Of a stretch of DNA of 64,000 nucleotides, positions 1 through 64,000 are shown in pieces. Source of the stretch: Jannaschia sp. GRR-S6-38 (GTDB lineage Bacteria; Pseudomonadota; Alphaproteobacteria; Rhodobacterales; Rhodobacteraceae); assembly GCF_029853695.1 (NCBI RefSeq), contig NZ_CP122537.1, forward strand, positions 3,245,501 through 3,309,500, written 5' to 3'. The notes under the pieces were generated by a model. The model did not search any database, was not told the origin of the DNA, and saw only the letters and a program-made list of their open reading frames with translations. Every line of letters begins with the position of its first letter. Position 1 is the first letter of the stretch. Both the position numbers and the translations under genes were made by a program.

Positions 1-2
1 TA

Positions 3-455
3 CGCAGAGACAAGAAGTTCAAGGATTGCGGGGTCCTGAATTTCTTGGTCCAACGCTACGAGCAACTGCGAAGACGGTTTGATCCCGCCGATCACGGTTG
101 GCGCGTCAAGCCAGCCAAGTTCCTTGATTGGGTCGACCATTTTGAGATCGAGGTTCACGGAGATTTCGTGGATCACCTGCGGAGGTATCACGGGCGAGAC
201 AAGGCGGTGACCGCGCGAGAAGCGAATAAGCCCTCATCCGATCGCCGCGAGGTTGATTCTATAGCCAAATTGTTCACCGCAATGGCTATCGAATACTACG
301 GCTATGATCCAACGGCCGCGAGGAGCCCCATCCCGCGTGAGATCACGGACATGGCTGCAAATCTGGGTCTGTCCATCTCGGATGAAACGGTGCGGAAATA
401 TCTCCGTATCGGCGCCAAAGCGATCCCGGACGACTGGAAGCCAAATGGAGACTAA
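3..455 (+). CDS. Hypothetical protein, 5' end outside the window
   Basis: This reading frame has no stop from the window edge to the TAG/TAA-type stop at 453-455, so the gene probably begins upstream; a TTG at 45 is the first internal start-like codon and would give 136 residues. The visible protein is hydrophilic. Its C-terminal half (residues about 70-130 counted from the TTG) looks mostly helical and ends in a segment that could be a helix-turn-helix (ISDETVRKYLRIGAKAI). I do not recognise the family. It lies at the left end of the recombinase module and points the same way, so it may belong to the mobile element. Function unknown. Confidence 0.55.
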   Translation, partial: RRDKKFKDCGVLNFLVQRYEQLRRRFDPADHGWRVKPAKFLDWVDHFEIEVHGDFVDHLRRYHGRDKAVTAREANKPSSDRREVDSIAKLFTAMAIEYYGYDPTAARSPIPREITDMAANLGLSISDETVRKYLRIGAKAIPDDWKPNGD

Positions 456-597
456 TTGGAATGCGAACAGGCTGGCTGCAAGTAGCTGAAATATAGAACT
501 TCTCCCCTAATCGGGGAGGGCCGTTTCCACTCCGCGTACGGGAAGCTCCGCCTCTGGCATCAATCCGCCACCATTCGCAGCCAGAGGGGCGAAAACA

Positions 598-822
598 GTG
601 TCGAGCAGCGACCGGAACAGCAATGGCGAAACCAGGCGCGCGATGATGCTGCGCGAACGGGACCTCGCCGAGCGCTGGGCAGTGTCACAGCGCACCCTGC
701 AGCGTTGGCGCGCCGAAGGATATGGACCTGCGTGGATCAATATCGGCGGATCTATTCGATATAAGCTTGCGACCGTCGAAGCATTCGAAGGGCAGATGCA
801 GTCTGGGCGGGATGGAGCATGA
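598..822 (+). CDS. Small helix-turn-helix (excisionase/MerR-like) protein
   Basis: A 74-residue DNA-binding protein. The core from about residue 17 reads as a DNA-binding helix-turn-helix (DLAERWAVSQRTLQRWR) followed by a wing-like segment (GPAWINIGGSIRYKLATVEAF), the pattern of AlpA/excisionase-type proteins that steer recombinases or control element genes. The GTG start at 598 has a purine-rich AGAGGGG 8 bases upstream; an ATG at 643 is the alternative and would leave only the HTH core. Its stop overlaps the next start (ATGA at 819-822), so it is translationally coupled to the genes leading to the serine recombinase. A directionality factor or regulator role is inferred from context. Confidence 0.7.
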   Translation: MSSSDRNSNGETRRAMMLRERDLAERWAVSQRTLQRWRAEGYGPAWINIGGSIRYKLATVEAFEGQMQSGRDGA

Positions 823-1013
823 ATCCGTTGGCGCCCCATTACCTGACCCCGCTCGAACGCCGGGCCGAACTCTGCCGGCTCCTCGCCCTCGGCCTGATCC
901 GTCTCCGGATGCGCACAGAAGCGGGTGAAGAGGCGTTGGGCGGAGACGTTCCGCTACACTCTCCGGCCGACCGGAGCGGTCATGCAACTCCAACTCACGG
1001 GAGACTTGCATGA
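819..1013 (+). CDS. Small hypothetical protein of the recombinase module
   Basis: A 64-residue ORF locked between its neighbours by 4-bp overlaps on both sides (ATGA with the HTH gene, and its stop region overlapping the DUF2924 start at 1010). The first 35 residues (LTPLERRAELCRLLALGLIRLRMR) form a likely amphipathic helix; the remainder is unremarkable. I recognise no domain. Small ORFs of this kind often precede DUF2924 and large serine recombinases in alphaproteobacterial elements, and the strict coupling is the main reason to call it real. Confidence 0.55.
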   Translation: MNPLAPHYLTPLERRAELCRLLALGLIRLRMRTEAGEEALGGDVPLHSPADRSGHATPTHGRLA

Positions 1014-1468
1014 CGACCCATGATGCCATTCCCGCGCGCCTGGCCGCGCTGAAGACTGCGACGACGCTGGAGCTGAAGGCGCAGTGGCGCGACCTGTTCG
1101 ACAGCGAGCCGCCGCCGTTCAACCGCCGCTACCTGGAGAGCCGGCTGGCCTACCGCATCCAGGAACTGGCCTATGGCGGGCTGAAGCCCGAGACGATCCG
1201 GCGGCTTGAGCGGCTGGGGGAGGAACTGGACGGCGGCGACCGCAAGAAGAGCCGCGTTCGCGCCGATCAGGGCCGCCCGATCATCGGTACGCGGCTGATC
1301 CGGGAGTGGCAGGGCGTTGAGCATGTCGTGACCGTCACCGCCGACGGCTTCGAATGGCAGGGGCGGCCCTACAAGTCGCTGTCGGCCATCGCGCGCGCGA
1401 TCACCGGCACGCGCTGGAACGGCTGGGTGTTCTTCGGACTCCGGAACCACCGGAGGAGGCCGCGGTGA
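1010..1468 (+). CDS. DUF2924 family protein
   Basis: A 152-residue protein whose sequence matches the DUF2924 pattern. It has an N-terminal helix with the run FNRRYLESRLAYRIQELAYG at about residues 38-57, a linker, and a C-terminal beta-rich part containing GRPIIGTRLIREWQG and [19 protein letters not shown]. The C-terminal half resembles the RAMA-like module common in mobile-element proteins. Biochemical function is unknown; the family is typically encoded directly upstream of a large serine recombinase, as here. The start ATG overlaps the previous stop, and the stop TGA (1466-1468) overlaps the GTG start of the recombinase. Confidence 0.8.
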   Translation: MTTHDAIPARLAALKTATTLELKAQWRDLFDSEPPPFNRRYLESRLAYRIQELAYGGLKPETIRRLERLGEELDGGDRKKSRVRADQGRPIIGTRLIREWQGVEHVVTVTADGFEWQGRPYKSLSAIARAITGTRWNGWVFFGLRNHRRRPR

Positions 1469-2787
1469 GCGACCAGACTGTCCCCAAGGTATTCCCTAAG
1501 CGTCGCTGTGCGGTATACACGCGCAAGTCATCCGAGGAAGGGCTGGACCAGGAATTCAACAGCCTCCAGGCCCAGCGCGAGGCCTGTGAGTCCTACATCG
1601 CCAGCCAGCGCTCCGAAGGCTGGGTGCTCGTCCGCGATCAGTATGACGACGGGGGCATCTCCGGCGGCACGCTGGAGCGGCCGGGCCTGCAGCGGCTGCT
1701 GGAGGACATCGAGGACGGGCTGGTCGACGTGGTGGTGGTCTACAAGATCGACCGCCTCAGCCGCTCGCTGGCGGATTTTGCCAAGCTGGTCGAAGTGTTC
1801 GACCGCAACGGCGTGACCTTCGTCTCGGTGACGCAGAGCTTCAATACCACGACGTCGATGGGCCGGCTGACGCTGAACATCCTGCTGTCCTTCGCCCAGT
1901 TCGAGCGGGAGGTGACGGCCGAGCGCATCCGCGACAAGGTCGCCGCCAGCCGCAAGAAAGGCATGTGGATGGGAGGGGTGCCGCCCTACGGCTACCGCGT
2001 CGAGAACCGGAAGCTGGTCATCGACGACGAAAGCGCCGCGCATGTGCGCTGGATCTTCGCCCGCTTCCTCGAGATTGGCTCGGGCACGGAACTGGCGCGG
2101 GAATTGGCGAAGCGGGGCATCCGCACGCCGCGCGGCAACCGGATCGACAAGAAGTACCTCTACCGGATGCTGAACAACCGCGCCTATGTCGGCGAGGCGG
2201 TCCACAAGGGCGAGAGCTACCCTGGCGAGCACGACGCGATCATCGACCGCGAGACGTGGGACCGCGTCCACGTCATCCTCCAGGAAAGCCCGCGGAAACG
2301 CGCTGCCCGCACCCGCGCAGAGACGCCCGCGCTGCTGAAGGGGCTGCTGTTCGGCCTCGATGGCACGGCTTTCTCGCCGACGCATACCCGCAAGGGCGAC
2401 CGGCTCTACCGCTACTACGTCAGCCAGACGGTGCTGAAGCATGGCGCCGGATCTTGCCCGGTCGGCCGCGTGCCTGCGGGGGAGATCGAGGCGGCCGTCA
2501 TCGATCAGCTTCGCGCCGTGTTTCGCCAGCCGGAGATCGTCGCGGGCACGTGGAAGGCTGCGCGCGCCCACGCCGACGACATCACCGAATCCGACGCCCG
2601 CGCGGCCCTGCAGCAGCTCGACCCACTGTGGGATGAACTGTTTCCCGCTGAGCAGGCCCGCATCGTGGCGCTGCTGATCGAGCGCGTGGACATTGGCACG
2701 GTCGGGCTGAACGTCCGGCTGCGCGTGGATGGCCTGAGCGGCCTCGCGCGAGAGATGCTGGCCGGCGGCATAGAGGCGGCCGCATGA
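1465..2787 (+). CDS. Large serine recombinase
   Basis: Site-specific recombinase of about 440 residues, expected to cut and rejoin DNA at the element's attachment sites. Residues 14-155 form a resolvase-type catalytic domain, with the nucleophile Ser in YTRKS (about residue 22) and the downstream YKIDRLSRS and FAQFEREVTAERI motifs. This is followed by the Recombinase domain (GGVPPYGYR, then the TELARELAKRGIRTPRG segment). The zinc-ribbon position (GLLFGLDGTAF) lacks the usual CxxC pairs. I chose GTG 1465 because it overlaps the upstream stop and has GGAGGAGG 7-14 bases before it; the frame is open further upstream only inside DUF2924. It overlaps the next gene by 4 bp. Confidence 0.9.
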   Translation: MSDQTVPKVFPKRRCAVYTRKSSEEGLDQEFNSLQAQREACESYIASQRSEGWVLVRDQYDDGGISGGTLERPGLQRLLEDIEDGLVDVVVVYKIDRLSRSLADFAKLVEVFDRNGVTFVSVTQSFNTTTSMGRLTLNILLSFAQFEREVTAERIRDKVAASRKKGMWMGGVPPYGYRVENRKLVIDDESAAHVRWIFARFLEIGSGTELARELAKRGIRTPRGNRIDKKYLYRMLNNRAYVGEAVHKGESYPGEHDAIIDRETWDRVHVILQESPRKRAARTRAETPALLKGLLFGLDGTAFSPTHTRKGDRLYRYYVSQTVLKHGAGSCPVGRVPAGEIEAAVIDQLRAVFRQPEIVAGTWKAARAHADDITESDARAALQQLDPLWDELFPAEQARIVALLIERVDIGTVGLNVRLRVDGLSGLAREMLAGGIEAAA

Positions 2788-3191
2788 CCCGCGGGGCTCC
2801 GACCCCGGAGACGGTCACGCTCCACGTCCCATTCAGGATCGCGAAGCGTGGCGGGCGGAAGGAGATGCAGATGCCGGAAGGCGCCACGCAACCGCGACGG
2901 ACCGACAACACGCTGATCAAGGCGCTGGCGCGCGCCTTCCGCTGGAAGCGGATGCTGGAGTCGGGCGAGTTTGCCACCATCGCTGGACTCGCCAAGCGCG
3001 AGGGGATCGCACCCTCCTACATGACCCGCGTCCTGCGGCTAACGCTGCTCGCGCCCGACATCATCGAAGCGATCCTGGACGGGAAGCAGGGGCCGGAGGT
3101 GACGCTCGCGCAGAAGCTGGAGCCGTTTCCGGTGGAATGGGCGCACCAACAAGACCGCAGCGGACAGTTTGGCGGAAGCGGTCGTTGGTGA
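2784..3191 (+). CDS. Recombinase-associated HTH protein
   Basis: A 135-residue protein coupled to the recombinase by an ATGA overlap. Residues about 40-100 carry a helix-turn-helix (SGEFATIAGLAKREGIAPSYMTRVLRLTLLAPDI) of the type found in small proteins encoded right after serine recombinases in alphaproteobacterial elements. The segment LEPFPVEWAHQ near the end is a recurring signature of that group. The last 15 residues (after EWAHQQ) are glycine-rich and look like out-of-family tail, so the 3' end may be altered. A role as accessory DNA-binding protein is inferred, not shown. Confidence 0.65.
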   Translation: MTRGAPTPETVTLHVPFRIAKRGGRKEMQMPEGATQPRRTDNTLIKALARAFRWKRMLESGEFATIAGLAKREGIAPSYMTRVLRLTLLAPDIIEAILDGKQGPEVTLAQKLEPFPVEWAHQQDRSGQFGGSGRW

Positions 3192-3261
3192 CTGTGCAGC
3201 GACCAGCAGATTCGAGCCCACTCGGCTCCGTCGGTCTGATCAATCGCCGGGGACCGTCCTA

Positions 3262-4296
3262 TCAGACGATATGGCCGTACCGACGCCCGCTTGCCATAGA
3301 ACGTACCCCGGCCAACCGATCAGCAAACGCCTTCTCGAAGTCGTCGGCTTCCAGTGCGCGCATTTCAAATCCGTCGCCAGATCGCCAGAAAACAATTACT
3401 TTCCCATCATACAAGTCAAAACCGTGCGTTTCCGGAATTGGAAGAGTAATCTTCTCCATCAGATTATTCCCGAGTCGCAAGTTTCTGGATACGCTATCAC
3501 CCGTTGGCGGGCGGAATGAAATTTCTCCAATGACAGAGTTGCGTGGGAGATTTGGCGGCACATCAAACCCAAAGTATTTGCTCATCCCCCTTGGGAGATC
3601 AATTTGGTTTCCGGGCCGGAAATCTCCTCTATTCCTCGTGACATAACCGGCTTCAATCCAGAAAATCCCGTCGAAGTCGGCGAGCTCGACTTCATCATCG
3701 TCTGGTGCATTGGCATCCAGAGAGAATAGGGCGTCCCATTTCTCCTCATACTCTTCAATGAGATCCTCAAGAGGCGTCGCCGCGTCCCACAATTCCTGCG
3801 CAAAGTGATAGGAGCGAAGCATTGTTCTTTCTCGCTCCAAAGGAGATGAAGCTTGAAGTGCAACGCCTGCCTCTACATTTTTCCGAAGCCCGCTCGCGGA
3901 AAAATTTCCCGACCCAGCAACAACGCCATATCGATCTGTCGAATCATTATTTAAAAACGCAGCCTTTGCGTGGAAGTCGCGCCTGGGAATAAATCCTGGC
4001 TGATGCAGCAGCCATTCGCCATCATGAATGCGAACCGCGGCGCTATTTTGTTCAGCGATAAATCGCAGGGCCGCTGGCTGTGTTCTGCCATAGTCGATGC
4101 CGAAAATCCATTTACTCGGAGTGATACCCCAAAACTCTGCCCCAAGCTCAAGATCAAAGGCTGCTGCACCTGACTGGGTAGCATATGCATACGCCCCGAG
4201 AAATGCCTCGGATTGAGCCCAATTATTGACGCGCTTGATCTCTGACAGGGTTGTGTCGCTGCCGTGACTTCCATGAAAAAACGAGGACAACTTCAT
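3262..4296 (-). CDS. PLD-family nuclease with possible C-terminal DNA-binding domain
   Basis: A 344-residue protein with a single HKD-type active site: H109-x-K111, then GSGN at about 128-131 followed by FSASGL. One HKD copy per chain implies a dimeric active site, as in Nuc and BfiI. Residues about 190-344 form a separate beta-rich region (PGNQIDLPRGMSKYFGF, then GEISFRPPTGDS) that could be a B3-like DNA-recognition domain, as in BfiI/NgoFVII-type restriction enzymes; this second part is inference. It is the last gene of the minus-strand island operon, and its ATG overlaps the stop of the GIY-YIG gene. Codon use is visibly less GC-rich than in the rest of the operon. Probable role: DNA cleavage in a restriction-type defence system. 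Confidence 0.7.
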   Translation of the reverse strand: MKLSSFFHGSHGSDTTLSEIKRVNNWAQSEAFLGAYAYATQSGAAAFDLELGAEFWGITPSKWIFGIDYGRTQPAALRFIAEQNSAAVRIHDGEWLLHQPGFIPRRDFHAKAAFLNNDSTDRYGVVAGSGNFSASGLRKNVEAGVALQASSPLERERTMLRSYHFAQELWDAATPLEDLIEEYEEKWDALFSLDANAPDDDEVELADFDGIFWIEAGYVTRNRGDFRPGNQIDLPRGMSKYFGFDVPPNLPRNSVIGEISFRPPTGDSVSRNLRLGNNLMEKITLPIPETHGFDLYDGKVIVFWRSGDGFEMRALEADDFEKAFADRLAGVRSMASGRRYGHIV

Positions 4297-5489
4297 GCTT
4301 TCACCACCGGCTCCAGTGCCGCCGACCCAAGATTATAGCGATATGTGGCAATAGTCCCGTCCTTGATCCGCTCGACGGCATCATCAATCACAGATCGCGG
4401 CACCAGGAACCATTCACGCGGCACAACGGGATTGCCGAAGCGGTCCTTGATCTCGATATCGAGCCGCGCCGGATCAAAGATGCGATGGATCAGGTTCTCA
4501 AGTTTGGTCCGATTGATGTTGAAAAGTTCGTAGGTCGCAACGATCTCGACATCGGCCAGCAGGAACGTCGCGTCGAGCCTCGCGTTAGCGATGCGCCGCT
4601 CGACCTTGCCACTCGTCACACCGATCTTGTGCAGCACTTGGCGGTTGTCCCTGACCGCCGGAAGATCGGACTTGCTTCGAAGGACGTAGATAGTACCGCT
4701 CGCCTCGTCGCCGTCGATCCTCTCATCCGAAAATAACGGCCCGGCACTGGGCTCGATGATCCTACGGCCTGTCTCGTCCTGCTGGAGCGCCTTTTGCAGC
4801 GAGCGCATGAGCATGTTGCTTTCGGTGCCGTTGTCGAAGATCACCCGCAGGCGCGCATCGATGTTGCCGTGTTCGTTGGCAAAAGGCTCTTCCATGTCGG
4901 CGACATAGGCCTTCTGCCCCCCAAGAATGTAGAAGCGGCCAGACTGGATTTCCGACTTTCGCTCGAAGCGCCGCGTCTCGCGCATGCCGTTATCGAGCTC
5001 TTTCTGGACCTGTTCGAAGAGCGGCTTGAACCGGTCGAAGTCTTCGCAGCGCTTGCGGCTGGCGATCTCTTCCGACGCTTTCTTCTCGGCACTGGAACGG
5101 ACGTGACGAAGTTCGGCGATGTCGGGCTTGTCTGCCTCGACGCCCAGCTCCGCGAGCAGAGCATCGTCATCCATGTCTTCGTCAGCCGCCGGAGCAGCCA
5201 ACTCGCTGCCAGCGATCAGGCCCTGATGATCAAGCGGCTCAAGCAGCGTGCGGCACTCTTCGAGCGCGCGTAGACGATCAAGCCGCACGGCATAGAGGCG
5301 TTCGAAGATGTCCTTGTCCTCGCCGTGTTTCGGGGCGTGCCCGTGCTCGTCGACAAACCGCTGAATCTCCTCGAAACCTGCTATGATGCGCTCTTCGCGC
5401 GGCGTGCGCGCGGCGGCCTTCTTTGCCGTGACCTCGACCCCGAGCTCGGCAAGCAGTGCGTCGTCTTCGTCGGTGAACTGTTTAGCCAT
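4293..5489 (-). CDS. GIY-YIG nuclease family protein
   Basis: A 398-residue protein with a C-terminal GIY-YIG/T5orf172-like domain. GTIYVLR lies at about 265-271, HKIGVTSGKVERRI (the YIG counterpart plus the conserved Arg) at about 288-300, and KLENLIHRIFDP with the probable metal-binding Glu at about 329-340. The N-terminal 260 residues are charged and helical. They contain the motif DDALLAELGVE twice, at about residues 9-19 and 108-118. The domain predicts a nuclease, and the operon position between helicase and PLD protein suggests a restriction or DNA-processing subunit. It starts inside the helicase stop (8-bp overlap) and ends overlapping the PLD gene start. Confidence 0.8.
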   Translation of the reverse strand: MAKQFTDEDDALLAELGVEVTAKKAAARTPREERIIAGFEEIQRFVDEHGHAPKHGEDKDIFERLYAVRLDRLRALEECRTLLEPLDHQGLIAGSELAAPAADEDMDDDALLAELGVEADKPDIAELRHVRSSAEKKASEEIASRKRCEDFDRFKPLFEQVQKELDNGMRETRRFERKSEIQSGRFYILGGQKAYVADMEEPFANEHGNIDARLRVIFDNGTESNMLMRSLQKALQQDETGRRIIEPSAGPLFSDERIDGDEASGTIYVLRSKSDLPAVRDNRQVLHKIGVTSGKVERRIANARLDATFLLADVEIVATYELFNINRTKLENLIHRIFDPARLDIEIKDRFGNPVVPREWFLVPRSVIDDAVERIKDGTIATYRYNLGSAALEPVVKA

Positions 5490-7528
5490 TTGCCGCCTCC
5501 GCCTTTATGCGGGCGAGAAAGGCAACGCCCTCGGCCATCCGCCTTTCCCAGGCATCCGGCGAGGTGATCGACGGCAGGCGCCCGCGCTCCTCCTTGAACT
5601 TCAATGCGCGCTTGGCAAGGTCGCGCGCCTCTTCCGGGGTCAGTTGCACCTTCTTCGCGGCGATGACGGCTGCCACCTGCTTGAGGCTTTCTTCGCTCAT
5701 CGTCTTGGCGAGGATGGCGTAGGCCTCGCTGAACGGATTGATGCGGTCGATCAGGTCGATATCAAGCTCGCGGACGTCCATCGCAAACTTGCGTACACCG
5801 TCGATCAGGGCGGTATTCGCGCTCTTCTCTTCCTCGGCGATTTGCAGGGCGTGTTCCTTCGCTTTCTGCGTCAGGTTCAGCGCGGCGATGGCGTGTTGGC
5901 GCACTGTCTCCTGATCTTCGTCGTCGAGTTCGGGGTACTTGTCCTTGATGATCTTACCCATGCGGACCTGGGTCAGCTCCTCGGGTACGAGTTCCTCGTC
6001 GAAGAGCCCGCGCTCGATAGTCGGCTTGTTCTGCACGAAGGCGGCGATGACCTCGTTCAGGTCCTCCTGACAGATCTCGTTCGGCTTCCTTGCTCTTCGG
6101 CTCGGCGAGTCCCTTGATCTCGATCTGGAACTGGCCGCTGTCTTCGTTGAAGCCGATATTGCATTGGTCGGGATCGTAACCGCCCACGCCGTAGTCGAAG
6201 CCCTCGACCGGCCCGCTGTCCGGCTTCTTGGGTGAGAAATTGAAGCGCGGCGCTAACACCTGCTCCATAAGCAGGCTGGCGGCAATCGCCTTGAGCGTAT
6301 CGTTGACCGCCTCGGTCACGGCCTCCTCGGAGGCGTCCGGTTCTGCGATCAGGTTGGTGAAACGCGCGAGGGTCTTGCCGGGCGCGTCCCGCGTGGCCCG
6401 CCCGATGATCTGCACGATCTCGGTCAGGCTGGCGCGATAGCCGACCGTCAGCGCGTGCTCGCACCACACCCAGTCAAAGCCCTCCTTCGCCATGCCGAGC
6501 GCGATGATGATGTCGACATGGTCGCGGTTATCTTTCTGGGCGGGGTCCTTGAGCGCCGCCGACACCCTGTCCCGCTTTGACGGATCGTCATCGACCAGAT
6601 CGGCTATCCGGAGCACGCGCCCGTCCGCTATCTTCACCAACTGGAAGCCAGTCGCGGGATCGGAGCCCTGCCAGTCGCCCAGTTCGTCGATGATATGCTC
6701 GACCTCGCGGTGCTTGTCCCTCGTGCTCTCCCGCGAATTGACGCTCGGAATGTGGATGATCGTCTTCTCGACGGGATCGAGGACCTTGAGGATGTCGTCC
6801 GCGTACGGTCCCGAGTAGAAGAAGTAGCCGATATCGAGCTGTTTCAGGTATTTGTAGCCATTGAGCTGCTCGTAGTAGGTGTAGGTGACCGTCTCGAACC
6901 TGGCTTCGTCATGCGGCATCAGGACCGGCTCGGCATCACCGCGGAAATACGATCCGGTCATCGCCACGACGTGCACCTTGTTGCGGGTGATCAACGCGGC
7001 GAGGTGCGCGCCAAGCTTGTTATCAGGGTTGGCAGAGACATGGTGGAACTCGTCCACCGCGATGAGGCGGTCGTCGAACGCCTCCACCCCGAACTTGTCC
7101 ACCGCGAACCGGAAGGTCGCATGGGTGCAGACCAGAACCTTGTCGTCGCTATCCAGGAAGGTCTTGACGGCGTTGACTTTGCCGCCCTCGCTGCCCGGCG
7201 CATTGCACAGGTTCCAATTGGGCTCGACCGTCCAGTCGGCCCAAAAGCCGAACTTGCTTAGAGGCTCATCGTGAAAGCTCGACCCGATAGATTTCTCGGG
7301 CACGACGATGATAGCCTGCTTCAAGCCCTGGTTCGCCAGCTTGTCGAGCGCGACAAACATCAACGCGCGGCTCTTGCCCGATGCGGGCGGGGACTTGATC
7401 AGGAGATACTGCTCGCCCCGCTTCTCATAGGCGCGCTCCTGCATCGGACGCATGCCCAGCTCGTTCGACTTCGTCGAACTGCCGTTGCGAGCATAGGTAA
7501 CAGAAACAGAGGGAACACCTTTGGTCAT
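5482..7528 (-). pseudogene. Superfamily 2 DEAD/DEAH-type helicase, frameshifted
   Basis: Two overlapping reading frames together make one helicase of about 680 residues. The 5' part (7528 down to about 6085) carries a Walker A (PPASGKS, about residues 47-53), a DEFH box (about 159-162), a motif III-like MTGSY and motif VI (QIIGRATR). After IKGLAEPKSKEA the sensible protein continues in another frame (NEICQEDLNEVIAAF and on to the stop at 5482), so one extra base lies near 6081-6086. The site is not a homopolymer, which argues against programmed slippage; a real mutation or a sequencing error are both possible. If real, the helicase ends in an unrelated tail about 25 residues after the break, with all motor motifs retained. 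It is coupled to both flanking genes. Confidence 0.75.
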
Positions 7529-7530
7529 CG

Positions 7531-7944
7531 CTAAATCATATACTCTTCCAAGAAATTGATCGCCCAGGAAGGCGGGGATGGCCAGCTTCGCAGCCCGTTT
7601 TCATGCCAGGTCACGCTGGCATCTCCAATGAGGTTATTGGTCTCCAGATGGCCGACAAGCTTATCATGATCGTAGACATACACGGCATCGCCGAGAATGA
7701 AGGCTATGTGGATGCCCTTCCCACGGTACTTGCGGTCAATCACCAAGCGCCCCTTGAGCTGCACCCTTAAGAAGGTCTCGCCGTCAATGTGACAGGCGAT
7801 AAAGTCCGCGCCCTGCCAATCATCTGTCAGCCGCAGGCAATTGAAGCCGTAGTCAGCCATCCTCGCCGCAACCTTGTGGAAGTTGTAGTTTTCCTTCTGC
7901 CGCGAATTGAGATCGGTATAGGGGATCGGCTCAAACTGGCTCAT
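7531..7944 (-). CDS. Small PD-(D/E)XK-like protein
   Basis: A 137-residue protein with the spacing of a restriction-like nuclease core: an N-terminal helix with QKENYNFHKVAARMADYGF, then D47 in WQGADFIA, a beta hairpin, and Q62-L-K64 in LRVQLKGRL, i.e. D-(14)-QxK. This resembles the small PD-(D/E)XK/DUF4365-type proteins. It could be the cleaving subunit of the neighbouring methyltransferase/helicase pair, or a structural relative without activity. The ATG overlaps the methyltransferase stop (ATGA) and only 2 bases separate it from the helicase start, so it is a firm member of the operon. Confidence 0.65.
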   Translation of the reverse strand: MSQFEPIPYTDLNSRQKENYNFHKVAARMADYGFNCLRLTDDWQGADFIACHIDGETFLRVQLKGRLVIDRKYRGKGIHIAFILGDAVYVYDHDKLVGHLETNNLIGDASVTWHENGLRSWPSPPSWAINFLEEYMI

Positions 7945-10694
7945 GCTGCCGCCCCTCTCGTGGTCATCTTTTTGTACAGATCAAACAGCTTTTCCAGCCG
8001 TTCGGTGTCGTTCTTGAAGAGGCGACCGATATAGATGCGCTCCAGCACTTCATCGTTACGATCATGCGCGGCACGCAAGTCATCCGGCATCTTCTCCGGG
8101 TCGTAAAGATCGGCAATAGTGGCAGGGAAGTGCGCTTCGCGCGCCAGAAGAAGTTCCTCGGCGCTTCGGGTAAGGTCAGCCTTGTTCTTTTCAGTAAGTC
8201 GAGGGAGAGGAAAGGTGTTCCAACCGAGTGTATTGGAGTAGCGATAGTCCGTCTTGAGCTTGCCGCAAGCCGTAGCGATCCAGACCGTGTGAAGCTTGGA
8301 GGCAACCAGCGCGAAGTTCCAAAGGGGCGCATCGTAGATCGCGAATAGCAGATCACTCACAATTGAGCGTCCATGGAGCACATCTACCGGAAGATAGGAC
8401 CTCCTCTCGGAGGAAACTTTCGAGACAGCAATAGAATATTTCTTTGCGGTCCCGGCGATCTGAACGAAACGATGGGGCCGTTTGGCAAAATCACGCGTAG
8501 AACTTGCTGCGCTCTTAAGGCGGAAGGCTCGAACGTTCGCCAGGACTTCTCGCAGGAAAGGGTGACATTCCGCAAACTCACGGTCCGATTCAGCAATCCA
8601 AATACACCATCTTGGCTTTCCCTGGATCATCTGTTCGGAGCCAAGGTAGGGCCGGATGAACCGATCTAGTTCGGGATAGCGTTCGAGAGCACTCCTTCTT
8701 TCTTCGGAGGAGAGGACAAAGTTTCCGTCATCTCTGGGCATATTTCCGAACAGCATCGGGGAGACTTCGGTCAGAGGGGATCGGCTTTGCTGAACAATGG
8801 TGTTCGTGCCCGCAACAAGATACGAGTTAATGCTTTCAACCTGTCTTTCTTCGATAGCTCCGTCATCAGCGGTAGAATATAGCCTCCTGAATCTTCCCAC
8901 GTCATTGGAGATGGAGACAATCGACACAATGACGCCGGCATTCTTGCTCGCTAGATTTGACCACTTGAAGGACGTATGGGCGAACTGAATTTCGTGGCCC
9001 GTGGCGAAAATGTGGGGCCACAGCATGGGCACTTGCAGCCCCTGACAAATTGAATTTGTTGCAACAAAAGCCGAAGCGGATTTTGTTTTGGTCCCGTAAT
9101 CCGCAGCTTTCCAGAACCAGCCAGAGACATAGTCAAGGGACTTCCAATTGTTCGTGTTCGCACCAAAAACGAGCCTAAGATCGTCCTTCTGCTCGGGAGA
9201 TTGCCATTTGCTTCCAAGATATGGTGGATTCCCGCAGATATATGTCTCACCTCCTTCGTTCTCGAAGTCGATCTCGGCTTGGTCGAGCGGCGTGCTAAAA
9301 AGATCGTCGCCGTGCATCTTCACGCCCGTTCTCGTGGGAGGGCAGATGCTGCTCCAATCAATACGCAGCGCGTTGCCGCAGGTGATCCAGTTCATCGCGT
9401 CAAGCGGCAGGAAGTCACGGAGCGCTTCCCGTTGGCCGCGATAGGTCACATCACACTGATACTCGGCGATGATCAGCGCCAGCCGCGCAATCTCGGCGGG
9501 AAAGTCGCGAAGCTCGATTCCCCGGAAATTCGTCAGAGGGATTTCAGAGCGGCGATCGGCCTCGCCGCGCCGCTTGTTAATCTCGGCCTCGATGGCGCGC
9601 ATTTCCTTATAGGCGATGACCAGGAAATTGCCTGAGCCGCAGGCGGGGTCAAAAACCCTGATCTTGGCCATGCGGCTGCGCAAGTTCAAAAGCTTGCGCG
9701 CGTTGTCTCCCGTCTCCTCCAGCTTCTCGCGCAGGTCATCGAGGAAGAGTGGGTTCAGTACCTTAAGGATGTTTGGTACGGACGTATAGTGCATGCCGAG
9801 CGCGCCACGCTCCTCGTCGTCGGCAACGGCCTGGATCATCGAGCCGAAGATGTCGGGATTGATCTTCTTCCAGTCGAGATTGCCGATGTGCAGCAGGTAG
9901 GAGCGGGCGATGCGGCTGAACCGCGGGACGTCGACGCTCTTCGAGAACAGCCCGCCGTTAACGTAAGGGAAGGAGCTGGCCCAACGAGGGATGCCTGCCG
10001 CCGCACGGTCCTCGATCTTCGTGTTCATGGCGCGGAAAAGCTCGCTGATGATCTCGTGCGTGTTCGAGCTGTCCTTCTCGCTCATCCGCTCGATCGTCGA
10101 TGTGAATTCGTCGTCCTTCGGGAAGATGTCGGTGTCCTCGGCGAAGAAGCAGAAGATCAGCCGCGCCATGAAGTGGTTCATGTCGTGACGGCGTTCTGAC
10201 GTCCCCCACTCGGGGTTGTCCTTGAGCAGCTCGACATAGAGCCGGTTCAGGCGACCTGTGGCCTTGATGTCAAAGGCGCTCTCGCGGACCTGCTTGACGG
10301 TCGTGATACCTGCCAGCGGCAGGAAAAACCCGAAGTGCTCGGGGAAGTCCGCGAAGTCGCAGACGACGACCTCGCCGGTGTTCACGTCTTCGGCCTGAAA
10401 GTCCCTGCCATCGGTCGCGAGGATGAATTTGGCTTTGGCGCGCGTCGTCGCGGGGCTGCTGCGTAGCTGTGCCAGGCAAGCCTCGACCTCGCCCTCGTCG
10501 CACGCCTTGATGTGGATGTTATTGGTTTGCAGAACGCCGCCGCAGTCTGACCTGTTGGACGCACCGGACCGCAGCCGTTTGACGGTCGTCGCCTTGTTGC
10601 CGAAGGCCTCAAGGAAGGCGAACGGGAACTCGTCCGGCTCGAACGGCTGCTCGGCCAGCGCGGATATCGCTTCTTCGATCTCAACGGCGTTCAC
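7941..10694 (-). CDS. MmeI-like class I DNA (adenine) methyltransferase
   Basis: A 917-residue DNA methyltransferase. The SAM-binding motif FDPACGSGNF is at about 348-357 and the catalytic NPPY motif of N6-adenine enzymes at about 489-492. The first 340 residues correspond to the N-terminal and helical spacer regions of the MmeI-like group, and the region after about 600 should hold the target-recognition domain and C-terminal helices. No PD-(D/E)XK nuclease motif is visible in the N-terminal 150 residues, unlike MmeI itself, so cleavage would have to come from other operon genes. It follows the ribbon-helix-helix gene by 19 bp and overlaps the next gene by 4 bp. Expected role: protective methylation of self DNA and target recognition. 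Confidence 0.88.
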   Translation of the reverse strand: MNAVEIEEAISALAEQPFEPDEFPFAFLEAFGNKATTVKRLRSGASNRSDCGGVLQTNNIHIKACDEGEVEACLAQLRSSPATTRAKAKFILATDGRDFQAEDVNTGEVVVCDFADFPEHFGFFLPLAGITTVKQVRESAFDIKATGRLNRLYVELLKDNPEWGTSERRHDMNHFMARLIFCFFAEDTDIFPKDDEFTSTIERMSEKDSSNTHEIISELFRAMNTKIEDRAAAGIPRWASSFPYVNGGLFSKSVDVPRFSRIARSYLLHIGNLDWKKINPDIFGSMIQAVADDEERGALGMHYTSVPNILKVLNPLFLDDLREKLEETGDNARKLLNLRSRMAKIRVFDPACGSGNFLVIAYKEMRAIEAEINKRRGEADRRSEIPLTNFRGIELRDFPAEIARLALIIAEYQCDVTYRGQREALRDFLPLDAMNWITCGNALRIDWSSICPPTRTGVKMHGDDLFSTPLDQAEIDFENEGGETYICGNPPYLGSKWQSPEQKDDLRLVFGANTNNWKSLDYVSGWFWKAADYGTKTKSASAFVATNSICQGLQVPMLWPHIFATGHEIQFAHTSFKWSNLASKNAGVIVSIVSISNDVGRFRRLYSTADDGAIEERQVESINSYLVAGTNTIVQQSRSPLTEVSPMLFGNMPRDDGNFVLSSEERRSALERYPELDRFIRPYLGSEQMIQGKPRWCIWIAESDREFAECHPFLREVLANVRAFRLKSAASSTRDFAKRPHRFVQIAGTAKKYSIAVSKVSSERRSYLPVDVLHGRSIVSDLLFAIYDAPLWNFALVASKLHTVWIATACGKLKTDYRYSNTLGWNTFPLPRLTEKNKADLTRSAEELLLAREAHFPATIADLYDPEKMPDDLRAAHDRNDEVLERIYIGRLFKNDTERLEKLFDLYKKMTTRGAAA

Positions 10695-10713
10695 TTACTG
10701 GTCCCGCTTCTTC

Positions 10714-10887
10714 TTACTTGACGATCTGCTCCGCCTGCACGGCCTTGGCTGCCGCGCGCTTCTCGACATAGCTTCTCATGAACTCACGAAGGACCTGGGC
10801 CGCGGGTTTGTCATCTTCCCGGCACGCGCTCAAAAACTGCTCGCGCAACTCCCGGTCGATTCGTATGCGCAGCCCTGCATCCTTCAT
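10714..10887 (-). CDS. Ribbon-helix-helix DNA-binding protein
   Basis: A 57-residue protein: a short beta strand (GLRIRIDRELREQF) followed by two helices (KPAAQVLREFMRSYVEKRA), the ribbon-helix-helix/Arc-like pattern of small repressors and antitoxins. I prefer the ATG at 10887; the frame is open to a GTG at 10980, but the added residues look unlike the family and would cover the repeats upstream. It is the first gene of the minus-strand methyltransferase/helicase/nuclease operon, so it probably autoregulates that operon through the GTGTA/TACAC repeats just upstream. No toxin gene is adjacent, so an antitoxin role is less likely. Confidence 0.65.
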   Translation of the reverse strand: MKDAGLRIRIDRELREQFLSACREDDKPAAQVLREFMRSYVEKRAAAKAVQAEQIVK

Positions 10888-10896
10888 AGGTAGTGA

Positions 10897-10926
10897 GTGT
10901 AGCCATTGGATACACGCTTGTGTAGC
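10897..10926. promoter_or_regulatory. Candidate operator repeats of the island operon
   Basis: Ten bases upstream of the preferred ATG of the ribbon-helix-helix gene, GTGTAGC occurs at 10897-10903 and again at 10920-10926. A TACAC at 10911-10915 pairs with either copy (GTGTA-N9-TACAC and TACAC-N4-GTGTA). Ribbon-helix-helix repressors usually bind such short inverted or direct repeats at their own promoter, so this is a plausible autoregulatory site. Binding is inferred. Confidence 0.45.
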
Positions 10927-11421
10927 GTCATTCTTGACTTCACACACTAGGGATTGCGGCGCGGTCGGCGTTCTTGCCACAAATGTGCCACGACGAGTTT
11001 CAGAGAATGGTGGAGTAGTGCGGGTTCCGATCGGGAAGATCCAAGGCGGCTCGAACTACCGATTGCGGGAACCAAAGCTGGGCCGCAGCGACGCGACCGT
11101 TGTCGGTTTGCAATTTGGACTATCACCCATCCCGCTGGCGCGCCGGTACGGCTCGTACGCGACGAGGTCGTTTAGGCAGGCCGTGGCGAACGCCGGCAAT
11201 GGCGAACGTTCGATCTCTGTTCCATCTTATCGAGCGCGACCGGCGTCGAAGTACTATGCCCAGCACCGAGGAAAAGCTCTGCACACCAATATCTTACAGG
11301 CTATTCACCAAATCGGCACAGTCATGAGGTCCGGAGAATATTCGCCCTGAGAGACCGCTTCCGGGTCACTTGGCAGCAAGGGCAGTGCTCAGCCCCACCC
11401 GCATAACCTTCGAAAACAACG
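10927..11421. other. Non-coding junction between island and core chromosome
   Basis: About 500 bases without a convincing gene. A 190-codon open frame on the + strand (10778-11350) runs antisense through the ribbon-helix-helix gene and has no family-like sequence. The stretch has mixed base composition and separates the island operon from the tRNA-Ser transcript, whose terminator begins at 11422. The right end of the mobile element probably lies here, but I found no repeat that marks it. The promoter of the minus-strand island operon must be in the first 100 bases. Confidence 0.4.
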
Positions 11422-11443
11422 AAAAAATCCGGCCGCAGCCGGA
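11422..11443 (-). terminator. Rho-independent terminator of tRNA-Ser
   Basis: Read on the minus strand, a perfect 6-bp stem (TCCGGC/GCCGGA) with a TGCG loop is followed by six T residues. It lies 28 bases beyond the CCA end of the tRNA-Ser gene, the right place for its terminator, and marks sequence that is probably still native chromosome. Confidence 0.75.
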
Positions 11444-11470
11444 CCGGGAGAACGCTTTCGCGAGGGCAAG

Positions 11471-11560
11471 TGGCGGAGCGGAAGGGATTCGAACCCTCGA
11501 GACGGTTTCCCGCCTACACACTTTCCAGGCGTGCGCCTTCGACCACTCGGCCACCGCTCC
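11471..11560 (-). tRNA. tRNA-Ser (anticodon GGA)
   Basis: On the minus strand the 90-base sequence begins GGAGCGG and ends CCGCTCC-G-CCA, a perfect 7-bp acceptor stem with an encoded CCA. The anticodon stem (CACGC/GTGTG) encloses the loop CTGGAAA, giving anticodon GGA. A long variable arm (GGCGGGAAACCGTC region) is typical of a class II serine tRNA, and the T loop reads GGTTCGAATCC. It sits next to the accessory island, as tRNA genes often do, but the native terminator 28 bases downstream means the element did not enter at the tRNA 3' end. Confidence 0.95.
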
Positions 11561-11608
11561 GCGGGCGGGTCTAAAGCAGGGGGGCGGGGCTTCGCAAGGG
11601 CGCATTCC

Positions 11609-12424
11609 TCAGGGCTTCAGCAGATCGGCCAGCCTGTCGCCGGCCGTGTCCAGCGGACCGCCGGCGCGGGTGACGAGGACGAGCGCGCGATGCCGCGCGA
11701 GCCGGCGCGACGGCCGGTCGCCCAGGTCGCTCGCCGCCAGGATCGTCGCCCCCAGCCCGGCATCGAGACAGGCGAGGATCGCGGGAATATGGTCGAGCGT
11801 GAGCGCCGGGCGCGCGGCGAGCTCGGGATGGTCGCGCAGTTCGGCGGCGACGACGCGGCCGAGCCCGGTCTCGGGCGTGAATTGCAGGAAGGGTGCATCG
11901 GGAGCGAGGCCCTCGGGCCGCGCGACGGCCAGCGGGTCCCGGGCCAGCACGCGGTGGCGCAGAGCGCCCGACGGGATGCCCGTGGCCGTGACGATCGCCG
12001 CGTCGAGGCCGCCATCGGCGACCGCGCTCTCCAGCCCCTCGGACAAGCCGGTGTGGAAGGTGAAGCGCGCATGCGGCAGCGCCGCGGCGGCGTGGCGCAG
12101 GAAGCCGGGCAGGAGCCGCGGTCCCGCGCTCGCGGTCAGGCCCAGCCGGAAGCGGCCCGCCGGCGCCGCCTCGGGCGCGGCCAGCGCGCGCAGCCGGGCC
12201 TCGGCCCCGGTGACCTCCGCCGCGGCCTCGGCCACCGCGCGGCCCAGCGCCGTCAGCCGGGGCGGGCGGGTCGCGCGGTCGAACAGCGTCGCGCCGAGCG
12301 CGCCCTCCAACGCCTTCATCTGCATCGACACGGCCGAGAGCGTCTGGTTCGTGCGCTCCGCCGCGTCCCGGAAGGAGCCGTGACGCGCGATGGCGCGCAA
12401 GGTGAGGAGGTCTCGGTTGTTCAA
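11609..12424 (-). CDS. LysR family transcriptional regulator
   Basis: A 271-residue regulator with an N-terminal winged helix-turn-helix (LLTLRAIARHGSFRDAAERTNQTLSAVSMQMKALEGALG is the DNA-binding region, residues about 5-45) and a LysR substrate-binding domain (from about 90: GRFRLGLTASAGPRLLPGFL). The length is slightly short for the family (about 290-310). The start is TTG at 12424; no in-frame ATG precedes the HTH. It is divergent from the acyl-CoA dehydrogenase/CoA-transferase pair with 80 bases between, the usual arrangement for a LysR protein controlling its neighbour in response to a pathway metabolite. The inducer is unknown. Confidence 0.88.
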   Translation of the reverse strand: MNNRDLLTLRAIARHGSFRDAAERTNQTLSAVSMQMKALEGALGATLFDRATRPPRLTALGRAVAEAAAEVTGAEARLRALAAPEAAPAGRFRLGLTASAGPRLLPGFLRHAAAALPHARFTFHTGLSEGLESAVADGGLDAAIVTATGIPSGALRHRVLARDPLAVARPEGLAPDAPFLQFTPETGLGRVVAAELRDHPELAARPALTLDHIPAILACLDAGLGATILAASDLGDRPSRRLARHRALVLVTRAGGPLDTAGDRLADLLKP

Positions 12425-12504
12425 GAATACTGATCCTGATCTTCAGGCAAATTCGATGGTGTTGAACATAGCGGCGGCGTTATCCTTCGCACAAGGAGGC
12501 CGCC

Positions 12505-13647
12505 ATGTCCGATCATCTGACCCATGCGCAGGCCCTGCTGCCTGCCTTCCGCAATCGCGCCGCCACCTGGGATCGCGAGCGGCGCTACGCCCATGACAAC
12601 GTGGCCGCGCTGGCGGAGGCGGGGCTGATGGGCATGACCATCCCGCGGGACTGGGGCGGCCCGGGCCTGCCCCTGTCGCAGGTCGTCCCGATCGTCGAGG
12701 CCGTTTCGGGCGCATGCACCCTGACAGGTCGCATCCTGGTCGAAGGCAACATGGGCGCGCTGAGCGCCGTCATGGCCTTCGGCACCGACGCGCAGAAGGC
12801 GCTGGCGGCGGAGCTGGTTCTGGCCGGAGACAAGCCCGCCATCTGCATCACCGAGCCCGGTGCCGGCTCGGACGCGACGGCGATGACCACGACGGCCACG
12901 CGCGTCCCGGGGGGCTGGCGGCTCGACGGCGTGAAACACTGGATCACCGGCGGCGGCGTCTCGAAGCTGCACCTGATCTTCGCGCGCACGCCCGACGGGA
13001 TCCGCGGCTTCCTCGCGCTTCCGGGCGCGGGTCTGCGCGTCGCGCGGCTGGAGCGGACGATGGGCCTCTGCGGGATGCCCGAGGCGGAGCTGCACCTGGA
13101 GAACCTGTTCGTGCCCGACGACATGGTGATCCCGGATGCGGGGTTCGGCGAGCTGATCGATGCCTACAACACACAGCGCGTGGGCGCGGCGACGATCGCC
13201 CTGGGCGTCGCGGCGGAGGCAGCGCGGCTCGCGGCCGCCCGCCTGAAGGACCGGCACCAGTTCGGCCGGCCGCTGGCCGAGTTCCAGGGCCTGCAATGGA
13301 TGCTCGCCGACATGGACACCGAGATCCACGCCGCCCGACTGCTGATCGGCGAGGCGACCCGGACCGAGCGGTTCCCCGACCGGGTGAAGGCCGCGCGCGC
13401 CAAGCTGATGACCTCCGAGATGGCGGTCCGCGTGGTCGACCGGGCGCTGCAGATCTTCGGGGCCGAGGGCTACGGCTCAAAGACGCCGCTCGAGCGGATG
13501 TATCGCGACGTGCGCATGTTCACGATCGGCGGCGGCACGGCGCAGGTCCTGCGCAACCAGATCGCCGCGGCGGCGCTCGACATGAAGCTGCCCCAGACGC
13601 GCGACGGGTGGCCCGCCGCCTGGCAGGGTGCTATCGCCGCCGAGTGA
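12505..13647 (+). CDS. Acyl-CoA dehydrogenase family protein
   Basis: A 380-residue FAD-dependent acyl-CoA dehydrogenase, expected to desaturate an acyl-CoA at the alpha-beta bond and pass electrons to ETF. Domain order is normal: an N-terminal helical domain, a middle beta domain (ICITEPGAGSDATAM at about 112-126, WITGGGVS further on) and a C-terminal helical domain (RHQFGRPLAEFQGLQWMLADM). At the usual catalytic-Glu position it reads IGGGTAQVLRNQI, so the Glu of the classic YEGTSEI motif is replaced, as in several family branches that place the base elsewhere. An AGGAGG-like site precedes ATG 12505. It is followed by a CoA-transferase gene, probably in one operon; the substrate is not evident. 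Confidence 0.9.
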   Translation: MSDHLTHAQALLPAFRNRAATWDRERRYAHDNVAALAEAGLMGMTIPRDWGGPGLPLSQVVPIVEAVSGACTLTGRILVEGNMGALSAVMAFGTDAQKALAAELVLAGDKPAICITEPGAGSDATAMTTTATRVPGGWRLDGVKHWITGGGVSKLHLIFARTPDGIRGFLALPGAGLRVARLERTMGLCGMPEAELHLENLFVPDDMVIPDAGFGELIDAYNTQRVGAATIALGVAAEAARLAAARLKDRHQFGRPLAEFQGLQWMLADMDTEIHAARLLIGEATRTERFPDRVKAARAKLMTSEMAVRVVDRALQIFGAEGYGSKTPLERMYRDVRMFTIGGGTAQVLRNQIAAAALDMKLPQTRDGWPAAWQGAIAAE

Positions 13648-13670
13648 CCGCTCGATCTCCGGAGGCTTCC

Positions 13671-14861
13671 ATGCCCGACCGAACCGGCCCGCTGGCGGGC
13701 GTCCGCGTGCTCGATCTCAGCCGCATCCTCGCCGGTCCGACCGCGACGCAGCTTCTGGGCGACCTGGGCGCGACCGTTCTCAAGGTCGAGAACCCGGCCA
13801 CGGGCGGCGACGACACGCGGCAATGGGGGCCGCCCTACGTGAAGGACGGCGCGGAGGATACGGATCTATCAGCCTATTTCATGTGCGCGAACCGCAACAA
13901 GCTGTCGGTCGCCGTCGATATCGCCGCGCCCGAGGGCCAGGCCGAAATCCGCAGGCTTGCCGCCATGGCCGATATCGTGATCGAGAATTTCAAGCCGGGC
14001 GGGCTGGCGAAATACGGGCTGGATTACGACAGCCTGCGCGCGGTCAACCCGAGGCTCGTCTACGGCTCGATCTCGGGCTTCGGGCAGACGGGGCCGAACC
14101 GCCACAAGCCCGGCTACGACCTGATGGCCCAGGGCTTCGGCGGGATCATGTCCCTGACCGGCGAGCCCGAGGGTCAGCCGATGAAGGTCGGCGTCGGCAT
14201 CGCCGACGTGATGTGCGGCATGTATGCCTGCGTGGGCCTCCTGGCCGCGCTGCGCTACGCCGAGGCGACGGGCGAAGGCCAACAGGTGGAGGTGGCGCTC
14301 GTCGACAGCCAGATCGCCTGGACGATCAACGAGGCCGTCAACACCCGCCTGACTGGCAAGGCCCCGATCCGCCGGGGCAACGGCCATCCGAACATCGTCC
14401 CCTACGGCGTCTACGCGACCGCCGATGGGCATGTCATCGTCGCGGTCGGAAATGACAGCCAGTTCAAGCGGTTCTGCGGCGTCCTTCAACTGGGAGACCT
14501 CGCCGCGGACCCGCGCTTTTCCACAAATCCCGCGCGGCTCGACCATCGCGCTGCGCTGGCCGAACACCTGGAGCCGGCGCTGGCCGGGCTCACCACCGCG
14601 CAGGTGATCGAGGGGCTGGAGGCCGCGCGCGTCCCCGTGGGCCCGGTCCAGACCCTGCCCGAGGTCTTCGCCTCCGAGCAGGTCGCCGCCCGCGGCATGG
14701 CGCTCGACATGGAGGCCGACGGCCTGACCCTGCCGCTGGTCGGCAACCCGCTGCAGTTCTCGCGCACGCCCGTCACCTATCGCCATCCGCCGCCGCGCTT
14801 CGGCGCCGATAGCGACCGGCTGACCCGCGACGACCCCTTCGCGGATGATGACGCGCCGTAA
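13671..14861 (+). CDS. CaiB/BaiF (class III) CoA-transferase
   Basis: A 396-residue class III CoA-transferase, which moves CoA between carboxylic acids. It has the conserved N-terminal GVRVLDLSRILAGP followed by LLGDLGATVLKVE, the middle VNPRLVYGSISGFGQTGP motif, and the probable catalytic Asp in VEVALVDSQ at about residue 210. Start ATG 13671 is preceded by GGAGG at 13661-13665; the open frame extends upstream only as a shadow inside the dehydrogenase. Spacing of 23 bases and the same strand indicate an operon with the acyl-CoA dehydrogenase: activate an acid as its CoA ester, then oxidise it. The physiological acid cannot be deduced. Confidence 0.9.
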   Translation: MPDRTGPLAGVRVLDLSRILAGPTATQLLGDLGATVLKVENPATGGDDTRQWGPPYVKDGAEDTDLSAYFMCANRNKLSVAVDIAAPEGQAEIRRLAAMADIVIENFKPGGLAKYGLDYDSLRAVNPRLVYGSISGFGQTGPNRHKPGYDLMAQGFGGIMSLTGEPEGQPMKVGVGIADVMCGMYACVGLLAALRYAEATGEGQQVEVALVDSQIAWTINEAVNTRLTGKAPIRRGNGHPNIVPYGVYATADGHVIVAVGNDSQFKRFCGVLQLGDLAADPRFSTNPARLDHRAALAEHLEPALAGLTTAQVIEGLEAARVPVGPVQTLPEVFASEQVAARGMALDMEADGLTLPLVGNPLQFSRTPVTYRHPPPRFGADSDRLTRDDPFADDDAP

Positions 14862-14950
14862 ACAGTCCGTGACACCGGCCGTGCGGCTATGGCTGCGCGT
14901 GGGATCAGACGGTTAAGGCTTTGGGTATCCCCCGTCGATCCGAGGCCCGC

Positions 14951-16312
14951 ATGACCCGTCACGACATCTTCGACCAGCCGGTCACATTGCCCGCGGAGGC
15001 TGTCGGGCATTGGAACGCGACCTGCCTGGCCTTCCTAGCGCATGGCGCGGCGACCCCGCTGCACCTGGCCAAGCTGGCCGAGGCCGCGCCCGGCCATGCC
15101 GCGCCGCACGCGCTCAGGGGGATGTTCTACATGCTGCTCGGCCGCCGGGAACTGTTCGAGGAGGCGCAGGTCGCGCTCGACGCCGCACGCACCCGCGCCG
15201 AAGGGACGAACGCGCGCGAACGCGCCCTGATCGACACGCTGGCCGCGCTACTGGACGGGCATTACCGCCCGGCCATCGCGGCCCTCGAAGCGGCGCTGGA
15301 CCGCGCGCCGGGCGATACGCTGGCCATGAAGCTCTCCCACGCGATCCGCTTCGTGACGGGCGACGCGGCGGGCATGCGCGCCTCGGTCGAGCGCACGCTC
15401 GCGGACCATGGGCCGGGCCATGCCGGACGCGGCTACGTGCTGGGCTGCCATGCCTTCGCGCTTGAGGAGACGGGCGAATTCGACCGCGCCGCCCGGACGG
15501 GGCGCGCCGCGCTGCAAGCCGCCGCCGACGATGCCTGGGCGCTGCACGCGGTGGCCCATGTCCACGACATGACCGGCGATGCGGCGGGCGGGCTGGCCTG
15601 GCTCGACGCGCATGGCGACGCCGCGGCCGGCTGCAACAACTTCCGCTTCCACATCTGGTGGCACCGCGCGCTGATGCTGCTCGACCTCGGGCGGCTGGAC
15701 GAGGCGCTGCAACTCTACGATGCGAAGGTCCGGGCCGAACATACCGACGATTACCGCGACATCGCCAACGCCACCTCGCTGCTCACCCGGCTGGAGCTCG
15801 AAGGTGTCGATGTGGGCGACCGCTGGGTCGAACTGGCCGATCTGTCGGAGCGCCGGACCGAGGATGCCTGCCTCGTCTTCGCCGATCTGCACTACCTGCT
15901 CGCGCTCGAGGCCGACGGCCGCGAGGATGCCGCCGCGCGCATGCTGGGGCGGCTGGCCCGCTGCGCCGAGGCGCCCGCGGACGGGGTCGAAGCGCGCATG
16001 GCGCAGCCGGGCCTCGACACGGCGAGCGGGATCGCGGCTTTCGCCCATAGCGACTATTCTGGCGCCTTCGCGGCGCTGTCGCGCGCGCGCCCGCACCTGC
16101 CCGACGCCGGCGGCAGCCACGCCCAGCGCGACGTGTTCGAGCGGCTGGCCATCGATGCCGGCCTCCGCGCCGGCCAGATTGCCGGTGCCGAGGCGCTTCT
16201 GGCCGCCCGCGCGGCGCGGCGCGGCGGCCACGAGGACGGTTATGCGGCGGCGCGGCGCGCATTGATCGCGCAGGCGCAGAAACCCGTTCCGCGCGCCGCG
16301 ACCGGCCCGTAA
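14951..16312 (+). CDS. Tetratricopeptide-repeat protein (TTC38-like)
   Basis: A 453-residue, Ala-rich helical protein made of TPR-like helix pairs from end to end (ALRGMFYMLLGRRELFEEA, ALEETGEFDRAARTGRAAL, and HRALMLLDLGRLDEALQLYD are typical). A conserved central segment has ALHAVAHVHDMTGD and NFRFHIWWHRAL, as in the TTC38 group. There is no signal peptide or membrane segment, so it is likely cytoplasmic. I chose ATG 14951; ten more codons up to 14921 are open but start with TTG and lack support. TPR proteins bind other proteins, and the partner is unknown. It precedes the opg operon by 31 bases but no functional link is evident. Confidence 0.75.
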   Translation: MTRHDIFDQPVTLPAEAVGHWNATCLAFLAHGAATPLHLAKLAEAAPGHAAPHALRGMFYMLLGRRELFEEAQVALDAARTRAEGTNARERALIDTLAALLDGHYRPAIAALEAALDRAPGDTLAMKLSHAIRFVTGDAAGMRASVERTLADHGPGHAGRGYVLGCHAFALEETGEFDRAARTGRAALQAAADDAWALHAVAHVHDMTGDAAGGLAWLDAHGDAAAGCNNFRFHIWWHRALMLLDLGRLDEALQLYDAKVRAEHTDDYRDIANATSLLTRLELEGVDVGDRWVELADLSERRTEDACLVFADLHYLLALEADGREDAAARMLGRLARCAEAPADGVEARMAQPGLDTASGIAAFAHSDYSGAFAALSRARPHLPDAGGSHAQRDVFERLAIDAGLRAGQIAGAEALLAARAARRGGHEDGYAAARRALIAQAQKPVPRAATGP

Positions 16313-16343
16313 GTTGCCGCATCGAGTCAGAGAGACGCGGACC

Positions 16344-17642
16344 ATGGCCACCACGACCCCCTCGCGTGCCTACCAGAGCGCGCCGCGTGCGACGACCGCC
16401 ACGGCGGGCGCGGCCATCCGCGACCTGCGCCTCGACGTGTTCCGGGGGCTGGCGATGTTCATCATCCTGCTGGCGCACACGCCGGGCAATGCCTGGACGC
16501 TGTGGATCCCGGCCCGCTGGGGCTTTTCGGACGCGACCGAGATCTTCGTCTTCTGCTCGGGCATGGCATCGGCCATCGCCTTCGGGCGCAGCTTCGATCG
16601 GATGGGCTGGCGCCTCGGCACGGCGCGGGTGGGCTTCCGCGTCTGGCAGATCTACTGGGCGCATATCTGCATGTTCCTCGCCATCGCGACGATGCTGGCG
16701 GCGATCGACGCGGCCGCCTGGAACCCGTCCGAGACCTATATCGGCACGCTCAACCTGTGGAAGTTCTTCGCCGATCCCGCGCCGCAGCTGATCGGGCTGC
16801 TGACGCTGACCTACGTGCCGAACTATTTCGACATCCTGCCCATGTACATGGCGGTGCTGGTGATGATGCCCGCGATGGTCGCGCTGGCCCGCGTCTCGCT
16901 GCCGCTGACCTTCGCGCTGTCGCTCACGATATGGGTCTTCGCGCAAGGCGCGCTGCTCGACACGCTTGGGCTCGGCCATCTGCATCTCGCTTTCCCGGCC
17001 GAGCCCTGGTCCGATCGGGCGTGGTTCTTCAACCCGTTCGGCTGGCAGCTCGTCTTCTTCACCGGCTTCGCCTTCATGCGCGGCTGGATCCCTGCGCCGC
17101 CGGTCCGGCCCTGGCTGATCGGCCTGGCGCTGGCGGTCGTGCTGGTCAGCATGGTCCTCAGCTCGATCGGGTTCCGCCTCTTCCAGACCGACCTCGTGAA
17201 GGGCGCCTACGTCGCGCTGACGGGCTGCGCCGAGACCGGCTTCGGCGCCTGCAACCCGGTCTTGGACTGGCGGCAGGCCCATCGCGACTGGTTCGACAAG
17301 TCGGATTTCGCGATCCTGCATTACGTCCATTTCCTCGCGCTCGCCTATCTCGCCTGGTCGGCGGCGGGCGCGGGCGGCGCTCGGCTGGTTGCGGCGGGGC
17401 AGGGGGCCGTGGCGCGGCTTTGGAACGGCCTGATCCGGCTGATCACCAAGGTCGGCCAGCAGAGCCTGGCCGTTTTCGTCTTCTCAATGGTGCTGGCGCG
17501 GGTCAACGGCATCGTCCTGGACCTGATCGGCCGCAACGCGGGCACCTGGGCGCTGGTGAACCTGACGGGCTTCGCGCTCCTGATCGCCTGCGCCTACACG
17601 GCCGGCTGGTTCAAGTCGCAGCCGTGGCGGGCCAAGCGATGA
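16344..17642 (+). CDS. opgC: OpgC family membrane protein
   Basis: A 432-residue multi-pass membrane protein of the OpgC/acyltransferase-3-like group, which adds succinyl or similar groups to osmoregulated periplasmic glucans. RDLRLDVFRGLAMFIILLAH at about 27-46 is the family hallmark, followed by the ATEIFVFCSGMASAIAFGR loop and about ten hydrophobic helices. Start ATG 16344; the ten codons before it are open but unsupported. Its stop overlaps the next start (ATGA), tying it to the opgG/D and opgH genes. Gene order opgC-opgG-opgH is common in Rhodobacterales. Confidence 0.88.
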   Translation: MATTTPSRAYQSAPRATTATAGAAIRDLRLDVFRGLAMFIILLAHTPGNAWTLWIPARWGFSDATEIFVFCSGMASAIAFGRSFDRMGWRLGTARVGFRVWQIYWAHICMFLAIATMLAAIDAAAWNPSETYIGTLNLWKFFADPAPQLIGLLTLTYVPNYFDILPMYMAVLVMMPAMVALARVSLPLTFALSLTIWVFAQGALLDTLGLGHLHLAFPAEPWSDRAWFFNPFGWQLVFFTGFAFMRGWIPAPPVRPWLIGLALAVVLVSMVLSSIGFRLFQTDLVKGAYVALTGCAETGFGACNPVLDWRQAHRDWFDKSDFAILHYVHFLALAYLAWSAAGAGGARLVAAGQGAVARLWNGLIRLITKVGQQSLAVFVFSMVLARVNGIVLDLIGRNAGTWALVNLTGFALLIACAYTAGWFKSQPWRAKR

Positions 17643-19156
17643 AGCGGCGCACTTTCCTCGGCGGGGTCTCGGCGCTGGCGCTGGCCGGTGCCGCGGACGC
17701 CGCGCCGCGCATCATCGAGACGCGGCCTTTCGGTCCCGACACGGTGCGCGAGATGGCGCGCGACCTGGCCGCGCAGCCCTACATGCCACGCCCCCTCATC
17801 CCCGAGCCCTGGCGCGCGCTGACCTATGACCAGTATCGCACCATCTGGTTTGATCCGCGCCGCGCGGTCTGGTCCGGCGAGGATCGGGGCTTCGAGATGG
17901 ATCTCTTCCATCCGGGGCTCTACTTCCCGCGCGCCGTCGAGGTGGCGGTAGTCGAGGGCGACAGCGCCGCGCGGCTGGCCTTCGATTTCGACCTCTTCGC
18001 GCGGACCGACCAGACGCCCGAGCTGCCTCTTGACGAGACGATGGGCTATTCCGGCCTGCGCCTGCGCCACCGCTTCCCCGGCGAGGCGAATGCCCGCGAG
18101 TTCGCCGTCTTCCAGGGCGCCAGCTATTTTCGCGCGATCGGCGCGGCGCAGCATTACGGGCTCTCTGCGCGCGGGCTGGCGCTCGATACCGGCGAGGATT
18201 CGGGCGAGGAGTTTCCCGATTTCACCCGCTTCTGGGTCGAGACGCCCGCGCCCGGCGACGACCGCGTCATTCTGCATGCGCTACTCGATGGCCCCTCCGC
18301 CGCAGGCGCCTTCCGGTTCGAGATCACCCCCGGCCCGGCCTGCGAGATGCGGGTCGAATGCAGCCTCTTCCCGCGCGTCGATCTCGACCATGCGGGCATC
18401 GCGCCACTGACCTCGATGTTTCTCTACGATCAGACAAACCGCCCGCGCTTCGAGGACTTCCGCCCCGCGATCCACGACAGCGACGGGTTGGCGATCTGGA
18501 ACGGCGCGGGCGAAATGCTGTGGCGGCCGCTGGCCAACCCGGTCGTGCTGCAGTTCTCCAGCTTCGTCGACGACAGCCCGCGCGGCTTCGGCCTGATGCA
18601 GCGCGCCGACCGGCTGTCGGATTTCGCCGACCTGGAGGCGCATTACCACGAACGCCCCAGCCTCTGGATCGAACCCGAGGGCGATTGGGGCCCGGGCGTG
18701 GTGCGGCTGGTCGAGATCCCGTCGGATCGCGAGATCTATGACAACATCGTCGCCTATTGGCGCCCGCGCGCGCCGCTGGCCGCGGGGCAGGAGCATCGCT
18801 TCGCCTACCGCATGTCCTGGCACGACGCCGCCGCCACGCCGAAGGGGCGGGCCGATGTCGCCCGGGTGATCGACACCCATATGGGCCTCAATTTCGAGGG
18901 CGACCGCTGGCTCGCCGCGATCGACTTCGCCGCGCATCCGGAACTGGAAAGCCTCGACGGCATCACGCTGCATGTCTCGTCGGGACGGGCGGTCACCTCG
19001 GACGGCATCCTGCAGCGCAACCCCGAGACGGGCGGCGCGCGGCTGGCCTTCACCTTCGATCCGGCGGCCCGCGACGCGGTCGAGCTGCGCGCGCAGCTGA
19101 TGCGCGACGGGCGCGCCGTCTCGGAAGTCTGGCTCTACCGCTGGACGCGCGCATGA
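17639..19156 (+). CDS. Glucan biosynthesis protein, OpgG/OpgD family
   Basis: A 505-residue periplasmic protein required for osmoregulated periplasmic glucan synthesis or shaping. The N-terminus is KRRTFLGGVSALALAGAADA, a twin-arginine (Tat) signal, which resembles OpgD more than the Sec-exported OpgG. The mature part shows the family run YDQYRTIWFDPRRAVW, then GYSGLRLRHRFP, FQGASYFRAIG and SEVWLYRW at the C-terminus. It overlaps opgC at its start and the glucosyltransferase at its stop, each by 4 bp. Expected to act on the beta-glucan backbone made by the downstream membrane enzyme. Confidence 0.88.
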   Translation: MKRRTFLGGVSALALAGAADAAPRIIETRPFGPDTVREMARDLAAQPYMPRPLIPEPWRALTYDQYRTIWFDPRRAVWSGEDRGFEMDLFHPGLYFPRAVEVAVVEGDSAARLAFDFDLFARTDQTPELPLDETMGYSGLRLRHRFPGEANAREFAVFQGASYFRAIGAAQHYGLSARGLALDTGEDSGEEFPDFTRFWVETPAPGDDRVILHALLDGPSAAGAFRFEITPGPACEMRVECSLFPRVDLDHAGIAPLTSMFLYDQTNRPRFEDFRPAIHDSDGLAIWNGAGEMLWRPLANPVVLQFSSFVDDSPRGFGLMQRADRLSDFADLEAHYHERPSLWIEPEGDWGPGVVRLVEIPSDREIYDNIVAYWRPRAPLAAGQEHRFAYRMSWHDAAATPKGRADVARVIDTHMGLNFEGDRWLAAIDFAAHPELESLDGITLHVSSGRAVTSDGILQRNPETGGARLAFTFDPAARDAVELRAQLMRDGRAVSEVWLYRWTRA

Positions 19157-20988
19157 CCGCCGAGATGCCACCCGTCGCGCCGCTGGCGCATCCGCGCCAG
19201 GACCTGCGGCGCGCCTTTCGCGACGACACGGCCCCCGATCCGGCCCGCGATCCGCAGGCCGTGCGCTGGCGCGCGGGGACCTTCCTGCCGGCCACGCTCG
19301 CCACCGGCGCGCTGGCCTGGGCCTTCCTGTCCTATTTCGCCGAGGGCGGAACGACATGGGCCGAGGGGCTCCTGGCTGCGCTGATCGCCGTGGGCTTCTT
19401 CTGGATCGCGCTGACCTTCGTGACCGTGCTGGCGGGCGCGGCCGCCATGCAGCGCCGCATCGCCCCCGAGACCGGTCCCGTCACGCCGCTGCGCGTGGCC
19501 CTGCTGGTCCCGGTCCACGAGGAGGCGCCCTGGGACGTCTTCGGCAACGCCGCCGCGATGCTCGAGCGGCTGGGCCGCGCGCCCGGCGCGCATGACTGGG
19601 CCCTCTACATCCTGTCGGACACGCGCGATCCGCATCGCGCCGCGCAGGAAGAGGCCGCTTTCGCCGCGCTGCGCAGGCGCCTGCCCTGGGCCGCGATCTG
19701 GTATCGCCGCCGGACGCGCAACACCGACCGCAAGGTCGGCAACCTGGCGCAATGGCTGGCGAATTGGGGCGGGGCGCATGATGCCATGCTGATCCTCGAC
19801 GCCGACAGCCTGATGAGCGCCGGCGCCATCCGGACGCTCGCCGACGCGATGGGCCGCGACCCGGCGGCCGGGCTGATCCAGTCCTTCCCGCAGCTGATCG
19901 GTGCGGGCACGCTCTTCGCCCGGGCGCAGCAATTCGCCAACGCGATCTACGGCGTGGCCCTGGCCGAGGGCCTGGCCCGCTGGACCGGGCGCGAGGGCAA
20001 TTACTGGGGCCACAACGCCATCCTGCGGACCCAGGCCTTCGCCGCCTCGGCGGGCCTGCCGCACCTGCGCGGCCGCGGCGGGCGCGAGCAGCTGATCCTC
20101 AGCCACGATTTCGTCGAGGCCGGGCTGATGCGCCGGGCGGGCTGGGCCGTGCGCTTCCTGCCCCGCCTGCGCGGCAGCTACGAGGAGACGCCGCCCACGC
20201 TGATCGACCACGTCCTGCGCGACCGGCGCTGGTGCCGCGGCAACCTGCAGCATCTCGGCCTTCTGGGCACGCGCGGCTTCCACGCCCTGTCGCGCTTCCA
20301 TCTGTTCCACGGCGCGGTGGGCTACCTGCTCTCGCCGCTCTGGTTCCTGCTTCTGACCCTCTGGGCGGTCATCGGCGTCAGCGCCGACCGCTCCGTCATC
20401 AACTATTTCTCGCCCGCCAATCCCACCCTGCCGAACTGGCCCGAGATGTCGCCGGTGAACCATGTCTGGCTGATGGCCGCGCTCTACGCGCTTCTGCTGG
20501 CGCCGAAGCTGATCGGGGCGGCAGCCTTGGTGGCCGCGGGCACGCCGCTCGCGCGGCTCGGCGGGGCCGGGCGCTTCACGCTGTCGTTGGTCGTCGAGAT
20601 CGCCGTCTCCATCGCCTATGCGCCGATCCTGATGGTCCAGCAGACGCTGGCCGTCGGGGCCGCGCTCCTGGGCACGCGGCTCGACTGGCTGCCGCAGGCG
20701 CGGGCGGGATCGCGGCCCGGCTGGGGCGGGCTTTTGCGCTTTCACGCGGTCGAGACCGGGCTCGGCGCCCTGCTGCTCGCGGGAATGCTGACCGGCTATG
20801 TCTCGCTCTGGCTTCTGCCGATCATGGCGAGCCTCCTGCTAGCCGCGCCGCTCTCGCTGCTTTCGGCCCGTCCCGCGCCGCGCCTGATGCCCGTCCCGCA
20901 GGAAGTCCGCGCGCCGCTGGTGGCCCGCCGCGCACAGCGCTGGCGCGAGGAGCTGCGCGCGCTGCTGGCGCCGACCCCGGCGGAATAG
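19153..20988 (+). CDS. opgH: Glucans biosynthesis glucosyltransferase MdoH
   Basis: A 611-residue inner-membrane family 2 glucosyltransferase that polymerises UDP-glucose into the linear backbone of periplasmic glucans. Two N-terminal membrane helices (about 43-105) are followed by a cytoplasmic GT2 domain with VALLVPVHEEAPWDVFGN, the DADSLM metal-binding motif, and the RRWCRGNLQHL (QxxRW-like) motif near residue 360. Four or more hydrophobic helices follow. It is shorter than enterobacterial OpgH (about 850 residues), mainly at the N-terminus, as usual in alphaproteobacteria. It is the last gene of the operon and ends 1 base before the convergent esterase gene. Confidence 0.9.
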   Translation: MTAEMPPVAPLAHPRQDLRRAFRDDTAPDPARDPQAVRWRAGTFLPATLATGALAWAFLSYFAEGGTTWAEGLLAALIAVGFFWIALTFVTVLAGAAAMQRRIAPETGPVTPLRVALLVPVHEEAPWDVFGNAAAMLERLGRAPGAHDWALYILSDTRDPHRAAQEEAAFAALRRRLPWAAIWYRRRTRNTDRKVGNLAQWLANWGGAHDAMLILDADSLMSAGAIRTLADAMGRDPAAGLIQSFPQLIGAGTLFARAQQFANAIYGVALAEGLARWTGREGNYWGHNAILRTQAFAASAGLPHLRGRGGREQLILSHDFVEAGLMRRAGWAVRFLPRLRGSYEETPPTLIDHVLRDRRWCRGNLQHLGLLGTRGFHALSRFHLFHGAVGYLLSPLWFLLLTLWAVIGVSADRSVINYFSPANPTLPNWPEMSPVNHVWLMAALYALLLAPKLIGAAALVAAGTPLARLGGAGRFTLSLVVEIAVSIAYAPILMVQQTLAVGAALLGTRLDWLPQARAGSRPGWGGLLRFHAVETGLGALLLAGMLTGYVSLWLLPIMASLLLAAPLSLLSARPAPRLMPVPQEVRAPLVARRAQRWREELRALLAPTPAE

Positions 20989-20989
20989 C

Positions 20990-21793
20990 TCAGTCGGGCA
21001 ACGCCTCGAACCAGTCGAGCATCAGGTCCGCCCAGCCGTCCGGCACGCCGTGCCCGCCCGGAAACAGCGCCATCTCCAGCGCCGAGCCCGCGCCGCAATC
21101 CCATCGCCGCCGCATGAACTGCCCCGTGGTGGCATAGCCCTCCGGGTCGTCCCATTGGCAGCCATTCGTCTCGCGCCAGAGCTGCAGCCCCGCGAAGATG
21201 TCGCCCTGGACCCGACGCCCGCCGCCGAGTGGCCGGCCCTCCAGCGGCACGGTCGGATCCCGCCAGCCATGGGTCTGCAACAGCCGGACCGGCCCGGCGC
21301 AGCGCTCGGGCTGCGGCTCCCAGAACCCGCCCGAGAGCGGCGCATAGGCGGCGAAGGCTTCCGGGTCGCGGCAGGCGAGATAGGTGACCATGAAGGCGCC
21401 GTTCGAGAAGCCGGCCAGGACCATCCGACCGGCATCGACCCCGTGGCGCGCCGCGGCATCCGCGGCGACCGCGCGCAGGAAGGCGTCGGCCGTGCGGCCC
21501 TCGGCCCCGTCGAAGCTCCAGCGCAGCCCGTTCCGGCCCTGGCGCGGCCGGCCGTCGGGCGCGATCACGGCCCAGCCCCGCGCCGTGAGCGACGACACCA
21601 TCCCGGTCTGTCGCAGGACACCCGCGCCCGAGCCGCCGAACCCGTGCAGGAAGACCACCGCCGGCGCGGGGGCCGCGCCCTCGGGCAGGACGATGCGATA
21701 GGTGCCCCCGTCGATCTCGCAGGGCGCGTCGCGGCCCGGACAGGCCTGCGCGGCGGTCGCGCAGACGGCCAACAGGAGCGCCAGCGCCCTCAA
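20990..21793 (-). CDS. Secreted alpha/beta-hydrolase (PHB depolymerase/esterase-like)
   Basis: A 267-residue hydrolase with a Sec signal peptide (MRALALLLAVCATAAQA). The mature protein has the LpqC/polyhydroxybutyrate-depolymerase layout: oxyanion strand VVFLHGFGGSG, nucleophile Ser in GFSNGA (about residue 149), catalytic Asp probably in HGWRDPTVP, and the His in GGHGVPDGW. Several cysteines (CPGRDAPC and others) may form disulfides in the periplasm. Such enzymes cleave short polyesters or feruloyl-type esters, and the substrate is unknown. It overlaps the upstream rhodanese gene by 4 bp, so the two are cotranscribed. Confidence 0.78.
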   Translation of the reverse strand: MRALALLLAVCATAAQACPGRDAPCEIDGGTYRIVLPEGAAPAPAVVFLHGFGGSGAGVLRQTGMVSSLTARGWAVIAPDGRPRQGRNGLRWSFDGAEGRTADAFLRAVAADAAARHGVDAGRMVLAGFSNGAFMVTYLACRDPEAFAAYAPLSGGFWEPQPERCAGPVRLLQTHGWRDPTVPLEGRPLGGGRRVQGDIFAGLQLWRETNGCQWDDPEGYATTGQFMRRRWDCGAGSALEMALFPGGHGVPDGWADLMLDWFEALPD

Positions 21794-22248
21794 GGCCGCG
21801 CCACCGGCAAGCCGCGCGCCAGCCAGCCGGGCCCGGCCGAGGAGCCCAGCATCCCTTCGCTGACATCGGCGACCGTGGTGAACCCCGCCGCCTCCAGCGC
21901 CGCCGACATCCGGTCCGACCGGACGCCGCGCGCGCAGATCAAGGCCACCGGACGATCGGTGCCGCCTGCCAGCGCCTCCAGCGCTTCGACGAAATCATCC
22001 CGCCGCATGTCGAGCGGCTCGGCCCCCTCGGGGATACCGGTGCTGGCCCATTCGTCGGGGCGGCGGATATCGACCAGCAGCAGTTCGCCCGCGCGCACGG
22101 CCTCCAGCGCCTCGGGCGCGGTCAGCGTCGCGCCTTCGAAGCGGTCGCGCCGGACCAGCGCCCAGCCCCCGGCGATGCCCGCCGCGGCGATCGCCAGACC
22201 GCCCAGCCCCATCATCCGCCGGCGCGAGAATTCGCGTTCGTCACCCAT
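21790..22248 (-). CDS. Rhodanese-like domain protein with N-terminal export/anchor signal
   Basis: A 152-residue protein with an N-terminal RRRMMGLGG motif and hydrophobic segment (residues 10-30), which could be a Tat signal or a membrane anchor. A single rhodanese domain follows: LLLVDIRRPDEWASTGIP near 57-74 and the active-site loop CARGVRS with the catalytic Cys at about residue 104. It probably transfers sulfur or senses thiol state in the periplasm. The downstream esterase starts inside its stop codon. Confidence 0.82.
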   Translation of the reverse strand: MGDEREFSRRRMMGLGGLAIAAAGIAGGWALVRRDRFEGATLTAPEALEAVRAGELLLVDIRRPDEWASTGIPEGAEPLDMRRDDFVEALEALAGGTDRPVALICARGVRSDRMSAALEAAGFTTVADVSEGMLGSSAGPGWLARGLPVARP

Positions 22249-22320
22249 CCTGTACCTCCGGGCGGGAGACTAGCGCGCGGGGGCGGGCGGCCCCAGACAA
22301 ATCGAGGTGACCCGGTCGCC

Positions 22321-22788
22321 GTGCCGCAGGCGGCGACGATCACGACGGGGCGCCGACCCTCCGGCTGGATCAGCCCGCGCGTCACGTCCTCGCCCGAGAC
22401 ACCGCGGATGCTCGCGGCGCATGGCTACGACTGGCACGGCGACGTGCTGGACGCGGATCTGCCCTATGTCCAGCGCTTCGGCGAACGCGAGATATTGGCA
22501 ATTCCGATGTCGATCGAGTTCAACGACTTGCCGCATGCCATGCGCTTCGGCCGGACACCGGCGCAGTTCGTCGAGATCTTCCGCGACGCGCTCAACGGAG
22601 TGAAGTCGCTACCGGCGGCGACGGTCATACTGGGCGAATTCGCCCATGGGCACTGCTACGGATGACCCGCCGCGGCCTGGGCCATCGACGAAATCGCGCG
22701 CCTCTGCGTGGCGGACAATGCCCTATGGGTAACCACTCGATCTGCGATTGCCGCGCATTGCGAGCAGGGTCGAGCGCGCGCTGCCTGA
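22321..22788 (+). pseudogene. Polysaccharide deacetylase (PuuE/allantoinase-like) remnant
   Basis: A decayed gene of about 155 codons that matches only the C-terminal half of polysaccharide-deacetylase family proteins: RPSGWISPRVTSSPETPRML, then YDWHGDVLDADLPY and AIPMSIEFND. The N-terminal half with the metal-binding DH and HxxxH motifs is absent. An in-frame TGA at 22663-22665 stands where homologs have Arg (YG-R-PAAAWAIDEI), and the similarity resumes in the same frame up to a TGA at 22786-22788. A truncated, nonsense-mutated remnant is the simplest reading. The 186 bases after it (22789-22974) hold nothing I can identify. Confidence 0.65.
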
Positions 22789-22974
22789 CGCAGGTGACTA
22801 TTCGTCTGTGACTTCCACGGGTGGATGGTCAGATGCGATCGTCCGAGACAGGGGCGTGGATCGCTGAGCGGAGCTCGACCGGAGCCGTTCCGGATCGTTG
22901 TTCGACGCCCCAGCGCGGTCGCGGTCTGCGATGCCGACGAAATCACCGCAAAGCGGTAGAGCGCGACGGTCCCG

Positions 22975-24708
22975 TCATTCGAGACCTCTCCGTTTCCGCT
23001 CGGCATCGTCCCAGGCGGTGAGCGCCTGGTAGTCGGGGACAAAGCCGAGGCCCTTCTTGGCGTCCGAAGACACCACTTCCTGCGACGTGACGACGTCGAT
23101 CACCGCAGGGGCGTTCTCGATCGCGCGCCGAAGGGCATCCGCCAGATCGGACGGATCCTCTACGCGTTCGCCATGCGCGCCCAAGGCGCGCGCCATCGCG
23201 GCATAGTCGGAATGCCTGAGCGTCGTGCCGACGACACGGCCGCCATAGTTGTATTCCTGATCGTAGCGCTCGATGTTCCAAGCGGCGTTGTTCGAGACGA
23301 TGAACACCGCCTTGGCGCCGTGGCGGACCGCCGTGTCGATTTCCATCGCGTTGATCCCGTAGGCCCCGTCGCCATTGACCGAGATCACCTGCCGGTCGGG
23401 ATGGGCGAGTGCTACGGCGACGGCGAAGGGCACGCCGACGCCGAGACAGCCGAAGGCGCCCGCGTCCAGATAGGTGCCGGCCTCCAGCCCTACACGCGCG
23501 AAGCTCAGAAGGTCGCCGCCGTCAGCGATTGCGATGTAGTCGTCGTTGGCGACCTCGCGGATCGCGTCGAAAATGGCCATCGGGTGGACCTTGCCGTCCG
23601 ATCCCGTCTGCGGTCCGGCCGTCTCCTTGCCTTTCGCGATCCGGTCCCGGTGCTTGGCGCGCAGCCCGCTCAGCCAATCCGCATCCCGCGTGCCCGGGTC
23701 GTTGCGGAGCGCGTCGGTCAGCGCATCGAGTGCAAGCGGCACCGAGGCCAGCAGTTCCGGCGTGCCGCGACGGTTGTCGACAAGCTCTCCCGCCGTGTCC
23801 GCGATCCGAAGGAACCGCGCCTCCGGAAAGACCGCCGGAGAGCCGAAGCCCAGCTGATAGTCCAGCTTGCGGCCGAGCGTGATGACCAGATCGGCCTGCG
23901 CCATCGCCGCCGCGCGCACGGCACCGACCACGGCAGGGTGCTCGGGCGGCACGAGGCCGCGGCTTTCCTGGGTGTCGAGGTACAGCGCGTCCACGGCGTC
24001 GAGAAAACGGACGAGGGCAGGGCCCGCGCCGCGCGCGCCGCGCCCCGACACGACGAGCGGGCGCTTCGCGGAACGGATGGCCGCCACCGCGTCGTCGACG
24101 CGTGCGGGGTCGGGCGGCGCGCGGCGCGGCGCTTTCGCCGCGATCCAGTCGGCCGGCACGAGCGTCGAGGGAAGCCGCGTCCGCAAGACGTCCGTGGGGA
24201 TCTCGATATAGGACGGGCCCGGTTCGCCGAGATCCCCGAAGGCGCGGGCGATGGCTTCGTCGAGCTCGCGGATCGCTTGCTCCGGCACGCGCGCCGTCCG
24301 GGCGTAGCGCGACACGGGGCGCAGGATGTCGGTGTGCGGGATATCCTGAAGCGGCCCCATGTTGGCCTGCGGGCGCGAGGTGCAGCCGCCGATCAGGAGG
24401 ACGGGCGCGCGGGCCAGCGACGCGTTCGCGATGGCCGTCACGCAGTTGGTGACACCCGGCCCCGCGGTCGCCATCGCGACCCCGAGCCCGCCTGTCAACT
24501 CGGCATGCGCATGGGCCATGTGGACGGCGGCGCCCTCGTCGCGGACGTCGATGATGCGGATCCCGCGCTTGGCGGCGTGGTCCCAGATCGGCTGGATATG
24601 GCCGCCCTGAAGGCCGAAGATCCGGTCGATGCCGCGTTCGGCCAGCAGATGCGCGATCCAGGCCGCAACGTTGTCTTCGTCGCGATTGAGGTCCTGTGGT
24701 TCGGTCAT
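22975..24708 (-). CDS. Thiamine-diphosphate-dependent lyase (acetolactate synthase-like)
   Basis: A 577-residue ThDP enzyme. The N-terminal PYR domain has the cofactor-activating Glu in [16 protein letters not shown] (about residue 58), followed by the central nucleotide-fold domain. The C-terminal PP domain has the Mg/ThDP motif NGDGAYGIN ending in SNNAAWN. The C-terminal tail [15 protein letters not shown], then LTAWDDAE, recalls oxalyl-CoA decarboxylase/2-hydroxyacyl-CoA lyases rather than true acetolactate synthases. Start ATG 24708 overlaps the stop of the acyl-CoA synthetase gene upstream, which supports a CoA-thioester substrate. A C-C cleavage yielding formyl-CoA plus an aldehyde or ketone is my inference; generic alternatives are benzoylformate decarboxylase-like enzymes. 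Confidence 0.82.
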
Positions 24709-26261
24709 GTCTTGGTCCTCTGGCTGTCGGCCAGCATGTCGCGCAGGACGCGATGAAGGATCTTGCCGGTCGTGTTGCGCGGCATCGCGTCGGCGGTGAG
24801 GAAGATCACCTGGCGCGGGCGCTTGAAGCCCGCGAGCCGCTCGCGTGTCCACTCGATGAGTGCCTCACCGGTCAGGTCCGAGCCATCGCGCCGCACCACG
24901 GCGGCGGCGACGCGCTCGCCCCATTTGTCGTCCGCCAGCCCGACGACTGCGACATCCTTGATGTCCGGATGCTGGCCGAGAACCGCCTCGACCTCGGTCG
25001 GGTAGACGTTCTCGCCGCCGGAGATGATCATGTTCTTCTTGCGGTCGATCAACCGGATGAAGCCGTCTGCGTCGCGCAGCGCCATGTCGCCGACCGACAG
25101 ATACGCGCCGCGAAAGGCCTCGGCCGTCTTGTCGGGAAGGTTCCAGTAGCCCTCGAAGGCGTAGGGCGAGGAGGAGTAGAGCTCGCCGATCTCGCCGTCC
25201 GCGACCTCCTCGCCGTTCTCGTCGAGAAGGCGGACGGGGGCGGAGCCCACGACCTCGCGCCCGACGGTTCCGAGATGGTCGAATTGCTCGTCGGGATGGA
25301 GGAACGTGACCCAGCCCGCCTCGGTCGAGCCGTAGAGTTCGAACAGGCCCGAGTTCGGAAACATCTCCATGACGGCGCGCTTGGTTTCCACGCGGGCCGG
25401 GGCGGAGGAGACCATGAGCTTCTCGACGCGTCCGAAGTCGCCGGCCTCGCGTTTGGCCTCGGGGACGTCGAGCATCATCGCGTAATGCGTCGGCACCAGG
25501 GACGAGAAGGTGACGCCCATCTCGCCGAACGCCTCCAGACACAGTTCGGCGTCGAAACTCGCGCGGGAGAAGATCGTCACGGCCGCGCCGATATAGAGAA
25601 ACGCGGTGAAGAAATTGAGCGAATTGGCGTGGCACATCGGCATGACGAGGAGCGCGTCGTCCTTGCGCGACAGGCCGAGCTCGATCTCGGTCATCATGGC
25701 CAGCATCGCCATGCCGCCATGGCTGCGGATCGCGCCTTTCGGGTTCCCCGTGGTGCCGGAGGTGTACATGAGGCACCAAGGGTCGCCGGGGGACACGTCG
25801 CTGTCGGGTTCGGTGTCCGACGCATCGGCGATCAGGGCCTCATAGCCGTGCCAGCCCCGCGCTTCGCCGCCGATCCGGATGAAATGCGCGATGTCCAGAC
25901 CGTCGCGCAGGGGATCGGCGACCGAAGCCAGCGCCTCTTCCGCGATCAGGGCCGAGACAGCGCAGTCTTCGCAGATGAACCGCGCCTCGGGGGCCGTCAG
26001 CCGGAAGTTGACCGGGACAGTGACCAGCCCGGCCTTGGCGACGGCGGCGTAGATCTCGGCCCATTCGACGCGGTTGTAGGCCAGCACGGCGACACGGTCG
26101 CCCTTCGACAGCCCAAGCGACAGGAGCGCATTGGCCAGCCGACAGGCGCGGTCGTTCCATTCGGCGAATCTCATCGACCGTTCCAGGTCTCGCGCGCCCA
26201 GACGGTTCGGCTGGAGCCGGGCCTGGGTGGCGAGCATCTGTCCGACAGTCTGAAGCATCAT
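24705..26261 (-). CDS. AMP-forming acyl-CoA synthetase
   Basis: A 518-residue member of the acyl-adenylate/CoA-ligase family, which activates a carboxylic acid with ATP and CoA. It carries the P-loop-like motif [13 protein letters not shown] (about 164-176), [13 protein letters not shown], the hinge motif [24 protein letters not shown] and the catalytic Lys in NTTGKIL near the C-terminus. The family includes medium/long-chain and oxalate- or hydroxyacid-specific enzymes, and the substrate cannot be read from sequence. It is coupled by 4 bp to the ThDP lyase downstream, and its start overlaps the stop of a fumarase remnant upstream, showing that a longer operon once existed. Confidence 0.88.
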
Positions 26262-26407
26262 GCGGGCTCAGGGGTTCGCCGCCATTGCGCAGGGCCGATT
26301 CTGTGGATCGAGTTGCCCTGCCTGTCAACGGCGACGATGACCGCCATGCCCTCGACATCGAGTTCGTAGATCGCCTCAATGCCCAAGTCTTCGAAGGCCA
26401 CGGGTTT
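26258..26407 (-). pseudogene. C-terminal fragment of a class I fumarase/tartrate dehydratase
   Basis: The last 49 codons of a minus-strand frame read KPVAFEDLGIEAIYELDVEG, then AVIVAVDRQGNSIHRIGPAQW. This is the C-terminal strand-and-loop pattern of iron-sulfur class I fumarases and related hydratases. The stop overlaps the acyl-CoA synthetase start (ATGA), as in an operon. Upstream of about 26408 the similarity ends abruptly and the DNA instead matches an aldehyde dehydrogenase on the other strand. It is therefore a remnant left by a rearrangement. Confidence 0.6.
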
Positions 26408-26413
26408 CGCGGC

Positions 26414-27431
26414 CTCGCCGCCATGATGCGCGAGGAGCGCGAGGGGCTGGCCGAGATAGAGCATGCCGACACCGGCAAACCCATGCCGATGGCCTATGCC
26501 GAGGTCGGCGGCTCGATCGCCTATTTCGAGTTGTACGGCAGCTTCGTGTAGCTGCCGACGGGCGACGTTTTCGACGTGGCGCCCGACCAGCACGTCTTCA
26601 CCAAGCGCGAGCCTTACGGGATCGTCGGCGTCATCACGCGCTGGAATCTGCCCCTCAACCAGGCCGCGCGCGCCATCGCGCCGGCGTTGGTCGCGGGCAG
26701 TGTTATCGTCGCGAACCCTCGGAAATCCCCTCCAGACTACGGTCGCAATGGCGCGGATGGCGAGTGAGGTCGGCTTCCCCGACGGCGTCATCAACATCGT
26801 GCTCGGCACCGGCAAGGAGATGGGCGAGGCCATCGTCAGCCACCCGGACGTCCGCAAGGTCGCCTTTACGGGGTCGGTCGTGGTCTGGCGCGCCATCGGC
26901 CATATCGCGGCCGACCGGATCATCCCGCTGACGCTGGAACTCGGCGGCAAGTCGGCCAACATCGTCTTCGACGATGCCGATCTCGACACGGCCGCGACCG
27001 AGGCCGTGAAGGGCTTCACGTTGAACGCCGGCCAGGGCTGTTCCGCCGGCACCCGTGTCCTGCTGCAGCGGTCCGTCTACGACGCCTTCCTCGACAAGTT
27101 GAAGAAATCCGTGGAAGCCATTGTTCCGGATGAAAATCTCGATCCCATCATCACGCCTGCGCAATTCCAGCGCGTACAGAAATCCTTCAAGGTCGCCGAA
27201 GAAGACGGCGCGCGTTGTCTCCATGGCGGCGCCGTGGCCGAGGGCGACGGGTTCTACATCCAGCCCACGGTCTATGCCGATGTCTCCAACGACATGCGCA
27301 TCGCGCAGGAGGAGCTCTTCGGCCCCGTCGGCGTCGTCATTCCGGTCGACACCGAAGAGGATGCGATCCGCATCGCCAACGACAGCGACAGCGACAGCGA
27401 CAGCGACTACGGCCTGATCGGCACGGCCTGA
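26414..27431 (+). pseudogene. Broken aldehyde dehydrogenase
   Basis: Pieces of an NAD(P)-dependent aldehyde dehydrogenase (betaine-aldehyde type) in two frames. The match starts in the middle of the N-terminal region (LAEIEHADTGKP). An in-frame TAG follows at 26549-26551 after YFELYGSFV, then the frame shifts near 26715-26730 just where the KPSE motif is expected. From there the frame to 27431 carries intact FTGSVVVWRAIG, LELGGKSAN and the catalytic Cys in NAGQGCSAGT. The protein ends at NDSDSDSDSDYGLIGTA, about 60 residues short of a normal C-terminus. About 80 N-terminal residues are also missing. Not expected to be functional. Confidence 0.8.
27381..27407 (+). repeat. GACAGC hexanucleotide tandem repeat
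   Basis: Four perfect tandem copies of GACAGC plus GAC, inside the aldehyde dehydrogenase remnant. Homologous dehydrogenases have one Asp-Ser-Asp at this place, so the repeat has expanded by about three units, adding Asp-Ser pairs without changing frame. Confidence 0.9.
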
Positions 27432-27485
27432 AGCCAGAACATTCCGCTTGCGTTGCCCCTCTGGGGGTAGTGATGCGCCGATGTT

Positions 27486-27514
27486 TTGACTATGTCCTCA
27501 CCGCGGGCCGCATA
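27486..27514 (+). promoter_or_regulatory. Candidate sigma-70-type promoter of dusA
   Basis: TTGACT at 27486-27491 is followed after 17 bases by CGCATA (or CATATC two bases on), 33 bases before the dusA ATG. The -35 is good and the -10 weak. This is the only promoter-like pair in the 115-base gap between the dehydrogenase remnant and dusA. Confidence 0.3.
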
Positions 27515-27546
27515 TCCAACGAAACGGCCCAAATGAAGTGAGCCGA

Positions 27547-28545
<999 letters not shown>

Positions 28546-28554
28546 GGAGATCCC

Positions 28555-29373
28555 ATGCCCGACATCGCCACCCTTGCGCCGCTGGTGGCGTTTCTTCTGG
28601 CCGTGGGGGCCTTCGCGGGCGTGCTGGCGGGGCTTCTGGGCGTGGGCGGCGGCATCGTTCTGGTGCCGGCCTTCTATTATGTTTTCGGCGCCTTGGGCTA
28701 TGACGGGCCCAACATCATGCAGGTCTGCGTCGCCACCTCGCTCGCGACGATCGTGGTGACCTCGATCCGGTCGGTCCGGGCGCATGCCGAGAAGGGCGCG
28801 GTGGATTTCGCGATCCTCAGGGGCTGGGGGCCGGGCATCGGGCTGGGCGCGCTGCTGGGCGCCCTGGTCGCGACGGGGTTGCGCTCCGAGACGCTGACGG
28901 CGGTCTTCGCGGTGCTCGCGCTGATCGTCGCGATCTACATGGCCGTCTCGCGCCCGCATTGGCGCATCGCCCCCGGAATGCCCAAGGGCGCGAAGCAATA
29001 CATCTATTCGCCCGGCGTGGGCTTCCTGTCGGTCCTCATGGGCATCGGCGGCGGCAGCTTCGGCGTGCCGCTGATGACGCTGCACGGGGTGCCGATCCAC
29101 CGCGCCGTGGCGACGGCGGCCGGGTTCGGTCTGCTGATCGCGGTGCCCTCGGTGCTGCTGTTCCTCGTCCTTCCGGCCGAGGGCGCGCGCCCGCCGCTGA
29201 CGCTGGGCCTCGTGAACGGGCCGGCCTTCGTGGTGATCGTAGCGATGACGCTGCTGACGGCGCCGCTGGGCGCGAAGCTGGCCCACGCGATGAACCCCGC
29301 GCCGCTCAAGCGCGCCTTCGCGATCTTCCTGTTCCTCGTCGCGCTGAACATGCTGCGCAAGGCGCTCGGCTGA
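28555..29373 (+). CDS. TauE/SafE family membrane exporter
   Basis: A 272-residue polytopic membrane protein with two homologous halves: GVLAGLLGVGGGIVLVPAFYY at about 21-41 (the first family repeat) and VGFLSVLMGIGGGSFGVPLM at about 155-174 (the second). Around eight membrane helices are present. The family moves sulfite, sulfoacetate or other anions out of the cell; the substrate here is unknown. It starts 9 bases after dusA with its own ribosome site and ends before convergent genes. Confidence 0.88.
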   Translation: MPDIATLAPLVAFLLAVGAFAGVLAGLLGVGGGIVLVPAFYYVFGALGYDGPNIMQVCVATSLATIVVTSIRSVRAHAEKGAVDFAILRGWGPGIGLGALLGALVATGLRSETLTAVFAVLALIVAIYMAVSRPHWRIAPGMPKGAKQYIYSPGVGFLSVLMGIGGGSFGVPLMTLHGVPIHRAVATAAGFGLLIAVPSVLLFLVLPAEGARPPLTLGLVNGPAFVVIVAMTLLTAPLGAKLAHAMNPAPLKRAFAIFLFLVALNMLRKALG

Positions 29374-29433
29374 GTGCGATCCCCACGTTGGGGATGTGCC
29401 GAACGGCGCCTTACCCCGAATTGTGCAAGACGG

Positions 29434-29682
29434 TCAGCCCCGGTTCAGCCGTCCCGCGCGCCCGCCGCGGCGCGCCGAAGGGGCCGCCGCGCGGGTGGGC
29501 AGCTCGGCCATGACCGCGGCGCGGCCCTCGGGCGTCATCCGCGACCAGGCCGCGATCTCGTCGATCGAGCGCAGACAACCGGTGCAGAGCCGCGTCTCGG
29601 GATGCACCACGCAGACCCGCACGCAGGGGCTCTCGATCTCGGCGCGGGCCCAGATGCGGTCGGAGGTCGGGTCTTCGGTCAT
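29434..29682 (-). CDS. DUF1289 family protein
   Basis: An 82-residue protein with the DUF1289 cysteine pattern [20 protein letters not shown] (four Cys, a probable metal site) followed by [20 protein letters not shown]. The last 20 residues are Arg/Gly-rich. Function is unknown; the family is widespread in proteobacteria as small Fe-S or zinc proteins. Its ATG overlaps the stop of ruvX, so it is the last gene of the ccmI-ruvX-DUF1289 unit. Confidence 0.88.
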
Positions 29683-30155
29683 GCGGTGCTTTCGATATGG
29701 CGCAGGCGGTCGAGCGCTCCCTGCAGGATATAGCCGGCCGCGACGTGGTCGATGACCTCCGCGCGACGTTTCCGTGTCGTATCCGCCTCGAGCAGCGCGC
29801 GCTCGGCCGCCACGGTGCTGAGCCGTTCGTCCCAGAAGGCCATCGGCGTGTCGATGCGCCGCGCGAGACTGCGCGCGAAGGCCTGGGTCGATTGCAGGCG
29901 CGGGCCGTGGCTCCCGTCCATGTTGAGCGGCAGGCCGATCACGATACCCGCCACCGCCCGCTCGGCCAGCAGCCGCTCCAGCGCCTCGGCATCGGCGGTG
30001 AACTTTGTCCGGCGGATCGTGGTGATCGGTGTGGCGACCGAGCGGTGCGTGTCCGAGGCGGCGACCCCGATCGTCTTCGTGCCGAGGTCGAGGCCGACAA
30101 GCGCCCCCCGCGCCGGCAGGCGGGATGCGAATTCCTCGATCGTGTCGCAGATCAC
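29679..30155 (-). CDS. ruvX: Holliday junction resolvase RuvX / pre-16S rRNA nuclease (YqgF)
   Basis: A 158-residue RNase H-fold nuclease. It shows the strand-1 Asp in [17 protein letters not shown] (about 20-36), the [13 protein letters not shown] motif with its following residues, WDERLST with the second acidic residue, and [10 protein letters not shown] near the end. The family processes the 5' end of pre-16S rRNA and was proposed as a Holliday-junction resolvase. The start is GTG 30155, whose last bases overlap the ccmI stop (GTGA). The frame extends upstream only as a shadow within ccmI. Confidence 0.9.
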
Positions 30156-31348
30156 GGGGTCAGGCCCGCCTGGTCGGCGGCCTGCGCGAGACGGTCCAGC
30201 GCGCTCTGGTCCTCGGCGAAGACCAGCTTCGCCTCGCCATAGACCGCGGCGGCGGCATCCGTCCGGCCCAGAACGCCGTAGGCCGTGATCAGTCGGGCCC
30301 AGTCGGTGACCGGCCCGCCCTGATCGGCAAGCCGCAGGGCCAGCCCCTCGACCATGCCCTCGATCATCGCCATCCGGTCCTCCAGCGTCATCTCGCCCGA
30401 GGCGTCGATATCGGCCTGCGAGGGCCCGCGCGGGCGGGGCAGCTGGTCCAGCGGCGTCGGGTCGCCGGCGAGCTGCGAGATCTCCTCGATCTGGCCGTAG
30501 ATCGGCTCCAGCCACGGATCGCCCGGGCGGGAGTCGGCGATTAGCCGGCGCCAGATCGTGAAGGCGAGGTCGGGGCGGCCGCCCTGCGCGTACATCGACC
30601 CGGCATAGAACCGCGCCATCCCGTTCCCGGCATCGGCCCGCAACGCCCGGCTCAGCGCGCGCTCTGCTTCGGGCGAGACATAGCCGCCCGCCGCACGGAT
30701 CATCAGCTCCGCCAGCACGGCGTGATCCTCGGAGGTGGCATCGTCGCCGAGGATTTCGATCACCCGCACCTGCGCGCGCCAGGCGGCCTCCAGATCGCCC
30801 AGCCCGGCCTCGGTCTGCACCGCCAGCCGCCAGCCGCGCAGGTCGTCGGGCCGCTCGGCCAGGACCGCGCGAAGCTGCTCGGCCATGCGTGTCAGGTCGG
30901 GGCGGCTGTCGTCGATCCGGTCGGGCACCTCGGCCTCCGCCACCTCCTGCCCGGGACGGGCGGCGCGGTTCTCCTCGACCACGGCGATGCGCGTGGCCAG
31001 CGGCAGGTCGGGATAGCCCGGCGCCCCGATCGACAGATAGGTCGCCACGGCTATGCCGATCACCGGGACCGCGATCAGCGCGAAGCCCAGAACGCTGTTG
31101 CCGGGCCCCTTCGCCGCGACGCCGCCCGACCGGTCGGCGGCCAGCAGGCGCCGCGCCACCTCGGTCCGCGCGGCCTCGGCCTCCTCCGGCGCGAGCGTGC
31201 CGCGCGCGGCGTCGCGCTCGAGCTCGCGCAGCTGGTCGCGGTAGACGGCCACGTCGGGCGCCTCGCGATCGGCGGGCACGGCGCGGAGCGCGGCGGCGAT
31301 GACGAGCACGCAGGCGACGAGGAGGAGGGCGGCAGCGGTCCAGAACAT
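30152..31348 (-). CDS. ccmI: c-type cytochrome biogenesis protein CcmI
   Basis: A 398-residue membrane protein that holds apocytochrome c for haem ligation by CcmF/CcmH. It has an N-terminal transmembrane helix ([20 protein letters not shown]), a cytoplasmic leucine-zipper-like loop ([21 protein letters not shown]), a second helix around residue 95-115, and then a periplasmic TPR-like domain ([20 protein letters not shown] and repeats). Other ccm genes are not adjacent. It is first in a unit with ruvX and DUF1289, and divergent from soxB across 171 bases. Confidence 0.9.
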
Positions 31349-31519
31349 GGGCCAGACCTACCCCCGCCGCGGGTGAGACAAAAGGCCCTGCGGCACCTCT
31401 TGCGGCGGCAGGTCGCGCGCGGCAGATCGGACATGTCGCAAAGCCGCGATCAGGTGCCGCAGGCCCGCGCCCGCAGACGGCCCCCGCTTGGCATGCCCGA
31501 AGGCGACGAGGGGACGAAG

Positions 31520-32764
31520 ATGAGACGCCATTCCGCTTTCGCCATCGCCCGGGAAGCCCTGCGCAACCACGAGGGCTGGGGCCGCACCTGGGCCAAGCGC
31601 CCGCCGCGCGACCGCTACGACGTCGTCATCGTCGGCGCGGGCGGGCACGGGCTGGCGACGGCCTATTACCTGGGCAAGAATTTCGGCATCACGAATGTCG
31701 CGATCCTCGAAAAGGGCTGGCTGGGCGGCGGCAATACCGGCCGGAACACGACGATCATCCGCTCCAACTACCTCCAGGATCCCTCCGCCGCGCTCTACGA
31801 GAAGGCGCGCTCGCTCTACGAGACGCTCAGCCAGGACCTGAACTACAACATCATGTTCAGCCCGCGCGGCGTGATGATGCTGGCCCAGACGCATCACGAG
31901 GTCCGCGGCTACAAGCGCACGGCCCATGCCAATGGCCTGCAGGGCGTGAAGACCCGCTGGATCGAGCCGGCCGAGGTCAAGGAACTCTGCCCGATCATGA
32001 TTATCGACGGCCCGCGCTACCCGGTGCTGGGGGCGCTCTGGCAATCCCGCGGCGGCACGGCGCGCCACGACGCGGTGGCTTGGGGCTACGCGCGGGCCTG
32101 CACCGATATGGGCATGGACATCATCCAGAAATGCGAGGTCACGGGGATCGACCGCGACGGCGATCGCGTCAGCGGCGTCCAGACCACGCAAGGCCCGATC
32201 GCCTGCGACAAGCTGGGCGTCGTCGTGGCCGGCCATTCCGGGGTCCTCGCGCAGATGGCGGGCTTCCGGCTGCCGCTCGAATCGGTGGCGCTGCAGGCGC
32301 TGGTCTCCGAGCCGATCAAGCCCTGTATGGACGTCGTCGTGATGGCCAACACCGTCCACGGCTACCTGTCGCAATCCGACAAGGGCGAGATGGTGATCGG
32401 CGGCGGCACGGACGGGTTCAACAACTACACGCAGCGCGGCAGCTTCCACCATATCGAGGAGACGCTGCGCGCGCTGGTCGAAACCTTCCCGATGCTCTCG
32501 CGGCTCAAGATGCTGCGGCAATGGGGCGGGATCGTCGATGTGACCGGCGACCGCTCGCCCATCCTGTCGCGCACGCCGGTCCGGGGCCTCTTCGTCAATT
32601 GCGGCTGGGGCACCGGCGGCTTCAAGGCGATCCCGGGCTCGGGCTGGGCCATGGCGGAACTTATCGCGAAGGGCCATTCACCGTTGACGGAGGCCTTCGG
32701 GATGGAGCGTTTCCGGGAGGGCCGCTTCATCGACGAATCAGTCGCGGCGGGAGTGGCGCACTGA
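31520..32764 (+). CDS. soxB: Sarcosine oxidase beta subunit
   Basis: A 414-residue flavoprotein subunit of heterotetrameric sarcosine oxidase, which with SoxA/D/G converts sarcosine to glycine, H2O2 and methylene-tetrahydrofolate. The FAD-binding fold starts at [20 protein letters not shown] (about 35-54); [17 protein letters not shown] is the covalent-FMN/FAD region typical of the beta subunit. The C-terminal [13 protein letters not shown] and [16 protein letters not shown] are also present. I chose ATG 31520 (MRRHSAF), which has a GGGACGA purine run before it; the open frame upstream is a shadow of ccmI. It is first gene of the sox operon. Confidence 0.93.
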
Positions 32765-32869
32765 CATGAACACAGAATTTCCTGCAATGCTGCATATTCA
32801 GGCACCCCAGATAGGCGGATTTGTGCTATCTTCCCCGGTGGGGACCATAACTGAAGTTGGCCATCTGCC

Positions 32870-33046
32870 ATGGCGCTTTTCATTCGCAGCCGCACACGCG
32901 GCATCAATTTCCTTCTCGGCGGCACGCTCGTCGCGGTCGCATTCACGGCCTTTCTCGCCTTCGGGGGATCGCTCGATCTCGGCATCGGCGCGCCCAAGGT
33001 GCGCATCGACGAGCCGACGGCCTTCGCGGGGACCAGCCCGGACTGA
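32870..33046 (+). CDS. Small single-pass membrane protein within the sox operon
   Basis: A 58-residue frame between soxB and soxD. It starts with ATG 32870 and ends with TGA 33044-33046. The protein reads MALFIRSRTRGINF, then a hydrophobic helix (LLGGTLVAVAFTAFLAF, residues about 15-31), then GGSLDLGIGAPKVRIDEP, i.e. positive N-terminus inside and a short outer tail. Its GC-rich third codon positions match real genes here. It lies 105 bases after soxB and 24 bases before soxD on the same strand. I know no family; a role in sarcosine oxidase is only suggested by position. Confidence 0.5.
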   Translation: MALFIRSRTRGINFLLGGTLVAVAFTAFLAFGGSLDLGIGAPKVRIDEPTAFAGTSPD

Positions 33047-33070
33047 CGGCGCCGGGCAGGGGGGCATCGC

Positions 33071-33376
33071 ATGCTCCTGCTGACCTGCCCGAATTGCGGC
33101 CTCAGCGTCGAGGAGACGGAGCTCGCCCCCGGGGGCGAGGCCCATCTCGTGCGGCGCGGGCCCGAAGCCTCGGACGCCGATTTCGAGGAATACCTCTTCC
33201 TGCGCGAGAACGTGAAAGGCGTCCATTTCGAGCGCTGGCGCCACGCCTATGGCTGCGGCAAGTGGTTCCTCGCCGCCCGCGACACCGCCACGCTGGAAGT
33301 CTTCGGCACCTATCCCGCCCAGTCCAAATCCCCGCCGCCCGAGATCATGGCCCGGATCGAGGCGCGCCGGAAATGA
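33071..33376 (+). CDS. soxD: Sarcosine oxidase delta subunit
   Basis: A 101-residue zinc-binding subunit of heterotetrameric sarcosine oxidase. Metal ligands are visible as C6-x-x-C9 (TCPNCG) and H58 plus C62 in RHAYGCGKWF. The family signature WRHAYGCGKWFLAARDTAT and VFGTYP are present. The length matches the family (about 95-105). Its stop overlaps the soxA start (ATGA). Confidence 0.92.
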   Translation: MLLLTCPNCGLSVEETELAPGGEAHLVRRGPEASDADFEEYLFLRENVKGVHFERWRHAYGCGKWFLAARDTATLEVFGTYPAQSKSPPPEIMARIEARRK

Positions 33377-36333
33377 CCCAGCGCCTCAAGACCGGTGGCC
33401 GCCTGATCGACCGCAAGCGCCCGCTTGGCATCCGCTTCGACGGACGCTGGATGAAGGCCTATGCGGGAGACACGCTTGCCTCCGCGCTGCTTGCCAATGG
33501 CCAGCTCGTCATGGGGCGCAGCTTCAAATATCACCGGCCCCGCTCCGTCGTGGCCAGCGGCCCGGAGGAGCCGAACGCCCTGCTGGGCATCGGGGAGGGC
33601 GCCCGGTTCACGCCCAATATCCGCGCCACCGAGCAGCCCGTCCGCGAGGGGCTGCAGGCGCACAGCCAGAACGCCTGGCCCGCGCTCGGCTTCGATATCG
33701 GTCGGGTCAACGACTGGGGCGCGCGTTTCCTGCCCGCGGGGTTCTACTACAAGACCTTCATCCATCCCCGCCCGCTCTGGAAGCATGTGTTCGAGCCGTT
33801 CATCCGCCGGGCCGCCGGCCTCGGCGCCGCGCCGACCGAGGCCGATGCCGACCGCTACGAACACCGCTACGCCTTCTGCGACACGCTGATCGTCGGCGGC
33901 GGGATCGCCGGACTGACCGCAGCCCTGGGCGCGGCGCAGGCCGGGGGCCGCGTGATGCTGGTCGAACGCGCGGGCCATTGGGGCGGGCGCGCCCCGGTCG
34001 ATGGCGCCGTGATCGACGGCCGCCCCGCGGCCGATTGGGTGAAGGACGCCGTCGAAACGCTTGAAAAGTCCGGCAACGTCACGCTCCACCTGCGCTGCGA
34101 AGGCTCCGGCGTCTACGATCACGGCTATGTCCTGCTGAACGAGGCGCTCGACGGCGACGGCCCGCGCGAGCGGGTCTGGCGCGTCCGCGCGGGTCAGGTC
34201 ATCGCCGCGACCGGCGCGATCGAGCGCCCGCTGAGCTTCGCGGGCAACGACACGCCCGGCGTGATCCTGGCCGGTGCGCTGCGCGACTACGTGGTCAATT
34301 TCGGCGTCTCGCTGGGCGACCGCACGATCATCGTCACCAACAATGACGACGCCTACCGCACCGCGAAGGTGCTGCTGGAAGCGGGGCTGCAGGTTCCCGC
34401 AATCCTCGACGCGCGCGACGCACCAGACAGCCCGATCATTCGCGAAATCAAGGCGATGGGCGTCAACGTTCACGCGGGCCGCGGCATCGCCAAGGTGCTG
34501 GGCCGGGACCGCGTGACCGGCGTCGCGGTCTGCCTGCAGGCGGGCGAAGGCGCGGTGCTGCAGGAAATCGGCTGCGACGCCATCGCCATGTCCGGCGGCT
34601 GGTCGCCCGCGGTCCATCTCTACTCGCATTGCGGCGGCAAACTCTGGTGGGACGAGGCGCGCGTCATGTTCCGCCCCGATCCCGACCGCCCGCCCACGGA
34701 CCAGGACGGCAAGGGCTTCGTGACCTGCATCGGCGCGGCGAGCGGCATGCTGACCACCGCCGAGGTGCTGACCGATGCCGCCGAGGCCTTCGAGATCGAC
34801 GCCCCCGACGCCGAGGCGGTCGCGGAGGCCCCGATCGAGGCCGTCTGGATGATGCCGCAGGGCGCGGGCCCGAAGCTGCGCGCGAAGATGTGGCTCGACT
34901 TCCAGAACGACGTGAAGGTCTCGGACCTGCGGCTGGCCGCGCAGGAGGGCTTCGAAAGCGTCGAGCACGCCAAGCGCTACACCACGCTCGGGATGGCGAC
35001 GGACCAGGGAAAGCTCAGCAACATCAACGGGCTCGCCATCCTGGCCGACCGGCTGGACGAGGCGATCCCGCAGGTCGGCACCACCACTTTCCGGCCGCCC
35101 TACACCCCCGTGACCATCGGCGCGCTCGCGGGCGAGGCGCGGGGCGCGCTGTTCCAGCCGCTGCGCCGCACGCCGATGCATGACTGGCACGACGCCCATG
35201 GCGCGCATTGGGAGCCGGTGGGCCAGTGGCGGCGGCCCTATTGCTACCTGCGAAAGGGCGAGACGCCTGCGGCCGCCGTCGCCCGCGAGGTCCGCGCCAC
35301 GCGCGACGGGCTGGGCCTGCTCGACGCCTCGACGCTGGGCAAGATCCTCGTGCGCGGTCCCGATGCGGGGCGCTTCCTCGATATGCTCTACACGAACATG
35401 ATGAGCACGCTGAAGCCGGGCCGCTGCCGCTACGGCCTGATGTGCGACGAGAATGGCTTCCTGATCGACGACGGGGTCGTCGCGCGCATCGACGACCAGA
35501 CCTTCCTTTGCCACACCACGACCGGCGGGGCCGACCGCATCCACGGCTGGATGGAGGATTGGCTGCAATGCGAGTGGTGGGACTGGAAGGTCCACACGCT
35601 CAACCTGACCGAGCAATTCGCGCAGATCGCCGTGGTCGGCCCCAAGGCCCGCGCGGTGCTAGAGACGCTGGGCGGCATGGATGTCTCGGCCGAGGCGCTG
35701 CCCTTCATGGCCTGGGCCGACGGCACGCTCGGCGGCTTCGATATCCGCGCCTTCCGCATCAGCTTCTCGGGCGAGCTCAGCTACGAATTGTCCGTGCCGT
35801 CGACGCAGGGCCTGGCCCTCTGGGAGGCGCTGCACGCCGCCGGCGCCGAATTCGGCGCGACGCCCTACGGCACCGAGGCGCTGCACGTGATGCGCGCCGA
35901 GAAGGGTTTCATCATGATCGGGGACGAGACCGACGGCACCGTCATCCCGCAGGATCTCGGCCTCGACTGGGCGATCTCGAAGAAGAAGGACGACTATCTC
36001 GGCAAGCGCGGACAGGCGCGGTCCGAGTTCCAGAAGCCCGACCGCTGGAAGCTCGTCGGCCTCGAGACGCTGGACGGCTCGGTGCTCGAGGACGGCGCCT
36101 ATGCCCTGGCCGAGGGCACCAACGCCAACGGCCAGCGCAACACGCAGGGGCGCGTCACGTCGACCTACCATTCGCCCACGCTGGGCCGCGGCATCGCCAT
36201 GGGCCTCGTCGAACGCGGCCCGCAGCGGATGGGCGAGGTGATCGCCTTCACTCGCATCGGCAAGGACCCGGTCGAGGCGCGGATCGTCAGCCCGGTTTTC
36301 TACGATCCCGAGGGGGAGAAGCAGAATGCCTGA
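33373..36333 (+). CDS. soxA: Sarcosine oxidase alpha subunit
   Basis: A 986-residue, full-length alpha subunit. The N-terminal 2Fe-2S ferredoxin-like region (PLGIRFDGRWMKAYAGDTLASAL) is followed by a FAD/NAD-binding fold (CDTLIVGGGIAGLTAALGAA at about 168-188). The C-terminal half is a folate-binding GcvT-like domain (GLGLLDASTLGKILVRGPDAG, and GELSYELSVP further on) that captures the formaldehyde unit on tetrahydrofolate. It is start-coupled to soxD and overlaps soxG by 8 bp. The full set of four subunits indicates a working enzyme for sarcosine, the end step of glycine-betaine or creatinine breakdown. Confidence 0.94.
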   Translation: MTQRLKTGGRLIDRKRPLGIRFDGRWMKAYAGDTLASALLANGQLVMGRSFKYHRPRSVVASGPEEPNALLGIGEGARFTPNIRATEQPVREGLQAHSQNAWPALGFDIGRVNDWGARFLPAGFYYKTFIHPRPLWKHVFEPFIRRAAGLGAAPTEADADRYEHRYAFCDTLIVGGGIAGLTAALGAAQAGGRVMLVERAGHWGGRAPVDGAVIDGRPAADWVKDAVETLEKSGNVTLHLRCEGSGVYDHGYVLLNEALDGDGPRERVWRVRAGQVIAATGAIERPLSFAGNDTPGVILAGALRDYVVNFGVSLGDRTIIVTNNDDAYRTAKVLLEAGLQVPAILDARDAPDSPIIREIKAMGVNVHAGRGIAKVLGRDRVTGVAVCLQAGEGAVLQEIGCDAIAMSGGWSPAVHLYSHCGGKLWWDEARVMFRPDPDRPPTDQDGKGFVTCIGAASGMLTTAEVLTDAAEAFEIDAPDAEAVAEAPIEAVWMMPQGAGPKLRAKMWLDFQNDVKVSDLRLAAQEGFESVEHAKRYTTLGMATDQGKLSNINGLAILADRLDEAIPQVGTTTFRPPYTPVTIGALAGEARGALFQPLRRTPMHDWHDAHGAHWEPVGQWRRPYCYLRKGETPAAAVAREVRATRDGLGLLDASTLGKILVRGPDAGRFLDMLYTNMMSTLKPGRCRYGLMCDENGFLIDDGVVARIDDQTFLCHTTTGGADRIHGWMEDWLQCEWWDWKVHTLNLTEQFAQIAVVGPKARAVLETLGGMDVSAEALPFMAWADGTLGGFDIRAFRISFSGELSYELSVPSTQGLALWEALHAAGAEFGATPYGTEALHVMRAEKGFIMIGDETDGTVIPQDLGLDWAISKKKDDYLGKRGQARSEFQKPDRWKLVGLETLDGSVLEDGAYALAEGTNANGQRNTQGRVTSTYHSPTLGRGIAMGLVERGPQRMGEVIAFTRIGKDPVEARIVSPVFYDPEGEKQNA

Positions 36334-36820
36334 CGTCACCATCACCGCGCTGCCGCCCGTCGGGATGGTCGCGCTGCGCGGCGATCCGGAGCTGCTGGGC
36401 CGCGCCGTCGCCGAGATCGCGGGCCCCGGCACGCCGGCGGCGCGGATGCGGACGGAAGCGCAGGGCAGGGGCCTTCTTTGGATGTCGCCGGACGACCTTC
36501 TGCTGACCTGCGACTACGCCGAAGCCCCGGCGCTGGCCGAGCGGCTGGCGGCCGCGCTCGCGGGCGACTTCGCGACCGTTGCCGTGGTCAGCGACGCCCG
36601 CGCGGTCTTCGCGCTGGAGGGTGCGGTCGAGGATCTGCTCGCCCGCCTGATGCCCGTCGATTTCGCCCGCCTCGCCCCGGCCGAAGTGCGCCGCAGCCGG
36701 ATGGCCCAGATCCCCGCCGCCATCTGGCGCGAGGGCGAGGGCTGGCGGCTCGTGTGCTTCCGCTCCGTGGCCGGCTATGCCGAGGGCCTGCTGCACAACG
36801 CGGCGCCCGTCGGGGCTTGA
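36326..36820 (+). CDS. soxG: Sarcosine oxidase gamma subunit
   Basis: A 164-residue protein with the gamma-subunit layout, a small GcvT-like fold: ALPPVGMVALRGDPELLG near the start, GLLWMSPDDLLLTCDY in the middle (the family core), and RSRMAQIPAAIWREGEGW towards the end. It overlaps soxA by 8 bp and ends the sox operon; sodB follows 54 bases later with its own strong ribosome site. Confidence 0.9.
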   Translation: MPDVTITALPPVGMVALRGDPELLGRAVAEIAGPGTPAARMRTEAQGRGLLWMSPDDLLLTCDYAEAPALAERLAAALAGDFATVAVVSDARAVFALEGAVEDLLARLMPVDFARLAPAEVRRSRMAQIPAAIWREGEGWRLVCFRSVAGYAEGLLHNAAPVGA

Positions 36821-36874
36821 CCCGGGCCGCTCGCGCGCGACATCACCCCTGACGCAATCAAAAGGAGATGTCTC

Positions 36875-37474
36875 ATGGCATTCGAGCTTCCCGACCTTCC
36901 CTACGCCCATGACGCGCTCGCCTCGAAGGGCATGTCGAAGGAGACGCTGGAGTACCACCACGACCTCCACCACAAGGCCTATGTCGACAACGGCAACAAG
37001 CTGATCGCGGGCACGGAGTGGGACGGCAAGTCGCTGGAGGAGATCATCCAGGGCACTTACCAGTCCGGCGCGGTGGCCCAGAACGGCATCTTCAACAACA
37101 TCAGCCAGCTCTGGAACCACAACCAGTTCTGGGAAATGATGTCGCCCGGCGACAGCAAGATGCCCTCCGAGCTGGAAAGCGCGCTGACCGACAGCTTCGG
37201 CAGCGTCGACAAGTTCAAGGAAGAATTCGCCGCCGCCGGCGCGGGCCAGTTCGGGTCCGGCTGGGCCTGGCTCGTCAAGGACAGCGACGGCAGCCTGAAG
37301 GTCACCAAGACCGAGAACGGCGTGAACCCCGTCTGCTTCGGCCAGACCGCGCTTCTGGGCTGCGACGTGTGGGAGCATTCCTACTACATCGACTACCGCA
37401 ACAAGCGCCCGGCCTACCTGTCGAACTTCCTCGACAATCTCGTGAACTGGGAAAACGTCGCTTCGCGCATGTGA
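36875..37474 (+). CDS. sodB: Superoxide dismutase (Fe type)
   Basis: A 199-residue cytoplasmic superoxide dismutase. Metal ligands fit the Fe/Mn family: His in LEYHHDLHH (about residue 28), His in WNHNQFW (about 82), and Asp/His in DVWEHSYY (about 167-171). The sequence AGQFGSGWAWLV is typical of the iron-dependent branch. AAGGAGAT lies 7 bases before the ATG. It is placed right after the H2O2-producing sarcosine oxidase genes, but a hairpin and its own ribosome site suggest independent expression. Confidence 0.94.
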   Translation: MAFELPDLPYAHDALASKGMSKETLEYHHDLHHKAYVDNGNKLIAGTEWDGKSLEEIIQGTYQSGAVAQNGIFNNISQLWNHNQFWEMMSPGDSKMPSELESALTDSFGSVDKFKEEFAAAGAGQFGSGWAWLVKDSDGSLKVTKTENGVNPVCFGQTALLGCDVWEHSYYIDYRNKRPAYLSNFLDNLVNWENVASRM

Positions 37475-37493
37475 ACCCGACGCAACCGGCCGA

Positions 37494-37522
37494 GCGAAGG
37501 GGGCCCGCGCGGCCCCCTTCGC
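37494..37522 (+). terminator. Hairpin terminator after sodB
   Basis: A 12-bp perfect stem (GCGAAGGGGGCC / GGCCCCCTTCGC) with a 5-base loop, 20 bases after the sodB stop. There is no T tract behind it, so it may end transcription weakly or protect the 3' end of the mRNA. Confidence 0.6.
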
Positions 37523-37582
37523 ATGTCCGGAACCCCGCACCGGCGCCCGCGTTGTCCCCGTGAACCGCAAACGGAGGATACC

Positions 37583-37828
37583 ATGGCCGACCGACACCGC
37601 TCGCAGGACGGCAAGCGCGAGACCGACGAATTCATCAAGGACATGCCCGACACGCCCGGCCACCAGGGCCGCAACGGCGGCGACGTGGCGACCGAGACGG
37701 GCACCCGCGACGCGCTGCTCGATGCCACGACCCAGGGCAAGCGCGGCGTGACGCGCGTCGGCAAGAGCCAGGAAGACCGCGACACCGACGAGAACCATGC
37801 CGGGCCGCATGGCGGAACCCAGAACTGA
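37583..37828 (+). CDS. Small hydrophilic hypothetical protein
   Basis: An 81-residue, strongly charged, Gly/Asp/Arg-rich protein without hydrophobic core segments (DTPGHQGRNGGDVATETGTRD), probably disordered. The start ATG 37583 has GGAGG 5 bases upstream at 37573-37577. Its stop overlaps the start of the host-attachment family gene by one base (TGATG), so the two are translationally coupled. I do not recognise a family; a stress-related role is possible from composition alone but not shown. Confidence 0.6.
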   Translation: MADRHRSQDGKRETDEFIKDMPDTPGHQGRNGGDVATETGTRDALLDATTQGKRGVTRVGKSQEDRDTDENHAGPHGGTQN

Positions 37829-38286
37829 TGGCGGAGCTGTCTCAGGGCACCATGATCGTCGTGACCGACAGCGAAAAGGCGCTGTTCATGGTCAACCTGA
37901 CCGATCACGAGAACCCGAATTTCGACATTGTCCGCAAGGACGAGGAGGCGAACCCGCCCGACCGCGAGCAGAGCGCGAACAAGCGCGGCCGCGTGGGCGA
38001 GAGCGCGCAGCCCGGCAGGCATGCTTATGCCGATACCGACTTCCACGAGCTCCAGAAGGAACGCTTCGCCGCGGACCTTGCCGAGAAGCTCTACAAGATG
38101 GCCCATGCCGGCCGCTTCGAGAAGCTGGTGATCGTGGCGCCCCCGCAGGTGCTCGGCGTGTTGCGCGACGTGATGCACCAGGAGGTGACGTCCAAGGTCA
38201 TCGCCGAGATCGACAAGACGCTGACCGGCCACCCGTTGGACGAGATCGAGAAGATCGTGAAGCGCGAGCTGTCGACCGAAGCCTGA
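37828..38286 (+). CDS. Host attachment family protein
   Basis: A 152-residue protein of the family described as required for attachment to host cells in agrobacteria (PF10116). Recognisable parts are MIVVTDSEKALFMVN near the start, the variable central loop, and LQKERFAADLAEKLYKMAHAG plus KLVIVAPPQVLGVLRDVMH, followed by the conserved KTLTGHPLDEIEKIV. There is no signal peptide, so a direct surface role is doubtful; the fold resembles eRF1-like domains. It is coupled to the preceding small gene and ended by a strong hairpin. Confidence 0.82.
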   Translation: MAELSQGTMIVVTDSEKALFMVNLTDHENPNFDIVRKDEEANPPDREQSANKRGRVGESAQPGRHAYADTDFHELQKERFAADLAEKLYKMAHAGRFEKLVIVAPPQVLGVLRDVMHQEVTSKVIAEIDKTLTGHPLDEIEKIVKRELSTEA

Positions 38287-38312
38287 GCCGCGCGCCCTCT
38301 GCCGGAACCACA

Positions 38313-38341
38313 CGCCCGTCCCGCCCGAAGCGGGGCGGGCG
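38313..38341. terminator. Bidirectional terminator hairpin
   Basis: A 12-bp stem with one G-T pair (CGCCCGTCCCGC / GCGGGGCGGGCG) and a 5-base loop, between the convergent host-attachment and LOG genes. It ends 8 bases before the LOG stop, so it can serve both directions. No long T tract. Confidence 0.65.
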
Positions 38342-38349
38342 TTCGCATG

Positions 38350-38889
38350 TCAGCCCGCCAGCATCTCCAGCGCCGCCTCGGCATCCGGGGCGAAACGCAC
38401 GAAATCGAGGACATTCGCCTCGGCGAAGCCGTTCGCGATCACGCTGTCCAGCAGCGCGGCCAGCGGCGCCCAGTAGCCGGCCACGTCCACCAGCACGATG
38501 GGCTTGTCGTGCAGGCCCAGCTGGCGCCAGGTCAGGACCTCGAAGAACTCGTCCAGCGTGCCCGCGCCGCCGGGCAGCACGGCGACCGCGTCGGCGTTCA
38601 TGAACATCACCTTCTTGCGCTCGTGCATCGTCTCGGTGACCACGAACCGCGTCAGGTCGCGCTTGCCGACTTCCAGCTCCATCAGATGCGTGGGGATCAC
38701 GCCGAAGGTCTCGCCGCCCGCGCCCTGCACCGTGCGCGCGACGCGTCCCATCAGCCCGACATCGCCTGCGCCATAGACCAGCCGCCAGCCCCGCGCGGCG
38801 ATCCCGCGGCCCATCGCTTCGGCGGCCGCGGCATGGGCCGGGTCGCGTCCGTCGCGTGCGCCGCAATAGACACAGATCGATCTCGTCAT
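38350..38889 (-). CDS. LOG family protein (TIGR00730, nucleotide 5'-monophosphate phosphoribohydrolase)
   Basis: A 179-residue Rossmann-like enzyme. The family motif PGGAGTLDEFFEVLTW is at about 106-121; SICVYCGARDG near the N-terminus and LVYGAGDVGLMG at about 37-48 complete the signature. Members cleave N6-modified AMP or AMP-like nucleotides to free base and ribose-5-phosphate; in bacteria the physiological substrate is often unclear. Monocistronic, and divergent from the LysM gene. Confidence 0.88.
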   Translation of the reverse strand: MTRSICVYCGARDGRDPAHAAAAEAMGRGIAARGWRLVYGAGDVGLMGRVARTVQGAGGETFGVIPTHLMELEVGKRDLTRFVVTETMHERKKVMFMNADAVAVLPGGAGTLDEFFEVLTWRQLGLHDKPIVLVDVAGYWAPLAALLDSVIANGFAEANVLDFVRFAPDAEAALEMLAG

Positions 38890-38979
38890 GCGTTTGGGCC
38901 TCCGTTCGCGCTTTGACCCTGCCTATCCGCGTTGCTAGCCTTGCGCAAAGCCCTGCGGGGCTTGGAATGGGGTGAGGTT

Positions 38980-40305
38980 ATGGCGGCAATCGGGAACGCG
39001 GCCCTCGGCGGGCTCGCCGCGGCCGTTGCGGTCGCGGTGGCGGTCGGCGGCTACGCGATCTGGTCGGCCCGCGACGGGGCCGAGCCCCGCGTGGCGGAGC
39101 CTTCCACGACGCAACCCGCTCCCACGACGCCTTCACAGGCGGCGCCGCAACCGGCCTCCGACCCCGAGCCCGAAGCGCAGGCCGATGCCGCCGAAGCGCC
39201 CGAGCCGACGCCCGCACCGCCCGAGCCCCGCGACCTGCCCAGCCTCGACGTGGTCCGCGTCGAGCGCGACGGCCGCACCCTCGTCGCCGGGCGCGGGCCG
39301 TCCGATGGCGACGTGACGCTCCGGCTCGACGGCGAGACGGTCGCGACCGCGCGCGCCGATCGCAGCGGCAATTTCGTGGCCTTCCTCGACCTGCCGCCCG
39401 CCGAAGCGCCGCGGCTGCTGACGCTGGAAGCCGCGGATGCCACCGGCACCGTTCGGCAGGCCGCCGGCGGCGTCATCGTCGCGCCGACCTTCCCGGCCCG
39501 CCCGGCGCCGGGCACCGCACCGGAGCTTCAGACCGCGACTGCGGATCCCGCGGCGCCGGGCGCGCCCGCCGCGACGGGAGAAACAGCTGATCCAGCGCCC
39601 GTTGCGGCGGGGCAGGGTGGTGCCGCCGCCACCGACCCCGCACCCGCCGCTCCGCCGGCCACCACCGCAAGCGCAACCGACACCTCGCCGGCGGCTCCGG
39701 CGACCCCGCCCGCCGGGACTGCAGAGACCGCCGCCGCACCCACCGAGGCCGCGCCCCGCCTGTTCCGCGCAGGCCCCGAGGGCATCGCCGTCCTGCCCGG
39801 CGCCGCCGAGGCTCCCGAGGTCACCCAATCGCTGGGCATAGACGTCATCGCCTATGACGCGCAGGGCGAGGTCCAGCTCGCCGGAACCGCCGGCGCGGCG
39901 GCCGAGCTGCGCATCTATCTCGACAATCGCCCCGTGCGCAGCGTGACCGCCGGCAGCGGCGGCGCCTGGGCCTCTCCGCTGCCCGATGTCGAGGAGGGGG
40001 TCTACACGCTGCGTATCGACGCGCTGGATGCGGCGGGCCGCGTCGCCAGCCGGATCGAGACGCCCTTCGAGCGCACCGCCCCCGAGCTCGCGGTCGCGGT
40101 CCGCGCCGACGGGGCCGCCGCGATAACGGTGCAGCCGGGCTTCACGCTCTGGGCCATCTCGGAAAGCTGGTTCGGCGCGGGCGAGGGCATCCGCTATGTC
40201 CAGATCTTCGAGGCCAATCGCGACCTGATCCGCGACCCGGACCTGATCTATCCCGGCCAGGTCTTCGCGCTGCCCGACAGCGCCGAGGATGCCGCAGGCG
40301 ACTGA
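38980..40305 (+). CDS. LysM-domain envelope protein with Pro/Ala/Thr-rich linker
   Basis: A 441-residue protein. A transmembrane or signal segment (ALGGLAAAVAVAVAVGGYAIW, residues about 8-28) is followed by long Pro/Ala/Thr/Glu low-complexity stretches (about 35-75 and 180-270). These are interrupted by two beta-sandwich-like repeats (about 85-145 and 295-370, each with a TLRLDG/TLRID pattern). It ends in a LysM domain (FTLWAISESWFGAGEGIRYV, then LIYPGQVFALP) that should bind peptidoglycan. ATG 38980 has GGTGAGG just upstream; the frame is open to 38932. It probably links the inner membrane and wall; no partner is evident. Confidence 0.8.
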   Translation: MAAIGNAALGGLAAAVAVAVAVGGYAIWSARDGAEPRVAEPSTTQPAPTTPSQAAPQPASDPEPEAQADAAEAPEPTPAPPEPRDLPSLDVVRVERDGRTLVAGRGPSDGDVTLRLDGETVATARADRSGNFVAFLDLPPAEAPRLLTLEAADATGTVRQAAGGVIVAPTFPARPAPGTAPELQTATADPAAPGAPAATGETADPAPVAAGQGGAAATDPAPAAPPATTASATDTSPAAPATPPAGTAETAAAPTEAAPRLFRAGPEGIAVLPGAAEAPEVTQSLGIDVIAYDAQGEVQLAGTAGAAAELRIYLDNRPVRSVTAGSGGAWASPLPDVEEGVYTLRIDALDAAGRVASRIETPFERTAPELAVAVRADGAAAITVQPGFTLWAISESWFGAGEGIRYVQIFEANRDLIRDPDLIYPGQVFALPDSAEDAAGD

Positions 40306-40363
40306 CTGGCCTTCCCGCGCCTGCGCCCCTAGGGTCGCGCCACGCAAACGACCCGGACCGCCG

Positions 40364-42178
40364 ATGCCTCCCGACATGACCGACCAGCCCGAGGCGCCCG
40401 CCCGCGCGACCGAGATCATCGGCCGCGTCATCCCCTATCTCTGGCCCGAGGGGCAGGGCTGGGTGAAGCGCCGCGTCGTCGCCGCGCTGGCCATGCTGCT
40501 CGTGGCCAAGGTCGTCGCCGTGATCACGCCCTTCTTCTACAAGGCCGCCGTGGACGCGCTCGCGCCCGACACGATCACGCCGGCCTGGGCCCTGGGCCTG
40601 GGCGCGGTCGGTCTGACGGTGGTCTACGGGCTGGCGCGGGCGATGAATGTGGGCTTCCAGCAGCTGCGCGACGCGATCTTCGCGCGGGTGGGCCAGCGCG
40701 CGCTGCGCCAGCTCGCCTCCGAGACCTTCGCCCACATGCACCGCCTGTCGATGCGCTACCACATCACGCGCAAGACCGGCGGCCTCAGCCGCATCATCGA
40801 GCGCGGGGTGAAGGGTGTCGATTTCCTGCTGCGCTTCCTTCTGTTCTCCATCGGGCCGCTGGCGCTGGAGCTTCTGCTGATCTCCGGCATCCTCTTCTTC
40901 GTCTTCGACGTCTGGTACCTCGCCATCGTGATCGCCACGATCGGACTCTACGTCTGGTTCACCTTCGCGATCACCGAATGGCGGGTGAAGATCCGGCGCG
41001 AGATGAACGCCCAGGACACCGACGCCAACCAGAAGGCGATCGACAGCCTGCTGAACTTCGAGACGGTCAAGTATTTCGGCGCCGAGGCGCGCGAGGCCGA
41101 GCGCTACGACAGCGCGATGGCGGGCTACGAGAAGGCCGCGCTCAAGACCGCCTATTCGCTCAGCCTGCTGAATTTCGGCCAGTCCGTCCTGATCACCGCG
41201 GGCCTCGTGGGCGTGATGGTGCTGGCCGCGCGGGGCGTGCAGGCGGGCGATCTGACGGTGGGCGATTTCGTCATGGTCAACGCCTACATGATCCAGATCA
41301 CCATGCCGCTCAACTTCCTCGGCACCGTCTATCGCGAGATCCGGCAGTCCCTGGTCGATATGGGCGAGATGTTCGGCCTGCTGGAGCAGCCGACCGAGGT
41401 CAGCGACGCGCCGGACGCGAAGCCCCTGAAGGTCGAGGGCGGCCGGATCGAGTTCCGCGACGTCTGGTTCGGCTACGACGCCGAACGGCCGATCCTGCAG
41501 GGTGTCTCGCTCACCGTCGGCGCGGGCGAGACGGTGGCGGTGGTCGGCCCCTCGGGATCGGGCAAATCCACCATCGGCCGGCTCTTGTTCCGCTTCTATG
41601 ACGTCAACGACGGCGCGGTGCTGATCGACGGGCAGGACCTGCGCGCGGTCACCCAGGACAGCCTGCATGCCCAGATCGGCGTCGTCCCGCAGGACACCGT
41701 GCTCTTCAACGACGACCTGCGCTACAACGTGGCCTATGGCCGGCCCGATGCCAGCCCCGCCGAGATCGAGGAGGCCGCCCGCGCCGCCTCCATCGACGGC
41801 TTCATCCGCACGCTTCCCGATGGCTACGCCACCACCGTGGGCGAGCGCGGCCTCAAGCTCTCGGGCGGCGAGAAGCAGCGCGTGGGCATCGCGCGCACGC
41901 TCCTGAAGAACCCGCCGATCCTGCTGCTGGACGAGGCGACCTCGGCGCTCGACACCGAGACCGAGCGCGAGATCCAGGACGAGCTCGCCGCCATGGCACA
42001 GGGCCGCACGGTCATCATGATCGCGCACCGGCTCTCGACCGTGGTCGATGCCGACCGCATCGTCGTGCTGGAGAAGGGCCGGATCGTGGAGGAGGGCACC
42101 CATGACGCGCTTCTGGCCTTGAACGGCCGCTACGCCTCGATGTGGCAACGCCAGCAGGCGGAAGAAGAGGCGGCCTGA
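40364..42178 (+). CDS. Atm1-type ABC exporter (membrane-ATPase fusion)
   Basis: A 604-residue half-transporter. Six membrane helices (about 40-300) are followed by an ATPase domain with Walker A GPSGSGKST (about 395), signature LSGGEKQR, Walker B ILLLDEATSALD and the switch His in IAHRLSTV. The segment ETVKYFGAEAREAERYD in the membrane domain and the overall similarity fit the Atm1/HMT1 group, which exports glutathione-linked compounds for iron-sulfur or metal homeostasis. ATG 40364 is preferred; another ATG lies at 40376. It follows the LysM gene by 58 bases and stands alone otherwise. Confidence 0.88.
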   Translation: MPPDMTDQPEAPARATEIIGRVIPYLWPEGQGWVKRRVVAALAMLLVAKVVAVITPFFYKAAVDALAPDTITPAWALGLGAVGLTVVYGLARAMNVGFQQLRDAIFARVGQRALRQLASETFAHMHRLSMRYHITRKTGGLSRIIERGVKGVDFLLRFLLFSIGPLALELLLISGILFFVFDVWYLAIVIATIGLYVWFTFAITEWRVKIRREMNAQDTDANQKAIDSLLNFETVKYFGAEAREAERYDSAMAGYEKAALKTAYSLSLLNFGQSVLITAGLVGVMVLAARGVQAGDLTVGDFVMVNAYMIQITMPLNFLGTVYREIRQSLVDMGEMFGLLEQPTEVSDAPDAKPLKVEGGRIEFRDVWFGYDAERPILQGVSLTVGAGETVAVVGPSGSGKSTIGRLLFRFYDVNDGAVLIDGQDLRAVTQDSLHAQIGVVPQDTVLFNDDLRYNVAYGRPDASPAEIEEAARAASIDGFIRTLPDGYATTVGERGLKLSGGEKQRVGIARTLLKNPPILLLDEATSALDTETEREIQDELAAMAQGRTVIMIAHRLSTVVDADRIVVLEKGRIVEEGTHDALLALNGRYASMWQRQQAEEEAA

Positions 42179-42220
42179 GCGCCGCCGTACGCGCGGCCCC
42201 GGACTATACTGGCCGGGCGG

Positions 42221-43177
42221 TCAGCCCGCGCGTTCGACCAGATGCGCGGCGCAGCCCGTCAGGGCGGCGAAATCGTCGGTGATGAGCGAGACCGGGAAAT
42301 TCGCCATGAACCCCGCGAAGCGGCCCTTGTCGCGGAAGGCCTCGGCGAAGCCCATGTCGCGCAGGTAGGGCCCCATCGCGCGGGCCACGCCGCCCACCAG
42401 GAACACGCCGCCCAGCGGCAGGTGGATCAGCGACAGGTTCCCCGCCACCGTCCCGAGGATGCGGATGAACTGGCGCACGGCGGCCTCGGCGCGCGGATCG
42501 CTGTCGATCCGGCCCATGATCTCGGCGGCGAGGAACTCGTCCTCCGACCCGGCTTCGGTGGCGAGCCAGCGATAGACCTGCTCCAGCCCACGGCCCGACA
42601 GCACGTCCTCGACCGCCGGGAAGCCATGCGCCGTCGAGGCGAAGGTGCAGAGCCGAAGCTCGGCCTCCGTCCGGATCGGCAGGTTGGCATGCCCCGCCTC
42701 GCAGGGCGGCACCAGCCGGCCCGTGGGCGTGATATGCACGGGCGCGGCGTTAAAGCCGGTGCCCACGCCGATGACCAGCCGCGCCGCGCCTTCGCGGGGC
42801 GTGGCCTCGATCACGACCTCCTCGCTGGCCGGGTCCATGAAACCCAGCGCGTGACCCTGCGCCTGCAGGTCGTTCAGGATCGCCGCGCCCTCGGCGCCGG
42901 TCGCTTGCATCAGCCGTGTCGTGTCGATCGACCAGTCGAGATTGGTCAGGCTCGCCACCCCGTCCGCCACCGGCCCGGCCACCGCCACGCAGGCGCCGAC
43001 CGGGGCCGGCCCGCCCATATCCTCGCGGTAGCGGCGCAGCACGGGGGCGAGATTGGCGAATTCGCGGTTGCGGTATTTGCGGATCGTCTCGACCTGCACG
43101 AACTGCCCGCGCGCCATCGCGACGCGGGTGTTGGTGCCGCCCACATCGGCGACCAGGAACAGCGGTTGGTCAGACAT
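42221..43177 (-). CDS. glk: Glucokinase
   Basis: A 318-residue ROK-unlike, Glk-type glucokinase phosphorylating glucose with ATP. The ATP-binding FLVADVGGTNTRVA is at the N-terminus, AVAGPVADG at about 66, LNDLQAQGHAL with the catalytic Asp at about 101, and VIGVGTGFNAAPV and the EAGHANLP glucose-binding motif follow. It lies 12 bases downstream of the beta-glucosidase gene, so glucose released from beta-glucosides and from agl alpha-glucosides can enter metabolism through it. Confidence 0.93.
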   Translation of the reverse strand: MSDQPLFLVADVGGTNTRVAMARGQFVQVETIRKYRNREFANLAPVLRRYREDMGGPAPVGACVAVAGPVADGVASLTNLDWSIDTTRLMQATGAEGAAILNDLQAQGHALGFMDPASEEVVIEATPREGAARLVIGVGTGFNAAPVHITPTGRLVPPCEAGHANLPIRTEAELRLCTFASTAHGFPAVEDVLSGRGLEQVYRWLATEAGSEDEFLAAEIMGRIDSDPRAEAAVRQFIRILGTVAGNLSLIHLPLGGVFLVGGVARAMGPYLRDMGFAEAFRDKGRFAGFMANFPVSLITDDFAALTGCAAHLVERAG

Positions 43178-43189
43178 GCGCCAGCGGTA

Positions 43190-44533
43190 TCAACGCGACA
43201 GCATCCGGGCAAGCGCGTGGTAGCTCGCCTTTGGGGTCCGCGCCTGCGTCTCGAAATCGACATGCACCAGCCCGAAGCGCTTGTCGTAGCCCAGCGTCCA
43301 CTCGTAATTGTCCAGAAGCGACCAGATCGTGTAGCCCTCCAGCGGCACGCCCCGTTCGATCAGCCGCAGCGCCGCGTGGAAATGGCGGTCGAGATAGTCG
43401 ATCCGCTCCAGATCGGGGCGCCCGGCATCGTGGTCGGGGTTCGCCAGCCCGTTCTCGGTGATGAAGAGCGGCGTGTCCCCGGTGAAGTCGCGCGCCGTCC
43501 GCTCCAGCAGGAACTCCATCCCCTCGGGGCAGATCTCCCAGCCCATGTCGGTCTTGGGCAGGGGGCCGGGCACGTCGCCCTTGTAGGGCCAGAGCCCGGC
43601 CTCGCCCACGATCCGCTTGCAGGTGTAGTAATTGATCCCGAACCAGTCGAGCTTCTGCGAGATCAGTCCCATGTCGTCCTGCCAGCCCGCGGGCATGTGC
43701 GGCGCGAAGCCCTCCATCACGTCGGCGGGGTATTCGCCGTGCATCATCCCGCCCGGGAAGAACCGGCTGTAGATCCCGTCATAGGCCTGCGCGGCCGCCC
43801 GGTCGGTCTCGCTGTCGGTGGCGGGCAGGGCGTATTCCATGTTGCAGGCCGCGCCCACGCGCGCCACGCCCCGCTCGCGCAGGACCTGCACGGCCAGCCC
43901 GTGGGCCAGCGCCACGTAATGCATCGATGTCACGCCCGCCGCGAGGCTCGCCAGCCCCGGCGCGTGGTAGCCGTGGTAGTGGCTCAGCCAGGACACGCAC
44001 CAGGGCTCGTTGATCGGGGCCACGGAGAACAGTCGGTCGCCCAGCCGGTCGGCGATCGCCGCGGCGAAATCGGCGAAGCGCTCCGGCGTCTCCCGCACCG
44101 TCCAGCCGCCCGCCTCGGACAGCGCTTGCGGCAGCTCCCAGTGATAGAGCGTCGCCATCGGCTTGAGGCCCCGCGCCAGCATCCCGTCGACCAGCCGGTC
44201 GTAGAAATCGAGCCCCTCCGCGTTCACATTGACCCCGTCCGGCATCACCCGAGCCCAGGAGGTCGAGAAGCGATAGGCGTCGAGCCCCGCGGCCGCGATC
44301 AGGTCGAGGTCCTCGGCCCAGCGGTGATAATGGTCGCAGGCCACCGCGCCGTCCTCGCCGCGATCCACCTTGCCGGGCACCCGCGCGAAGGCGTCCCAAT
44401 GCGTCTCGCCCGCGCCGCCGAAGGCATGGCCCTCGATCTGGTAGGCGGAGGTCGCCGTCGAAAACACGAACCCTTCGGGGAAATCCGACCGCGCGACCGA
44501 GAAATCGCCCGCCTGCGTGATGTCGTCCGCCAT
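43190..44533 (-). CDS. Beta-glucosidase, glycoside hydrolase family 1
   Basis: A 447-residue cytoplasmic GH1 enzyme. The acid/base Glu is E176 in the motif PINEPW, and the nucleophile is E360 in FITENG. The N-terminal FSTATSAYQIEG and the substrate-site TLYHWELPQAL are standard. There is no signal peptide. It lies between the lacI-type regulator (57 bases upstream) and glk, forming a minus-strand unit that complements the divergent alpha-glucoside genes. The substrate is probably cellobiose or other short beta-glucosides. Confidence 0.93.
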   Translation of the reverse strand: MADDITQAGDFSVARSDFPEGFVFSTATSAYQIEGHAFGGAGETHWDAFARVPGKVDRGEDGAVACDHYHRWAEDLDLIAAAGLDAYRFSTSWARVMPDGVNVNAEGLDFYDRLVDGMLARGLKPMATLYHWELPQALSEAGGWTVRETPERFADFAAAIADRLGDRLFSVAPINEPWCVSWLSHYHGYHAPGLASLAAGVTSMHYVALAHGLAVQVLRERGVARVGAACNMEYALPATDSETDRAAAQAYDGIYSRFFPGGMMHGEYPADVMEGFAPHMPAGWQDDMGLISQKLDWFGINYYTCKRIVGEAGLWPYKGDVPGPLPKTDMGWEICPEGMEFLLERTARDFTGDTPLFITENGLANPDHDAGRPDLERIDYLDRHFHAALRLIERGVPLEGYTIWSLLDNYEWTLGYDKRFGLVHVDFETQARTPKASYHALARMLSR

Positions 44534-44590
44534 GTCGCCTCCTGTCTCGCCTGACGCGTCATCACGCCTGCGGGGCCGGATTGGAAGGGG

Positions 44591-45613
44591 TCAGGGCGCG
44601 GGCCCGAGCGAGGCGCCGTCCACCGTCTCGCAATCCCAGACCTCCTGCACCGGGCGGCCCGCGGGGCGCGCGATGCGGCCCAGCAGGATCTCGGCGCAGC
44701 GGCGCCCGGCGGCGCGCACCGGCGAGCGCGTGGCGGCGAAGGGCGGCGGATCGCCCGCATTGGTGATGTAGCTCAGCGCGTCGTCATGGATGATCATCGA
44801 CACGTCGCCGGGCAGGGAGAGCCCGGCCTCGTGGATCGCGCGGCGCACGCCCACCGCCATGATGATCGAAGACACCAGGAAGGCCGTGGGCCGGTCGGGC
44901 CCGGCCAGCATCCCGGCGGCCGCGGCATGGCCGAACTGCTCGGACATCTCGTCGCCGCGGATCAGCCGAGGGTCGGGCGCGATCCCTGCCGCCTCCAGCG
45001 CCGCCACGAAACCCGCCTGCCGCCGCCGCGCGAAATCGAGCGCGGGCAGGCCGTTCACCAGCCCGATCCGGCGATGGCCCAGCGCCAGAAGACGCTCGGT
45101 CGCGCCGCGGAAGGCGCGGGTGTTGGCGATATCGACGAAATCGTAGGTGAGCGGCGCCGACGGGTCGCGGCCATGTACCACGAATGGCACGCCGATCTCC
45201 TGCATGACGCCGATCCGCGCATCGCCCTGGCGGGGCCCGTGCAGCATCACCCCGTCCACCGTGCCCGCCTCGACCATCTGGCGGTAGGCGGAGAGCTCGT
45301 CGCCGTCGCTGACCACGCTCATCAGGATGTCGTAGCCCGCCGCGGCATAGACCTCGCCCGCGCCGGCGATGAAATCGGCGAAGACCGGGTTCACCATCTC
45401 GTGGGTCTGCGAGGTGGCGATGACATGGCCGATGGCCATCGCGCGCCCGGTGGCCAGCGCCGCGGCGCGGCGGTTCGGGCGGTAGCCGCGCGCGGCGGCC
45501 TCGCGCAGGATGCGCCGCCGCGTCTCGGCGCCCACCTCGGGGTAGCCGCCCAGCGCGCGGCTGACCGTCGTGGGCGACAGCCCAAGGCTCTGCGCGAACT
45601 CCTTGAGGTTCAT
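44591..45613 (-). CDS. aglR: LacI family regulator of the alpha/beta-glucoside genes (AglR-like)
   Basis: A 340-residue repressor. The DNA-binding helix-turn-helix is at residues 1-45 (MNLKEFAQSLGLSPTTVSRALGG is the core, ending at the hinge helix with RRAAALATGRA), followed by the sugar-binding periplasmic-protein-like domain (IGHVIATSQTHEMVNPVFAD onward). Start ATG 45613; the frame is open upstream to 45862 without a ribosome site. It sits at the head of the bgl-glk unit and divergent from aglE. The CAAACCGCTTTG sites in the intergenic region are its likely operators. The inducer is probably an alpha-glucoside or glucose derivative. Confidence 0.88.
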   Translation of the reverse strand: MNLKEFAQSLGLSPTTVSRALGGYPEVGAETRRRILREAAARGYRPNRRAAALATGRAMAIGHVIATSQTHEMVNPVFADFIAGAGEVYAAAGYDILMSVVSDGDELSAYRQMVEAGTVDGVMLHGPRQGDARIGVMQEIGVPFVVHGRDPSAPLTYDFVDIANTRAFRGATERLLALGHRRIGLVNGLPALDFARRRQAGFVAALEAAGIAPDPRLIRGDEMSEQFGHAAAAGMLAGPDRPTAFLVSSIIMAVGVRRAIHEAGLSLPGDVSMIIHDDALSYITNAGDPPPFAATRSPVRAAGRRCAEILLGRIARPAGRPVQEVWDCETVDGASLGPAP

Positions 45614-45637
45614 CGCCCTCACGTTCCTCCCTACGGT

Positions 45638-45651
45638 CCAAACCGCTTTGG
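45638..45651. promoter_or_regulatory. Candidate LacI/AglR operator, regulator-proximal
   Basis: CCAAACCGCTTTGG: five-base arms CCAAA/TTTGG around CCGC, 24 bases upstream of the lacI-type ATG. The core 12-mer CAAACCGCTTTG recurs as its exact reverse complement at 45799-45810. The form fits LacI-family operators with a central CG. Confidence 0.7.
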
Positions 45652-45798
45652 GCCCCTTGCGGGCCCCGCGATCCGACCGCTTCTCCGCCCCTAGAGGTGC
45701 CCGATCCGACGGCCCGCTGGCAAGGGGTCCGATCCCGGCTCTCGGGGGTGGCGACGGGCGTTGACTTTCCCCCGAGGCCTGCCCCAACGTGGCCGCGT

Positions 45799-45810
45799 CA
45801 AAGCGGTTTG
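45799..45810. promoter_or_regulatory. Candidate LacI/AglR operator, aglE-proximal
   Basis: CAAAGCGGTTTG, the exact reverse complement of the regulator-proximal copy 160 bases away, and 83 bases upstream of aglE. Placement close to each divergent start suggests control of both units, perhaps by looping between the two sites. Confidence 0.7.
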
Positions 45811-45892
45811 GCGGCGGGGACCGCCGGGCCGCGATGCGGATCCCCCGGCACGGCCGGGGCAACGGCGCCAGAGCGGCGCAAGGGAGGAAATG

Positions 45893-47248
45893 ATGAAGCT
45901 TCTAGCCAGCAGCACGGCCATGGCCATGCTCCTCACCGGCGCGGCCCATGCCGATGCCCACACTGCGATGTTCACCATCGGCGAAGGCCCCTTCACCTGG
46001 GATTCCTACATGGAATTCGCCGACAACACCGACCTCGCGGGCGAGACGATCACGATCACCGGCCCCTGGACCGGCGACGAGAAGGCCAAGTTCGACAAGA
46101 TCATGGCCTTCTTCGAGGACGCGACCGGCGCGGACGTGCAGTATTCCGGCTCCGACAGCTTCGAGCAGGACATCGTGATCTCGTCGCGCGCGGGCTCGGC
46201 CCCGAACCTCGCCGTCTTCCCGCAGCCCGGCCTCGCCGCCGACATGGCGGGCCAGGGTCTGTTGACCCCGCTGCCCGAGGGCACGGCCGACTGGGTGCGC
46301 GACAATTTCGCCGCCGGTCAGTCCTGGGTCGATCTCGGCACTTATGCCGGCGCGGACGGCGCCGAGAACCTCTACGGCATGTTCTACCGCGTCGACCTGA
46401 AATCGCTGGTCTGGTACTCGCCCGCCGCCTTCGACGAGCTGGGCTACGACATCCCGCAATCGATGGAGGAGCTGAAGGCGCTGACCGACCAGATCGTCGC
46501 CGATGGCGGCACGCCCTGGTGCATCGGTCTGGGCTCGGGCGCGGCGACCGGCTGGCCCGCGACCGACTGGGTCGAGGACCTGATGCTGCGCACCCAGCCG
46601 CCCGCCGTCTACGACCAGTGGGTGTCGAACGAGATGCCCTTTGACGATCCGGCCGTGGTCGCCGCGATCGAGGAGTTCGGCTATTTCGCCAAGAACGACG
46701 ACTACGTCTCCGGCGGCGCCGAGGCCGTGGCCTCGACCGATTTCCGTGACAGCCCGACCGGTCTCTTCGCGATCCCGCCCGAGTGCTACATGCACCGCCA
46801 AGCCTCCTTCATCCCCGCCTTCTTCCCCGAAGGCACCGAGGTCGGCGTGGATGTCGATTTCTTCTACTTCCCCGCCTACGAGGCGATGGATCTCGGATCG
46901 CCGGTCCTCGGCGCGGGCACGCTGTTCTCGATCACCAACCCCTCCGAAGGGGCCAACCAGATGATCGAGTTCCTGAAGCTGCCGATCGCGCACGAGCTGT
47001 GGATGGCGCAGAACGGCTTCCTGACGGCCCATGCGGGCGTCAACCCCGAGGCCTATGCCGATGACAGCCTGCGCGCACAGGGCGACATCCTGCGCCAGGC
47101 GACCACCTTCCGCTTCGACGCCTCGGATCTGATGCCGGGCGAGATCGGCGCCGGCGCCTTCTGGACCGGCATGGTCGATTACGTCACCGGGGCCGAGGCC
47201 TCCGACGTGGCCGCCACGATCCAGAGCCGCTGGAACGACCTGAAGTAA
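45893..47248 (+). CDS. aglE: Alpha-glucoside ABC transporter substrate-binding protein
   Basis: A 451-residue periplasmic binding protein. A Sec signal (KLLASSTAMAMLLTGAAHA, cleaved near residue 20) is followed by a family 1 sugar-binding protein fold (TITGPWTGDEKAKFDKIMAFFE, then RAGSAPNLAVFPQPG, and WPATDWVEDLML). Two adjacent ATGs at 45890 and 45893 are possible; the second has better spacing from the AGGGAGGA site. It is the first gene of aglEFGAK and binds sucrose, maltose, trehalose or related alpha-glucosides. A hairpin after its stop may keep its transcript more abundant than the permease part. Confidence 0.92.
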   Translation: MKLLASSTAMAMLLTGAAHADAHTAMFTIGEGPFTWDSYMEFADNTDLAGETITITGPWTGDEKAKFDKIMAFFEDATGADVQYSGSDSFEQDIVISSRAGSAPNLAVFPQPGLAADMAGQGLLTPLPEGTADWVRDNFAAGQSWVDLGTYAGADGAENLYGMFYRVDLKSLVWYSPAAFDELGYDIPQSMEELKALTDQIVADGGTPWCIGLGSGAATGWPATDWVEDLMLRTQPPAVYDQWVSNEMPFDDPAVVAAIEEFGYFAKNDDYVSGGAEAVASTDFRDSPTGLFAIPPECYMHRQASFIPAFFPEGTEVGVDVDFFYFPAYEAMDLGSPVLGAGTLFSITNPSEGANQMIEFLKLPIAHELWMAQNGFLTAHAGVNPEAYADDSLRAQGDILRQATTFRFDASDLMPGEIGAGAFWTGMVDYVTGAEASDVAATIQSRWNDLK

Positions 47249-47258
47249 TTCGGTCCCA

Positions 47259-47291
47259 GGCCCGCTCCGGTTTCCGGGGCGGGCCGATTTT
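47259..47291 (+). terminator. Intra-operon hairpin after aglE
   Basis: A 12-bp stem (GGCCCGCTCCGG / CCGGGGCGGGCC, one G-T pair) with a TTT loop at 47259-47285, followed by GATTTT, 11 bases after the aglE stop. It probably acts as a partial terminator or mRNA stabiliser, giving more binding protein than membrane components. Confidence 0.7.
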
Positions 47292-47355
47292 GCCTTTGAC
47301 CGGGAGGAGGAGCCCGGTCAGGCTTCTTTGACAGCGGATCCGGGAGGAACGGCCT

Positions 47356-48333
47356 ATGTCACCGCTCTTGCAAGGCATTCTGACGATCATCATCGGCGTG
47401 GGCGGGTGCATCGGCTATTTCTGGTCGGCAAACCTGGTCCTCGACAAGGTCATCTTCCCGCCCAAGGGCGACGACGCCGGCCGCAACATCAACCGCGCCA
47501 ATGCCGTGCGCCCCTGGCTGTTCCTGCTGCCCGCGATCGTGGCGCTGGGGCTCTACCTCGTCTACCCGGTCTTCGGCAGCTTCTGGCGCTCGCTCTTCAA
47601 CCGCGCGGGCGACGAATTCATCGGGCTCGGCAACTACACCACCATGTTCGGCGACGGCGAGTTCCGCACCGCGCTCACCAACAACCTGCTCTGGGTGCTC
47701 TTCGTGCCCGCCGCCTCGACCTTCCTGGGCCTCCTGGTGGCGCAGCTCACCGACCGGCTGAGCTGGGGCAACATCGCCAAGTCGCTGATCTTCATGCCGA
47801 TGGCGATCTCCTTCGTCGGTGCCTCGCTGATCTGGAAATTCGTCTACGCCAACGACCCCGATATCGGCATTATCAACGCCATCCGCGACGCCTTCGGGGC
47901 CGCGCCGCTCGACCCGCTGCAGGTGGGCTTCTGGAACAATTTCTTCCTGATGTTCATCCTGGTCTGGATCCAGACCGGCTTCGCCATGGTCATCCTGTCG
48001 GCCGCCCTGCGCGGCATCCCCGAGGAAACGATCGAGGCCGCGATCATCGACGGCGCATCGCCCGCGCAGATCTTCTTCCGCATCAAGGTGCCGCAGATCA
48101 TGGGCACCATCGTCGTCGTCTGGACCACGATCACGATCCTCGTGCTCAAGGTCTTCGACATCGTCTACGCGATGACTGGCGGCAATTTCGGCACGCAGAT
48201 CCTGCCCAGCTACATGATGGAGTACATGTTCCGCGACGATGGGCGCGCCACCGCGGTGGCCTTCGTCATCATGGTCCTCGTGCTGCCGGTGATGATCTGG
48301 AACATCGTGCAAGCCCAGAAGGAGGTCCGCTGA
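47356..48333 (+). CDS. aglF: Alpha-glucoside ABC transporter permease AglF
   Basis: A 325-residue MalF-type inner-membrane permease. Eight or so hydrophobic segments include an extra N-terminal helix (residues about 5-25). The cytoplasmic EAA loop EETIEAAIIDGASPAQIFFRI (near 225-245) is the contact to the ATPase. The transported sugar is set by the binding protein. Its stop overlaps the aglG start by one base. Confidence 0.93.
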   Translation: MSPLLQGILTIIIGVGGCIGYFWSANLVLDKVIFPPKGDDAGRNINRANAVRPWLFLLPAIVALGLYLVYPVFGSFWRSLFNRAGDEFIGLGNYTTMFGDGEFRTALTNNLLWVLFVPAASTFLGLLVAQLTDRLSWGNIAKSLIFMPMAISFVGASLIWKFVYANDPDIGIINAIRDAFGAAPLDPLQVGFWNNFFLMFILVWIQTGFAMVILSAALRGIPEETIEAAIIDGASPAQIFFRIKVPQIMGTIVVVWTTITILVLKVFDIVYAMTGGNFGTQILPSYMMEYMFRDDGRATAVAFVIMVLVLPVMIWNIVQAQKEVR

Positions 48334-49475
48334 TGGCCACCGACGACGACGGCATCGCCGGCCAGAAGAGCTCGCTCACGATCGTCACCAACATCTCGGT
48401 GATCTTCCTGGTGGTGCTCTGGCTCATCCCCACGGTGGGGCTTCTGGTCTCCAGCTTCCGCGACCGCGACGCGATCTCGGCCTCGGGCTGGTGGCTCTCG
48501 CCCTTCGCGGTCGAGCAGAACTTCGCCGTCGCGACCGAGGGCGAGTTCCGCCAGACGCCCGAGGGCTGGGTGCTCGAGGGCAACGTCTTCGGCAAGGACG
48601 GCTCGGGCCAGATCACCGCCTTCGGCGGGCTGCGCTCGGATCCGACGGCCTTCCGCCCGGGCGAGACGGGCGAGCTGGTCCGCGGCCGCACCCTGACGGT
48701 CGAGGCCGACGGCGGCTTCACCTATATCGATCCGGGCGAGGACGCGCCCCGCCGCAACCCGACGGTCTACATCGCCTCCGAGGTGCCGCCCACATTCTCG
48801 ATGGAGAATTACGAGACGATCATGACCTCGGCGGGCATGGACCGCGCCTTCATCAACACGCTGACGGTCACGATCCCGGCCACGATCATCCCGATCCTGA
48901 TCGCGGCCTTCGCCGCCTATGCGCTGGCCTGGATGGACTTCCCGATGCGCGGCTTCCTGATCGCCGTCGTCGTGGGCGCGCTGGTCGTGCCGCTGCAGCT
49001 GGCGCTGGTGCCGATGCTCACCTTCCACAACTCCATCGGCATCGGGCAGAGCTTCTACGGCATCTGGTTCGCCCATACCGGCTTCGGCCTGCCGCTCGCG
49101 ATCTACCTGTTGCGAAACTACATGGTCGGCCTGCCGCGCGACATCATCGAAAGCGCCAAGGTCGACGGGGCCACGGATTTCCAGGTCTTCACCCGGATCG
49201 TCCTGCCGCTCAGCTTCCCGGCGCTGGCCAGCTTCGCGATCTTCCAGTTCCTCTGGACCTGGAACGACCTGCTGGTGGCCAAGGTCTTCCTGCCGTCCAA
49301 TTCCGAAAGCTGGGTGATGACGGTGAAGATCGCCGACGACCTCCTGGGCTCGCGCGGGGGCGACTGGGGCATCCTTGCCGCTGCGGCATTCGTGTCGATC
49401 GCGGTCCCGCTGGTGGTGTTCTTCACGATGCAACGCTACCTGGTCCGCGGCCTGCTGGCCGGTTCCGTGAAATAG
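48333..49475 (+). CDS. aglG: Alpha-glucoside ABC transporter permease AglG
   Basis: A 380-residue MalG-type permease. After the first helix (IVTNISVIFLVVLWLIPTVG) there is a periplasmic insertion of about 100 residues (about 48-150, with TEGEFRQTPEGWVLEGNVFG and GELVRGRTLTVEADGGF) not found in ordinary MalG proteins but usual in AglG. Then come five helices with the EAA loop RDIIESAKVDGATDFQVF. The start overlaps the aglF stop. It forms the transport channel with AglF. Confidence 0.92.
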   Translation: MATDDDGIAGQKSSLTIVTNISVIFLVVLWLIPTVGLLVSSFRDRDAISASGWWLSPFAVEQNFAVATEGEFRQTPEGWVLEGNVFGKDGSGQITAFGGLRSDPTAFRPGETGELVRGRTLTVEADGGFTYIDPGEDAPRRNPTVYIASEVPPTFSMENYETIMTSAGMDRAFINTLTVTIPATIIPILIAAFAAYALAWMDFPMRGFLIAVVVGALVVPLQLALVPMLTFHNSIGIGQSFYGIWFAHTGFGLPLAIYLLRNYMVGLPRDIIESAKVDGATDFQVFTRIVLPLSFPALASFAIFQFLWTWNDLLVAKVFLPSNSESWVMTVKIADDLLGSRGGDWGILAAAAFVSIAVPLVVFFTMQRYLVRGLLAGSVK

Positions 49476-49483
49476 GACGACAC

Positions 49484-51130
<1,647 letters not shown>

Positions 51131-51158
51131 CGGGCAGGGAACACGAGGGAGGACGACA

Positions 51159-52277
<1,119 letters not shown>

Positions 52278-52311
52278 GCGGCCACGGTTTCGCCGGATTG
52301 GGCGGAGATAT

Positions 52312-52336
52312 CCTCCGGGACACAAACTCCCGGAGG
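52312..52336 (+). promoter_or_regulatory. Hairpin enclosing the ribosome site of the next gene
   Basis: A 9-bp perfect stem CCTCCGGGA / TCCCGGAGG with a 7-base loop. Its right arm contains the CGGAGG ribosome site 4 bases before ATG 52341. It could be the end of the agl transcript, a translational lock on the membrane-protein gene, or both. Confidence 0.5.
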
Positions 52337-52340
52337 CCAC

Positions 52341-54482
52341 ATGCTCAGCAGCGGCGCGGTCTATCGCTTTCTCTTGCGCAGCCTCGGATGGGTGCACCTC
52401 GTCGTCGGGCTGGCATGCGCCGGCTACGGCCTACCGACCTTCAATGCGTCCTTCCTTCTCGTCGGCGCTATCGTCGCCCTGCCGGGCGTGGTCCTCGGGA
52501 GCAGACACGTCACGCCGCGCTTCATCGACCACCCAGATGGCGCGCTGAAGGGCCTGCTCGCGGTGTTCGTGATCGGCGTCATATCGGCAGGCGGCTCGTT
52601 CGGGGGGCTCTTCATGGCGAAGGCCCTCGGGATCCCGGCCATGGGGGCGGCGGCACTCCTGCCGTTCGGACTCTTTATAATCTACAGCGCTACCTTCGTC
52701 CTGCCGCTTTCGGCGGCCATGATCCATGTGGGTAAGGAACAGCGACGTCAGAAGGTCGCCGAGCGGATCATGCGTGACGATCCGACGTTTCTGGCATCCA
52801 AGAGCCAGGCGGCGACATGGATCGAATGGACGGCTACGCGCGCCGCAGGCCTCGTGCTTCTCGTGCCGGCTATTCTTCTTTTCTGGTGGTTCAATAGCGG
52901 CGACCCGCGCGTCTTCGAATTCGTCCCCGACCGTCGAAAGACGTTCATGCTTCTTCTGATGCTGATGCTTTTGTCCGCATACATGGCCTTTCCGCTGCCC
53001 CCTTCGAAGGGTCTGACTTACTGGTATCCGCCCCACTCGAAAAACGTGATCGCCAAGCTCTTCCTCGTGTCTTGCGGCATCGGTTTTGCGCTCTACTGGT
53101 TCATCCCTGTCTACGATGCTCTACGGCCTGCCGAACTGGCCGTCCTGCCCGCAGGCGAGCCGATACTTGGCCTCCTGGCCGCCAACAGCGCCGCGATCGG
53201 CATTGCCTTTGGAGTGGTGACAGCGGCGGCGATGCTCTTCAACGTCCGGCGCGGCCAAGGCATCCCGTTGCCCGCCGAGGCGGAGGAGCGGGTGGGTGCC
53301 GCAATCGGCCAGCCCGACGACCGCGTCTCCGACATGCCCGCCGTCGCGCGGAAGCCGAAGGCGCCCGCGGCCCAGCCCGCGCGTCCCGCGGGCGACGGCT
53401 TCGCGCGCTTCCACCTGATCCTGCTGCGCATGGGCGGTGTCGCGCTCTTCGCCGCCACCGCCTGGGCCGCCGCCACGCAGGCGCAGCCGATGCTCTCCGC
53501 CGCGATGACCTCGGCGCTGGGCTTCATCGCCGCGCTGATGCTGCTGTCGCGCCGCTTCACGCCGGGTGCGATGGCCCGCCCGCGCCGGGTCATCGACATC
53601 TTCATCTTCCCCTTCCTCGCCCTTCTGGTCGCGCTGATGGCGCTGGCGCCGCATGTCGACACGATCCTCGTCCCGCTGGTGGCCGAGATCGTCGCCTCGG
53701 GCGCGCCCCGCCTGCCGGACCCGGCCGCGATCGGCCGCATCATCGAGGCGCAGGGCCCCGTCACCGCGGGGGCGCTGACCGTCTTGGGCGGCTGCCTGGG
53801 CCTCGCCTTCCTGACCGCCCTGTTCCTGTCGCTGCGCGGCACCGACACGCCGGTCAGCCGCCTGAACCCCGAACTGCCCAAGGGCGAGCTGCCGCCGATC
53901 CCCGTCCGCGGTGCCAAGGCCCGCGGCCTGCCCGCCATCGGTGCCGCGATGAAACTCTACCTCGTGGCCGACTGGGTGGTGCTGCGCCTGCTGGGCCTCG
54001 GGCTTCTGGGGACCGGCTACATCCTCTGGCAGATGATCCAGACCGATCAGACCTACCGCGCCGAGCTTCTGTCCTACGGCCAGCCGCCTTTCAACGCGAT
54101 GATCGCCTATGCGGTGGTGGGCGCGCTCCTGACGCTGCCCTTCCTGCTGCCCCGCTTCCTCGCGCGGCCCAGCCACGTGGCGGGCGGTCTGGCGAAGGCG
54201 GTCCTGCTGGTCGGGACGGCCTTCGTGCTGCTCCAGCCGCTGAAGGTCGCGATCACGCTCTTCACGCCCGACATCTACCACGCCACGCTGATCGCCACCG
54301 CGCCCAATCTCTTCAAGGCCATCGCCGGCGTGGCCGTCACCGCGGCGCTTCTGATCTCGTTCTTCCGCCAGCTCGGCGCGCTGCCCGAGACCGATTACAA
54401 GGGCGAGGAGAAGATCCATCTCAGCCCCGCGGACCTGCGCGAGATGCGCATCGCCCGCATGGCCAATGAGGCGGCCTACTGA
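52341..54482 (+). CDS. Large membrane protein of unknown function
   Basis: A 713-residue polytopic protein with roughly 14-16 hydrophobic segments, in two blocks (about 10-310 and 355-690) separated by a hydrophilic, Ala/Pro-rich linker (about 315-352, [14 protein letters not shown]). No transport, enzyme or signal motif is recognisable. The first block uses markedly less GC-rich codons than the second; the change falls near the linker (about 53,290-53,350). The ribosome site CGGAGG lies inside a hairpin. Its stop overlaps the convergent hpt gene by 7 bases. Function unknown. Confidence 0.75.
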
Positions 54483-55012
54483 GTCAGCCGCACCTGCCCG
54501 ATGAAGGGCAGATTGCGATTGCGCTGCCCGTAATCGATCCCGTAGCCCACCACGAAGGCGTCGGGGATCTCGAAGCCGGTCCAGGTCGCCTTGATGTCGA
54601 CCTCGCGCCGCGACGGCTTGTCGAGCAGGGCGATCGTCTCCAGCCGCTTCGGCGCGCGCGAGCCCAGCAGGCCCAGCACGTGGTGCAGCGTGAAGCCCGT
54701 GTCGACGATATCCTCGACCACCAGCACATCGCGGCCGCCGATCTCACCGCGCAGATCCTTCAGGATCCGCACCTCGCGCGAGCTCTCCATCGCGTCGCCG
54801 TAAGACGACGCCTCGAGGAAATCGACCTCCACCGGCAGGTCCAGCTCGCGCACCAAGTCGGCGATGAAGACGAAGGACCCGCGCAACAGCCCGACCACCA
54901 CCAGCTTGTCGGTCCCCGCGAAGCGCAGCTCGATCTCGCGCGCCAGCGCCTCGATCCGCGCCGCGATCGCCTTGGCGCTGATCATCTGGTCGATCTCGTA
55001 ATCCTGGCCCAT
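54476..55012 (-). CDS. hpt: Hypoxanthine phosphoribosyltransferase
   Basis: A 178-residue purine-salvage enzyme making IMP/GMP from hypoxanthine/guanine and PRPP. The PRPP-binding loop [18 protein letters not shown] is at about 94-111. [19 protein letters not shown] is at about 37-55, and the flexible loop EASSYGDAM at about 70 completes the type I PRT fold. ATG 55012 is preferred over 55039. Its 3' end overlaps the convergent membrane-protein gene. Confidence 0.92.
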
Positions 55013-55079
55013 GTTGCCCCCCGCGAACCCATCCGGCATTCAGGGCGTTGACCGACCTGACGCCGACCCGAGGACCCGC

Positions 55080-55535
55080 ATGCCCCGCCACTCCGAGACC
55101 CGCGAGCTGCCCTATACGCCGCAGCAGATGTACGACCTCGTCGCGGATGTCGAGAAATACCCGCAATTCCTGCCCTGGACCGCCGCCGCGCGCATCCGCT
55201 CGCGCGAGGAGACGGGGGAGGGCGAGGTGATGCTCGCGGACCTCGTGATCTCCTTCAAGGTGTTCCGCGAACGCTTCGGCAGCCGCGTCGTGCTGCATCC
55301 CGAGCGCCACGTCATCGAGACCGAATATCTCGACGGGCCGTTCCGCCACCTGCAATCGGAATGGCGCTTCGAGGCGACGGGGCAGGGGTGCCGGGTGCAT
55401 TTCTGGGTCGATTTCGAGTTCCGCAACGCCTTCATCGGGCGGGTCGTCGGCGCCGTCTTCAACGAGGCGATGCAGCGGGTCGTGGCGGCCTTCGAACGGC
55501 GCGCCCGCCAGCTCTACGGCCCCGCCGCCGCCTGA
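55080..55535 (+). CDS. RatA/COQ10-type START-domain protein
   Basis: A 151-residue lipid-binding START/polyketide-cyclase fold: [20 protein letters not shown] is the N-terminal family signature, followed by [10 protein letters not shown], and FWVDFEFRN with [15 protein letters not shown] near the C-terminal helix. In alphaproteobacteria such proteins act as ubiquinone-binding (COQ10-like) factors; the RatA toxin name comes from the E. coli relative. Its end overlaps the convergent cinA 3' end by 22 bases. Confidence 0.88.
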
Positions 55536-55984
55536 CTGAGCAGGCCGAGCGCGTGATCGCGCGCCGCCAGCCGCACCGCGCCGCGCCCGCGCGCGCCGAA
55601 CTCGACCGTTTCGACCCGCGTGGCCCCGGCCGCGGCGATGCCGAAGCAGACGCGGCCCTCGGGCTTGAACTCCGACCCGCCGGGCCCCGCGATCCCGGTG
55701 ATCGACACCGCCAGATCGGCGCCCGACCGCGCCCGCGCGCCCTCGGCCATCTCGCGCGCCACCGCCTCGCTCACCGCGCCATGGGCCGCCAGCGTGTCGG
55801 CACCCACGCCCAGCAGGTCGACCTTCGCGGCGTTCGAATAGGTCACCACGCCCCACAGGAACACGTCCGACGCGCCCGCCGGATCGGTCAGCGCCGCGGC
55901 CACCATCCCGCCGGTGCAGCTCTCGGCCGTGGCGATGGTCAGGCCGCGCGCCCGGCAGGCGTCGAGGAGGGCCGCCGCGCTCAC
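55514..55984 (-). CDS. CinA family protein (nicotinamide-nucleotide amidase domain)
   Basis: A 156-residue single-domain protein corresponding to the C-terminal PncC part of CinA, which deamidates nicotinamide mononucleotide in pyridine-nucleotide recycling. [20 protein letters not shown] at about 18-37 contains the catalytic Ser/Lys-site region, followed by [15 protein letters not shown] and [17 protein letters not shown]. The start is GTG 55984, overlapping the pgpA stop (GTGA). The N-terminal MoaB-like domain is absent. Confidence 0.88.
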
Positions 55985-56460
55985 AGATGTGCCAGCCCGG
56001 CCAGGGCGACGACGCCGAGCGCGGCGAAGACCCCCGCCACCGCGTCGTCCAGCACCACGCCCCAGACATCGTCCCGCGCATCGACCCAGCCCACGGGCCC
56101 CGGCTTCCAGATGTCGAACAGCCGGAACAGCACGAAGGCCGCCACCCAGCCGGGCCAGAGCGCGGTGACCGGCGCGCCCGCGGCCCAGGACCCCCAGGCG
56201 ATCGGCCAAAGCGCGATCCATTGTCCCAGCACCTCGTCGATCACCACTTCGCCCGGATCGTGGTCGGCCGCGCCGCGCGTGACCCGTTCCGTCGCCCAGT
56301 AGCCCAGCGGGATCAGCGCCAGCGTCAGGACCGTGAAGAGGACGGGTCCCCCCTGCATCGCCAGCCAGCCCAAGGGCAGCGCGGCCAGCGAGCCCCAGGT
56401 CCCGGGCGCCGGGCGCAGCAGCCCGACAAAGCCCACCGTGGCGATTGCCCGGGCGATCAC
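55981..56460 (-). CDS. pgpA: Phosphatidylglycerophosphatase A
   Basis: A 159-residue inner-membrane phosphatase that makes phosphatidylglycerol. [21 protein letters not shown] is the conserved N-terminal membrane segment. [11 protein letters not shown] contains the catalytic acidic cluster at about 71-81, and [17 protein letters not shown], with [14 protein letters not shown] after it, gives the family C-terminal motif. The start is GTG 56460, overlapping the ispDF stop by 4 bp; it also overlaps cinA by 4 bp downstream. Confidence 0.9.
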
Positions 56461-57584
56461 GGGCGCACCAGCGTCACCGTGGCCTGGCAGGCGATCCCCT
56501 CGCCGCGGCCCGCGAAGCCCAGCCGTTCCGTCGTGGTGGCCTTCACCGACACGCGCCCGACCTCCAGCCCCATGATCGCGGCCACGCAGTCGCGCATCGC
56601 CGCCGCATGCGGCCCGATCTTCGGCGCCTCGCAGATCAGCGTCGCGTCCACATTGCCGATGGCGAAGCCCCGGTCGCGGGCCAGCCCGGCGGCGTGGCGC
56701 AGGAAGACATGGCTCTCCGCGCCCTTCCATTGCGGGTCGGAGGGCGGGAAATGCGTGCCGATATCGCCCTCGGCCAGCGCGCCATAGATCGCGTCGGCGA
56801 TGGTGTGCAGCCCGACATCCGCATCCGAATGGCCCTGCAGGCCGCGCCCGAAGGGCACCGCGACGCCGCAGAGCATCACGTGATCGCCCGGCCCGAAGCG
56901 GTGCACGTCGAACCCGTTGCCGACCCGAATATCCATGCCACCCCCCGCAAACAGCCGCTCCGCCCGGGCGAAATCCTCGGGCCCGGTGATCTTCATCGCC
57001 GCCTCGTCGCCCGCCACGATGGCGACCGCGATCCCGGCCGCGCGCGCGACCTCCACGTCATCGGCCGCCGCGCCGGGATGCGCGGCATGCGCAGCCCGGA
57101 TCGCCGCCGTGCGGAAGCCTTGCGGCGTCTGCGCCCGCCAGAGCCCCGAACGCTCGGCCACGCCCTCGACCACGCCATCGCCGCGCCAGAGCGCATCCGT
57201 CACCGGAAGGGCCGGGGCCGCGCCGTCATGCGCGTCGAGCGCCGCCAGCACCCGGTCGATCACCGCGCGCGGCACGCCCGGCCGCGCCGCGTCGTGGATC
57301 AGGACCAGCTCCGTCTTGACCGCCGCCAGCCCCGCGCGCACCGAGTCCGACCGCGTCGCGCCGCCCTCGACAAGCGTCACGCCGGGCAGCGCCGCTTCGG
57401 CCCGCGCCCGGTCTTCGGGGTGGATCACCACGATCACCGCGTCTACCGCGCCCGCGAATGCCGCGACGCTGCGCGCCACCACAGGCTGGCCCGCCAGGTC
57501 GCGCCATTGCTTCGGAAGCCCGCCGCCCGCACGCGTCCCGCGCCCGGCGGCGACGATCAGGGCGGTGGCGGTGGGTCGATCCAT
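56457..57584 (-). CDS. ispDF: Bifunctional IspD/IspF (MEP isoprenoid pathway)
   Basis: A 375-residue fusion catalysing two non-consecutive MEP-pathway steps. Residues 1-215 are the IspD cytidylyltransferase ([36 protein letters not shown]). Residues 218-375 are the IspF cyclase (GNGFDVHRF with metal-binding Asp/His; [41 protein letters not shown]). The fusion is normal for alphaproteobacteria. It is first gene of ispDF-pgpA-cinA, divergent from dusB across 201 bases. Confidence 0.95.
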
Positions 57585-57785
57585 GCGATACTCCGGCGGG
57601 CGCGCCCCGTCCTAGCCGCGCTTCCCGAAGGTGACAACCGGACGGGCAGCGGGCTGGCGAAGCGCCCAATAATTGTGCAAACGGTGCAGAAGGCGGCAAA
57701 GCGTGCGACCGTATCCTGCGTTCGCCTGCCGGAGCGCTTACCTAGACCCGAACAACGCCCGAGTTTTCAGCAGTTGACCGATTCC

Positions 57786-58769
57786 GTGTCCCTCGATCCC
57801 CGTCTCGCCGCGCTCGGCCTGACCTCGCCCGTCGCGCTCGCGCCGATGGCCGGGATCACGGATCTGCCGTTCCGCGACCTCGTGCAGCGTTTCGGCGCCG
57901 GTCTCGTCGTCAGCGAGATGGTCGCCAGCCAGGAGATGGTCGAGGCCAAGCCCTCCGTCCGCGACCGCGCCGAGCTCGGCACCGGCGTCGCCGGCACGGC
58001 GGTGCAGATCGCCGGGCGCGAGCCGCGCTGGATGGCCGAGGCCGCGAAGCTGCTCGAAGGGCAGGGCGCGCGGATCATCGACATCAACATGGGCTGCCCC
58101 GCCAAGAAGGTCACCAGCGGCGCCTCGGGCTCCGCGCTCCTGCGCGACCACGATCACGCGATGCGCCTGATCGAGGCGACCGTCGCGGCCGTCGCGGTGC
58201 CGGTGACGCTCAAGACCCGGCTGGGCTGGGACGACGCCAGCCGCGACACCGCGGCGCTCGCCCGCCGGGCCGAGGCGGCGGGCATCCGGATGCTGACGAT
58301 CCACGGCCGCACCCGCTGCCAGTTCTACAAGGGCCGTGCCGACTGGGCCGCGATCGCCGGCATCGTCGACGCCGTTGCGATCCCCGTGCTCGCCAATGGC
58401 GACATCACCGACGCGGCCGCCGCGCGCGCCGCGCTGGCCGCCTCGGGGGCGGCGGGCGTGATGATCGGGCGCGGCGTGCAGGGCCGCCCCTGGCTGCCCG
58501 CGCAGATCGCCGCCGCGCTGGGCCACGGCCCCGCGCCCGCCATCCCGGAGGGCGCGGCGCTCGCGCGGATGGTGGCCGATCACTACCGCGCCATGCTCGA
58601 GTTCTACGGCCCCCTCGGCGCCCGCGTCGCGCGCAAGCATCTGGGCTGGTACATGGACCGCGCCGCCACGCCGCCGGCCCTGCGCAAGCGCATCCTGACC
58701 GCGCCGCCGGGCGAGGTTCTGGCCTGCCTGCCCGAGGCCCTGTCCCCGGGACTGGAGCGGGCGGCATGA
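57786..58769 (+). CDS. dusB: tRNA-dihydrouridine synthase DusB (NifR3)
   Basis: A 327-residue FMN enzyme that reduces U17 in tRNA; the gene was called nifR3 in Rhodobacter capsulatus. LAPMAGITDLPFRDLVQRFG at about 18-37 and NMGCPAKKVTSGASGSALL (catalytic Cys) are diagnostic, with LTIHGRTRCQFYKGRADW later. The start is uncertain: GTG 57786 and TTG 57774 are in frame, and neither has a good ribosome site. The stop overlaps ntrB (ATGA), so it heads the nitrogen-regulation operon. Confidence 0.92.
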   Translation: MSLDPRLAALGLTSPVALAPMAGITDLPFRDLVQRFGAGLVVSEMVASQEMVEAKPSVRDRAELGTGVAGTAVQIAGREPRWMAEAAKLLEGQGARIIDINMGCPAKKVTSGASGSALLRDHDHAMRLIEATVAAVAVPVTLKTRLGWDDASRDTAALARRAEAAGIRMLTIHGRTRCQFYKGRADWAAIAGIVDAVAIPVLANGDITDAAAARAALAASGAAGVMIGRGVQGRPWLPAQIAAALGHGPAPAIPEGAALARMVADHYRAMLEFYGPLGARVARKHLGWYMDRAATPPALRKRILTAPPGEVLACLPEALSPGLERAA

Positions 58770-59842
58770 CCCAGTCCCCCGTCTGGCAGGCCCTGCCGCT
58801 CCCGGCGCTGACCCTCGATTCCGAGGACCGGATCGAGGCGGTGAACGGCCCGGCCGAGGGCTTCCTCAACCGCTCCAGCAAGACGCTGACGGGCCAGGCG
58901 CTGCCCGGCATCCTCGATGTCGATGGCGGGCTCGCCAACGCCACCGCCCGGGTGCGCCGCAACGGCGCGCCGCTCACGCTGCACGACAGCGCCCTGCGCA
59001 TGGGCCCCGCGCCCGCCATCCCCTGCGACCTGCATCTCGCGCCGCTGGGCGAGGGGATCCTGGTCCTGATCTCGCCCCAGCAGATCGCGGGCCGCATGGA
59101 CCGCGCCCGCTCCTCGCGCACGGCGGCGCGCTCGGCCATCGGCATGGCCGAGATGCTGGCCCACGAGATCAAGAACCCGCTCGCCGGGATCACCGGCGCG
59201 GCGCAGCTTCTCAGCATGAACCTCGCGCCCGAAGACCTTGAATTGACGGACCTCATCGTCGCCGAGACGCGCCGCATCGTGAAGCTGCTCGAACAGGTCG
59301 AGCAATTCGGCAACCTGCGCCCGCCGCAGCGCCGCGCGGTCAATATCCACGACGTGCTCGACCGCGCGCGCAAATCCGCGATGGTGGGCTTCGCCGCGCA
59401 TGTCACCATCGACGAGGCCTACGACCCCTCGCTGCCGCACACGCTGGCCGATCCCGACCAGCTGCAGCAGGTCTTCCTGAACCTTCTCAAGAACGCGGCC
59501 CAGGTGCTCGAGCCCGGCAAGACCATCACCCTGCGCACCTTCTACGAGCTGTCGCTGCGCGTGCGCCGCCCCGACGGCTCGGGCGGCGCGGTGCCGCTGC
59601 AGGTTGAGGTGATCGACGACGGCCCCGGCATCCCGCCCGAAATGGCGGGCAGCCTCTTCGAACCCTTCGTCTCGGGCCGCGAGAACGGCACCGGGCTCGG
59701 CCTCGCGCTGGTGGCCAAGATCGTCCACGAGCATGACGGCTGGATCACCGTCGACAGCGCGCCCGGCCGCACCGCTTTCCGAATCTCGCTGCCGATGGCC
59801 ACGAACGACATGAAGACCGACCCGCAAGACGTTGGAGGATAA
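58766..59842 (+). CDS. ntrB: Nitrogen regulation sensor kinase/phosphatase NtrB
   Basis: A 358-residue soluble histidine kinase that phosphorylates NtrC under nitrogen limitation, under PII control. Residues 1-110 are a PAS-like sensor. The phospho-accepting His is about H133 in LAHEIKNPLAGITGAAQLL, and the ATP-binding domain has NLLKNAAQVL, DDGPGIPPE and GTGLGLALV. It starts within the dusB stop and is followed 3 bases later by ntrC. Confidence 0.94.
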   Translation: MTQSPVWQALPLPALTLDSEDRIEAVNGPAEGFLNRSSKTLTGQALPGILDVDGGLANATARVRRNGAPLTLHDSALRMGPAPAIPCDLHLAPLGEGILVLISPQQIAGRMDRARSSRTAARSAIGMAEMLAHEIKNPLAGITGAAQLLSMNLAPEDLELTDLIVAETRRIVKLLEQVEQFGNLRPPQRRAVNIHDVLDRARKSAMVGFAAHVTIDEAYDPSLPHTLADPDQLQQVFLNLLKNAAQVLEPGKTITLRTFYELSLRVRRPDGSGGAVPLQVEVIDDGPGIPPEMAGSLFEPFVSGRENGTGLGLALVAKIVHEHDGWITVDSAPGRTAFRISLPMATNDMKTDPQDVGG

Positions 59843-59845
59843 GGT

Positions 59846-61210
59846 ATGGACGGTACCATTCTGGTCGCCGACGACGACCGCACGATCCGCACGGTGCTCA
59901 CCCAGGCGCTGACGCGCGCGGGCTGCAAGGTGCACGCGACCTCCTCGCTGGTGACGCTGATGCGCTGGGTGGAGGAGGGGAAAGGGGACCTCGTCATCTC
60001 GGACGTGGTCATGCCCGACGGCAACGGGCTCGACATGCTGCCCAAGATCGGCGCCGAACGGCCCGGCCTGCCGGTGATCGTAATCTCGGCGCAGAACACC
60101 ATCATGACCGCGATCCAGGCCGCCGAGGCCGAGGCCTACGACTACCTGCCCAAGCCCTTCGACCTGCCCGACCTGATGAAGCGCGCCTCCCGCGCGCTGG
60201 AACAGAAGCGCAAGGCCGCGCCCGCGCCCGCCCCCGAGACGGAGGAGACCGACGATCTGCCGCTGGTCGGCCGCACGCCGCGGATGCAAGCGCTCTACCG
60301 CCTCGTGGCGCGGGTGATGAACACCGACCTGCCGGTCCTGATCACCGGCGAAAGCGGCACCGGCAAATCCCTGATCGCGCGCGCCATTCATGATTTCTCC
60401 GACCGTCGCACGCTGCCCTTCGTGGTCGCCGGGGCCGAGGATCTGGCGGGCTTCGACGGCCCGGCCGAACTGGTCGCCCGGGCGCGCGGCGGCTCGATCC
60501 TCTTCGACGAGGTGGGCGATCTCGACGACGCGGCGCAGGCGCGCGTGGTCCGCCTTCTCGACACGATCGAAGGCACCGGCCCGCGCGTCATGGCCACCGC
60601 CCAGCGCGACCTGACGCCCCGGCTCGACGCCGAGGAGCGGGGCTTCCGCTCGGATCTCTACTACCGGCTGGCCGGGGCGCAGCTCGATGTGCCGGCCCTG
60701 CGCGAACGCGTCGACGACATCCCGCTTCTGGCCGCGCATTTCCTGACCCGGGCCGAGCGCGACGGCGGCACGCTGCGCCGCTTCTCGGACGAGGCGATGG
60801 CCCTCGTCCGCGCCCATCCCTGGCCCGGCAACGTGCGCCAGCTCGAAAACATCGTCCGCCGACTCGTCGCGACCTCGCCCGCCGAGGAGATCGTGAAGCC
60901 CGAGGTCGAGGCCGTACTGGGCCCCCAGGCCGCGGGCCCGCGCACCGTCGCCACGACCGAAGGGCTGTCGGGCGCGGTCGAGGCCCATCTGCGACGCTAT
61001 TTCGACCTGCAGGGCGGGCAGTTGCCGCCCGCCGGGCTCTACCAGCGGGTCCTGCGCGAGGTCGAGGCGCCGCTGATCGAGATCGCCCTCGACGCCACCG
61101 CGGGGAACCAGGCGCGCTGCGCCGATCTTCTGGGCATCAACCGCAATACGCTGCGCAAGAAGATCACCGATCTCGATATCCTCGTGACACGGCGCCGCAA
61201 GTTGATGTAA
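59846..61210 (+). CDS. ntrC: Nitrogen response regulator NtrC, lacking the GAFTGA loop
   Basis: A 454-residue response regulator. The receiver has acidic DDD near residue 9-11 and phosphorylation site D53 (ISDVVMPDG). The AAA+ domain has Walker A GESGTGKS (about 168-175) and Walker B ILFDEVGD (about 218-225). Between them, at about 195-212, the stretch [20 protein letters not shown] replaces the longer segment that carries GAFTGA in sigma-54 activators. The C-terminal Fis-type helix-turn-helix is intact ([20 protein letters not shown]). Loss of GAFTGA is known for Rhodobacter capsulatus NtrC, which works with the housekeeping sigma factor; the same is likely here. Confidence 0.94.
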
Positions 61211-61285
61211 CTTCGCCACAGCGTTGCAGATCGGGAACAACCCGGCGGTCATGGCGTGCGGTAAGACATTGAAATCGAGGCGAAC

Positions 61286-63511
61286 TTGCGGGCTTCTGCC
61301 ACCGGCGAGGGACTGACGCGCAGCTTCCTGTGGAGCGGGCGCCGCCAGCTGAACACCATCCTGACGCTCGTCCTGGTGGTCTCGGGCCCCGTGCTCGTGC
61401 TGCTCACCTTCCTCAGCCTGACCCTGCGCAGCCCCGGCGAGGACGGTACCTGGCTGCGCGCGGTGCTGCTGGCCGATCTCGTCTACATCCTGCTGATCGC
61501 CGCGCTCGTCGTGCGCCGGCTGACCCGGATGATCGCCGCCCGCCGCGCGCGCTCGGCCGGGTCGCAGCTGCATCTGCGGCTGACCGGCGTCTTCACCGGC
61601 ATCGCGCTGATCCCCACGGTCCTGACCGCCGTCTTCGCCACCGTGACGATCAATATCGGGCTCGAAGGCTGGTTCTCCGACCGGGTGCGCAGCGCGCTCG
61701 GCAATTCGGTCGAGGCGGCGCAGGCCTACGCGCAGGAGCATCGCGACGACCTGACCGAGGATGCGCGCGGGCTGGCGGGCTATCTCAACGTGGCCAAGCG
61801 GGCCAGCTTCTTCATGACCGATGGCGACCTGCGCCAGCTTCTGGGGCAGGGGCAGGAGCTGGTCCAGCGCGGGCTCGAGGAGGCCTTCGTTATCGACGGC
61901 ACCGGCGAGATCCGCGCCCGGGGCGAGGCGTCCTACCTGTTCGATTTCGAGCCCGTCACCGCCGAACAGATCGCGCAGGCCCGCGCCGGCGCCGTCGTCC
62001 TGATCGAGGACGAGGAGATCAACGAGTTCCGCGCCCTCCTGCGGCTGACGGCCTATACCGACCGCTTCCTCTACGTCACGCGCGAGGTGGATGGCGACAT
62101 TCTCGAACTGCTCGACGAGACGCAGGCCACCGCGCAGCTCTACCAGCAGCTCGAGGCCGAGCGCGGCCGGCTGCTCTTCGAATTCGGCCTGCTCTATCTG
62201 GGCTTCGCGCTGATCCTCATCCTCGCCGCGACCTGGGCGGGGCTGTGGTTCGCCGAACGGCTCTCGCGGCCGGTCGGCCGGCTGGCCGGCGCCGCGCAGC
62301 GCGTGGGCCAGGGCGATCTGGACGTCCGCGTGCGTGAGGACGAGGGCGATGACGAGATCGCCATGCTGGGCCGCATCTTCAACCAGATGACCCGCCAGCT
62401 GAAGGGCCAGCGCGACGCGCTGGTCGAGACCAACATGCAGACCGAACGCCGCCGGCGACTGTTCGACAGCGTGCTGGGCTCGGTCACCGCCGGGGTCATG
62501 GGCCTCGACGCCGATGGCCGCGTCGATTTCATGAACCGCTCCGCCCAGCGCCTCCTCGGGCTCGAGGATGCGCGCTACGGCGAGGCGCTCGCCGATGTCG
62601 CACCCGAATTCACCGCGCTGCTCGACCGGCTGCGCCAGGGCGGCGGCGACACCGTGCAGGAGGAGCTGCGCATCGCCCGCGTGGGCAAGCTCGAAAGCCT
62701 GCTGGTGCGCATCGCGACCCGTCCCGGGGCCGACGGCTCGCCCGAGGGCTTCGTGGTGGCCTTCGACGACGTGACCGAGCTCGTCTCGGCCCAGCGCATG
62801 GCCGCCTGGGGCGACGTCGCCCGCCGCATCGCGCATGAGATCAAGAACCCGCTCACCCCGATCCAGCTCTCAGCGGAACGCGTCAAGCGCCGCTTCGGCC
62901 GCGAGCTGGAGCCCGAAAGTGCCGCCAAGCTGGCCGAGCTGACCGACGTGATCGTCCGCCAGGCGGGCGACCTGCGGCGCATCGTCGACGAGTTCAGCAA
63001 GTTCGCCCGCATGCCCGAGCCCGAACGCCAGCGCGGCGACATCGCCGCACTCCTGCGCGAGACAGTGACCCTGCAGCGCGCCGCGCTGGAGCCGGTCGCG
63101 CTCGAAGCCGAGATCCCCGCGGGCAGCGTGAAGGCCGAGTTCGACCCCACCATGATGGGCCAGGCCTTCACCAATCTCATCAAGAACGCGGGCGAAGCGA
63201 TCGAGACCCGCGAGGAGAAGGGCGAAACCGATTTCGAAAAGCGCGTCCGCGTCGCCATGACCGAGACGCCCGAAGGCGTCGAGATCACCATCGCCGACAC
63301 CGGCATCGGCCTGCCGCAGGACCGCGCGCGGCTCTTCGAGCCCTACGTGACCACCCGCGAGAAGGGCACCGGCCTCGGCCTGCCCATCGTCAAGAAGATC
63401 ATCGAGGAACATGGCGGCACGCTGGAGCTGCGCGACGCGGCGCCGGGGCCGGACGGACATAAGGGGGCCGAAGCCGTCATAAGGCTGCCCCGCATCGAGG
63501 AGGGACCGTGA
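61286..63511 (+). CDS. ntrY: Transmembrane nitrogen sensor kinase NtrY
   Basis: A 741-residue membrane histidine kinase. Four N-terminal hydrophobic helices lie within residues about 20-125 and at about 290-315, enclosing a periplasmic domain. A HAMP linker follows (ERLSRPVGRLAGAAQRVGQG), then a PAS domain (VTAGVMGLDADGRVDFMNRSA), and the kinase core with phospho-His in RIAHEIKNPLTPIQLSAERV and ATP motifs (NLIKNAGEAI, DTGIGLPQ, GTGLGLPIV). The start is TTG 61286 with GAGG 5-8 bases upstream; no better start precedes the first helix. It pairs with NtrX encoded 1 base downstream. Confidence 0.93.
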   Translation: MRASATGEGLTRSFLWSGRRQLNTILTLVLVVSGPVLVLLTFLSLTLRSPGEDGTWLRAVLLADLVYILLIAALVVRRLTRMIAARRARSAGSQLHLRLTGVFTGIALIPTVLTAVFATVTINIGLEGWFSDRVRSALGNSVEAAQAYAQEHRDDLTEDARGLAGYLNVAKRASFFMTDGDLRQLLGQGQELVQRGLEEAFVIDGTGEIRARGEASYLFDFEPVTAEQIAQARAGAVVLIEDEEINEFRALLRLTAYTDRFLYVTREVDGDILELLDETQATAQLYQQLEAERGRLLFEFGLLYLGFALILILAATWAGLWFAERLSRPVGRLAGAAQRVGQGDLDVRVREDEGDDEIAMLGRIFNQMTRQLKGQRDALVETNMQTERRRRLFDSVLGSVTAGVMGLDADGRVDFMNRSAQRLLGLEDARYGEALADVAPEFTALLDRLRQGGGDTVQEELRIARVGKLESLLVRIATRPGADGSPEGFVVAFDDVTELVSAQRMAAWGDVARRIAHEIKNPLTPIQLSAERVKRRFGRELEPESAAKLAELTDVIVRQAGDLRRIVDEFSKFARMPEPERQRGDIAALLRETVTLQRAALEPVALEAEIPAGSVKAEFDPTMMGQAFTNLIKNAGEAIETREEKGETDFEKRVRVAMTETPEGVEITIADTGIGLPQDRARLFEPYVTTREKGTGLGLPIVKKIIEEHGGTLELRDAAPGPDGHKGAEAVIRLPRIEEGP

Positions 63512-63512
63512 G

Positions 63513-64000
63513 ATGAGCGATATTCTGATCACCGATGACGAGGCCGATATCCGCAGCCTCATCAAGGACATCCTGGAGGACGAGGGCTATGCCTGCCGGA
63601 TGGCCGGCACCGCCGAGGCCTGCATGAAGGCCATCGAGGACGAGGCCCCCAGCCTGATGATCCTCGATATCTGGCTCAAGGATTCGGATATGGACGGGAT
63701 CGACATCCTCAAGTCGGTCCGCCGCAGCCATCCCGACGTGCCGATCATCATCATCTCGGGCCACGGCAATATCGAGATCGCCGTCGCCGCCATCAAGCAG
63801 GGCGCCTATGACTATATCGAGAAGCCCTTCAACATCGACCAGCTCATGGTCGTCGTCGCCCGCGCGATGGAGACCTCCAAGCTGCGCCGCGAGAATACCG
63901 AGTTGCGCCGCAAGGACGCCACTTCGGCCGAGATGATCGGCCAGTCGGGCGCGTTCAAGTCCCTTCTGGGCAACCTCAAGAAGGTGATGAACTCGAACGG
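63513..64000 (+). CDS. ntrX: Nitrogen assimilation response regulator NtrX, truncated by the window end
   Basis: The first 162 codons of NtrX are visible. The receiver domain reads DILITDDEADIRSLIKDILE, the phosphorylation Asp is in LMILDIWLKDSDMDG (about residue 53), and the switch region IIIISGHGNIEIAVAAIKQG is followed by KPF. A linker then leads to the start of the AAA+ domain (MIGQSGAFKSLL). It follows ntrY by 1 base and is its cognate regulator, linked in alphaproteobacteria to nitrogen, redox and cell-envelope control. The 3' part lies outside. Confidence 0.93.
   Translation, partial: MSDILITDDEADIRSLIKDILEDEGYACRMAGTAEACMKAIEDEAPSLMILDIWLKDSDMDGIDILKSVRRSHPDVPIIIISGHGNIEIAVAAIKQGAYDYIEKPFNIDQLMVVVARAMETSKLRRENTELRRKDATSAEMIGQSGAFKSLLGNLKKVMNSN

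Follow-up and report, generated by a model that had tools for sequence, protein, structure and literature searches.

The gene cassette and its island setting

The window, i.e. the whole 64,000-nucleotide stretch of DNA that was analyzed, carries near its left end a run of minus-strand genes spanning positions 3262-10980, the reality of which was borne out by the analysis. The genes and features of this region are listed below (gene starts were picked by a script).

1010..1468, plus strand: DUF2924 protein (Pfam), upstream of the recombinase gene
1354..2787, plus strand: large serine recombinase with Resolvase, Recombinase and Zn-ribbon domains (Pfam)
3262..4296, minus strand: candidate single-HKD PLD-family nuclease, 344 aa, cargo (PLDc_2, 0.03, and DrmC, 5.4e-5, both below the cut-off)
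4293..5489, minus strand: candidate GIY-YIG/T5orf172 (YeeC-like) nuclease, 398 aa (MUG113, 5.4e-14; T5orf172, 2.2e-12)
5482..6036, minus strand: remaining, C-terminal portion of the helicase, in a different frame, 184 aa, GTG start (alignment with nine intact relatives)
5954..7528, minus strand: N-terminal part of an SF2 (YeeB-like) helicase (Pfam DEAD/ResIII; homology stops near residue 484)
7531..7944, minus strand: candidate PD-(D/E)XK (Hjc-like) nuclease, 137 aa, cargo (no Pfam match)
7941..10694, minus strand: MmeI/DnmA-like adenine methyltransferase, 917 aa, GTG start (Pfam, PDB match, PADLOC)
10714..10980, minus strand: ribbon-helix-helix (RHH) protein, 88 aa, likely regulator (RHH_9, E 0.0013, below the cut-off)
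11408..11478: direct repeat, 71 bp or longer, at the 3' end of the tRNA-Ser gene, putative attachment site
11471..11560, minus strand: tRNA-Ser (gga), probable integration site of the island

The gene content given in a preliminary description of this DNA is present. That description had not noticed that the helicase is split, and the RHH gene, counted there among six overlapping genes, does not overlap the methyltransferase gene.

The G+C content is 0.55-0.62 across ~3-11 kb, compared to 0.65-0.75 past 11 kb. The repeat at the 3' end of the tRNA-Ser gene recurs ~26.8 kb to the left, beyond the window, with 30 of 31 core bases matching (the next-best matches in the joined 35 kb reach 18/31 on the same strand and 21/31 inverted), and therefore the cassette probably lies at one end of a tRNA-Ser island carrying serine recombinases. 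The NCBIfam models closest to the recombinase are CcrB and XisF, both below the cut-off. Further left, the island contains a gene for a copper-type P-ATPase and phage-like genes (named by reading the sequences alone). A 9.6-kb contig binned as Burkholderiaceae (locus L045) aligns end to end with positions 1840-11478 (96.1%, 13 gap openings); it represents the same island and may have been misbinned.

A conserved three-gene core

The conservation of the cassette was analyzed in 80 named genome loci, which are close relatives, since they were chosen as the best 80 of 558 confirmed ones. A methyltransferase gene was found upstream of the helicase gene in 78/80 loci and a GIY-YIG gene downstream of it in 79/80, the misses being located close to contig ends. 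The conserved unit consists of (i) the MmeI-like methyltransferase, (ii) the SF2 helicase and (iii) the GIY-YIG/T5orf172 protein, whose gene stands directly downstream of the helicase gene in the window as well. Both gene content and conserved order are direct observations. The same order occurs in neighborhoods from Klebsiella (two), Nitrobacter, Synechococcus, Pseudomonas and Paracoccus, and also in Paenarthrobacter, Methylosinus, E. coli and Ligilactobacillus (the methyltransferase of the last being annotated in pieces). An Acinetobacter plasmid (L020) carries helicase and GIY-YIG remnants and no methyltransferase gene. Matches to the RHH gene directly upstream of the methyltransferase gene, mostly partial, were obtained by tblastn in 8/80 loci.

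Helicase matches were identified in 263 of 72,556 plasmid records (151 of them covering at least 80% of the query) and in 7 of 100 genomes, the genome of origin included. With a Klebsiella copy as the DNA query, 91 of 5,426 E. coli genomes gave matches, always on the chromosome. A phage-borne system was considered and rejected: matches were confined to 3 of 50,697 phage records, and in none of them did the match cover 80% of the helicase.

Catalytic-type residues are conserved in the proteins other than the methyltransferase, as seen directly in alignments. In the GIY-YIG protein G265, Y268, K288-I-G290, R299, E331 and H335 are invariant in 10 rows drawn from Pseudomonadota, Cyanobacteriota, Bacillota and Actinomycetota, and in the PLD protein H109-x-K111 and G128-S-G-N131 are invariant in 10 rows. 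What we take to be the SF2 motifs all lie within the first 484 residues of the helicase. A PDB sequence search retrieved no useful relatives of the helicase, GIY-YIG, PLD or 137-aa proteins.

Matches to the ORF at 5954-7528 stop at residues 481-484 in 6/6 other genomes; among the plasmid matches listed (30 of 263), 29 end at residue 484 and one at 432. The alignment of nine intact relatives continues from this ORF into the ORF at 5482-6036. Since the helicase frame is open throughout in 79/80 relatives (the 80th is cut by a contig end), the split is neither programmed nor the normal form of the family, and a programmed frameshift was ruled out. An error of sequencing or assembly, the window's copy being intact in reality, is a serious possibility, to which we give somewhat less than an even chance. 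It would require a single event, the remaining operon ORFs are open, and the 96% identical L045 has an intact helicase; against it, the genome is one contig of 99.81% completeness, which is not decisive. Such an error would be compatible with the reading of the core preferred below. If the assembly is right, the split probably leaves the window's copy able to methylate, with restriction weakened or lost.

The methyltransferase contains five Pfam MmeI domains (MmeI_N, hel, Mtase, TRD, C) and matches the MmeI structure 5hr4 with an E-value of 3.5e-139. In PADLOC it matches, over its full length, the model of type IIG restriction enzyme-methyltransferases (1.4e-290), the other operon ORFs giving weak or no matches, and therefore only a missing nuclease motif excludes cutting by the methyltransferase itself. 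The catalytic residues of MmeI are described as D70, E80 and K82, forming the motif D..E-x-K (PMC4833311).

The occurrence of this motif was examined in 241 evenly sampled genomes of the class, 20 of which, the window's own included, carry an MmeI-like methyltransferase. Twenty places were taken from the 19 other genomes (the small fragments G120:C141 and G211:C46 were left out; the matches in G092 and G110 contain stops). At 13 of these places a helicase and a GIY-YIG gene adjoin, L140 is cut off by the edge of its contig, L145 is fragmentary and has a GIY-YIG gene but no helicase, and five methyltransferases are solo, L147 among them having a stray 53-residue helicase match. At least two of these loci are probably also members of the set of 80 (L138/L076 and L134/L056, whose contigs are equal in length).

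In the alignment, which held solo relatives with the spacing of MmeI in place of MmeI itself, all five solo proteins have D...E-Q-K with equal spacing. At the aligned place the motif was found in 0/12 partner-linked methyltransferases having an N-terminus (L142 has none), and it is also absent from L140, L145, the window's protein, L008, L010 and L015. This agrees with the earlier reading of the protein as an MmeI-like methyltransferase without a nuclease domain of its own. In the distant partner-linked L014 the N-terminus loosely fits D..(E/Q)xK, away from the aligned place. The solo proteins are 32-34% identical to the window's methyltransferase. Since solo and partner-linked enzymes form two divergent groups (~33% identity across), the contrast represents one deep split, not repeated independent losses; it is what would be expected if the helicase and GIY-YIG proteins had taken over cutting. 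The genome of B. subtilis, included as a control, matches the MmeI_Mtase profile.

Two variable modules

The junctions between the core genes differ markedly. The methyltransferase-helicase junction is bimodal, the genes lying within a few bases of each other in 36/78 loci and being separated by an insert of 258-2330 bp in 42/78 (L059 was counted as coupled after correction by hand, the start picked by the script being wrong). The helicase-GIY-YIG junction ranges from -47 to +15 bp in 77/78 loci and is +218 bp in one. In the class sample, 6/13 complete loci carry a methyltransferase-helicase insert (at least two of the loci probably also being among the 80). In L057 the methyltransferase gene is broken, and one of the two slot ORFs is a remnant of it.

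Slot genes were grouped into single-linkage clusters, and representatives of most families were scanned. The families identified were (i) PLD (6 loci), (ii) the 137-aa protein (5), (iii) RhuM/PDC-S05 (5), (iv) YhcG/PDC-S02 (5), (v) AlbA/Schlafen (3), and (vi) families of ~260 aa (4 loci), 277 aa (4) and 289 aa (2) with no significant Pfam match. Other slots contain PIN or zeta-toxin-like genes or a gene with a sub-threshold T5orf172 match, and in seven loci all slot ORFs fall outside the assigned families. A second variable place lies 3' of the GIY-YIG gene, where a close same-strand ORF was found in 27 loci; those scanned include reverse transcriptase, SIR2, OLD-like and Mrr genes, as well as a HemN-like gene, for which a cargo role is improbable. 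The junctions after the methyltransferase and after the GIY-YIG gene hold interchangeable genes.

Cargo differs or is absent despite helicases that are 95-99% identical (L083/L084; L087/L091/L098; L077/L082; L053/L060). On a quick tree without shuffles, 22 of whose 77 inner branches are starred, the slot label changes at least 39 times over 79 labelled tips, and the state occupied versus empty at least 21 times. Labels were set by hand, with combined labels as separate states, the seven unassigned loci counted as different, and L050 and L095 unlabelled. Among 69 pairs with a helicase identity of at least 0.90, which are not independent, slot content differs in 47 and agrees in 22 (both slots being empty in 18).

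These observations bear on the proposal, made from the first reading of the DNA, that all five catalytic genes together constitute a single, new and obligate multi-nuclease defense system. The genes are tightly packed, and the whole set, with an intact helicase, recurs in L045 at 97-99% protein identity. However, L045 is the same island and the only other place where the full set was found, cores with nearly identical helicases carry other cargo or none, and the 137-aa gene is present in 5/80 loci and the PLD gene in 9/80, both together only in L045. We consider such an obligate system highly improbable, as the locus census has already largely refuted it. That the products work together is well supported for the three core genes (78-79 of 80 loci) and not for the 137-aa and PLD proteins, whose genes are optional cargo.

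For the 137-aa protein the structural model predicts a PD-(D/E)XK core that includes the residues E, D and (E/Q)-x-K, which upholds the fold assigned to it earlier. Its family comprises 2,344 relatives, with a Pfam domain in none among the 120 matches listed. In L016 a relative adjoins a type ISP gene, and in L018 a relative of the PLD protein lies within a DISARM locus.

Slot genes may be neutral or selfish passengers transcribed from the operon promoter, e.g. toxin-antitoxin pairs or nucleases of the homing type. This explanation concerns the cargo alone and is compatible with the preferred reading of the core; we judge it credible, if slightly less probable than its opposite. The 137-aa family is also found away from the cassette, the fold neighbors of its model include the homing endonuclease I-Ssp6803I, and PIN and zeta-toxin-like genes occur as cargo. 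Against it, cargo recurs as defense-type families (RhuM/PDC-S05, YhcG/PDC-S02, AlbA, PLD), it is inserted at the methyltransferase-helicase junction and almost never at the helicase-GIY-YIG junction, and several cargo starts overlap the methyltransferase stop.

The second module is the target recognition domain (TRD). The variability profile of the methyltransferase reveals a variable segment at ~residues 488-820, in which identity falls off from the NPPY motif (residue 489) onward, the fall ending near 820. Of the same 69 pairs, 8 lack a comparable TRD; in 56 of the 61 comparable pairs, again not independent, TRD identity is below 0.60. Identity of at least 0.80 over residues 1-480 is combined with a TRD identity below 0.60 in 41 of the 47 pairs having both parts, and residues 1-480 and 840-912 are mostly highly alike between close pairs. 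The exceptions are L026/L055, L031/L069 (identical), L037/L058, L045/window and L064/L073. Variation of both TRD and cargo among close relatives is thus directly observed. Switching of the TRD between them implies switching of specificity, which is expected of restriction and not of a fixed regulator.

Tentatively, and with rather more doubt than confidence, we propose a modular immune platform in which the TRD (~488-820) and an effector slot between methyltransferase and helicase genes are exchanged independently, the swapped nucleases and defense-type genes (Hjc-like PD-(D/E)XK, PLD, RhuM, YhcG, AlbA, PIN and others) being second-line effectors triggered when restriction fails. The slot provides a list of effector candidates, including the large Hjc-like family, and makes the idea of a back-up effector inside a restriction-modification (R-M) operon testable.

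Proposed function and comparison with known systems

We consider it likely that the core is an R-M cassette of the DnmA-YeeB-YeeC type, Type I-like (ATP-dependent), located on a tRNA-Ser island and accompanied by two optional cargo genes. The earlier view of the locus as a defense-type cassette is supported. The MmeI-like enzyme would methylate adenine in host DNA, reading an asymmetric site via its TRD. Where methylation is missing, it would recruit the SF2 helicase into a complex, and ATP-driven movement of the helicase would license cutting by the GIY-YIG protein, replacing the lost MmeI nuclease. The genes at the two variable junctions, here the Hjc-like and PLD nucleases, would likely be back-up or helper effectors.

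DnmA was placed among the MmeI homologs that lack the endonuclease motif and have yeeB- and yeeC-like genes as neighbors (PMC7261158); according to the same source, a Type I-like R-M role for DnmA-YeeB-YeeC had been suggested earlier by Morgan 2009. The dnmA-yeeB-yeeC synteny was reported to be conserved (PMC9973331). In B. subtilis these genes gave no protection from three Bacillus phages (PMC9973331) and did not block transformation (PMC9973331, PMC7261158), while deletion of the dnmA or yeeB homolog of Vibrio crassostreae increased sensitivity to some phages, as cited in PMC9973331. The excerpts of PMC7261158 and PMC9973331 surveyed contain no biochemistry of YeeB or YeeC.

We counted in favor of an R-M cassette the core synteny, the tight helicase-GIY-YIG junction, the motif contrast, TRD switching and mobile spread, together with the published R-M proposal (PMC7261158) and the V. 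crassostreae deletions (via PMC9973331). Counted against it were the B. subtilis phage and transformation results, the split helicase, the PADLOC type IIG label, the single deep split and the L014 pattern.

An alternative is an epigenetic relic, in which the methyltransferase alone would matter, as an orphan regulator, while the helicase and the nucleases would be inactive or carried along; this was the conclusion drawn for B. subtilis DnmA. The B. subtilis results (PMC9973331, PMC7261158) and the split helicase of the window speak for this explanation. We nevertheless regard it as unlikely for the family: the helicase frame is intact in 79/80 relatives, the GIY-YIG residues are invariant across four phyla-level groups, and TRD switching would scramble the targets of a regulator. 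For the window's copy alone it may be correct. Work in B. subtilis has treated DnmA as an orphan-type regulatory methylase. For its wider family, the switching of TRDs and the exchange of cargo favor an active restriction system.

The preliminary description knew of no named system with this gene set. Three of the genes, however, reproduce the published DnmA(YeeA)-YeeB-YeeC arrangement, sharing with it an MmeI-like methyltransferase without the nuclease motif, an SF2 helicase gene (present here in split form) followed by that of a T5orf172/GIY-YIG protein, and the island setting. Unlike that arrangement, the window adds the RHH gene, the Hjc-like nuclease gene between methyltransferase and helicase genes, and the PLD gene, and its helicase is split. 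The likeness is one of gene arrangement and published description, not of direct comparison with the B. subtilis sequences. No other name for the cassette was met in the literature search results surveyed.

Type IIL MmeI (5hr4; PMC4833311) has the same spacer, methyltransferase, TRD and C-terminal domains along its length, whereas the window's protein lacks D..E-x-K at the aligned place and is accompanied by separate helicase and GIY-YIG proteins. Type ISP enzymes (LlaGI, LlaBIII), as described, follow a similar logic of methyltransferase-TRD, SF2 motor and nuclease; they are one chain with an Mrr-family nuclease, while the window has separate ORFs and a GIY-YIG nuclease. CglI (PMC5737866) resembles the cassette, by description and not by sequence comparison, in its separate SF2 ATPase and nuclease subunits and its PLD nuclease, but PLD is optional in the family of the window.

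DISARM shares an adenine methyltransferase and a PLD protein (DrmC-like, weak). A DISARM variant was rejected, as neither DrmA, DrmB (DUF1998) nor DrmD was found, and a BREX variant likewise, with no PglZ or BrxC and only PglX-like stretches in the methyltransferase. Both results come from scanning all 7 ORFs in the operon with PADLOC at E<=1 (for the methyltransferase they refer to the matches listed, 25 of 39 families), and support the absence of DrmA/DrmB and PglZ/BrxC already remarked upon. Type I hsd loci harbor RhuM, YhcG and AlbA type genes inside the operon and switch specificity; the window's cassette differs from them in having neither hsdS nor hsdR. Exchange of cargo and of specificity was not met in the literature passages and search results surveyed. 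The three-gene methylase-motor-nuclease cassette is already known, and slot swapping, TRD divergence and the motif contrast are its less known features.

The island and its copy in a Burkholderiaceae bin

The entire contig L045 (JAHDXY010000169.1) corresponds to the island of the window, with 96.1% DNA identity, and the helicase frame is unbroken in this copy. The contig is assigned to a Burkholderiaceae bin, possibly as a result of misbinning or recent transfer. At the tRNA-Ser 3' end (window 11408-11478) lies a direct repeat, whose other copy is located ~26.8 kb leftward, in the DNA to the left of the window (L150); the repeat seems to bound an integrated island.

Genes in the slot and behind the GIY-YIG gene

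Two families of slot genes, encoding proteins of about 260 aa (L034, L057, L065, L080) and 277 aa (L038, L061, L077, L085), gave no significant Pfam or PADLOC match when one representative per family was scanned, and are uncharacterised cargo. What is apparently a tandem pair of copies of the 137-aa Hjc-like family occupies the slot in G092:C13:9530-10542 (L161-L164, L133). The end of the GIY-YIG gene is overlapped by ORFs of a single cluster in three loci, L083 (12255-13601), L087 and L091, the L083 member containing a reverse-transcriptase domain.

Annotation of the helicase and plasmid contexts

The helicase is annotated as a 'pseudomurein-binding repeat-containing protein' in plasmid records H2-H6, H8 and H11. 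This name, which apparently stems from a PMBR match in the C-terminal part of the helicase, is misleading.

On an Acinetobacter plasmid (L020), remnants of the helicase and GIY-YIG genes, without the methyltransferase gene, were found close to a blaOXA-23 copy and IS elements. On a Nitrobacter plasmid (L009), according to the annotation, the cassette is immediately preceded by CBASS-type genes (212-4198) and immediately followed by genes for an AAA ATPase and McrC (11570-14872).
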